From a virus, in the IMG/VR virus record IMGVR_UViG_3300003790_000067, positions 1 to 31,357 of that record: a DNA stretch of 31,357 nt. One strand, written 5' to 3'. Positions 1 to 31,357 of this stretch are shown in pieces. How positions within the stretch are numbered: the stretch's first letter is position 1; every line of letters begins with the position of its first letter. The position numbers and the translations under genes were made by a program. Below the pieces are notes generated by a model. It ran no database searches, was not told where the DNA came from, and saw nothing but the letters and a program-made list of their open reading frames with translations.

Positions 1-375
1 TCATGCAGCAGGCGCTGCGGAAAGGGTGCCGAGGGTCTGCTTGCGCCAGCCGCCGGCCTGTGAGCCGACAGCGTCGAGCAATTCGACGGACGCGGCCCAG
101 AGCTTGGAAGAAATCAGCCGCTTGTCATGGCTGACGCGCAGCATCGCCGTGGTGGCGCGCAGGTGGCGCAGCAGGTTGTCGAGCTGCTGCAGCCGCTCCG
201 CGCCGCGACAAGCGTTCGCCATGGCCATCGCCTCCAGCATCTCCACGCAGAGCGCATGGATCTTCTCGCCAAGGCTGCGCTTGAAGATGCGCGGCATCTG
301 CGTTTGCACGTCGAGCGCCAGCGAAAGCAAGTCGCAGCCGTGCTTGTAGATCGGGAGGTCGGTGTAAAGAGCCAT
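1..375 (-). CDS. avd: Avd-like accessory protein of a diversity-generating retroelement (four-helix bundle)
   Basis: A 124-residue, almost all-helical basic protein. Avd proteins form a barrel-shaped pentamer that binds the DGR reverse transcriptase and template RNA and is needed for mutagenic retrohoming. Visible features fit the Avd/four-helix-bundle family: an N-terminal LPIYKHGCDLL (residues 7-17), MPRIFKRSLGEKI (27-39), a helix with MANACRG (51-57), LRVSHDKRLIS (79-89), and a GWRKQ tail (109-113). It lies directly downstream of two lectin-like target genes with paired variable repeats, the usual DGR place for avd. The ATG at 375 follows the VR hairpin by about 20 bases, and no strong ribosome site is visible. 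Its stop codon is the first base triplet of the window, so the partner genes expected next (template repeat, reverse transcriptase) are outside. Family assignment is by pattern and context; a generic four-helix-bundle protein is the alternative. Confidence 0.82.
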   Translation of the reverse strand: MALYTDLPIYKHGCDLLSLALDVQTQMPRIFKRSLGEKIHALCVEMLEAMAMANACRGAERLQQLDNLLRHLRATTAMLRVSHDKRLISSKLWAASVELLDAVGSQAGGWRKQTLGTLSAAPAA

Positions 376-395
376 GGTTCAGAAAAAACTCGCGA

Positions 396-413
396 ACCGG
401 CGCGAGCGCCGGT
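396..413 (-). repeat. Hairpin just downstream of variable repeat A
   Basis: A perfect 7-bp inverted repeat (ACCGGCG / CGCCGGT) with a 4-base loop at 403-406 lies 7 bases beyond the stop of the distal target gene. DGRs typically carry a short GC hairpin or cruciform immediately 3' of the VR that stimulates target recognition; BPP-1 is the known example. Position, stem length and loop size match. It is followed in the transcript by a run of T (381-390 region), so it could also act as a weak terminator before avd. Confidence 0.7.
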
Positions 414-420
414 GAAGGGT

Positions 421-933
421 TTAAGCGGTCAAGAGGTCAAGTGGAATCGCGCGGCAGGCACGAACCCTGAGCTCGTCGTCCTTGCCGCTCCAGCAGCTGA
501 GGCCGAACTCGAAGACCTGGACGAAGGCGCTGAGGCGCGAGAGCTGCGTGCTGGTCCAATACCAGCCCTCTGTGCTGAAAAGCTCGGGTACGTTGGCCGC
601 AGCCGAGTTGAGTTCGCCGAGGCTTGGCAGGAACCAATCGGTGTGCCCGTCGATGCGCAGCTCGCGCACGCGCAGCGCAGCGGGGCACTCGGCGTCGGCC
701 ATCGCTTCGGTGTTGCCGCGGCCGTCGCTGCGGCTCTTGGCGCCGGCCACATCCTTACCGTATTCGCCCCACTGGCTGCGGAATTCGCCCGCGGCCGCGC
801 CGGACACGATTAGCGCATAGGGTGGCTGTTCAGCGTCGCCGACGCGCGGGGCGCGCAGGATCGCGGCGAACGTGCCGCCCTGGCCGGGGATGGTGGCGCC
901 GAAGGCCGGCAGGGTGATCGCATTGGTTTGCAT
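421..933 (-). CDS. DGR target protein A, C-type-lectin/DUF1566-like, with 3' variable repeat
   Basis: A 170-residue protein with a DUF1566/Lcl-type C-type-lectin fold. DGRHGNT-like text appears as SDGRGNTEA (69-77), followed by DGHTDWFLPS (95-104) and GWYWTSTQLS (123-132), ending in ELRVRACRAI (154-163). The last part is the variable region: residues L134, S135, V140, F143, L145, C147, S149, D153 and L155 differ from target B, while the framework residues (AFVQ, FE, W, GKD, RVRACR) are identical. All variable codons are NNC. There is no signal peptide or membrane segment, so any display would need to be on the virion or by another route. The start at 933 has a good ribosome site (GGAG, 6 bases upstream). 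Ligand unknown; DGR-diversified lectin folds usually bind varied partners. Confidence 0.85.
   Translation of the reverse strand: MQTNAITLPAFGATIPGQGGTFAAILRAPRVGDAEQPPYALIVSGAAAGEFRSQWGEYGKDVAGAKSRSDGRGNTEAMADAECPAALRVRELRIDGHTDWFLPSLGELNSAAANVPELFSTEGWYWTSTQLSRLSAFVQVFEFGLSCWSGKDDELRVRACRAIPLDLLTA
448..552 (-). repeat. Variable repeat A (VR-A) of the DGR
   Basis: This segment aligns without gaps to 1021-1125. The 18-nt arms at 535-552 and 451-468 are identical in both copies. In the 22 codons between (469-534), nine differ, at 13 nucleotides, always at codon position 1 or 2 and always in codons ending in C. Upstream of the block the two genes differ also at third positions (for example TAT/TAC), as ordinary paralogues do. 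The right arm AGGGTTCGTGCCTGCCGC (coding strand) is the place where the initiation-of-mutagenic-homing site is expected. Confidence 0.82.
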
Positions 934-970
934 GAAGTGCTCCGGTGGTTGGGAAAAAAAATTCGTGAAG

Positions 971-985
971 CGGCGTTCAGCGCCG
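971..985 (-). repeat. Hairpin downstream of variable repeat B
   Basis: Inverted repeat CGGCG / CGCCG with a 5-base loop (976-980), 17 bases beyond the stop of target B. The sequence just inside it (CGCCGGTGAAGGG on the plus strand) is shared with the hairpin after VR-A at 407-419, so both VRs have a homologous downstream element. The stem is shorter than the one after VR-A. Likely the same DGR homing-enhancing structure. Confidence 0.55.
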
Positions 986-1002
986 GTGAAGGGCTGAAGG
1001 TG

Positions 1003-1590
1003 TCAAGCGTCCAAGTGAATCCAGCGGCAGGCACGAACCCTGCGCTCGAAGTCCTTGCCGCCCCAGCCGCTGCTGCCGTGCTCGAAGTCCTGGACGAAGG
1101 CGCAGTTGCGCGAGAGCTGCGTGCTGCTCCAGTACCAGCTGCTCGTCTCGAAGAGGCTGGGCGCACACACGTAGGCCATCAGCAGATCCATGCGGCTGGG
1201 CAGATGGAAGTCGCTGTGGCCGTCGGCCTGGTATTCGCTGGCCCACTTGGCGGCGGCGTGGTCGCGACTGGCGGAGAGCAGCGCGTCGGTGTTGCGGCGG
1301 CCGTCGAGCTGGCTGCGTGCGCCGGGCACGTCCACCGAGGGGCCGAAGGCGAGGTCCTTTGCCTCGGTGGAGCTGAAGATCACATGCCGCGCCGGCAGGC
1401 CCAGCAGCGCGGGCTGCGTGCAGATGTAGTGCCCGCCCTGGCCGGCCCAGTATTTGCCACGCGCCGGCGGCGTCAGGTCGAAGGCGGATGCGACCGATCC
1501 ACTCGACAGAATATTGGTCACGTCGATCTGTTCGAGCGCCGATGACGGCAGTTGCAGGTTGATCGTGGCGTGCGCGATGTGGAGTTGCAT
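1003..1590 (-). CDS. DGR target protein B, C-type-lectin/DUF1566-like, with 3' variable repeat
   Basis: A 195-residue paralogue of target A. The N-terminal 90 residues are different (start MQLHIAHATINLQLP, with an AGQGGHYICTQ stretch at 49-59), but the DUF1566-like core is shared: ARSQLDGRRNTDALL (91-105), DGHSDFHLPS (123-132), SWYWSSTQLSR (151-161), RRVRACRWI (183-191). Variable positions relative to A are N162, C163, D168, H171, S173, G175, G177, F181 and R183. It is the first gene of the DGR in the direction of transcription, 69 bases after the early-left operon. The ribosome site before 1590 is weak (AAAGG, 6 bases upstream), and no convincing promoter is seen in 1591-1659. No signal peptide. 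Asn at 162 (codon AAC) may be an unmutated template position. Confidence 0.85.
   Translation of the reverse strand: MQLHIAHATINLQLPSSALEQIDVTNILSSGSVASAFDLTPPARGKYWAGQGGHYICTQPALLGLPARHVIFSSTEAKDLAFGPSVDVPGARSQLDGRRNTDALLSASRDHAAAKWASEYQADGHSDFHLPSRMDLLMAYVCAPSLFETSSWYWSSTQLSRNCAFVQDFEHGSSGWGGKDFERRVRACRWIHLDA
1021..1125 (-). repeat. Variable repeat B (VR-B) of the DGR
   Basis: The counterpart of 448-552, offset by exactly 573 bases. Framework codons are identical and the changes are confined to first and second positions of NNC codons. The last codon of the aligned block, just past the identical right arm, also differs (TGG here, GCG in A). Both copies are expected to be rewritten from one template repeat, which is not present inside the window. 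Confidence 0.82.
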
Positions 1591-1659
1591 GGGGTGCCTT
1601 TCAGGCGTTGGTGGATTGCGGGACCGGTGGGGGGTGGGGCGTGTGCGTGCGGCGGCTTC

Positions 1660-2109
1660 CTACTGGTGCATGCGCGCGATGGAAGCCGTCATGGCTTCGC
1701 GCCTCTGCAGCGGTGTGCTGTTGCGCACCATTTCTTCGTAGACCTCGAGGCCGGCGGCCATGGCTTGCAGGCCGAGCCCGTCGAAGCCATAGCGCCCGTG
1801 CTTGCCGCGGATCTCGTCGCAGCGGATCAGGGCATCCCGCGCGGCAAGCATCGGGCCGACGCACAGCTCATCGATCTGCTCGGCGCGAACGATGCCGACA
1901 TTGATGGCGCCCGCCAGGCGGTCGAAGAGGTCGTCGTCGGTGCTGCCCTTGCGCAGATCGTCGAAGGCGCTGTGCAGCTCCGTCAGGATGTCGTCGCCGA
2001 GCGATTCGTCCATCGGCCGGCATGCGGCGATCACGGCCGCCCAGGTGGTGGGGTTCGGCGCGGGCATCGACATGCGGCGATGCGTGGCGCGGCGTTGGGC
2101 GCGGTTCAT
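1660..2109 (-). CDS. Conserved phage protein of unknown function, end of early-left operon
   Basis: A 149-residue, mostly helical soluble protein that I do not recognise. It begins with a very basic stretch (MNRAQRRATHRRM), then TTWAAVIAACRPMDE, a central acidic helix and a C-terminal LQRREAMTASIARM. The start at 2109 overlaps the dam stop codon by 4 bases (ATGA) and has a strong ribosome site (GGAGG, 7 bases upstream), which is why I reject the longer frame reaching 2238. It is the last gene of the coupled operon before the DGR. Possible roles (nucleic-acid binding from the basic tail) are guesses. Confidence 0.7.
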   Translation of the reverse strand: MNRAQRRATHRRMSMPAPNPTTWAAVIAACRPMDESLGDDILTELHSAFDDLRKGSTDDDLFDRLAGAINVGIVRAEQIDELCVGPMLAARDALIRCDEIRGKHGRYGFDGLGLQAMAAGLEVYEEMVRNSTPLQRREAMTASIARMHQ

Positions 2110-2978
2110 GCTGCGGCCTCCGAGAAGAGGCCGCCGCGGGCGCGGTGCAGGGCAATCGAGCAGGCGGCGTTCAGCCAGACAACTTCCGTTCGCGAACGTG
2201 CGCCGTCGGCGAAGGCCGGGCGGTCGAAGCGCTCCCAATCGTGGAAGAGGCCGTCGTAGAGGTCGCAGGGATAGCCGGAAATCACCACCATGCCCTCGAG
2301 GCTGCGAGCCACGAGCGCGAAGGAGCGGTGCGCCTCATCATCCATTTCGTGCCGATATGCCTTGCCGGATGCGCGGCCTGCGGTGGCTGTGCCGCGGACC
2401 TTGTCTGACCTGGTGCTGTGCACGTACGGCGGATCGAAGTAGTGCAGCGTGGTCGGCGAATCGTGATGGATGGCAACTGCCAAAGCATCACGGTTCTCGA
2501 TCACGACGCCGCGCAGGCGGTCGACCAGCGCGGGCACCGCGTCCGCCAAGTTGGCCCAGTCGTGCGCCGGTGTGGTGCCGCTGCGATTCGAATTGGCGCG
2601 GAAGCCGCTGCGCTCGCCAGTTGCCGCGGCGGAGCCGAAGCCCATGAACGAGCGGGCGATGGTGCGCCGTGCCTGTTCCAGTGGGTCGGCGCTCGCGAGG
2701 TATGACTGGTCAAACTCGGCGCGTGCGAAAGGCGTGAGCGCAAGCAGCTCGCGAAGTTCGGCGCCGCGCTCGCGCAGCATGCGGAAAACGTTCACCACCT
2801 CGCCGTCGAGGTCGTTATAGATCTCGCCGTACGACCGCGGCTTGCGGAGCAGCACAGAAGCCCCGCCACCGAAGGCCTCGGCGTACACGCGGTGCGGCGG
2901 AAAGAACTGATGCAACCAAGGCGCGAGCTTCCACTTGCCGCCGTGGTAGCGCAGCGCGGGGCGGGTGACTTCGGTCAT
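2106..2978 (-). CDS. dam: DNA adenine methylase (D12 class, Dam-like)
   Basis: A 290-residue N6-adenine methyltransferase. YHGGKWKLAPW (11-21) and EAFGGGASVLLRKP (34-47) form the S-adenosylmethionine pocket of the D12 class. FDPPYVHSTR (181-190) holds the catalytic DPPY, and VVISGYPCDLY (231-241) is a later core strand. Length fits the family. It overlaps the cytosine methylase upstream (ATGA at 2975-2978) and the next gene downstream, so it is translated as part of the early-left operon. No restriction enzyme is next to it, so it is probably a solitary phage methylase that protects phage DNA from host restriction or alters regulation. Specificity (GATC or other) cannot be read from the sequence. 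An open frame extending up to 4211 is an artefact antisense-like extension in another gene's frame. Confidence 0.93.
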   Translation of the reverse strand: MTEVTRPALRYHGGKWKLAPWLHQFFPPHRVYAEAFGGGASVLLRKPRSYGEIYNDLDGEVVNVFRMLRERGAELRELLALTPFARAEFDQSYLASADPLEQARRTIARSFMGFGSAAATGERSGFRANSNRSGTTPAHDWANLADAVPALVDRLRGVVIENRDALAVAIHHDSPTTLHYFDPPYVHSTRSDKVRGTATAGRASGKAYRHEMDDEAHRSFALVARSLEGMVVISGYPCDLYDGLFHDWERFDRPAFADGARSRTEVVWLNAACSIALHRARGGLFSEAAA

Positions 2979-3889
2979 GCGGCCCTCATCACTTCGGCGA
3001 TCACATCGCGCGCCACCGGCGGACAAACCGCATTGCCAAGCATGTGCACGGCCTGCCGGTGCTGGCTCGGCAGCTTGTAGCCTTCGGGAAAGCCCATGGC
3101 GGCGCAGTTCTCCGACGCCGTGAGCATGCGCATGCGGTCGCCGTCGACGACGGCCCAGCGATCCACGGTGGTCACCGTGCCCAATGGGCGAGAGAGGCAG
3201 CGGCCAGTGAGGCCGGAGCCGCTGCCGTAGAACGGCATCACAAAGCGATTCCCAAACCGCGCGCGGCCGGCCTTCGCCCGTGCGATGGTGTTCGCTGCGC
3301 GGCCCGGCTTGTTGATGGGAGACCACTTGCCGGTGTCGAAGCGGACGAATGAATCGGCGCCCACATGCCTGCGTGGCGTGAAGTTCAGCTCCAGCGGATG
3401 TTTGCTGCGCGTGCACACCAGGAAGAGCCGCACTCGCTCCTGCGGGACGCCATGATCGGCGGCATTGATGACGTGTGGCGCGATCGCGTAGCCCAGCGCC
3501 TTCATGGCACCGCACCAAGCCGGGAACAGCTCCCACTTCAAAAATTCGAGCACGTTCTCGGCGACAGCCGCCGCCGGACGGTGGTATTCGCAAGCCGATA
3601 CGACTGCCCATGCGGTGCTGCGCTGCGCATCGTGGTGCGGTTTCTCTTTGCCGCGCGCATGCGTGTGACCCTGGCATGCCGGCGAGGCCAGCAGAAGGTC
3701 GTGTGCCGGCACGTCGCGCCAGTCGGTCTGGTGCAGGTCCTGGCAGGCATGCTCGGTGCCCGGGTGGTTGGCTGCATGCACGTCGACTGCTGCCCGCCAG
3801 TGGTTGGCGGCCCAGACGACGGTGCACCCCGCCATCTTGGCGCCCGTGGAGAAGCCGCCGGCGCCGGCGAACATATCGGCGGCGTTCAT
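2975..3889 (-). CDS. dcm: C5-cytosine DNA methyltransferase
   Basis: A 304-residue 5-methylcytosine methyltransferase with motifs in the normal order: FAGAGGFSTG (7-16, motif I), LLASPACQGHT (66-76, motif IV with catalytic Cys72), AENVLEFLKW (110-119, motif VI ENV), GVPQERVRLFLV (147-158, motif VIII) and LGNAVCPPVARD near the C-terminus (motif X). Motif IV has SPAC instead of the commoner PPC; such variants occur in phage enzymes. The target-recognition region between VIII and X is short, so the recognised sequence may be short. It overlaps its neighbours by four bases on both sides. With the adenine methylase it forms a solitary two-methylase module. Confidence 0.93.
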   Translation of the reverse strand: MNAADMFAGAGGFSTGAKMAGCTVVWAANHWRAAVDVHAANHPGTEHACQDLHQTDWRDVPAHDLLLASPACQGHTHARGKEKPHHDAQRSTAWAVVSACEYHRPAAAVAENVLEFLKWELFPAWCGAMKALGYAIAPHVINAADHGVPQERVRLFLVCTRSKHPLELNFTPRRHVGADSFVRFDTGKWSPINKPGRAANTIARAKAGRARFGNRFVMPFYGSGSGLTGRCLSRPLGTVTTVDRWAVVDGDRMRMLTASENCAAMGFPEGYKLPSQHRQAVHMLGNAVCPPVARDVIAEVMRAA

Positions 3890-4317
3890 TCGACGGCCTT
3901 CGGGAACACCCGGTTCTGCCCAAACAGGCTCGGCAGCGCGAACGCGTCATACGCGCCCGGCCTCTGGCACGTGCGCCCCAGTTCCGGGCACTTGTACGGC
4001 TCGCCCGCGAACGAGCTGGCCACGATGAACCCCGGCCCCTTCTTGCGCATGGCCGCGTCGTAGCGGTCCAGCGCGCTCGCGCCCTTGCGCGTGGCGACGT
4101 AGCGGGTGATTGGCGTGCCGTCGCGTCGCGTGCCGCCCTGGGTGCGCACCATGCCGCGGTTCTGCAACTGGTCGAGCGCCATGGAGGCCGATTGGCCGTG
4201 CCCGTTGGCAATGGCGCCGCCCTCGAGCAGCGGCGTGCCGACGATCACGCGCAGCACGGACGACGTGTCCACCGTCAGGGCCAGCGGCGAGCGGTCGATG
4301 GGGTTGACGCGCTTCAT
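3886..4317 (-). CDS. Phage protein of unknown function, possible winged-helix plus Cys motif
   Basis: A 143-residue protein. The N-terminal half (residues about 20-80) reads like a winged helix: QSASMALDQLQNRGMVRTQ, then a basic wing with GTRRDGTPITRYVAT. The C-terminal part has a distinctive KCPELGRTCQRPGAYDAF stretch with two cysteines that I recall only from phage hypotheticals. The start at 4317 overlaps the HD-domain gene by 4 bases, and the end overlaps the cytosine methylase, so it is translated with them. A DNA-binding role is suggested by the helix-wing pattern only. Confidence 0.72.
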   Translation of the reverse strand: MKRVNPIDRSPLALTVDTSSVLRVIVGTPLLEGGAIANGHGQSASMALDQLQNRGMVRTQGGTRRDGTPITRYVATRKGASALDRYDAAMRKKGPGFIVASSFAGEPYKCPELGRTCQRPGAYDAFALPSLFGQNRVFPKAVE

Positions 4318-4982
4318 GCGGCGCCCCTGTGGCCGGCTTCGATGCCGAACTGCAGTTCGTCGAAGCGGTCGCGGAATGCCTGACGCCAGTCCTTCCACGT
4401 CATGGCCTCGCGCTCGGGCGTGTCCAGTCGCAGCCAGTCGAGCGGCGCGATGCGCCGGTCCGGCGATTCCTCGTTGTCGCCCAGCACGTCCCAGCCGGCG
4501 TGCGTCTCGGCGTTCCAGAGCGTCAGGTCGCGGCGCTCCGTGGCCAGTGCCACCAGGTCGATGCGCCGCAGGCCGGCGCGGTGATTCGTGAACACCGTCT
4601 GCAGGCCGAACTTGGCACGTACCGTCTTGGCGTGCTCCGTCTCGAACACATTCCACGCATGCGTGCCGCCGCTGAAGGCGCTGCGCAGGTTCACGGCGGC
4701 CTTCGCTGGGCTGCTCAGGTCGTTGGTGTAGGACTCGTGCCCGTCGTGCAGCAGCGCCGCCATCTGCGCGACCAGCGAGAGGCCGATGCGCTGCGCGACC
4801 TCGCTGCACAGCAGGCTGTGTTCGGCCACGCTGTACGGGCGCTTCGTTGCGCCGTGAAAGCGATTGATGATGGCGAGTTGGTGCGCGATGTCTTCGATGC
4901 GCACCGGGCGACCGGCGTCGGTCAGCGAGGCGGCGCCCGTCAGGTGGTACTCGGCGCCGGTGGCGGTGATCATCCAGCTCAT
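4314..4982 (-). CDS. HD-domain phosphohydrolase, YfbR-like 5'-nucleotidase type
   Basis: A 222-residue protein of the HD superfamily. The metal-binding residues are visible: His55 in YSVAEHS (50-56), the HD pair at 79-80 in MAALLHDGHESY (74-85), and Asp88 in NDLSSPAK. The order H...HD...D and the spacing match the phage and YfbR-type deoxynucleotide 5'-monophosphatases. In a phage early operon with methylases and a MazG-like gene, the likely job is trimming host deoxynucleotide pools or removing an unwanted nucleotide during replication. Substrate is not determinable here. ATGA overlaps connect it to both neighbours. Confidence 0.88.
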   Translation of the reverse strand: MSWMITATGAEYHLTGAASLTDAGRPVRIEDIAHQLAIINRFHGATKRPYSVAEHSLLCSEVAQRIGLSLVAQMAALLHDGHESYTNDLSSPAKAAVNLRSAFSGGTHAWNVFETEHAKTVRAKFGLQTVFTNHRAGLRRIDLVALATERRDLTLWNAETHAGWDVLGDNEESPDRRIAPLDWLRLDTPEREAMTWKDWRQAFRDRFDELQFGIEAGHRGAA

Positions 4983-5164
4983 GATTTCGGCTCCTGGCCC
5001 AGCGCTGTGAGCGCGGCCTTGTGTTCGTGGAAAAACTTCTTGAAGGCCTGGCCGGCGGCGCTGGCGAAGGGCCAGCGGCAGGCGTCGGCGGGCGTGAGTC
5101 CGCGCTCGGCTGCCGCATGGGCCTCACGCTTGACCATGTCCAGGGAAACGATGTCGTGGGCCAT
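4979..5164 (-). CDS. Small phage protein of unknown function
   Basis: A 61-residue protein with the stretch ERGLTPADACRWPFASAAG (residues 20-38), a pattern I have seen in small phage early proteins without assigned function. It is mostly helical and soluble. The stop overlaps the next start by 4 bases (ATGA), and the start at 5164 is 3 bases past the preceding stop. Coupling and position make it a real gene of the early-left operon. Confidence 0.7.
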   Translation of the reverse strand: MAHDIVSLDMVKREAHAAAERGLTPADACRWPFASAAGQAFKKFFHEHKAALTALGQEPKS

Positions 5165-5167
5165 GGG

Positions 5168-5512
5168 TCAGGCGGCCTGCGCGTCGGAAAGGCTGCGTGC
5201 GGACAGCAGCTCGCACGTGCGCACGGTGGCGTGCGTCTCCGGCATGCCGGTGCTGCCGGGTATCGAGCGCGGGTTCTCCAGCTCGAGGCGCAGGATGTCG
5301 CCGGCCTTGAGGTCCATATGCGCCTGGCGCCAGGCCTTCGCCTGCGGGCCGACCCAGCGCACGATGTAACCTTCGACGCGGCCCTTGCCCTGGTTGTCGA
5401 TGCAGCGCACCTTCAGCACGTACTCGCCGGCATCGTTCAGATGCTCGCTCGCGGCTGGGCGGTTCGGGCGGTCCTTGCCCACGAAGAAAATTCCGGTGGT
5501 GATGGTGGTCAC
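5168..5512 (-). CDS. Phage protein of unknown function, possibly OB-like
   Basis: A 114-residue protein. The first 70 residues are strand-rich with FFVGKDRPNRP, YVLKVRCIDNQGKGRVEGY and a central tryptophan pair, which could be an OB-like or other small beta fold; that is a weak structural guess. It starts at a GTG (5512) inside a GTGA overlap with the gene before it. A nucleic-acid-binding role fits the neighbourhood but nothing in the sequence proves it. Confidence 0.7.
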   Translation of the reverse strand: MTTITTGIFFVGKDRPNRPAASEHLNDAGEYVLKVRCIDNQGKGRVEGYIVRWVGPQAKAWRQAHMDLKAGDILRLELENPRSIPGSTGMPETHATVRTCELLSARSLSDAQAA

Positions 5513-5679
5513 AGGCGTGCGCCTTTCTTCTGCTCGGCGCGCACGCGCCGGAAGGTCTTGCGGATGTCGGTGGCAACGCTCTCCGTGTACGAAAAGCGCG
5601 GGTCGGCAAGGCCGCCGATGGGGCCGGTGGGCAGGACGGCCTTGGGCCGGCGTCGCGTGGGTTGGACGATGACGATCAC
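5509..5679 (-). CDS. Small basic phage protein
   Basis: A 56-residue very basic protein beginning MIVIVQPTRRRPKAV, with a helical C-terminus rich in Arg and Lys (IRKTFRRVRAEQKKG). The GTG start at 5679 is chosen because GGAG lies 6 bases upstream and it makes a GTGA overlap with the gene before it, as elsewhere in this operon; longer frames run into the 5780-6433 gene. Function unknown; the charge suggests nucleic-acid contact. Confidence 0.6.
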   Translation of the reverse strand: MIVIVQPTRRRPKAVLPTGPIGGLADPRFSYTESVATDIRKTFRRVRAEQKKGARL

Positions 5680-5783
5680 GGCGTACTCCAGCCGTAGACC
5701 ATCAGCACTGCGAGGGCGATGGGCAGCACGATGAACGTGGCGGCGCCGGAGGCGAGGGCGACGATGTAGCGCGAGCGGTTCAT
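5676..5783 (-). CDS. Very small single-pass membrane protein
   Basis: A 35-residue peptide, MNRSRYIVAL followed by a hydrophobic segment (about residues 8-30) and a short polar tail. It overlaps both neighbours by four bases. Probably an inner-membrane microprotein of unknown role. Its small size makes it easy to miss; the coupling on both sides is the main support. Confidence 0.55.
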   Translation of the reverse strand: MNRSRYIVALASGAATFIVLPIALAVLMVYGWSTP

Positions 5784-6433
5784 TGCGCGCTCCCGATGCC
5801 CTTGGCGCTGGCAACGCGCCATTGGTCTTCGGCGGCCGACATCGCGGCGGAAAAGCTCGAATGCCCGCCCGTGCTCGAGCCGGCCACATGCTTCCACTGG
5901 CCGCTGTATTCCTCGATGCCGGTGTAGTAGTAACCGCTGGCGCCGACCTGGTCCCCTCGGAAGGGACCGTCTTGCCGTTGCTGGACCACGACGCGGCGCG
6001 TGTTGGCTGGGGGTATGGCAAAGCGCCACTCCACGCTGACGCTGTGCTTCGCCATCTCTTTGCGGGCCGGGATGAATGGGGTCGCTTCGGCCGCGGGCGA
6101 GATGGCTACTTCGTCGAAGTGGCGCTCCCAGTCGAGCATCTGCTCGACCTTGATTTCCTGCCGGTCGAACATCGCGTTCTTGTCCATGTCGAACGCACGC
6201 ACGTTGCACTCGATCTGCGCAAGGACATCGGCGGTTTCTTCGTGCAGCCGCTGGCGATTCGTCTTGCCGCTTGCTGGGTCGATGGCGTCAATGCCTTGGA
6301 TGCTGATTCGCGCCAGCACGGCGCCCAGCTCGTTGACCTCTTCGAGCGTCTTCCCGATGCGCCGGGCCTGGCGCGGATCGCGGTCGGGCGCCCATGGGTT
6401 CATGCGCAGGGCTGGCATGTTCTGCGCGCTCAT
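5780..6433 (-). CDS. MazG-like all-alpha NTP pyrophosphohydrolase domain with an extra C-terminal domain
   Basis: A 217-residue protein. The first 108 residues look like an all-alpha NTP pyrophosphatase: EEVNELGAVLAR (31-42) and HEETADVLAQIE (64-75) give the metal-binding ExxE...ExxD pattern of MazG/dUTPase-2 relatives. This family hydrolyses (d)NTPs to monophosphates, which can lower stress alarmone or damaged nucleotide levels. The second half (about 120-217) is a separate strand-rich region with a GYYYTGIEEYSGQWKHV stretch that I do not recognise. The start at 6433 gives an ATGA overlap with the upstream gene; a longer frame to 6631 would overlap that gene almost fully and is rejected. Confidence 0.75.
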   Translation of the reverse strand: MSAQNMPALRMNPWAPDRDPRQARRIGKTLEEVNELGAVLARISIQGIDAIDPASGKTNRQRLHEETADVLAQIECNVRAFDMDKNAMFDRQEIKVEQMLDWERHFDEVAISPAAEATPFIPARKEMAKHSVSVEWRFAIPPANTRRVVVQQRQDGPFRGDQVGASGYYYTGIEEYSGQWKHVAGSSTGGHSSFSAAMSAAEDQWRVASAKGIGSAQ

Positions 6434-6726
6434 ACAAGACTCCATTCGTCCGGCACGTTGCCGCGCATCGGAACCTTGAGTTCGTCGCGCACGTGGGGGA
6501 CATCCAGCCTCAGGCGGCCGTTCTTTGCATTGAGATACTCGATCGCTGTCGGCGCCGGGGTGTCTGCGGCCGAGTCCTCGGGCATCTCGATCACGGTGAG
6601 CTGGTGTGCCTCGAATTTCGGCAGGTCGCACTCACTGTCGAAGAGGAAGTGCGGCTCGTCGAACGCAACAGGCGCGGCCAACTGCTGGCGCGCAACTCGT
6701 TCGATGTGCATTCGTGCGCAGCTCAT
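6430..6726 (-). CDS. Phage protein of unknown function
   Basis: A 98-residue soluble protein, start MSCARMHIERVARQQLAAP, with an acidic proline-rich middle (MPEDSAADTPAPTA) and a basic C-terminal third. No recognised domain. ATGA overlaps on both sides put it in the early-left operon as second gene. Confidence 0.65.
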   Translation of the reverse strand: MSCARMHIERVARQQLAAPVAFDEPHFLFDSECDLPKFEAHQLTVIEMPEDSAADTPAPTAIEYLNAKNGRLRLDVPHVRDELKVPMRGNVPDEWSLV

Positions 6727-6935
6727 GATGTCAGCCCATGAGCCTTTGAGAACTTGCTCGCGTACTCCTGGCCGAGATAGACCAGGCGATCCGTGCGCTT
6801 GCCGTCTTCATCCAGGATTTCAACCGTCGCGGTGCTCTGCAGCACGGCCATGGCGTGATCGTGGGCGAGTTGCTGAGCTAGGCTGAGACGCAATTGCGGC
6901 GTCTTGCGCGAGGCCTTGGGTTTCGTGGTTGCCAT
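6723..6935 (-). CDS. First gene of the early-left operon, small basic protein
   Basis: A 70-residue protein starting MATTKPKASRKTPQLRL, with a lysine-rich N-terminus and a helical core. Two in-frame ATGs lie at 6941 and 6935. The ribosome site GGAG is only 3 bases from the first and 9 from the second, so 6935 is the better start. It is the first reading frame after the PL-like promoter and could be a leader regulator (the place of N in lambda), but there is no arginine-rich antiterminator motif clear enough to claim that. Confidence 0.65.
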   Translation of the reverse strand: MATTKPKASRKTPQLRLSLAQQLAHDHAMAVLQSTATVEILDEDGKRTDRLVYLGQEYASKFSKAHGLTS

Positions 6936-6970
6936 TTGCATTCACTCCTGTGTGATGGGCGAGTGAATGG

Positions 6971-6998
6971 ATTATGCGCTATCGCTTAGTCTTGTCAA
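6971..6998 (-). promoter_or_regulatory. PL-like promoter of the leftward operon
   Basis: On the minus strand a perfect TTGACA (6998-6993) is followed after 16 bases by CATAAT (6976-6971). The -35 box overlaps one operator and the -10 box overlaps a second, so repressor binding would block polymerase directly. It reads toward the first gene at 6935. Confidence 0.78.
6972..6989. promoter_or_regulatory. Operator OL2 (18-bp near-palindrome)
   Basis: TTATGCGCTATCGCTTAG, related to the consensus CTATGCGA-NN-TCGCATAG seen at the other three sites. It overlaps the -10 box of the leftward promoter. Centre is 24 bp from OL1. Confidence 0.6.
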
Positions 6999-7013
6999 TG
7001 CCGAATCGCATAG
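6996..7013. promoter_or_regulatory. Operator OL1 (18-bp near-palindrome)
   Basis: CAATGCCGAATCGCATAG. Its TCAATGCCGAATCGCAT portion recurs, in inverted orientation, 1.7 kb away in the rightward promoter (8671-8689), a 17-base identity that ordinary coding sequence would not preserve. It overlaps the -35 box of PL. Confidence 0.7.
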
Positions 7014-7040
7014 TCAAAGTGAAATATTTTTAGTAGGCGC

Positions 7041-7062
7041 AAAAAAGCCGCCCGGAGGCGGC
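7041..7062 (-). terminator. Intrinsic terminator after the immunity transcript
   Basis: On the minus strand: GCCGCC, TCCG loop, GGCGGC, then six T (7046-7041). It lies 21 bases past the stop of the BamE-like gene and separates the repressor transcript from the PL promoter region. Confidence 0.85.
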
Positions 7063-7082
7063 GCGCGTGGAGTCGTTGGAAG

Positions 7083-7766
7083 TCAGTACTGGACTGAGTT
7101 GATCAGGGCGTTTCCGTCCCCGGTTGAGGTGTAGGTGTAAGCGTAGACACGAGGGGTACGCCAAACAAATTGGATGCGCTCGCCGCCAGCGTTCTTTGTG
7201 CGGTTGATGTCCTCTGGCGCGCCCATGACTGCAAAGGCGCCGCAAGTTGTCATCCCGACCTCGGGGACCTTTCCGCGAACGCCTCCGAGGTCCACGCCGT
7301 TGATCGCCGAAGTGGCCTGGAGGTATGTCTGTAGCGCCCACATTTTCCGAGATGGCGTCTTCTTGCGCGCCTCGCTGCCCCAAGCAGCACAGTTCTTCCA
7401 CCACTCGGCCTTCTCGATCTGAGCCACCGCCGCTTGATCGTCCTTGCGCGGTGATGCTTGAAACTCCCGCCATGTACCGGGGATGGCGTTTGGATCGTTG
7501 GGCTTTGGAGCCGCAACAGCTGTGAGTTGGCGCGCTGGCGCCGGAGTGGTCGGCGTCGCACTAATAGGTGCTGGCGTTGGCGCTGCGGCCACAGCGATAG
7601 CGGGCGCGGTTGATGGCCTTGGCCAAGCGGCAAACAACGCGACGGCCGACGCGCCTAGGGCGGTAGCGCTGCCAACTGCGCCCAGGCGTGACCGCCAGGA
7701 CATCCGCCCCCATTGGCGCCCAGCCTCGTACATGACACCACGTTTGTTCGCAGCCTGGTTGTTCAC
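7083..7766 (-). CDS. Membrane-anchored protein with a BamE/SmpA-like C-terminal domain
   Basis: A 227-residue protein: short cytoplasmic part, one hydrophobic segment (about 29-50, LGAVGSATALGASAVALFAAW-like), an alanine/proline linker, then a globular domain. The last 60 residues (EVGMTTCGAFAVMGAPEDIN..., an IQFVWR strand, then YAYTY) match the BamE/SmpA pattern GMT-x-V-x-x-x-x-G-x-P with a following WxY strand. There is no lipobox; it is anchored by the membrane helix. The GTG start at 7766 sits in a GTGA overlap with the preceding gene and has AGGGGA 6 bases upstream. It is read with the repressor, so it may be made in the lysogen; superinfection exclusion or host-envelope modification is possible but unproven. 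Confidence 0.72.
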   Translation of the reverse strand: MNNQAANKRGVMYEAGRQWGRMSWRSRLGAVGSATALGASAVALFAAWPRPSTAPAIAVAAAPTPAPISATPTTPAPARQLTAVAAPKPNDPNAIPGTWREFQASPRKDDQAAVAQIEKAEWWKNCAAWGSEARKKTPSRKMWALQTYLQATSAINGVDLGGVRGKVPEVGMTTCGAFAVMGAPEDINRTKNAGGERIQFVWRTPRVYAYTYTSTGDGNALINSVQY

Positions 7767-8113
7767 TCGAGATCCCCTAGTTCGGTGGCTTCGATCAGGC
7801 GCCGTGGTGTTCTGCGTTTTGGCGCTGCCTCCCATGTTGCATTCACCGAGTCTGACCTGGTGCTGCCCGCTGTTCCGGTGGCCACGATTTTGTCGGTGAT
7901 GATGCTTAAGCCCTTCACCATTGCCAGCACGCCAAGCTGCAGGCGTTCGGCGCACGCGCCAAGGACGTGAAACTCTGTCCCGTGCTTTGCGTAACCAATC
8001 AGGATTGAGCCCTCCAGCTCGCCCGATGCTTCTTTTTCCGTCAGGCCCGCGAGCGCTCTCGCAGTGTCACTTTTTGCGGCCTCCCGCCGCCTTATCGGTA
8101 TTACTTCGACCAT
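7763..8113 (-). CDS. Phage protein of unknown function, downstream of repressor
   Basis: A 116-residue protein beginning MVEVIPIRRREAAKSDTARA. It contains a strand-helix core with EGSILIGYAKHGTEFHVLGAC (written in two parts, residues about 34-54) and a basic C-terminal tail. The ATG at 8113 has a clear ribosome site (AGGAG, 7 bases upstream) that lies inside the end of the repressor gene, giving a 47-base overlap. Translation of the next gene is coupled by GTGA. Read with the repressor, so probably expressed in lysogens. No family recognised. Confidence 0.68.
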   Translation of the reverse strand: MVEVIPIRRREAAKSDTARALAGLTEKEASGELEGSILIGYAKHGTEFHVLGACAERLQLGVLAMVKGLSIITDKIVATGTAGSTRSDSVNATWEAAPKRRTPRRLIEATELGDLE

Positions 8114-8648
8114 TTCTATCTCCTAGATCTACACCAAGGTCCTCAACATAAATGTGAGGTTCTCGAATTCGATCTTGAGTAAGTTTGTCACGTTTGTCAC
8201 GATCAGCAACCAGCAACTTTAGGACTAGATCCGATTGATTTTTTCCGTCGGCAGGGTCGGCTGCCATAGCGGCCAGCAATGGGGCAACTGCAATACGAAT
8301 GCTTTTGTCCGCATCTTGTAAAGAAGCCAAAAGTACCTCCAAAGCGACGGCCAGTTCCGATGGCTCGGCCATGGGCTCGACAAGCTTTGGTCGCGGCGGC
8401 GCCCCAACAATGAAGCCGCGCTCCGCCGCCACCTGGTCGGCCAGGATCGGATCGTAGAAGGCTTCCAGCGGCACATCGAAGTGCTCGGCAACCGGGCGCA
8501 GGGAATCGCGGCGCGGCTCCTTCACCTTCCCCGCCATGAACTTTGAGACATAGGACTGAAGAGGGGGCTTTTTCAGGCTCGTGGCGAGACGATAGGGGTT
8601 CGTCTCGGCCGCGGCCAAAAGCGCCTTCATGAGCTCGGGTCCGTTCAT
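8067..8648 (-). CDS. CI-like phage repressor, helix-turn-helix, no peptidase domain
   Basis: A 193-residue regulator. The first 70 residues form a Cro/CI-type helix-turn-helix: MKALLAAAETNPYRLATSL, then YVSKFMAGKVKEPRRDSL (recognition region) and VAEHFDVPLEAFYD. The remaining 120 residues are helical and end in a polar tail; there is no LexA/S24 peptidase domain with an Ala-Gly cleavage site and Ser-Lys pair, so RecA-stimulated self-cleavage is unlikely. Divergent from the Cro-like gene with two operators between them. Start at 8648 is preferred; another ATG at 8663 adds five residues. No ribosome site is visible, so it may be translated from a leaderless or very short leader mRNA. Confidence 0.78.
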   Translation of the reverse strand: MNGPELMKALLAAAETNPYRLATSLKKPPLQSYVSKFMAGKVKEPRRDSLRPVAEHFDVPLEAFYDPILADQVAAERGFIVGAPPRPKLVEPMAEPSELAVALEVLLASLQDADKSIRIAVAPLLAAMAADPADGKNQSDLVLKLLVADRDKRDKLTQDRIREPHIYVEDLGVDLGDRNGRSNTDKAAGGRKK

Positions 8649-8670
8649 GCGCGCACTATGCATAAAAAAA

Positions 8671-8688
8671 TAATGCGATTCGGCATTG
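8671..8688. promoter_or_regulatory. Operator OR1 (18-bp near-palindrome)
   Basis: TAATGCGATTCGGCATTG, the inverted equivalent of OL1, overlapping the -35 box of the rightward promoter. ATGC/GCAT form the outer inverted halves. A further half-site CTATGC lies at 8656-8661, just before the repressor start. Confidence 0.7.
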
Positions 8689-8714
8689 ATTTACTATGCG
8701 ACATCGCCTAGGAT
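8686..8714 (+). promoter_or_regulatory. PR-like promoter of the rightward operon
   Basis: TTGATT (8686-8691), 17-base spacer, TAGGAT (8709-8714). The predicted start of transcription falls within about 0-4 bases of the Cro-like ATG at 8723, so the first message could be leaderless. The spacer is filled by operator OR2 and the -35 box overlaps OR1. Confidence 0.65.
8694..8711. promoter_or_regulatory. Operator OR2 (best 18-bp palindrome)
   Basis: CTATGCGACATCGCCTAG: CTA-GCGA-NN-TCGC-TAG is symmetric with only one mismatched pair outside the centre. It lies between the -35 and -10 boxes of PR. Centre-to-centre distance to OR1 is 23 bp, close to two helical turns. Confidence 0.72.
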
Positions 8715-8722
8715 TGCGCTTT

Positions 8723-8950
8723 ATGAGCACTCAGCAAAGCGAAACCCGCCGTCTTTTGATGCGCCTCCGGCAGGAGCACAACCTGTCGCAGAGCGAGATC
8801 TACCGTCGCACCGGCATTTCGCAGACCCGGCTCTCGCGCTGGGAGTCTGGCGAGATCGCTGACGCAGCCGACGCAGCCCTCAAGTTGCGTGAGCTGGTCG
8901 TGAAGTGCGATGCCAAGGCCAAGCGCACCAAGAGCCACGCGACGGCTTGA
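8723..8950 (+). CDS. Cro-like XRE-family regulator
   Basis: A 75-residue helix-turn-helix protein. LRQEHNLSQSEIYRRTGIS (15-33) followed by QTRLSRWESGEI (34-45) is a textbook XRE helix-turn-helix with the SRWE recognition-helix signature. The lysine-rich tail follows. It is the first gene of the rightward operon, divergent from the repressor, the position of Cro. The start at 8723 is chosen over an upstream in-frame ATG at 8696 because the latter lies within OR2 and the promoter. Confidence 0.88.
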   Translation: MSTQQSETRRLLMRLRQEHNLSQSEIYRRTGISQTRLSRWESGEIADAADAALKLRELVVKCDAKAKRTKSHATA

Positions 8951-8953
8951 CCT

Positions 8954-9055
8954 ATGACCCCTGCAGCTTTCGTCGTGCTGTGCCTCGTGAGCTGCCTCGC
9001 AGTTGCTGGCTTCCTCTGGGCGGTTAGCACCTTGCTTCTCGACTCCAAGGAGTGA
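8954..9055 (+). CDS. Tiny membrane protein
   Basis: A 33-residue peptide, MTPAAFVVLCLVSCLAVAG and on, with one hydrophobic helix (about 4-28) and a short charged end (DSKE). It starts 3 bases after the Cro-like stop. Its last codons contain AAGGAG, which serves as the ribosome site for the next ORF. Supported by position and by hydrophobicity, not by homology. Confidence 0.45.
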   Translation: MTPAAFVVLCLVSCLAVAGFLWAVSTLLLDSKE

Positions 9056-9061
9056 TAGGCC

Positions 9062-9205
9062 ATGCGCGACTTCTACTTCTATCTGCTGTGCATCGTCGGC
9101 GCCTTGGCGGCCGCTGGAGGGGTGGTGCTCTTCTTCGTCGCCATTGGAAATCCCGGCCTCAAGCGGCGCATGGATGAGCAGCGTGGCGACGAAGGCCGGG
9201 GCTGA
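9062..9205 (+). CDS. Small membrane protein
   Basis: A 47-residue peptide with an N-terminal hydrophobic helix (MRDFYFYLLCIVGALAAAGG onward, through about residue 29) and a charged tail (KRRMDEQRGDEGRG). The ribosome site AAGGAG is 9 bases upstream of the ATG. Function unknown; small inner-membrane proteins between cro and cII are common in phages of this type. Confidence 0.55.
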   Translation: MRDFYFYLLCIVGALAAAGGVVLFFVAIGNPGLKRRMDEQRGDEGRG

Positions 9206-9208
9206 TCC

Positions 9209-9346
9209 GTGGATGCCTCGCTGATCTTCTTCGGCATCTGGGGAGTGTTCGTTCTCCTGCCTTGCTGGCTGGCTGGTAGCACGTGGATTGCTCGTGCTAA
9301 CGAGCAAATTCCCAAGGCCGGCAGAGACTGGGGCAACGATGCATAG
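9209..9346 (+). CDS. Small membrane protein with GTG start
   Basis: A 45-residue peptide, MDASLIFFGIWGVFVLLPCW and on, with one hydrophobic helix (about 4-24) and a polar tail that ends WGNDA. The GTG is 3 bases after the previous stop. It overlaps the next candidate ORF by 8 bases. Support is moderate: spacing and membrane character only. Confidence 0.45.
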   Translation: MDASLIFFGIWGVFVLLPCWLAGSTWIARANEQIPKAGRDWGNDA

Positions 9347-9419
9347 GTTCTGGCCGTACCCCAAGCGAACGCCCACGTCGACCCAAGTCGGTGCTGTTGT
9401 TGCCAAGTGGTCGCCGTGA
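9339..9419 (+). CDS. Possible very short ORF
   Basis: A 26-residue frame beginning MHRFWPYPKRTPTSTQ. It overlaps the previous ORF (ATGCATAG) and its stop overlaps the next ATG by one base (TGATG). It is supported only by this overlap chain; it could be chance. Confidence 0.28.
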   Translation: MHRFWPYPKRTPTSTQVGAVVAKWSP

Positions 9420-9631
9420 TGGCCGAGTTCTGGATTTTCTTTTCTGCCTGCCGCCGGACCAACTGGCGCGCCTTTCAGTTTTTTCTCCTTGTCTCCGAGA
9501 TCGCCGCATGCGGGAAGGTATGCGGTGTTCGGCGCGCTGGGGCGGCAGGTGCTTTTCTTCGTTGTCATGGCGCCAGTGTCTTGTGTCAGCGCTGGCTCGG
9601 CTATGGCGTTTTTTCTGCAAGGTGGATATGA
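9419..9631 (+). CDS. Possible small cysteine-rich protein before the CII-like gene
   Basis: A 70-residue frame, start MAEFWIFFSACRRTNWRAF, with six cysteines and alternating hydrophobic and arginine-rich parts. It fills the interval between the tiny membrane ORFs and the CII-like gene and overlaps that gene by 4 bases (ATGA). Without it the interval would be untranslated leader. I do not recognise it, and its composition is not strongly gene-like. Confidence 0.38.
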   Translation: MAEFWIFFSACRRTNWRAFQFFLLVSEIAACGKVCGVRRAGAAGAFLRCHGASVLCQRWLGYGVFSARWI

Positions 9632-10128
9632 ACATCCTTGACTCGATTCGGCGCATGGTGCGCAACTACCCCGGCGGTGTCGACGCCGTTGCTCCGCGGC
9701 TGGACAAGTCGCCGTCTACGCTGGAGAAGGAGTTGCGCGGCGCGCATGGCTTCAAGCTCGGCGCCGTTGACGCAGCCGAGATTTCAGCGATGTGCTTCGA
9801 TCTGCGCACGCCAGATGCCCTGGCTTATGCCACGGCGTTGGGCGCGCAGATGGGCTGTCTGCTTGTGCCGCTCCCTCCGGCGTTGGATGTGGCGAGCAGC
9901 GAGTGCTTGAAGGCGCTGGCCGACACATCGCGCGAGTCGGCCGAGTTGATTGCTGAGGCCTGCGGCTCATTGTCTGATGGCAAAGTCAGCGACAACGAGA
10001 TGCTGCGCATCGATCGCGCCATTGGCGAGCTGGTTGCGGCGGCCCAAGGCCTTCGCGCCGGCATGGCGGCGCTCAACCAGGCGGGCAAGCCCACGGGCAT
10101 TGTCCAGCCTTTGGCGAGGGCGGCTTGA
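9628..10128 (+). CDS. CII-like phage regulatory protein (Phage_CP76 family)
   Basis: A 166-residue protein with the CP76/CII pattern: MNILDSIRRMVRNYPGGVDA at the start, then PRLDKSPSTLEKELRG (helix-turn-helix), KLGAVDAAEISAMC, and a long helical C-terminus with SDNEMLRIDRAIGELVAAAQ. The family regulates the lysis-lysogeny choice as a transcription activator and lies between cro and the replication genes, as here. AAGGTG is directly before the ATG, and a 4-base overlap links it to the next gene (TTGA). Confidence 0.82.
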   Translation: MNILDSIRRMVRNYPGGVDAVAPRLDKSPSTLEKELRGAHGFKLGAVDAAEISAMCFDLRTPDALAYATALGAQMGCLLVPLPPALDVASSECLKALADTSRESAELIAEACGSLSDGKVSDNEMLRIDRAIGELVAAAQGLRAGMAALNQAGKPTGIVQPLARAA

Positions 10129-11033
10129 GCACCAGGATCATGGGCCAATGCTGGCCGTTGCAAATGAGGCCGCCCGCGAAGGCGGTCTTGATCGCGCTCG
10201 CCGACATGGCGAACGACGAAGGTTTCTGTTGGCCAAGTCTGGAGCGGATCTGCGAACGAACATGCTTCGGGCGCACGGCGGTGATCGATGCGATTGCGTT
10301 GTTGGGGAAGATGGGCGTCGTGCGCGCCGATCGCACCAACGGGCGCAAAACCACCTACTGGGTTGAGCCGGCGAAATTCACAGCAGAAGCTGTGGACAAC
10401 CCGCCAAACCAGTCCGCCACACGGACCGGTACGCCAGACGAACCGGTCCGCCAGACGGACTCTACCGGTCCGCGTGGCGGACTGAACCGGTCCGCCACGC
10501 GGACACTAATCGTCAAGAACCGTAATGAAACAAAGAAGACCCCCCAACCCCCCGCCGAAGCGGGGGGCGAGTGCGATTCGATGCAAACGCTCGAACAGCC
10601 GGACGCGGTCGACGATGGCTTCGATGCGTTTTGGCGGATCTACCCGCGGAAGAAGGCCGAGCAGCGTGCGCGCCGGCAATGGAACAAGTTGCGGCCGAAC
10701 GTGGCATTGCAGTTGCGAATCCTCGCTGCAGTCGCTGAGCAGATGCTCGGTGACGAATGGACGCGTGCAGAGGGGCGGTTCGTGCCATTGGCAAGTTCGT
10801 GGATTCACGGCGAGCGCTGGCGTGATGTGGTTGCTGCGGGTGTGCCTGCCACCTGGTGGGAAACGTCCGACGGCATCAAGGCAATGGGCGCATCGATGGG
10901 AATGCCCTACAGCCTCGAGGCATTGGGAAATGCCTACACCGATGACCAGCAGGCCGTGCACTGGCATGCCTACCGTCGTGCCGTCTTTGATGGCGCCGGC
11001 GTGGGGCCATGGTCGGCGAGGAGGGCCGCATGA
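10125..11033 (+). CDS. O-like phage replication protein (helix-turn-helix plus C-terminal domain)
   Basis: A 302-residue protein. Residues about 17-72 are a winged helix of the helix_turn_helix_36 type (AKAVLIALADMANDEGFCWP, then SLERICERTCFGRTAVIDAI). After a low-complexity linker (about 93-150), the C-terminal domain has FDAFWRIYPRKKAEQRARR and a RFVPLASSWIHGERW stretch usual in phage replication/primosome-loading proteins. TTG at 10125 is used because GAGGG is 4 bases upstream and it overlaps the CII stop; the ATG at 10140 is the alternative. The linker DNA consists of direct repeats, resembling lambda O with its internal origin. Confidence 0.78.
   Translation: MSTRIMGQCWPLQMRPPAKAVLIALADMANDEGFCWPSLERICERTCFGRTAVIDAIALLGKMGVVRADRTNGRKTTYWVEPAKFTAEAVDNPPNQSATRTGTPDEPVRQTDSTGPRGGLNRSATRTLIVKNRNETKKTPQPPAEAGGECDSMQTLEQPDAVDDGFDAFWRIYPRKKAEQRARRQWNKLRPNVALQLRILAAVAEQMLGDEWTRAEGRFVPLASSWIHGERWRDVVAAGVPATWWETSDGIKAMGASMGMPYSLEALGNAYTDDQQAVHWHAYRRAVFDGAGVGPWSARRAA
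10407..10504. repeat. Iteron cluster, candidate replication origin inside the O-like gene
   Basis: Five related units: 10407-10426, 10424-10440, 10441-10460, 10463-10482 and 10485-10504. The best form is AACCGGTCCGCCAGACGGAC; units 1 and 5 differ at only a few bases. Units contain internal symmetry (GTCC...GGAC). Spacings are about 17, 17, 22 and 22 bases. They are followed by an A-rich stretch (10505-10540) and then a GC hairpin. This is the layout of the lambda origin (iterons then an AT-rich segment within gene O). Confidence 0.6.
10548..10567. repeat. GC-rich hairpin after the iterons
   Basis: CCCCCCGC, 4-base loop CGAA, GCGGGGGG: a perfect 8-bp stem within the coding sequence of the replication gene. 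It lies just after the A-rich segment. It could be part of the origin structure or could simply reflect proline/glycine codons. Confidence 0.5.
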
Positions 11034-11344
11034 GCGAGTGTCAGACAAGCCGTGCCTACCGCTTGATCGCGGACTTCGAGATTGGGATCGGAGGCGAGCG
11101 GCAAGGGCTAACGCCTGCTGAACTACGGCGGGCATGGAGGGCGCGGTACGGCAGTGCGCTGCCTTCGCGGCGAGCATACGCATGCCTGAGCGAAGAGGGT
11201 TTGGTTGAGCTCTTGCCGCGCCGGGTGTGCACGGTGACCGGAATTCGCATGCATCCCTATGCGCGCAACAGCAGAAGAGGCGTGATGGTGGACGGCTGGC
11301 AATCTTCAAATCAAGAAAAGGAAACCGCTTATGTTGCAGGCTGA
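11030..11344 (+). CDS. Phage protein of unknown function, possible winged helix
   Basis: A 104-residue protein, MSECQTSRAYRLIADFEIG and on, with LTPAELRRAWRARYG, SRRAYACLSEEGLVELLP (helix then wing-like end) and a basic C-terminus. It follows the replication gene with an ATGA overlap (11030-11033) and overlaps the next gene by 14 bases. It occupies the usual position of a helicase loader or of ninB-like genes but shows no ATPase motif. The helical pattern suggests DNA binding. Confidence 0.68.
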   Translation: MSECQTSRAYRLIADFEIGIGGERQGLTPAELRRAWRARYGSALPSRRAYACLSEEGLVELLPRRVCTVTGIRMHPYARNSRRGVMVDGWQSSNQEKETAYVAG

Positions 11345-11774
11345 GGCGCCGTGGGTTGAGGTTGTAGAAGTCGAATTCTTCGGCGCTGATCGGGGGCGGC
11401 CAAAGACGGGAGAGATCGATTTCCATCGAGTGGAGCCAGCGCATCGCGCCATCGACGTGCGCTTGCGCAACTGGGGGTTGTGGTGCAACGGAACGTCTCA
11501 ATCGATCACGTCGCCAATGTTCCGCATGACGCCGCCGCCGCCTCGTGTACGCGGGGAGGTGGCTTACTGCGGCTACTCGGTGGATCGAATGGACGCGGCG
11601 CATGTTGCGAAAGCTGTCGCAGCATTGCCGGCGGCACATCGTGCGGCCATCAATTGGTCGTACGTGAAGCCAGTCAATCCAAAGCGGGCATGCCAAGCTA
11701 TCGGAACGTCGATGGCTGGCTTGGCTGCGCTTCTGCGCGATGGCAGGCAGATGCTCATCAATCGTGGGGTGTGA
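11331..11774 (+). CDS. Q-like late antitermination protein (candidate)
   Basis: A 147-residue protein. RLRNWGLWCNG (about 44-54) resembles the RLxNWGxW start motif of phage antitermination Q-type proteins, and the C-terminal part (DAAHVAKAVAALPAAHRAAI, then NWSYVKPVN and ACQAIGTSMAGLAALLRDGR) looks like a sigma-region-4-type helix-turn-helix. Position supports the call: last gene of the rightward early operon, followed at once by a strong promoter, an intrinsic terminator and the late genes. AAGGA lies 9 bases before the ATG. Exact family not certain. Confidence 0.62.
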   Translation: MLQAEAPWVEVVEVEFFGADRGRPKTGEIDFHRVEPAHRAIDVRLRNWGLWCNGTSQSITSPMFRMTPPPPRVRGEVAYCGYSVDRMDAAHVAKAVAALPAAHRAAINWSYVKPVNPKRACQAIGTSMAGLAALLRDGRQMLINRGV

Positions 11775-11784
11775 CGAATGATTG

Positions 11785-11815
11785 TTGACATCGAAGAAAA
11801 CTTAGAACATATAAT
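11785..11815 (+). promoter_or_regulatory. Late promoter, PR'-like
   Basis: Perfect TTGACA (11785-11790) and perfect TATAAT (11810-11815) with a 19-base spacer; CATATA at 11808-11813 gives a 17-base alternative. It lies just after the Q-like gene in an otherwise non-coding, locally AT-rich stretch. A Q-type factor would modify polymerase here so that it passes the terminator downstream. Confidence 0.72.
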
Positions 11816-11821
11816 CCGTTC

Positions 11822-11919
11822 CAACGACTGAGCATAGGCATAAGGGTCGCCCATCCATGACGGAGGCGGCGGTGCCGGTAAAGCTCAGACGAGAGCCCTC
11901 CGCAATGGAGGGCTTTTTT
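11822..11919 (+). ncRNA. Short leader RNA between late promoter and terminator (candidate)
   Basis: Transcription from the promoter at 11785-11815 would start near 11822 and end at about 11919, giving an RNA of about 100 nt. It contains small hairpins (GGGTCGCCC at about 11849-11857, GCTC...GAGC at 11883-11896) and no convincing ORF. By position it resembles lambda 6S RNA made from PR' in the absence of Q. A self-standing regulatory role is not shown. Confidence 0.45.
11895..11919 (+). terminator. Intrinsic terminator, tR'-like
   Basis: GCCCTCC (11895-11901), loop GCAAT, GGAGGGC (11907-11913), then six T. A 7-bp perfect GC stem with U-run, about 80 bp beyond the late promoter -10 box and upstream of all late genes, so late expression requires read-through. 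Confidence 0.88.
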
Positions 11920-11954
11920 GTTTGCATCGCGTGCTCGGCATCGAGATCGAGTCC

Positions 11955-12317
11955 ATGCCTACAGCAGCTCCGCGTCCGTGCAGCTTTCCGTGCTGCCGTT
12001 CCTTGGCAACCACAGCGGGCCGATGCGCAGACCATCAGCGCGACCCATGGCGCAAGAAGCCGACTGCAACCAAGCGCATTACAGGGCGTCGTCTTCAGGC
12101 GCGGCGAGCTGCGCTGTTCATGCGCGAGCCACTGTGCGCCGAGTGCAAGAAGGTTGGGCTCGTCACTCTCGCAACGCAGCGTGATCACGTGATCCCGCTT
12201 GCTGAAGGCGGGCTTGACGATGACACGAACGAGCAGGGTCTCTGCGAGCCGTGCCACGAATCGAAGAGCCTGGCCGAGGCGCTGCGAGCGCGGCGCGGCG
12301 GGATGAGAAAAATGTAA
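11955..12317 (+). CDS. HNH endonuclease
   Basis: A 120-residue HNH protein: an N-terminal cysteine group, CAEC (61-64), QRDHVIPLAEGG (75-86; catalytic His in DHVIP), N92, and CEPCHESK (97-104). The zinc-binding CxxC pairs and the H-N-H order are intact. HNH proteins next to the terminase genes are typical of cos phages related to HK97, where they assist terminase in cleaving DNA during packaging. The start at 11955 is preferred to 11922, which is too close to the terminator and has no ribosome site. Confidence 0.88.
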   Translation: MPTAAPRPCSFPCCRSLATTAGRCADHQRDPWRKKPTATKRITGRRLQARRAALFMREPLCAECKKVGLVTLATQRDHVIPLAEGGLDDDTNEQGLCEPCHESKSLAEALRARRGGMRKM

Positions 12318-12432
12318 GAAGTGCACCCGGTAGGGGGGATCAAAAGTCTGGACCCTGCCACTGGAAACCGGGCGCCTAGTCGGGATTTCATGGGGAGTGA
12401 AAACTACCCCCCGGGGGTTAAGGGGAAAGGCA
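12318..12432. other. Candidate cos region between HNH and small terminase
   Basis: 115 non-coding bases with GGTAGGGGGGATCAAAAGTC (12329-12348), an ACCGGGCGCC box (12367-12376) and the near-palindrome ACCCCCCGGGGGTT (12406-12419). A G-run followed by TCAAAA and a GC-rich box upstream of P27-type small terminase genes is a pattern I associate with cos regions of HNH-carrying phages. The cut positions cannot be given from this sequence alone. Confidence 0.4.
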
Positions 12433-12918
12433 ATGGATAGCAAAGTCAACTTCGCCGCTGTGCCTCCAGCCGTCGGCGGAGACGCTGTTGCGTCCAAGGT
12501 CGGAGAGATCGTCTCACCGGCGCCGCCCATGCTGATCAGCCTGAGCGCCGACGAGCTGGCGCTCTACGAGCACATCTGCGAAACGCTGCGCCAGGCCGGC
12601 ATCGAGCACCTTACCGCTGGCATGCCGATTGCGATCATCGTGCGGACCTTCGCCGACTGGCTCAAGGCCTGCGAGCGTTGCGAAGCCGAGGGCCGAACCC
12701 AGGAATCGAAGAACGGTTGGTTCAGCCCGACGCCGTGGGCCGAGGACGAGAAGCGCCTCAAGATGGAGTTGGGCCAATGGTTGCCGAAAGCGTGTCTGAC
12801 CATTCCAAGCTTGGCCCGAGTGCGAAAGGACACGGGCGAGCAGGCCAAGCAGGACGACCTGTTCAGCGCGCTCGTCGAGCACGCTACCGCGTCACCCGGC
12901 AGCGTGTCGCGGCACTGA
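12433..12918 (+). CDS. terS: Terminase small subunit, P27 family
   Basis: A 161-residue DNA-recognition subunit of the packaging motor. The P27 pattern is visible: LSADELALYEHICETLRQAG (about 38-57), IIVRTFADWLKACERCEAEG (about 69-88), a GWFSPTPWAEDEKRL stretch typical of the family (xxPxxxxxxxxxxxL), and LPKACLTIPSLARVR. The start at 12433 has GGGGAAAGG just upstream. Upstream ATG at 12397 lacks such a site and lies inside the candidate cos segment. It is followed by the large subunit with a long overlap. Confidence 0.85.
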   Translation: MDSKVNFAAVPPAVGGDAVASKVGEIVSPAPPMLISLSADELALYEHICETLRQAGIEHLTAGMPIAIIVRTFADWLKACERCEAEGRTQESKNGWFSPTPWAEDEKRLKMELGQWLPKACLTIPSLARVRKDTGEQAKQDDLFSALVEHATASPGSVSRH

Positions 12919-14624
12919 CGCCGAAGGTCCTGCAGGAGTGGGATGAGGCCTACGGCCTGCAGGTGCTGAGCGGCAAGATCCTTGTCGGCAAATGGGTTTA
13001 CCTCGCGGTGCTGCGGCACTACGTTGACCTGCAGGAGGCTGGAAAAAGGGGGTTGGTGTTCAGCCCCGAGCATGGCTGGCACGTGATCCAGTTCATCGAG
13101 CGCTTCTTCGTTCACATCAAGGGGCCGCTCGCAGGCAAGCCGATCCTGCTCGATCCGTGGCAGAAGTTCTGGACCGCGGTGCTCTACGGCTGGCGGCGCG
13201 CCGATTCCGGCGTGCGGCGCTTCACCCGCGGCTACGAAGAGGTCGCACGGAAGAACGGCAAGTCGACATGGAAAGGGCCGCAGGGCGCCTACCTGCTGGC
13301 GATGGATGGAGAGATCGGCGCTGAGGTCTACGCGGTGGCCACGACACGTGCGCAGGCGATGACCGTGTTCAAGCCGGCCTTCGACAACATCAAGCGCTGG
13401 GTGAAGCGGTCGGCCGGCGCGGCGCGGTCGTTCAAGGTTTTCGGAGGGCTGAATCAAGAGAAGGTCGAGATGGAGACCAGCGTGTTCGCCCCGTTGCCGG
13501 CGAACGCTGAGAACCTGGACGGCCTGAACCCGAGCGCGATCCTGTTCGACGAACTGCATGCGCAGAAGACGCGGGACGTGTGGGACGTGATGGAGTCTGC
13601 TCTCGGTGCACGCGCTCAGCCGTTGCTCTCGGCCATCACCACGGCCGGCTTCATCCTCGACGGGATTTGCACCGAGCTACGTGGCTACCTGCTGGGCGTG
13701 CTGTCCGGCAAGCGCGTCGACGATGCCTTCTTCGGCTACGTGTACACCCTGGACGAAGGCGACGACCCGCTGGACGAAAGGAATTGGCCGAAGGCGAATC
13801 CTGGCCTGGGCCGCTCGAAGACGCTGGAGTACATGCGCGGCATGGCTCGAAAGGCCGCGGCGCTGCCCGGCGCGCTGACGAACTTCATGACGAAGGACCT
13901 GAACATCTGGTGCAACAGCGCCGATGGATGGTTCGCGATGGATGTCTGGGACAAGGGCGCAAGGCCATTCGACCCTGCACGGCTCCGCGGACGGCGGTGC
14001 TTCGGCGGCTTGGACCTGGCCAGCACGCGCGACCTGACGGCTTTTGCGCTGGTGTTTCCGCCTGAAGAAGATGGCGAGCCATGGCGCGTGCTGGTGCGGT
14101 TCTGGTGCCCTCAATCCAAAGTCGACCAGCAGGAGCAGGACGACGCAGCGCCCTACAAGCGCTGGCAGGCCGAAGGATGGCTGACTGCGACTCAGGGCGA
14201 TGTGACGGATTACGCGCCGGTGCGCAGGGCCGTCACCGAGGCCATGCAGGAATACCAGGTGGTGGACATCGGCTTTGACCGGTGGAACGCGCAGCAGCTC
14301 TGCAACGAGCTGCTCGAGGAAGGCGTGCCGCTTGTCGAGGTGCCGCAGAACACGGGCGGTATGTATCCGGGTTCCAGCTTCCTTGAAAAGCTGGTGTACG
14401 GCCGCAGGCTGAGTCACAGCGGCAACCCGGTGCTTCGCTGGTGCGCCATGAACGTGGCGCTTCTGTTTGACACGAACGGCAACTTCAGGCCGGACAAGAA
14501 GAAGAGCAAGGAAAGCGGCCGGATCGATGGCATCGTGGCGCTGGTCATGGCGCTCAGCCGGGCCTGTGTCGACGATCCGCGGGGCACCTTCGATCAGTTC
14601 CTCGACAACCCAATTCAAACCTGA
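12777..14624 (+). CDS. terL: Terminase large subunit (HK97/P27-partner type)
   Basis: A protein of about 615 residues. The packaging ATPase domain has VARKNGKST (Walker A-like, about residue 156) and SAILFDELHA (Walker B, about 253-262). The nuclease domain begins at GGLDLASTRDLTAF (about 405) with its metal-binding Asp and continues to RIDGIVALVMALSRA near the end, another standard motif. The start is uncertain: ATG 12777 has GGAG 8 bases upstream but gives a 142-base overlap with terS; GTG 12792 is the only closer conventional start. No ATG, GTG or TTG in frame lies between 12795 and 12960. The stop overlaps the portal start (TGATG). Confidence 0.9.
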   Translation: MVAESVSDHSKLGPSAKGHGRAGQAGRPVQRARRARYRVTRQRVAALTPKVLQEWDEAYGLQVLSGKILVGKWVYLAVLRHYVDLQEAGKRGLVFSPEHGWHVIQFIERFFVHIKGPLAGKPILLDPWQKFWTAVLYGWRRADSGVRRFTRGYEEVARKNGKSTWKGPQGAYLLAMDGEIGAEVYAVATTRAQAMTVFKPAFDNIKRWVKRSAGAARSFKVFGGLNQEKVEMETSVFAPLPANAENLDGLNPSAILFDELHAQKTRDVWDVMESALGARAQPLLSAITTAGFILDGICTELRGYLLGVLSGKRVDDAFFGYVYTLDEGDDPLDERNWPKANPGLGRSKTLEYMRGMARKAAALPGALTNFMTKDLNIWCNSADGWFAMDVWDKGARPFDPARLRGRRCFGGLDLASTRDLTAFALVFPPEEDGEPWRVLVRFWCPQSKVDQQEQDDAAPYKRWQAEGWLTATQGDVTDYAPVRRAVTEAMQEYQVVDIGFDRWNAQQLCNELLEEGVPLVEVPQNTGGMYPGSSFLEKLVYGRRLSHSGNPVLRWCAMNVALLFDTNGNFRPDKKKSKESGRIDGIVALVMALSRACVDDPRGTFDQFLDNPIQT

Positions 14625-15883
14625 TGGCCACTCAAATTTCTAAGCTCCTCGGCTGGTTTCGCTGGGGCGGCGGAGCCTTGGCCGAGACGGAGGGCCTGCA
14701 GAACCCGGTCCCGGCGACGGCATTGGTGGAGGGGCAACCGAACATCGCCGTCGACGGTGCGCTGCAGATCAGCACCGTGTGGGCCTGCATCGAACGACGC
14801 GCCAACATCGTTGCCAGCCTTCCATTTTTCGCGTACGAGCGCGGGCAGGGCGGCCACAAGACGCTGGCACCCAACAGCAGGCTGTACGGCCTCCTGCACG
14901 ACAGCCCGAACGCGCGCATGACGCCGTTCGAATTCTGGCGCGCCATGATGATGAATCACGATCTGCGCGGCAACGCCTATGCGCGGATCGACCGGGACTC
15001 CAACGGCGAAGCGCTCGCGCTGTGGCCGATGCCAGCCGACCAGGTCACGGTCGAGGTGCTCGATGACGGCGCCATGGTCTACGTCTACCGGCTCGGGAAC
15101 GATGTGGCGGTGCTGTCCGAAGACAGCGTGCTGCACATCAAGAATCTTGGCAATGGCACCGTGGGCCTGGCGAAGCTGGAATTCATGCGTGCCTCGGTGA
15201 ACGAAGCGGCCTCTGCGCAGGGTGCCGCCACGCGCTGGTTCGGTAACGGCGGCAAGCCGACCGGCGTGTTGATGGTCGACAAGCTCCTGACGCCCGAGCA
15301 GCGCAAGCGCGTGAAGGAGAACTTCGGCGAGCTGGTGGTCGGCGCCGTGAACCGTCTCCATGTGCTGGAGGCGGACATGAAGTACCAGCAGCTCAGCTTG
15401 TCGCCCGAGCAGCAGCAGCTGCTTGAAACGCGCCGCTACGGCGTGGAAGAACTGTGCCGCTGGTACGACGTGCCGCCCGTGCTGGTGCACCACGCCAACG
15501 TGACTACCTGGGGTTCCGGCATCGAGCAGATCGTCGACGGCTTCTACAAGCTCACTGTGCGGCCCATGCTGGTGAATATCGAGCAGGCCACGCGCAAGCG
15601 GGTTATGTCGTCCGCGCAGCGCGCCCGCCTGACCATCGAATTCAATCTGGACGCGCTGCTGCGCGGCAGCGCCAAAGACAGGGCGGAGATCGCCGCCAAG
15701 CGCGCTCAGAACGGCCTGGCGACCCGCAACGAGCTGCGCCAGCTCGAGAACGATCCGCCGCTGCCAGGAGGCGATGTGCTGACCGTGCAAGCCAACCTAC
15801 TGCCGATCGAAATGCTCGGCAAAGTCAAACCCACCATCACCGGAGGCAACGATGCTTCTTCGCAAGACCCTCAAGCTCAGTGA
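14624..15883 (+). CDS. Portal protein, HK97 family
   Basis: A 419-residue portal subunit, which as a dodecamer forms the DNA channel at the capsid vertex. Family hallmarks in order: ALQISTVWACIERRANIVAS near residues 46-65, LRGNAYARI (about 113-121), LALWPMPADQV, VLHIKN (about 167), ELCRWYDVPPVLVH (about 281-294), and VRPMLVNIEQATRKR with an ARLTIEFNLDALLR stretch. The N-terminus begins with an LLGWF hydrophobic stretch usual for this family. Length is normal. It overlaps terL by one base and the protease gene by 32 bases. Confidence 0.95.
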   Translation: MATQISKLLGWFRWGGGALAETEGLQNPVPATALVEGQPNIAVDGALQISTVWACIERRANIVASLPFFAYERGQGGHKTLAPNSRLYGLLHDSPNARMTPFEFWRAMMMNHDLRGNAYARIDRDSNGEALALWPMPADQVTVEVLDDGAMVYVYRLGNDVAVLSEDSVLHIKNLGNGTVGLAKLEFMRASVNEAASAQGAATRWFGNGGKPTGVLMVDKLLTPEQRKRVKENFGELVVGAVNRLHVLEADMKYQQLSLSPEQQQLLETRRYGVEELCRWYDVPPVLVHHANVTTWGSGIEQIVDGFYKLTVRPMLVNIEQATRKRVMSSAQRARLTIEFNLDALLRGSAKDRAEIAAKRAQNGLATRNELRQLENDPPLPGGDVLTVQANLLPIEMLGKVKPTITGGNDASSQDPQAQ

Positions 15884-16544
15884 CGTGAACCTGAAGATGG
15901 AAGGTGACACCGGCAAGTTCGCCGGCTACGCCTCCGTCTTCGGTGGTGTCGATTCCTATGGCGACACCATCATCAAGGGTGCCTTCGCCTCCACGCTGCG
16001 CAACGACGGCAAGCCGAAGATGTTCTTCAACCACGTGTGGAGCATGCCCATCGGCAAGTACCCCACCGCGCGCGAAGACGACCATGGTCTCTACGTCGAG
16101 GGCGAACTCACGCCGGGCCTGAGCCTGAGTTCCGATGTGCGTGCAGCCATGCTGCACGGCACGTTGGACGGCCTGAGCATCGGCGGATACGTGCGTGCCG
16201 GCGACTACGAAGACACCGAGCAGGGCCGAATCATCCGCAAGTGGACCAAGCTCATGGAAGTGTCGCCGGTGGTGTTCCCGGCCGACGGCGCCGCGCGCAT
16301 CGATGGCGCCAGCGTCAAGGGCGGCGACTTCGTCGAGGTCATCGACGGAATCGAATCGATTCGAGATCTTGAGAGCTTTCTGCGGGATGCAGGCGGCCTC
16401 AGCAAAGGGGCCGCCGTGGCGCTGGTGGCCCGCGTCAAGAAGGTGCTGGGTGTCGAGGGGGAACCCGCCGCCAGGACTGTCGAGGCGAAAGCTCTGTCCG
16501 AACTGCAGGACCGGCTCGCCCGGCTCGCACAGATCGGCGCATAG
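15852..16544 (+). CDS. Prohead protease, HK97 family
   Basis: A 230-residue serine protease that matures the capsid. GYASVFGGVDSYGDTIIKGAF (here from residue 25, in family order) is followed by FFNHVWSMPIGK (58-69; catalytic His61) and GTLDGLSIGGY (103-113; catalytic Ser109), then the VSPVVFPADGAARI strand. The ATG start has GGAGG 6 bases upstream, inside the portal gene. The C-terminal 60 residues are a helical tail, usually cleaved off or scaffold-like. Confidence 0.93.
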   Translation: MLLRKTLKLSDVNLKMEGDTGKFAGYASVFGGVDSYGDTIIKGAFASTLRNDGKPKMFFNHVWSMPIGKYPTAREDDHGLYVEGELTPGLSLSSDVRAAMLHGTLDGLSIGGYVRAGDYEDTEQGRIIRKWTKLMEVSPVVFPADGAARIDGASVKGGDFVEVIDGIESIRDLESFLRDAGGLSKGAAVALVARVKKVLGVEGEPAARTVEAKALSELQDRLARLAQIGA

Positions 16545-16571
16545 CAGCGCGCATTCCGCAAACCGTTCTCA

Positions 16572-16591
16572 GCCGCCTTCGGGCGGCATTT
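16572..16591 (+). repeat. UUCG-loop hairpin before the capsid gene
   Basis: GCCGCC, loop TTCG, GGCGGC (16572-16587), followed by ATTTTCATTT. A very stable tetraloop hairpin with a weak U-stretch, 24 bases before the capsid start. It may act as mRNA-stabilising or processing element or as an inefficient terminator in the late operon. Confidence 0.6.
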
Positions 16592-16611
16592 TCATTTCTG
16601 AAAGGCAAACC

Positions 16612-17925
16612 ATGTTCCGTTCCAGCTTCCGTTCCATCCTTGCTCTGGCCGTCTGCGCCTTGGCTCTCGTGTCGATCGGCGCGCAAGCCGCCGGCGTCGA
16701 CCTATCTGCCCTCGTGGCTTCGCACGGCGATATGCTGGCGGGCCTTGGCATGCTGGCGATGGCCGGCGAGATCGACCTGAAGACCGTCACCCTGCAGCTC
16801 GACAAGATCGAGACCAACCTCAAGGCGATGTCCGAAAAGGCCGATGGCGAGATGAAGACGCTCGGCAAGGTCAGCGAAGACACCAAGACCGCCCTGGACA
16901 ACCTCGGCACGTCGCAGCGCGAATTCGCCGACCGGCTGACCAAGCTCGAGCAGAAGGGCCTTGTGACCCCCGAGCCAAAGCTCGCTGAAACCTGGGGTTC
17001 GCAGGTGGTCAAGGCCGAATCGCTGAAGGCCTTCCAAGCGGGCCAGTCGCAGAAGGCGCGCATCGAAGTCAAGAACACGCTGACCGGCAGCGACGCCACC
17101 GTGGCGCCCGACCGCCGCCTGGCCATCGTGCCGGGTGCTGCCCAGATGCTGACCATGGAATCGTTCCTGAACTCGCTGCCGACCAGCAGCAATGCCATCG
17201 AGTTCACGAAGGAAACCGCCTTCACGAACAACGCGGCAGAAGCCGCTGAAGGCGCTGCCAAAGCAGAATCGGCCATCACCTTCGCCCTGGTGAACATGCC
17301 GGTGTCGACCGTGGCGCACTGGATCAAGATCAGCCGCCAGCTCGCTGCCGACAACGCCGCGCTGGCCGCCTACGTCAACAACCGCATGCGCTATGGCGTC
17401 AACCGCAAGGTCGAAACCCAGCTCGTGGTCGGCGACGGCGTGGCGCCCAACATCTCTGGCATCTTCGACACGGGAAACTACACGCCGCACGGCATTGCCG
17501 ATGCAGCGCTCGGCACCGTGCTGAAGAAGGTGGTCCTGATCCGTAAGGTGATGGCCGCTTCGTGGGCTGCTGGCTACCCGGCCGATGCAGTGCTGCTGAA
17601 CCCCATCGACTGGGCCGAGATCGAGATCGAGCTTCTGGTCACTCCGGGCGGCCAGGCGCGCGTGTCGGTCGACCAGGCCGGCGTGACTCGCCTGTTCGGC
17701 ATCCCGGTGATCCAGTCGGTGGGCGTTGCAGCTGACACTTTCGCTGTCGGCGCGTTCGGCCAGGCTTACACGGTCTACAACCGCGAAGGCGTCACCGTGG
17801 AGCTCTCGGAGTCCGATTCGGACAACTTCACGAAGAACCTGGTGACCATCCGCGCCGAGCGCCGCCTGGCGCTGGCCACGGAAGTGCCGGCCGCCGTGCG
17901 CGGCGGCGACCTGACGCCGGCCTGA
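16612..17925 (+). CDS. Major capsid protein, HK97 fold, with signal-peptide-like N-terminus
   Basis: A 437-residue major capsid precursor. A helical/coiled delta (scaffold) region spans about residues 48-110 (LQLDKIETNLKAMSEKADGE and on). The HK97 core follows, including IEFTKETAFTNNAAEAAEGA, a KISRQLAADNAALAAYVN spine-like helix, and a final ERRLALATEVPAAV. Oddly, the first 27 residues, MFRSSFRSILALAVCALALV then SIGAQAA, look exactly like a Sec signal peptide with an AQA-A cleavage site. The ATG at 16612 has AAAGG 6 bases upstream; later in-frame ATGs at 16732 and 16759 would avoid the signal-like part. Prohead protease would remove this region in any case. Confidence 0.92.
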   Translation: MFRSSFRSILALAVCALALVSIGAQAAGVDLSALVASHGDMLAGLGMLAMAGEIDLKTVTLQLDKIETNLKAMSEKADGEMKTLGKVSEDTKTALDNLGTSQREFADRLTKLEQKGLVTPEPKLAETWGSQVVKAESLKAFQAGQSQKARIEVKNTLTGSDATVAPDRRLAIVPGAAQMLTMESFLNSLPTSSNAIEFTKETAFTNNAAEAAEGAAKAESAITFALVNMPVSTVAHWIKISRQLAADNAALAAYVNNRMRYGVNRKVETQLVVGDGVAPNISGIFDTGNYTPHGIADAALGTVLKKVVLIRKVMAASWAAGYPADAVLLNPIDWAEIEIELLVTPGGQARVSVDQAGVTRLFGIPVIQSVGVAADTFAVGAFGQAYTVYNREGVTVELSESDSDNFTKNLVTIRAERRLALATEVPAAVRGGDLTPA

Positions 17926-17933
17926 TCGGCATA

Positions 17934-17961
17934 GAGGGGTGGGCCGCGCGGCCTGCCCCTC
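17934..17961 (+). repeat. Long hairpin after the capsid gene
   Basis: GAGGGG (17934-17939) pairs with CCCCTC (17956-17961), enclosing an inner GGCC/GGCC stem with a small internal mismatch. No U-run follows. It lies between the capsid and the next gene and could stabilise the abundant capsid message against 3' decay. Confidence 0.5.
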
Positions 17962-17979
17962 GCTCACCTGGAGAACACC

Positions 17980-18195
17980 ATGCGCGTGAAATTCACCAAG
18001 TTCGGTTCGAACTCCCAGGTCGGCGGCTTCGGCCCCGGCGACTTTGCCAACGTCTCCGACGTGCTGGCCGCCCACCTGGTCAATGATGCCGGCGTGGCGG
18101 TCTATGCCGACGAGGTGGCCGCTGCCCCCGCACCTGCTCCGCGTTCGGCCCGTGCGCCGGCCCCTGCAAAGACCGGCCGTTCTCGGAAGGCCTGA
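17980..18195 (+). CDS. Small phage protein between capsid and connector
   Basis: A 71-residue protein, MRVKFTKFGSNSQVGGFGPG and on, with an Ala/Pro-rich C-terminal half ending in a basic SRKA tail. GGAG lies 8 bases before the ATG. Small proteins with a short N-terminal beta fold and low-complexity tail are common at this place in HK97-like phages. Possible head accessory protein; not recognised. Confidence 0.68.
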   Translation: MRVKFTKFGSNSQVGGFGPGDFANVSDVLAAHLVNDAGVAVYADEVAAAPAPAPRSARAPAPAKTGRSRKA

Positions 18196-18197
18196 TC

Positions 18198-18548
18198 GTG
18201 AGCATCACCACCCTGGCCAGCGTGAAGGCGGCGCTGCGGTACACCCATGACGCGGACGATGTCATGCTGCAAATGCACCTGAACGCGAGCGAATCGGAGC
18301 TGTGCCGATTCCTGAATCGCACCCAGCTGCCCACCTTGCCGCAGGACTATCCGCCGCTCGTGGCCGCCGACGGCGCGCCGCTGCCCGAGGTGGTGCCCAC
18401 GCCTGAAACCATCGCGCCAGAGGTCTACCCGGCAGTGTGTCTTCTGGTGCAGGCCAAGGTCGACGCCGCGGCGCCGGCCGACATTGCCGCGCTGCGCAAG
18501 GCAGCTGAGACGATGGTGCAGCCCTATCGCGTCGAGATGGGGATCTGA
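18198..18548 (+). CDS. Head-tail connector (gp6-like)
   Basis: A 116-residue helical protein. SITTLASVKAALRYTHDADD (2-21), a LHLNASESELCRFL-like helix (about 27-40) and the final ETMVQPYRVEMG fit the HK97 gp6-like connector family (Phage_connect_1), which forms a ring below the portal. Start is GTG at 18198. Insertion of a proline-rich loop (TLPQDYPPL, then PEVVPTPETIAP) is usual for some members. Confidence 0.8.
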   Translation: MSITTLASVKAALRYTHDADDVMLQMHLNASESELCRFLNRTQLPTLPQDYPPLVAADGAPLPEVVPTPETIAPEVYPAVCLLVQAKVDAAAPADIAALRKAAETMVQPYRVEMGI

Positions 18549-18549
18549 C

Positions 18550-18885
18550 GTGCTGGCTCAGCGTTTGCGGCATCGGATCACGATCCAGAAGCAGGTCCAG
18601 GTGCAAGACGTGAACACGGGCAGTGTTTCGCTGCAGTGGGTCGATGTCTACACGAACATGGCGGCTGAATGCCTGACAGGCGCAGGCCTTGAGTCGGTGC
18701 AGGCCCAGACAGTCGTGGCCCCGACGGATGCACGAATCAACTTTCGATGGGTGCCTGACGTTTCTCAGAGCATGCGTGTGATCTGGGACGGGGCGTTTTA
18801 CAACATCACCGGCATGGAAACCGATCGAACGGGCCGCCGGGAATGGCGGCTTCGCTGCCAAAAGGGGCTGACCGATGGCCAATAG
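18550..18885 (+). CDS. Head closure protein (SPP1 gp16-like)
   Basis: A 111-residue beta-rich protein: LAQRLRHRITIQKQVQVQD (2-20), WVDVYTNMAAEC, then NFRWVPDVSQSMRVIWDG and YNITGMETDRTGRREWRLRC. This is the head-tail adaptor family (Phage_H_T_join). The GTG at 18550 follows GATGGGGAT within normal ribosome-site distance and is one base after the previous stop. Upstream extension in the same frame is antisense-like and is rejected. Confidence 0.85.
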   Translation: MLAQRLRHRITIQKQVQVQDVNTGSVSLQWVDVYTNMAAECLTGAGLESVQAQTVVAPTDARINFRWVPDVSQSMRVIWDGAFYNITGMETDRTGRREWRLRCQKGLTDGQ

Positions 18886-19114
18886 ACAAACCTTGCTGAC
18901 CATGGCTGGCCCTGGTGCCGAGTTGCGCGACATGCTCATGCAGGAGCTCAACATTCCGCGTTCTTCCAAGTGGTTTGAGGTGCGCTTCGGCGTCGGCGAA
19001 CCCGTCACGGTGCGCTGCGAGTTCTACGCGGAAGAGCAGCTCGAAGCTCACGATCTGGAGGGCGAAGAGGGCGCTGACCTGCAGGCTCCCAACCACGGCG
19101 GGCTGAATGGCTGA
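18875..19114 (+). CDS. Small phage protein of unknown function
   Basis: A 79-residue protein, MANRQTLLTMAGPGAELRDM and on, with a central WFEVRFGVGEPVTVRCEF strand pair and an acidic C-terminus (HDLEGEEGADLQ). It overlaps the head closure gene by 11 bases and the next gene by 8 bases. Not recognised; position within the connector module makes it real. Confidence 0.65.
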   Translation: MANRQTLLTMAGPGAELRDMLMQELNIPRSSKWFEVRFGVGEPVTVRCEFYAEEQLEAHDLEGEEGADLQAPNHGGLNG

Positions 19115-19592
19115 TACCCGTACTCTGCGCGGCCTCGACGACGTGCTGGCCAAGCTCAAGGCTTTGCCACCAGAGATCGCCAGCAAGCGCGGCGGCCCGG
19201 TGAAGGCGGCGCTGCGCAAAGGTGCGGTCGTGGTCCAGAGGGAGGCGCAAGCGAACGTCCGGCGCGTCACGCAGAACACAGAAGAAGCTGGGTACGCGAG
19301 CACGAAGACGCTCGAAAAAGCCATCGTAGTGCGCCGTGACCCAAATCCGCAGCGCAGCGGTGCGAACGAGCGCTACCGCGTGCTGATCAGCCGCAAGAGA
19401 TACGAAGGCCGCGACACCAAGGCCGTTGCGACCGGCCGCTATCTGGAGATCGGGACCGAGCATCAAAAGGCCGAGCCCTGGATGACGCCGGCGTACATGA
19501 GTTCGCGTGAGAAGGCGCTGTCCACTGTCGAGCAGGAACTGATCAAGGGTGTGAACCGCGCCATCGCTAAAGTTTCGAAAGGCGGTCGCTGA
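19107..19592 (+). CDS. HK97 gp10-like neck/tail protein
   Basis: A 161-residue protein of the HK97 gp10 family: LRGLDDVLAKLKALPPEIA (7-25), KAALRKGAVVVQREAQANV (about 33-51), then YRVLISRKRYEG, and the typical ending ARYLEIGTEHQKAEPWMTPA-like stretch (ATGRYLEIGTEHQKAEPWM). These proteins join neck and tail. It ends one base into the next gene. Confidence 0.9.
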   Translation: MADTRTLRGLDDVLAKLKALPPEIASKRGGPVKAALRKGAVVVQREAQANVRRVTQNTEEAGYASTKTLEKAIVVRRDPNPQRSGANERYRVLISRKRYEGRDTKAVATGRYLEIGTEHQKAEPWMTPAYMSSREKALSTVEQELIKGVNRAIAKVSKGGR

Positions 19593-19954
19593 TGCTGCCC
19601 CTGGTCTTTCCTTTGCTGAAGAACGCCGCAGCCGTTACAGCCCTGCTCGGCACGGACCCCGTGCGCGCGTACCGCCATGGCCGAGCGCCGCAGGACGTAG
19701 CGGCCCCCTACGTCACATGGAGCGTACCTGGCGGAGCCGCGGAGAACACGTTCCAAGGCGCCGATGCAGATTTCTTTCGGGTGCAGGTTGATTGCTGGTC
19801 CGACGGGGATGCGGAGATCGAGGTGCTCGCTGGCGCTGTGCGCGCTGCACTCGAGCCGGCCGCCCACTTAGTGGCGTACCTCGCCGACGAACAAGACCCG
19901 ACCACGAAGCGTTACCGCATCAGCTTCGCCTTCGACTTCATCAAGCCGCGCTGA
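19592..19954 (+). CDS. Tail completion protein (DUF3168)
   Basis: A 120-residue protein matching the gp17/DUF3168 tail terminator family: PLLKNAAAVTALLGTDPVRA (7-26), APYVTWSVPGG (38-48), FFRVQVDCWSD (about 61-71), then a helix and a final YRISFAFDFI strand. It caps the tail tube and joins it to the head. The start overlaps the previous stop. Confidence 0.87.
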   Translation: MLPLVFPLLKNAAAVTALLGTDPVRAYRHGRAPQDVAAPYVTWSVPGGAAENTFQGADADFFRVQVDCWSDGDAEIEVLAGAVRAALEPAAHLVAYLADEQDPTTKRYRISFAFDFIKPR

Positions 19955-19976
19955 GCGGAACCTTTTCCAACCACCA

Positions 19977-20002
19977 GGCCGCAATTGAGCGGCCTTTTTT
20001 TT
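19977..20002 (+). terminator. Intrinsic terminator inside the late operon
   Basis: GGCCGC, loop AATTGA, GCGGCC, then eight T (19995-20002). A perfect 6-bp GC stem with a long U-run, just 23 bases before the tail tube start. In an antiterminated late transcript it would be read through; otherwise it divides the head and tail modules. Confidence 0.8.
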
Positions 20003-20024
20003 CGACCAAAGAAAGGCCATCACC

Positions 20025-20495
20025 ATGGGTACCGTCATCAAATCACAAGGCACCGACCTCTACTGGGCCACGGGTCCGACCGCCGTCGCGCGCGTCGTTT
20101 GCGCCACTGGCATCACCGGTCTGGGTGGTCCTCGTTCCCAGATCAATACCTCGTGCCTGGACAATACAGAAGACGAAACGTTCGTCGGCGGCCTTGGCAC
20201 TCCCGGCCAGGTCACTGTGCCGTTTAACATCCACAAGGGTGAGACGGCGCACGAAGACCTGATCGCGCTCAAGGCATCGGGTGCGAGCGTCTCCTGGGGA
20301 ATCTACAGCTCCGACGCCGCCACGGTGCCGACTGCCGTCGGCTCGGTGATGCAGACGGTCGTCGATCGGGTTTCGGCTCGTTTCACCGGCTATGTCGCTG
20401 ACTTCAATCTCGACGTGGCCGGCAACGACATCTGGAAGGGCACGGTCACCATCCAGCGCAGCGGCGCTGTGCTCTGGGACCTGCTGACGGCATGA
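20025..20495 (+). CDS. Major tail tube protein
   Basis: A 156-residue tail tube subunit. The pattern MGTVIKSQGTDLYWATGP, ATGITGLGGPRSQINTSCLD and the ending ADFNLDVAGNDIWKGTVTIQ is that of phage tail proteins of the lambda gpV/TP901-like group. Position between the terminator protein and the G/GT chaperones is diagnostic. Ribosome site AAAGG lies 9 bases upstream. Confidence 0.88.
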   Translation: MGTVIKSQGTDLYWATGPTAVARVVCATGITGLGGPRSQINTSCLDNTEDETFVGGLGTPGQVTVPFNIHKGETAHEDLIALKASGASVSWGIYSSDAATVPTAVGSVMQTVVDRVSARFTGYVADFNLDVAGNDIWKGTVTIQRSGAVLWDLLTA

Positions 20496-20848
20496 ACAAG
20501 TTCGCAGCCTTCCTCGTTTCCGCCGAGATTCAAGAGCGGGAGGTAGAGCTCGCCGATGGCAGCAAGCACCTGCTGCACTTCCGTGAATTGCCGGTAGTCG
20601 AATACCGAAAGTTCCAGATCGCCGAGCAGTCGGCCGACCCGGATGTGCGGTCCGGCAGCATGGCGAAGCTCATCGCGGCCAGCGTCTGCGAGCCCGATGG
20701 CTCGCCCGCGCTGACCTACGAACAGGCTCTGCAACTCAAGCCCGGCCCGTGCAACGCTCTCTTCGCCGCGATCCTTTCTCTGAACGGGGTCGGCGAAAAG
20801 GGAAAAGCATCGCCGCCAGGGGCGAAGAGTGGTTCTGGTACGAACTAG
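20492..20848 (+). CDS. Tail assembly chaperone G
   Basis: A 118-residue protein that binds the tape measure protein before tail assembly. KLVS-type starts are replaced by MNKFAAFLVSAEIQEREVEL; then LLHFRELPVVEYRKFQIAEQ and a helical AKLIAASVCEPDG stretch, standard for phage tail assembly chaperones. ATGA overlap with the tube gene. A slippery heptamer near the end (20800-20806) gives the longer GT product. Confidence 0.82.
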   Translation: MNKFAAFLVSAEIQEREVELADGSKHLLHFRELPVVEYRKFQIAEQSADPDVRSGSMAKLIAASVCEPDGSPALTYEQALQLKPGPCNALFAAILSLNGVGEKGKASPPGAKSGSGTN

Positions 20849-21129
20849 CCCTCGCTCTTGGCGGCAGGTCAGTCGCTGAGTGGAAGTCAGTCATCACGCC
20901 TTCGGAGTTCGACGGTTGGTGCGAGAAGTACCGAAGCGAGCCGTTCGACGACTACCACCGCTTTCACCGACCGGCGGCATTGATCTCGATGTCCATATCT
21001 GGCGGCGACCAAAACGCGCTGCAGAGCAAGCTCGACTGGCTCAGGCCGCCCGCTGACACGGGGCATACCGGCGCCGACATGGACCTGTTCAAGGCCGCTG
21101 GCATCACACCACCGAGAAAAGCAACATGA
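20492..21129 (+). CDS. Tail assembly chaperone GT, made by -1 frameshift
   Basis: The zero frame is read to 20806 and the -1 frame from there to 21129, giving 212 residues. The T part (SIAARGEEWFWYELALALGG and on, with a KVITPSEFDGWCEKYRSEP-like helix and a LISMSISGGDQNALQSKLDW region) has no ribosome site or start of its own, as in lambda T. Such G/GT pairs are a strong marker of siphophage tail assembly, and the -1 direction matches the lambda example. Confidence 0.8.
20800..20806 (+). promoter_or_regulatory. Slippery heptamer for -1 ribosomal frameshift
   Basis: G GGA AAA in the frame of the G gene: codons AAG-GGA-AAA. After tandem slippage the tRNAs re-pair on GGG and AAA. It is the only such heptamer in the overlap with the T frame, and 42 bases before the G stop. 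GC-rich sequence follows that could fold. Confidence 0.78.
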
Positions 21130-23528
21130 CCATTGGCAGCATCGTCGTCGATCTGATGGCGCGCACCGGCTCGTTCGAAACGGACATGAACCGTTCGGCG
21201 AAGCTAGCCGAGAAGCGCGCGAAGGAGATTGAAGCCGCAGTGACCAAGGCCGGCGCCGCCATTGGTGTCGCCCTTGGTTTGGTGGCGGTCACGACGGCCG
21301 CCGTGGTGAGTAAAAACGTCGAGGCGATCGCCAGCTACAAGGATCTGTCCGAGAAGATCGGCGATTCGGCAGAGCAGATCGCTACGCTGCAGTCGGTCCT
21401 TGTTCTGTCTGGCACCAGCGCCGACACGTTCGCTGCCGCCTCGATCAAGCTCACCGCCTCACTTGCCAAGACTGACGACGAGTCAAAGGCCGTTGGCACC
21501 GCATTGGCAGACATTGGCTTGGAGTTCGAGGCATTCAAGCGGCTTTCGCCTGTCGAACAGATGGACGCGGTCGCGAAGGCGCTGGATACCTTCGCCGACA
21601 GCGCTGGCAAGACCGCGACTGCGGTTGCTCTCTTCGGGAGGTCCGGCGCCGAGCTGCTGCCGTTCCTGCATGACCTGTCCGAGAGCGGCGATCGCCAGGT
21701 GCGTTTGACCGAAGAACAGATCATTGCTGCCGACGATTTCACAAAGGCGACGGCGCGGCTGCGTGGAGAGTTCGATCTGTTTCTCCAGCAGCAGACCGCC
21801 AGCATCATCCCAGCACTCACCCAGGTGCAGGAGCTGTTCGCCGACCTGGCGAAGAACCAGGCGACCGTAGAGACTGTGACCTCTGTGCTGAACGGTACTA
21901 TCAAGGCTGTCACCTCGGTGTTTCAAGCGCTGGCCGTGGTGGGTTCCGATGTGGGGTTCGTGTTCCTCGGCGTGGGACGAGAAATCTCCGCCATCATCGC
22001 CCAACTCGATGCGCTGATCCGCATGGACTTCAGCGGCTTCACCGCCATCAGCGAGGCTGTCAAGGAGGACGGCAAGCGCGCTCGTGCGGAGCTCGACGCG
22101 TTCCAGGCGAAGGTGATGGCAGTAGGCCAGAACGTGGCGCCCTCCGATCCTTCCGGCCTGGGCGGCATCCTGAATTTCGCAGGAGCTATCACTGGCATCA
22201 AGCCCGTGCTCACGGCCACGGCCCCGCCGAAATCCGGCGGCGCGGGCAAGAAAGACAATAGCGCCGCCCAGGAGGCCAAGGCGCAACTCGCGGCCGATCT
22301 GGAAGACATCAAGAAGGGCACGGCGGCGCTCTCCAACGCCTACGACAACCGCGACAAGATCCTTTCGGCCCAGCGGGCAGCCAACCTCATCGGCGAGGCC
22401 GACTACTTCGAAGAACGGCGAAAGCTGCAGGTCGAAGGGGATCGCCTCGAGCAAGAGAGCATGCAGAAGGCGATCAGCCGGCTGCAGCTGGAGCAAGGCT
22501 CACTGTCCGGGAAGGACGCGATCGACAACCAGCGCAAGCTGAAGGACGCCATCGCCGACCTGGACAAGGCCCGCGCGAACTCGGCGACGAACCTGCGGGT
22601 GCTGGACATTCAAGCCGCCGACTCGGCAACAAAGATCGCCCGTGCGTTCGCGGATGCGCGTGACGCTGCGCAGTCATTCCTCGATGTGACGAACAAGGCG
22701 CGCGAGCTTGAAGTCACCGGTATGGGCCAGGGCGGGAAAAGCCGCGACCTAGCCTCCGCACTGAATCAGATCGAGCAGACCTACGACCAGAAGCGCCAAG
22801 ACCTCGAGCGCGACAACAGGAACGGCAAGTTCGCCAGCCGCCAGGAGGACTATCAGCGTGAGCTCGCGCTGATCCAGGAGTTCCAGAAAAAGTCGATCGA
22901 CAGCTACAAGGACTACTACGCGCAGATCGAATTGCGCCAGAAGTCATTCACGCTCGGCGCGTCAGAAGCGGCGCGCAACTACTTCGACGAGTCGCAGAAC
23001 GTCTTCAAGCAAACCGAAGAGGCTGTGACCAGCGCCTTCAAGGGCATGGAAGACGCACTCGTCAACTTCGTGAAGACGGGGAAACTGGACTTCAAGAGCC
23101 TGGTGGATTCGATCATCGGCGACATCGCGCGCATTGTCATCAGGCAGCAGATCACGGGGCCGCTCGCCGGCCTCTTGAGCAGCGCACTCGGCGGACTCAG
23201 TGGGTCGGGCGCCGGCGGCTTCGGCACTGGCTCTGCGTTCGGCAATCAGGACTTTGGCGGCTTCTTCGCCGCTGGCGGCTCGCCGCCGTTAGGCAAAGTT
23301 TCGATCGTCGGCGAGCGCGGGCCCGAACTCTTCGTGCCGAACACGGCCGGCCGCATCGTCCCGAATCATGAGCTCGCCGGCGGCGCTGGCGGAGGAACTG
23401 TCATAAACAACTTCACGGTCGGCGACGTGGCGAGCGTCAGCATGGTGCGCGATGCCATCAAGGCTTCGCAGGCCCAGTCGGCAGCTGCGCTTGGGCGCTC
23501 GCAGCGATACGGAGGTGCCATCGCATGA
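21126..23528 (+). CDS. Tail tape measure protein
   Basis: An 800-residue protein that sets tail length. It begins MTIGSIVVDLMARTGSFETD, a usual tape measure start, has a hydrophobic helix around 39-60 (AGAAIGVALGLVAVTTAAVV), a GTSADTFAAASIKLTASLAK stretch, long helical central part, and ends with the lambda-gpH-like LDFKSLVDSIIGDIARIVI, FAAGGSPPLGKVSIVGERGP and ELFVPNTAGRIVPN (about 715-760). By the usual scaling its length implies a tail on the order of 100 nm. ATGA overlap with the T frame. Confidence 0.94.
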   Translation: MTIGSIVVDLMARTGSFETDMNRSAKLAEKRAKEIEAAVTKAGAAIGVALGLVAVTTAAVVSKNVEAIASYKDLSEKIGDSAEQIATLQSVLVLSGTSADTFAAASIKLTASLAKTDDESKAVGTALADIGLEFEAFKRLSPVEQMDAVAKALDTFADSAGKTATAVALFGRSGAELLPFLHDLSESGDRQVRLTEEQIIAADDFTKATARLRGEFDLFLQQQTASIIPALTQVQELFADLAKNQATVETVTSVLNGTIKAVTSVFQALAVVGSDVGFVFLGVGREISAIIAQLDALIRMDFSGFTAISEAVKEDGKRARAELDAFQAKVMAVGQNVAPSDPSGLGGILNFAGAITGIKPVLTATAPPKSGGAGKKDNSAAQEAKAQLAADLEDIKKGTAALSNAYDNRDKILSAQRAANLIGEADYFEERRKLQVEGDRLEQESMQKAISRLQLEQGSLSGKDAIDNQRKLKDAIADLDKARANSATNLRVLDIQAADSATKIARAFADARDAAQSFLDVTNKARELEVTGMGQGGKSRDLASALNQIEQTYDQKRQDLERDNRNGKFASRQEDYQRELALIQEFQKKSIDSYKDYYAQIELRQKSFTLGASEAARNYFDESQNVFKQTEEAVTSAFKGMEDALVNFVKTGKLDFKSLVDSIIGDIARIVIRQQITGPLAGLLSSALGGLSGSGAGGFGTGSAFGNQDFGGFFAAGGSPPLGKVSIVGERGPELFVPNTAGRIVPNHELAGGAGGGTVINNFTVGDVASVSMVRDAIKASQAQSAAALGRSQRYGGAIA

Positions 23529-24115
23529 GTGTGATCGCACTCCCGCCCGGGTTTTGTCCAAATAGCTTTGCGCTTCGGTCCTCCGTGAACCAGCGTTCCT
23601 ATGCGTCGCCGTATGGCGGCAGCGAGCAAGTGCTGGATTTGCTGAACGACCGCTGGCTAGTGTCGATGACCATGCCGCCTGGTAAGACCGCCGACTTGGC
23701 AAAACACGAGGCCTTCATCGCCGCTTTGCGCGGAATGACCAACACGGTATTGCTGTACCACTTCGGCCGCAAGGTGCCGCTCGGATCGATGCGCGGCACC
23801 CCGCTGACAAACGGGGCTTTCGCTGGTGCTGATTCGATGGTCATTGGCACGCCTGCGGGCGACACCCTGAAGGCCGGCGACATGATCGGCTTCGATGGAT
23901 TGCTAGTGATGGTGGCGGAAGACACGGTGGCGGACGGTCTCGGCGCAATGCCCGTCAAATTCGTGAACCGGCTTCGCCGCACCGTGGGAGCGGGGCTGCC
24001 TGTTTTGTGGGATCGGCCGACGGCGCCTTTCCGTCTCGTGTCTACCTCGTCTGTTCAGTACGTGCCGGGGTACGCGCAGGGCGCTTCCCTGGACTTTGTG
24101 GAGGCAGTGGCATGA
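23525..24115 (+). CDS. Minor tail protein after the tape measure
   Basis: A 196-residue beta-rich protein in the position of the distal tail protein. It has SVNQRSYASPYGGSEQVLDL (about 20-39), a VPLGSMRGTPLTNGAFAGAD stretch, and LRRTVGAGLPVLWDRPTAPF-like text before the end. I recognise it as a recurring minor tail protein of siphophages with DUF2163-type neighbours but can not name a family. ATGA overlaps on both sides. Confidence 0.75.
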   Translation: MSVIALPPGFCPNSFALRSSVNQRSYASPYGGSEQVLDLLNDRWLVSMTMPPGKTADLAKHEAFIAALRGMTNTVLLYHFGRKVPLGSMRGTPLTNGAFAGADSMVIGTPAGDTLKAGDMIGFDGLLVMVAEDTVADGLGAMPVKFVNRLRRTVGAGLPVLWDRPTAPFRLVSTSSVQYVPGYAQGASLDFVEAVA

Positions 24116-24693
24116 GAACGCTAGCCGGGTCGGCTGTCACGGCGATCAATGCTGGCGTGCTGCGCATCGCGCAACTCGTCTACATGGACTTCCCCGGGTT
24201 CCCGGTCGCGCTCTGCAGCGCGAACTGGAACCTCGACTACTCGGGCGTGACGTACCTGGGCGCGGCCGGGCTCGGCGCGATCAGCCCTGTCAACGACTCC
24301 GCCGGGGAGATCAAGGGGCTGAGTTTCGAAATGTCCGGCGTGAGCACGGATGCCATCTCCCTGGCGCTCGATGACGCCGCGATCGTGCAAGGCACTCCCG
24401 TGACGATCCGAACGGCCATCCTGAACGACAGCTACCAGGTGGTCGATGCGCCGATCGATTGGACCGGGCGGCTCGACACCATGAGCATCCAGGAAGACGG
24501 CGACACATGCACGATCGGCGTGACGGCCGAGAGCACGGCCGTCGATCTGCTGCGCGGCACGCCGCTGACCTATAGCGACGCCGACCAGAAGAGCATGTTC
24601 CCGGGCGACCGAGCCTTCGAGTTCGTAATTTCTCAATCCGGCCAGCGGGTCGTCTGGCCTGCGAAGCAATGGCTTCTTGCGAGTTCCCGCTGA
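24112..24693 (+). CDS. Minor tail protein, DUF2163/BR0599-like
   Basis: A 193-residue protein. CSANWNLDYSGVTYLGAAGL (about 36-55), SFEMSGVSTDAISLALDD, RTAILNDSYQVVDAPIDWTG and a MFPGDRAFEFV ending match the DUF2163 pattern of strand repeats in phage tail tip proteins. The real start at 24112 (MRTLAGSAVTAINAG) overlaps the previous stop; the frame upstream is not coding. Confidence 0.78.
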   Translation: MRTLAGSAVTAINAGVLRIAQLVYMDFPGFPVALCSANWNLDYSGVTYLGAAGLGAISPVNDSAGEIKGLSFEMSGVSTDAISLALDDAAIVQGTPVTIRTAILNDSYQVVDAPIDWTGRLDTMSIQEDGDTCTIGVTAESTAVDLLRGTPLTYSDADQKSMFPGDRAFEFVISQSGQRVVWPAKQWLLASSR

Positions 24694-25088
24694 TGAGGCT
24701 CATCGACTGGCAAATCCGCTTCGCCGACTTCGTGCGCGATCGGTCCGCGATGCCGTTCTCCTGGGGCGCGAACGATTGCTGCAGCTTCGCCGCGGCCGGC
24801 GTGCGGGCGCTCACCGGGCGAGACCCGATGGCGGGCATCGAGTCCTACAACGATGCGCGTGGCGCGGCCCGGTTGATCGAAGAGGGCGGCGGTCTGAGTG
24901 CGCTGACTGCTGCGCTTCTGGGCACGTCAGTCCCTCCGGCCCTGGCCGCCGTTGGCGACGTGGTTCTGGTCATGAATGAAGGGCGCGAGATGCTTGGGGT
25001 CTGCAACGGCATCAACGTGCTCGCGCCGGGCGAAGACGGCATCGCCGTGCTCGAAATGAATGCCGCCATCGCGGCCTGGAAGATCTGA
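24693..25088 (+). CDS. Tail tip protein, DUF6950/NlpC-P60-like
   Basis: A 131-residue protein. WGANDCCSFAAAGVRALTG (about 25-43) contains the Cys of an NlpC/P60-like site and matches the DUF6950 type found beside J-like proteins. A later LGVCNGINVLAPGEDGIA stretch forms the second half; no clear catalytic His is visible in the usual place, so peptidoglycan cleavage is uncertain. Start at 24693 overlaps the previous stop (TGATG); ATG 24669 is possible but lies inside the preceding gene. Confidence 0.75.
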   Translation: MRLIDWQIRFADFVRDRSAMPFSWGANDCCSFAAAGVRALTGRDPMAGIESYNDARGAARLIEEGGGLSALTAALLGTSVPPALAAVGDVVLVMNEGREMLGVCNGINVLAPGEDGIAVLEMNAAIAAWKI

Positions 25089-28000
25089 TGCCGCAAGCAA
25101 TCGCCGCAGGTATTATTTCTGCCGTTGGGGCCACAGGCGCCGTCGCCACGGCAATCACAATCGCCACATACGCGGTCTCGATTGTTGCAAGCCTCGCGCT
25201 GTCGAGCGCGCAGAAGCGGAAGGCGGAGCGTGCACAACGCGCGCAATACGATGCCTCGGTGGTTGACCGCCTGGTCAACACGAAGACGACGACCGGGCCG
25301 TGGGAGCTTGTGCTCGGACGCGTCCGCAAGGGGGGTACGGTATTTTTCGAGTCGGCCGTTGCGCCTCATAACGCGGTCTTCCTGACCTGCATTGCGCTCG
25401 CGCACCACGAGATCGATGCGGTGGAGCGTGTGTATTTTGGCGACACGCCCATCGACCTCGATGCCAGTGGCAATGTGACTACGGCTCCTTGGGGGCGCAT
25501 CAACAAGATCACCGAGCGGGACACCAGCTACGACCCAGTGCGAACGCTGGTCAACACGCCGATACCCGGCACGCTCGCTGTGCTGGCGGGCGTGCCTTTT
25601 GGTTCGGCCGACTGGTACTACCCGAATGCAGCAAACAGTGTCCCGTACACCATTGTTGGCAACACGCTGACGATCACGGACCCGGACCCAGGCACCGCGT
25701 ACACAGTCTCGTACCAGTGGGAGCAGTTCGTCTCCACGGCGCGCGTGTTCTGGCATCTAGGTTCTCCCGGGCAGGCCGCCGATGCGCGACTGCAGCTGTA
25801 CCTCCCCAACACCTGGACGCCGGACCACCGGGCCTCTGGAGTGGCCTATCTCGAGTGCGAGTTCGTCTATGAAGAAGCCTCTTTTCCTTCTGGTCTGCCG
25901 CCGATCACGGCGCAGATCCGGGGGGCGAAGGTGTACGACCCGCGTTCCGGTATCACGCAGTGGTCTGACAACCCTGCGTTGCTTGACCGCCATGTTCTGC
26001 TGCATCCGCAGTTCGGCAAGCGCACGTCCTTGACCGCCAGCGAGGACGCCCGCATCGGTGCGGCGGCGAATGCATGCGACCTGCCGTTTCAATACTGGCC
26101 CACGGCGCCCGTGGTCCCGATGTTCCGGGCCGCTGGCGTGTACCAGTACGGCACCTCCGCGCGCGACGTGCTCGACGACATTACCCAGGCGATGGCCGGA
26201 GAGTGGGCCTATGCCGCAGGCGAGTTCTTCGTGCGCGCCGGCGCTTATCAAGCGCCCGTCATGGCCTTGGCGGACGATGACCTTGCCGTGGTGCAGCGGT
26301 CCAACGATGGTTCCGTTTCTCAGGTGCCGATCACGATCAGCCCGCACAAGCCGCGCAACGACAAGGTCAATGTCGTGAATGCCAGGATCTGGGACGAGTC
26401 GGCAAACTTCGTGCTCACGCCGATCACGCCATTCAAGGCTGACGCGTTGATCCTGGACGATGGCATGGAGTTGCCCATCGAGGTGACGATGCCTGCCGTT
26501 TTCTACGCGGCCCAGGCGTTCCACATCGCCGGCATCATGCTGCGCGACAGTCGCGACCCGCTCACGGTCACGCTGCCTTTCAAGATGAGCGCCTACCCGC
26601 TGGAGCTGTTCGACAGCGTGACGCTGACGCTTGCGCGCTACGGCTGGACGAGCAAGGAATTCCGCATTGTCGATCGGACCTTCCAGCCTGGAGGCTATGT
26701 CGAGCTCACCCTGAAGGAGACGACCGCGGCGATCTTCACCTACGGCACGCCGTTCTCGCCGCAAGGCTATGCCGAAAACACTGGCCTTCCGAAGCCGTGG
26801 GAAATTGACCCGCCCACAATCGTTTCCATCTTCAGCGGCGAAGCTGAACTTGTCGTGCAAACCGACGGTACGGTGCTGAACGGCGTGCGGGTGACTTGGC
26901 AACCTGTCGTGAGCGAATCCGTGCAGCAAGGGGGAACGATCGAGGTTCAGTATCTGGCCCTGCCAGACGGCGATTGGCGCAGCGTCGTAGTCCCTGGTGA
27001 TGCGACGCAGGCCGTGATACTCGGTGCCCCTGACCTCGCGGTGCTGGTGATTCGGGTACGCAGCCGAAACTCGCTGGGCGCCAGCGCCTGGAGCGCGCAG
27101 CAGTTCCACCAGGTCATCGGAAAGACTGAGCCGCCCCCGAACATCGAGAACCTGACCATCGCCGGCAGCGTCTTGTCTTGGGGCTTGCCGCGGCGCGTGC
27201 CCGATCTCGCAGGCTTCGTCTTCCGCTTCCACTACGGCAACAATCTCGACTGGAACAGCGCCGTTGCCTTGCACACCGGAGTGCTGACAGAAAGTCCCTA
27301 CGACCTGGTGACGCGGCCCGGCGGCGTTGTGACGATCATGGGCAAGGCGATCGACACGAGCGGCAATATGTCGCCGGCGACGGCGAACATCGTGATGAAT
27401 CTGGGCGACCCGCCTATCGCGAACGTCGTGGAGCAATGGGACTTCGATGCGCTCGGGTGGCCCTACGATGTCGCCGAGTCGAGTGGCTGGACGATCGTCT
27501 CCGGCGATCCATCGGCCAATGCCCTGGATTCGTTCTACGGGACTGACGACCAGAGCTTCTACGCCCAGGACACCGACCCGTTCTATGAAACCGGCACCTA
27601 CGGGCAGATGATCTATGTGACGCAGCAGGTTGCTGTCGGCGCAGCGTTGTCGGGGTCGGTGATGTCTCTTGTGGCAGAGGTCCAAGGGGCCGACCTGAAG
27701 ATCGAGTATCGACTTGCTGGGCCGGGCTCCTTCTTCGGTCCTGACTCCGCCTCCTTCTACCGGGACGACGCGGATTCCCTCTACGGACCGCCGGGTGACT
27801 GGTTGCCATGGCCGGGGCAGATCATCGCAGCGAATGATGTCTACCAATTCCGCGTGACCATCGGGGCTGGCACGACGCGCGGCATCTTGCAGGCGCTCAT
27901 GCTGACGGTGGACGCGCCCGACATCGTGGAACGCATCAACGACCTGGTCGTGGCTGCCGGCGGCACGACGATTCCATACACCAGGCCCTTTACCGTCATC

Positions 28001-28156
28001 AAGAACATCAGCGGCACGTTGCAAGCCAACGGCAGCGGCGGCGTGACGCTCGAAACGACGAAGACGCCAAATCTCGCTCCCGTCGTTCGCGTCTTCAACT
28101 CCGCCCACACATCCGTGAGCGGAGCGTCTGTTGACCTGACCCTCTACGGTTACTAG
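25088..28156 (+). CDS. J-like central tail tip / host specificity protein
   Basis: A 1022-residue protein, start overlapping the previous stop. The first 40 residues are hydrophobic with two segments (IAAGIISAVGATGAVATAIT and VSIVASLALSS). Then comes the tip assembly region with LVNTKTTTGPWELVLGRVRK, GGTVFFESAVAPHNAVFLT, YRQ-type repeats, and FHIAGIMLRDSRDPLTVTLP (about 470-490). From about 570 there are fibronectin-III-like parts, and the C-terminal 200 residues contain a repeated Asp-Ser-Phe-Tyr motif (SFYGTDDQSFYAQDTDPFY, then ASFYRDDADSLYG). It forms the tip of the tail and probably contacts the host. Confidence 0.88.
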   Translation: MPQAIAAGIISAVGATGAVATAITIATYAVSIVASLALSSAQKRKAERAQRAQYDASVVDRLVNTKTTTGPWELVLGRVRKGGTVFFESAVAPHNAVFLTCIALAHHEIDAVERVYFGDTPIDLDASGNVTTAPWGRINKITERDTSYDPVRTLVNTPIPGTLAVLAGVPFGSADWYYPNAANSVPYTIVGNTLTITDPDPGTAYTVSYQWEQFVSTARVFWHLGSPGQAADARLQLYLPNTWTPDHRASGVAYLECEFVYEEASFPSGLPPITAQIRGAKVYDPRSGITQWSDNPALLDRHVLLHPQFGKRTSLTASEDARIGAAANACDLPFQYWPTAPVVPMFRAAGVYQYGTSARDVLDDITQAMAGEWAYAAGEFFVRAGAYQAPVMALADDDLAVVQRSNDGSVSQVPITISPHKPRNDKVNVVNARIWDESANFVLTPITPFKADALILDDGMELPIEVTMPAVFYAAQAFHIAGIMLRDSRDPLTVTLPFKMSAYPLELFDSVTLTLARYGWTSKEFRIVDRTFQPGGYVELTLKETTAAIFTYGTPFSPQGYAENTGLPKPWEIDPPTIVSIFSGEAELVVQTDGTVLNGVRVTWQPVVSESVQQGGTIEVQYLALPDGDWRSVVVPGDATQAVILGAPDLAVLVIRVRSRNSLGASAWSAQQFHQVIGKTEPPPNIENLTIAGSVLSWGLPRRVPDLAGFVFRFHYGNNLDWNSAVALHTGVLTESPYDLVTRPGGVVTIMGKAIDTSGNMSPATANIVMNLGDPPIANVVEQWDFDALGWPYDVAESSGWTIVSGDPSANALDSFYGTDDQSFYAQDTDPFYETGTYGQMIYVTQQVAVGAALSGSVMSLVAEVQGADLKIEYRLAGPGSFFGPDSASFYRDDADSLYGPPGDWLPWPGQIIAANDVYQFRVTIGAGTTRGILQALMLTVDAPDIVERINDLVVAAGGTTIPYTRPFTVIKNISGTLQANGSGGVTLETTKTPNLAPVVRVFNSAHTSVSGASVDLTLYGY

Positions 28157-28181
28157 CACCCGCACCCATCACTACCGAACG

Positions 28182-28207
28182 GCCCGCCCTTCGAGCGGGC
28201 TTTTTTT
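28182..28207 (+). terminator. Intrinsic terminator after the J-like gene
   Basis: GCCCGC (28182-28187), loop, GCGGGC (28195-28200), then seven T. It lies 25 bases past the J stop and 20 bases before the fibre gene. Same layout as before the tail tube gene. Confidence 0.8.
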
Positions 28208-28227
28208 CGTCTCTCGAAAGGCTCCCT

Positions 28228-29076
28228 ATGGCACTCCCACCGCTCAGAACAGAAATCTCCGACACCTATCCGAACCCATCGAATGCAACAGCACGGACCG
28301 GCTTCGGAAAACTGTGGGACTACGTGACCGGCCTTCTCGGGGCGACAGGCAATGCTGCAGAAGCTCGTCTTGCACTCGGCATCGGACCTGTCATCAGTTT
28401 TCGCAACCTGCTGATCAACGGCAACTTCGCGATCAACCAGCGGGCGTATGTGTCGGGCGTGGCCACCGTGGGCGCGAACCAATACACCCTGGACCGCTGG
28501 CGCATCGTTACCACCGGGCAGAACGCGACGTTCGGTGCGGCCGCGCCCGATAGGACCGTCACCTTCCCGGCTGGCGGTGGCGAGCAAGTGATCGAGGGCG
28601 CAATGATCGCGGGCGGCGTGTACACGCTCAGCTGGACGGGAGCCGCGACAGCGAAGGTGAACGGCGTGGCCATCGCCAACGGCGGCAACACGGCCGCGCT
28701 GCCGGCCAATACCAATGTGACGATCCAGTTCATCGGTGCTGTCGGCCTGGCGCAGTTCGAGCTTGGCACCGTGGCTACTCCTTTCGAGCGCCGGCCGCTT
28801 CAGACGGAGCTCGCCCTCTGCCAGCGGTACTACGAGGTCGGTGAAGGCGCCGTGAATGGATATCAGACAGTGGGGGCCAGCGCTGTCGTCAAGGTCAACT
28901 TCAGAGTCACGAAGCGCGCCGTCCCAACGTTGGGGTACGCAGCATCCAGCAGCAGCAACGTCGCGACGGCAAACGCCAGCAACCCCACAGTGAGCAGCCT
29001 CAGTTGGTTTGCCACTCCTATCGCGACCGGCAGTTTCGTGTGGGAAGGCATCTGGACGGCGGCGGCGGAGTTGTAG
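28228..29076 (+). CDS. Tail fibre-like protein
   Basis: A 282-residue protein. The N-terminal helix (residues 1-55, TYPNPSNATARTGFGKLWDY, then LLGATGNAAEARLALGIG) resembles fibre attachment regions. From FRNLLINGNFAINQRAYVSG (about 58-77) a beta-sandwich of carbohydrate-binding type follows, including LDRWRI and LAQFELGTVATPFERRPLQT (about 170-190), the conserved fibre end before ELALCQRYYE. This is a common receptor-binding module. It contains no NNC-rich variable repeat, so it is not a DGR target as seen here. GAAAGG lies 8 bases upstream of the ATG. Confidence 0.82.
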   Translation: MALPPLRTEISDTYPNPSNATARTGFGKLWDYVTGLLGATGNAAEARLALGIGPVISFRNLLINGNFAINQRAYVSGVATVGANQYTLDRWRIVTTGQNATFGAAAPDRTVTFPAGGGEQVIEGAMIAGGVYTLSWTGAATAKVNGVAIANGGNTAALPANTNVTIQFIGAVGLAQFELGTVATPFERRPLQTELALCQRYYEVGEGAVNGYQTVGASAVVKVNFRVTKRAVPTLGYAASSSSNVATANASNPTVSSLSWFATPIATGSFVWEGIWTAAAEL

Positions 29077-29078
29077 GC

Positions 29079-29495
29079 ATGTACACGCGCTACCCAGACC
29101 ACATCGAGCGGGACAACCTCTGGATTCCTCTGGTCGAGGGAAACCCCGACTACGACGCCTTTGTTGCGTGGGTAGCGGCCGGCAATACGCCAGCCCTGCC
29201 GCCGCAGCCGACCATCGCAGAGCTCATCCTGCGCGCCAAGGCTGAGACGCGCGTGCAGCGGCAGCCGGTCATCGAGATCCTTGACGGCCTGCAGGCGTCA
29301 GCTCTGACGCTCGGTGACACGGCCATGGCTCAGGTGATCGAGACGGCCAAGCAGGCGCTGCGCGACATCACCGACCTGCCGCTCTACGACTGCACGACCT
29401 ACGCGCAGATGAAGGCAAAGACGCTGGCGCGGTACGCCGAGATCGCCAGTGCATCCCCGGCCCTCAAGGCCGCATTTTCCGAGGCGCTCAAATGA
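29079..29495 (+). CDS. Tail fibre assembly-like protein
   Basis: A 138-residue helical protein, MYTRYPDHIERDNLWIPLVE and on, with GNPDYDAFVAWVAAGNTPALP (residues about 23-43, in two parts), then AETRVQRQPVIEILDGLQAS. Proteins of this shape directly after fibre genes are tail fibre assembly chaperones or trimming factors. Starts 2 bases after the fibre stop; ends in an ATGA overlap with the next gene. Confidence 0.65.
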   Translation: MYTRYPDHIERDNLWIPLVEGNPDYDAFVAWVAAGNTPALPPQPTIAELILRAKAETRVQRQPVIEILDGLQASALTLGDTAMAQVIETAKQALRDITDLPLYDCTTYAQMKAKTLARYAEIASASPALKAAFSEALK

Positions 29496-29851
29496 ACATC
29501 CCCTTCTTGCTCCTGCTGCTCCTGTCGGTGCCGCTGTCCATCTGGCTGCTGTGGGTGTTCTACGCCGCAGTGATGCGCCTCAAGATGGTCCGCGACGCCG
29601 GCGGCCTCGAGGGACGGCGTTGGATCAAGGCGTTCGGCTATTTCACGCTGGCCGTCGGGCTGCTGCTCGATCTCTTTGTGAACGTGGTCGCGGGGAGCGC
29701 GGTCTTTCGAGAAGCGCCGCGCGAGTGGACGCTGTCTGAGCGGCTATGGCGCCTGAGCAATGGGCCGGAGGGGTGGCGCCGGCGCTGGGCGCTGTCCATC
29801 CGCGTGGCGTTGCTCGATGCGATCGATCCCGAAGGCATTCACCGGGGCTGA
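29492..29851 (+). CDS. Membrane protein of the lysis region
   Basis: A 119-residue protein with two hydrophobic segments: residues about 4-28 (PFLLLLLLSVPLSIWLLWVF) and about 48-70 (FGYFTLAVGLLLDLFVNVVA). The C-terminal 50 residues are basic and tryptophan-rich (SERLWRLSNGPEGWRRRW). Function unknown. It could be a holin or antiholin component, but the size and tail are not diagnostic. Confidence 0.7.
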   Translation: MNIPFLLLLLLSVPLSIWLLWVFYAAVMRLKMVRDAGGLEGRRWIKAFGYFTLAVGLLLDLFVNVVAGSAVFREAPREWTLSERLWRLSNGPEGWRRRWALSIRVALLDAIDPEGIHRG

Positions 29852-29854
29852 ACC

Positions 29855-30352
29855 ATGATCCACACCATCGACGAAGCGCGCGAATATGCGCGCCGCGCCT
29901 TCAGTCTGCCGCGCGACCAAAACCGAACTGAGGTCCGCATCTACGCCACCATGTTGACCGTCGGCTTGGCGCTGATGCTCTGCGAGCCAATCTTCTACTT
30001 GCTAACCGTGCCCGACTCGCTCATCGCAACGGTCGCGCGCCTGGTGCAGCCGTCGCATTGGGTGGTCGCCGGAGTCTACGGGCTCGCGCTGTTGGCCGTG
30101 CTGCCGCATCTCTTCATGCTCTGCGTGATGCCCAGTCACCTGTCGCTGCGCTGGCCCCGGCAGTGCGCCGGCTGGGCCGCCTATGCCGCCTGCTGCATGT
30201 GGATCTTCCTTGCCTACAAGGCATACCCGCTCGACTACGGCCTGCTGTGGGCCGTGTATCTCGTGCGCGCGCTGTGTTCCGTGTCGCTCGCCTTCGCGTT
30301 CGGCTTCTCCGTCAATGCCCAAGACCTCCGCGACTATGCAAAAGAACCCTGA
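29855..30352 (+). CDS. Multi-pass membrane protein of the lysis region
   Basis: A 165-residue protein with four hydrophobic segments (about 33-52, 68-95, 106-123, 127-150) and the N-terminal MIHTIDEAREYARRAF amphipathic helix. It follows the previous gene after 3 bases and overlaps the next by 17 bases. Not recognised; a role in lysis control or in modifying the host membrane is possible. Confidence 0.65.
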   Translation: MIHTIDEAREYARRAFSLPRDQNRTEVRIYATMLTVGLALMLCEPIFYLLTVPDSLIATVARLVQPSHWVVAGVYGLALLAVLPHLFMLCVMPSHLSLRWPRQCAGWAAYAACCMWIFLAYKAYPLDYGLLWAVYLVRALCSVSLAFAFGFSVNAQDLRDYAKEP

Positions 30353-30824
30353 ACGCTTCTTCGTCGCCTGGCTGTGCTGCTGGAGCGCCCTCTGCTACGC
30401 GAACACTTCGCTGACGCAGGACATGCTGGCCTACGACTTCGTTTCGCTGGGCATCTCGGCGCTAGCTGGGCTCGCTGGCGGCGCGGCGCGCACGCTGCTC
30501 TACCTGATGGCCCGCGCGAACCTGGTGGGCAATACCCGGCTGCTGCTGCTCAAGGACCTGGGCGTCTCGCTGATCTGCGGCGTGATCGGCTACGTGATCG
30601 TGCAGGGCTGGAACGAGTTCGCGAGCGTCGAGCGCTTCGGGATCGAGCTCCCGACCGTGACGAAGGATCTGCGCCTGCTCGTGCTTCTGGTGTGCGGCTA
30701 TGCGCCGAGGTGGGCCTTCTCGAAGGTGCACAGCCTTGCGGAGGCTGCGGCGAACCGCGCGCAGAAAACCATCCAAGGCAACCCCGACCCGATCACCGAC
30801 GTGGCCCCGCTGGGCAAGGAATGA
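30336..30824 (+). CDS. Putative phage holin
   Basis: A 162-residue protein with three hydrophobic segments: FVSLGISALAGLAGGAARTL (about 35-54), DLGVSLICGVIGYVIVQGW (about 73-91) and LRLLVLLVCGYAPRWAF (about 110-126), then a polar C-terminal tail. The glycine-rich first helix, short loops and charged tail resemble 3-TM holin families of betaproteobacterial phages. Position just before the putative muralytic gene supports this. The start at 30336 is inside the previous gene. Confidence 0.6.
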   Translation: MQKNPERFFVAWLCCWSALCYANTSLTQDMLAYDFVSLGISALAGLAGGAARTLLYLMARANLVGNTRLLLLKDLGVSLICGVIGYVIVQGWNEFASVERFGIELPTVTKDLRLLVLLVCGYAPRWAFSKVHSLAEAAANRAQKTIQGNPDPITDVAPLGKE

Positions 30825-30826
30825 CC

Positions 30827-31357
30827 ATGACCCTCGAAGAAATCACCCGAGCGGCGATCGACCCGGCGCTCAAGTGGCTACCGCCGAAGATGGACAGCAT
30901 CGAGGCGCGTGTCGAGTTGCTGACGATCGGCTCGCAGGAATCCAAGTTCGAGCACCGGTGGCAGGTGCTGAGCGGCACGACGAAGAAGGGCCCGGCGCGG
31001 TCCTTCTGGCAAGGGGAGCAGGGCGGCGGCATGGTGGCCGGCGTCATGAACCACCAAGCCAGCAAAGACCTCGCGCGCGCGGCTTGCACGGCGCATGGCG
31101 TGGCGTTCACGACCTTGGCGGTGTGGAGCTCCATGGAGAACGACGACGTGCTGGCGGCGATCCTGGCCCGACTGCTGCTGTGGACCGAGCCGGGTGCGCT
31201 GCCGCGCGTGACCGACACCGAGGGCGCATGGCAGCTGTACCTGCGTGCCTGGCGTCCGGGTGCCTACGCCCGCGGCACGCCCGCGAAGCGCGCCCAGCTG
31301 CGCGCCGAATGGGAAGACCACCACCGCACCGTGCGCGCGTTCCTGAGGCTGCCGTGA
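30827..31357 (+). CDS. Putative cell-wall-degrading lysis protein (lysozyme-like, uncertain)
   Basis: A 176-residue protein that ends at the last base of the window. ELLTIGSQESKFEHRWQ (about 27-43) resembles the ES-containing start of lytic transglycosylase folds, and GPARSFWQGEQGGGMVAGVM (about 54-73) resembles the following GxxGxWQF block. YLRAWRPGAYARG occurs near the C-terminus. It has no signal peptide, fitting a holin-dependent enzyme. AAGGA is 6 bases before ATG 30827; ATG 30821 in the same frame overlaps the holin stop. A structural role is the alternative. No Rz pair is in the window. Confidence 0.5.
   Translation: MTLEEITRAAIDPALKWLPPKMDSIEARVELLTIGSQESKFEHRWQVLSGTTKKGPARSFWQGEQGGGMVAGVMNHQASKDLARAACTAHGVAFTTLAVWSSMENDDVLAAILARLLLWTEPGALPRVTDTEGAWQLYLRAWRPGAYARGTPAKRAQLRAEWEDHHRTVRAFLRLP

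Follow-up and report, generated by a model that had tools for sequence, protein, structure and literature searches.

The stretch of DNA analysed in this study (hereafter the window; 31,357 nt) very probably holds one half, the targets and avd, of a diversity-generating retroelement (DGR) in a phage taken to be a temperate siphophage of Comamonadaceae (Burkholderiales), the host group being assigned by kinship. Two neighboring target genes, T1 and T2, each carry a variable repeat (VR), and avd follows them (Table 1). The phage's own template repeat (TR) and reverse transcriptase (RT) probably follow immediately past base 1, and its DGR would be active. The DGR is of a known kind, as multi-target DGRs and DGRs with DUF1566 targets have already been published; added here are a lineage norm of at least two targets, an apparently old paralogous target pair, a missing third target, the placement of RT-15 RNA before the TR, and an early-operon setting.

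The window is the whole IMG/VR virus record IMGVR_UViG_3300003790_000067, which is linear. Position 1 falls on the avd stop codon (TCA on the plus strand) and position 31357 on the stop codon of the last ORF (TGA), and two kin records also have their ends at gene edges. That both ends lie at gene stops suggests computational boundary trimming of a provirus, not a true phage end. No RT or TR was found anywhere in the 31,357 nt, as a trimmed provirus or possibly a truncated element would show, and the neighborhood to the left of base 1 cannot be read from this record. Likewise, an Rfam scan of the window gave no match, RT-15 included; the window stops before the place of that RNA.

Table 1. Features of the cassette and its flank, in window positions.
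Feature	Position	Strand	Description
T1 target gene, upstream of the pair	1003..1590	(-)	ORF, 195 aa, Lcl_C/DUF1566-like C-terminus; orthologues in kin
T1 variable repeat (homologous to relatives' TR)	1024..1123	(-)	adenine-biased differences vs L004 TR
T1 hairpin	971..985	(-)	5-bp stem, weaker than relatives' 7-8 bp
T2 target gene, avd-proximal	421..933	(-)	ORF, 170 aa, Lcl_C-like; orthologues in nine kin
T2 variable repeat	451..550	(-)	adenine-biased differences vs L004 TR
T2 hairpin/cruciform-forming inverted repeat	396..413	(-)	7-bp stem, 4-nt loop CTCG
Terminator-like stem and T run in the T2-avd spacer, overlapping the T2 hairpin	388..407	(-)	terminator-like site search
avd, accessory variability determinant	1..375	(-)	124 aa; PF22296, phrog_3206
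Flanking early-operon gene outside the DGR	1660..2109	(-)	149 aa, function unassigned

The Two Variable Repeats Differ from the Template of Kin Almost Only at Adenines

As originally predicted, T1 (1590-1003), T2 (933-421) and avd (375-1) are adjacent and share one orientation, in this order on the minus strand. A codon alignment bore out the predicted near-identical 3' framework with altered NNC codons: T1 codons 156-190 equal T2 codons 128-162 at the nucleotide level, save for nine NNC codons in which the changes are confined to the first two bases. One more differing codon, GCG/TGG (448-450/1021-1023), lies just outside the TR homology. The VRs, at the 3' end of both targets, had been placed at 448-552 and 1021-1125, which proved accurate within a few bases (Table 1). 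The variable codons of the TR are mostly AAC, so that the first two codon positions vary while the frame and scaffold are kept.

The VRs were compared with the TR of L004, a relative whose Avd is 99% identical to that of the window, standing in for the window's own TR. We found that 14 of 29 adenines were changed in the T1 VR, as compared with 1 of 70 other sites (p = 2.6e-8), and that the T2 VR showed 16 of 29 and 1 of 70, respectively (p = 8.7e-10). Over both VRs, 30/58 TR-adenine sites differed vs 2/140 others, and the two non-adenine differences represent one T/C site, at which the TR of another relative, L005, agrees with the window. Pooling of 11 cassettes, in which two pairs were counted twice as L010 and L015 are one phage, gave differences at 324/774 adenines vs 8/1899 other sites. 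Between the window and its nearest kin, the VRs differ at 36-57% of TR-adenine sites (32-57% over the near kin compared), the NNC codons thus varying among related phages as a DGR would have them do, and at 0-1.5% of non-adenine sites, as compared with 7-17% in the rest of the gene. Conserved non-adenine sites beside variable adenine sites suggest repeated overwriting from a TR, unlike conventional divergence or gene conversion.

Relatives Carry the Template Repeat and Reverse Transcriptase Downstream of avd

The gene predicted to be Avd-like was confirmed as such by PF22296 (bAvd in Pfam; E 7e-12, above cutoff) and by phrog_3206, "Avd protein of DGR" (E 2e-23); a match to NF033474 (E 3e-12) fell below the curated cutoff. 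A search with Avd returned seven viral contigs and five bacterial chromosome loci, the latter in Polaromonas sp. OV174, Variovorax boronicumulans, Rhodoferax ferrireducens, a Rhodoferax MAG and Polaromonas jejuensis; three of these five are the viral contigs L006, L007 and L010, as judged from identical match positions. In close relatives, Avd is 82-99% identical to that of the window. Among 102 genomes of the genus of the Variovorax relative, Avd was found only in the genome of that relative itself, and it was absent from plasmid records at E<=1e-8.

Every near relative examined has the order targets-avd-TR-RT, with TR and RT directly downstream of avd, and an RT lies next to the TR in most of the wider relatives. 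In the two nearest kin, the TR starts ~180 bp and RT homology ~260 bp past the avd stop codon, and the TR core of L005 is CACGCAGAACTCGCGCAACAACGCCTTCGTCCAGGACTTCGAGAACGGCAACAGCAACTGGAACGACAAGGACAACGAGCACAGGGTTCGTGCCTGCCGC. An exact TR pattern scan over viral contigs, meant to find a longer record of the same phage, matched only the two kin already known. The RT almost touches the TR except in L007:6660-7450 and L010:6660-7790, where a gap of ~0.8-1.1 kb was observed. The RT of the kin has an RVT_1 domain with the motifs LPIGNLSSQ and YVDD, and the top match to its sequence in the PDB is 8ub7 (E 2e-39, "Reverse transcriptase"), presumably the BPP-1 DGR complex. PADLOC matches of the RT to defence-type RTs represent generic RT similarity and do not point to a defence system. 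The DGR reading of the original prediction was thus upheld by VRs that differ from the TRs of kin almost only at adenines and by a target-target-avd-TR-RT order in these kin.

The Rfam RNA family RT-15 (RF03018) scored above its gathering score in L005 (E 4e-43), L010 (E 3e-45), Cruim01 and Magia. The RNA fills the stretch between the 3' end of avd and the TR (L005:6359-6559, L010:6359-6556, L023:8563-8755 and L024:6340-6522), and seems to serve as the leader of the template RNA of the DGR. A limited literature search found no paper naming RT-15 RNA together with DGRs.

The Targets Are Paralogues, Probably Lectin-Like

The T1 and T2 proteins are ~45% identical over their aligned length, and orthologues of T2 with 66-91% identity occur in nine kin. 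Both match phrog_4245 (T1, E 6e-23; T2, E 1e-28) and, below cutoff, Lcl_C (T1, E 8e-6; T2, E 2e-4). A profile search matched the targets to 8q4e (E 2e-4), which we take to be the C-terminal domain of Legionella Lcl. In BFVD, the targets match DUF1566 proteins, and the matches include tail-fibre-like proteins (S74 peptidase, collagen-like). A Foldseek search of the T1 and T2 models against the PDB gave nothing at E<=0.001, the best weak match being a Bacteroides fimbrial protein (4eps, E 0.8). The description of the genes as lectin-like is therefore supported by sub-threshold Lcl_C/DUF1566 similarity, the 8q4e profile and BFVD, but not by a significant fold match in the PDB. Hydropathy revealed no apparent signal peptide or membrane segment in either protein (maximum Kyte-Doolittle values of 0.86 and 1.04 over 19 residues).

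Tandem target genes number three in L004, L005, L006, L007 and L012, and two in L008, L009, L010 and L014. The phage of L005 (G002) and the Polaromonas jejuensis prophage have an extra TR-matched target 6-9 kb upstream; these extra genes (L002:1309-1929; L015:838-1404) extend past the VR and are absent from the window. One phage may thus have up to four targets, and the nearest kin have three or four. For a census of cassettes, we searched one bacterial family with Avd and viral contigs with a target profile, added annotated phages, and kept cassettes in which a TR was present and the sequence upstream was long enough. Of the 28 usable non-redundant cassettes, some of which are close kin and not independent, 27 had two or more TR-matched targets. 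L066 and L044 were left out for an unreliable TR search (no Avd match, or an RT match far off), as were L052 and L030-L034 for too little upstream sequence. The sole exception is Magia, with one target matched and another potential one annotated in its record. The two-target form is the norm for the lineage of the window, not exceptional; for DGRs at large, about 13% are reported to have two targets (PMC10743442) and 28.6% multiple VRs (PMC6642488).

In a tree built from the target domain with the VR left out, the upstream genes of near kin and their avd-proximal genes fell into different supported groups, and position labels were far more clustered than when shuffled, although the tree is built on few columns and has many open forks. 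The separate groups and clustered labels suggest that the pair is old and did not arise by recent duplication in each phage, and the upstream and avd-proximal targets are, on this sequence comparison, probably old paralogues.

Hairpins and a Missing Third Target

A hairpin had been predicted after each target. The one after T2 (413-396), with its 7-bp stem and 4-nt loop, starts 34 bp past the TR homology and stands; the one after T1 (985-971) is weak, with a 5-bp stem. Stems after the targets of kin are mostly 5-8 bp, and the shorter hairpin could make T1 a poorer target. At 388-413, the retrohoming-type hairpin (413-396) overlaps a terminator-like hairpin with a T run (407-388). Terminator-like sites in the window are no more numerous than in shuffled sequences.

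A third target, T3, sits at the matching place in L004, L005 and L012 and is missing in the window. The start of the T2-avd spacer (376-428) is of the T2 type of the nearest kin (CCGCTTAA...GCGCT-CGCGCC), and its end is of the T3-to-avd type (TTTTTTCTGAACC). The simplest reading is that T3 would have been deleted between repeated hairpin/T-run motifs in the lineage of the window; its absence may possibly come from assembly collapse. Recombination also seems to occur between cassettes, as L005 is the closer relative in T1 and L004 in T2 and Avd.

The Cassette Lies in an Early Operon and Is Shared by Phages with Unrelated Packaging and Tail Genes

The plus strand of the window encodes the large terminase, portal, major head protein, tape measure and a J-like fibre; RepO and a Cro/repressor-like regulator are also encoded. 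Opposite the head and tail operon, a minus-strand run leads leftward from the regulator region (about 8.6 kb), includes adenine and cytosine DNA methyltransferases, and ends with T1-T2-avd. No integrase was found in the window, but one follows in L005, integrases are found in kin, and several kin are chromosomal prophages. The call of a temperate siphophage is thus supported by the gene content of the window and the integrases of its kin, although the window itself lacks an integrase.

When tested window genes were compared with seven relatives by tblastn, only avd, T1 and T2 matched in all; beyond the DGR genes, only a tape measure protein was widely shared. None of the window's head, packaging and tail genes tested had a match in G001, G002 or G004, and the terminase of G001 and G004 belongs to phrog_15, vs phrog_9 in the window. 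Recombination, SSB or nuclease genes neighbor the cassette in annotated phages, and its neighbors in Magia include excisionase and integrase. Homologues of the gene that precedes T1 (1660..2109) occur in phages without a DGR match in the flanking sequence examined, where other genes follow them. A target homologue in phage PMG1 (L025:5896-6384), and also in phage D3, is located just downstream of the cI repressor gene. Since it is shared across phages with unrelated packaging and tail genes, the cassette looks like a portable accessory module.

Discussion

By analogy with the Bordetella BPP-1 DGR, on which the following mechanism is modelled, T1 and T2 would be standalone binding proteins, each with a ~100-bp VR at the 3' end of its gene. 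The template RNA, consisting of a conserved leader (Rfam RT-15) and the TR, would be copied by the DGR RT with Avd, and adenines would be miscopied during this step. The resulting cDNA would replace the VR of either target, with the shared 3' end and the downstream hairpin as guides.

Two readings would deny the window an active DGR. There is a slim chance that the element is decayed, RT and TR having been lost and both VRs being fossils, as might be supposed from the absence of RT and TR from the record, the short stem of the T1 hairpin and the missing T3. However, the record starts exactly at the avd stop codon and ends exactly at an ORF stop codon, as trimming would give, and the VR frameworks are near-identical to the TR of kin while the adenine sites differ and Avd is intact. 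An ordinary tandem duplication with gene conversion and no DGR at all would account for paralogous genes with nearly identical 3' ends, but we consider it hardly credible, given that differences from the TR of kin fall almost only at adenines, the adjacent avd and the mere ~45% identity of the remainder of T1 and T2. Plain gene conversion without a DGR was ruled out by the adenine bias.

The role of the targets is harder to assign. The original prediction of a phage with two hypervariable binders holds as far as the two VR-bearing targets are concerned, whereas an Mtd-like tail role is doubted from the gene context. It is quite possible, though short of probable, that the targets are not tail tips but belong to a moron-like early-operon module of small lectin-like binders that is independent of any particular tail and may act, for instance, in lysogens or at an early stage of infection. 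The leftward early operon opposes the head and tail operon, and avd, T1 and T2 are shared by phages with unrelated head, packaging and tail genes, including a different terminase family in G001 and G004, with only the tape measure otherwise widely common. Cassettes in annotated phages adjoin recombination, SSB, nuclease, excisionase and integrase genes, the PMG1 target homologue comes directly after cI, and the gene flanking T1 also occurs in phages without a nearby DGR match. Against this, Mtd, the one well-studied phage DGR target, is a receptor-binding protein, most viral targets in several DGR clades bear tail-protein annotations (PMC8144416), and tail-fibre-like proteins are among the BFVD matches; moreover, an exported surface role is unsupported, with no signal peptide or membrane segment apparent, and genes for virion proteins need not lie in the late operon. 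We would give slightly less than an even chance to the reading in which T1 and T2 bind receptors while attached to the virion, as in BPP-1, and one phage displays two independently varied binders. In its favor are the parallel to Mtd and to further targets in phages (PMC8144416; PMC10743442), the lectin-like C-termini, and the differing host range of Bacteroides phages with DUF1566 targets (PMC8143477); the early operon on the strand opposite to the tail genes and the highly similar cassettes in phages with unrecognisably related head, packaging and tail genes argue against it. Unrelated tails and the early-operon place leave a tail-tip role unproven: the genomic context would speak against a fixed tail part, and precedent would speak for a receptor binder.

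We tentatively put forward, with more doubt than belief, that the DGR of this lineage serves as a portable module of the early operon and that its paired targets, no parts of the tail, act in recognition within or near an infected or lysogenic cell; the module occurs across phages with unrelated tails and has retained two old paralogous binders. If this is true, the DGR diversifies a phage-encoded recognition pair and not the receptor binding of the virion. Natural systems for directed protein diversification are few, and DGRs are one of them; over long evolutionary distances, this lineage has kept one template serving a fixed target pair, and its cassette moves between phages with unrelated tail modules. 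The neglected question of what phage DGR targets that are not obviously tail tips do, and why there are two of them, is thereby made testable, with ready-made comparisons in three- and four-target kin and in phages that have the same flanking gene and no DGR nearby.

Comparison with Known Systems

The DGR of BPP-1 (mtd-avd-TR-brt) resembles the present one in the order target, avd, TR and RT and in its adenine-directed VR changes, and 8ub7 is the best PDB sequence match of the RT of the kin. A hairpin after the VR is a further likeness (PMC3240598), although the loop in the window is CTCG vs the reported GRNA consensus. The window differs in having two targets, and its near kin three or four, that are standalone proteins of the Lcl_C/DUF1566 type (170-195 aa in the window), and possibly in the location of the cassette in an early operon opposite the tail genes. 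Closer in setting is the Burkholderia cenocepacia phage Magia (NC_070954), which has an Avd with 41% identity, an RT, RT-15 RNA and an annotated lectin-fold target in an early region beside recombination and integrase genes (PMC7883833); its targets have diverged, and one TR-matched target was found, with a further gene annotated as a potential target. The Pseudomonas phages Cruim01 and LPPA56 have two tandem TR-matched targets, avd and RT, with RT-15 in Cruim01, but their Avd is only 35% identical, their hosts are other ones, and their targets are annotated as hypothetical. The Bacuni phages of Bacteroides uniformis differ in having one target remote from the cassette, with no tandem pair reported. 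In the two-target gut-phage DGRs (tentaclins), a pair of target genes in the phage is likewise rewritten from a single TR (PMC10743442), but one target of that pair has its VR at the 5' end and a different architecture.
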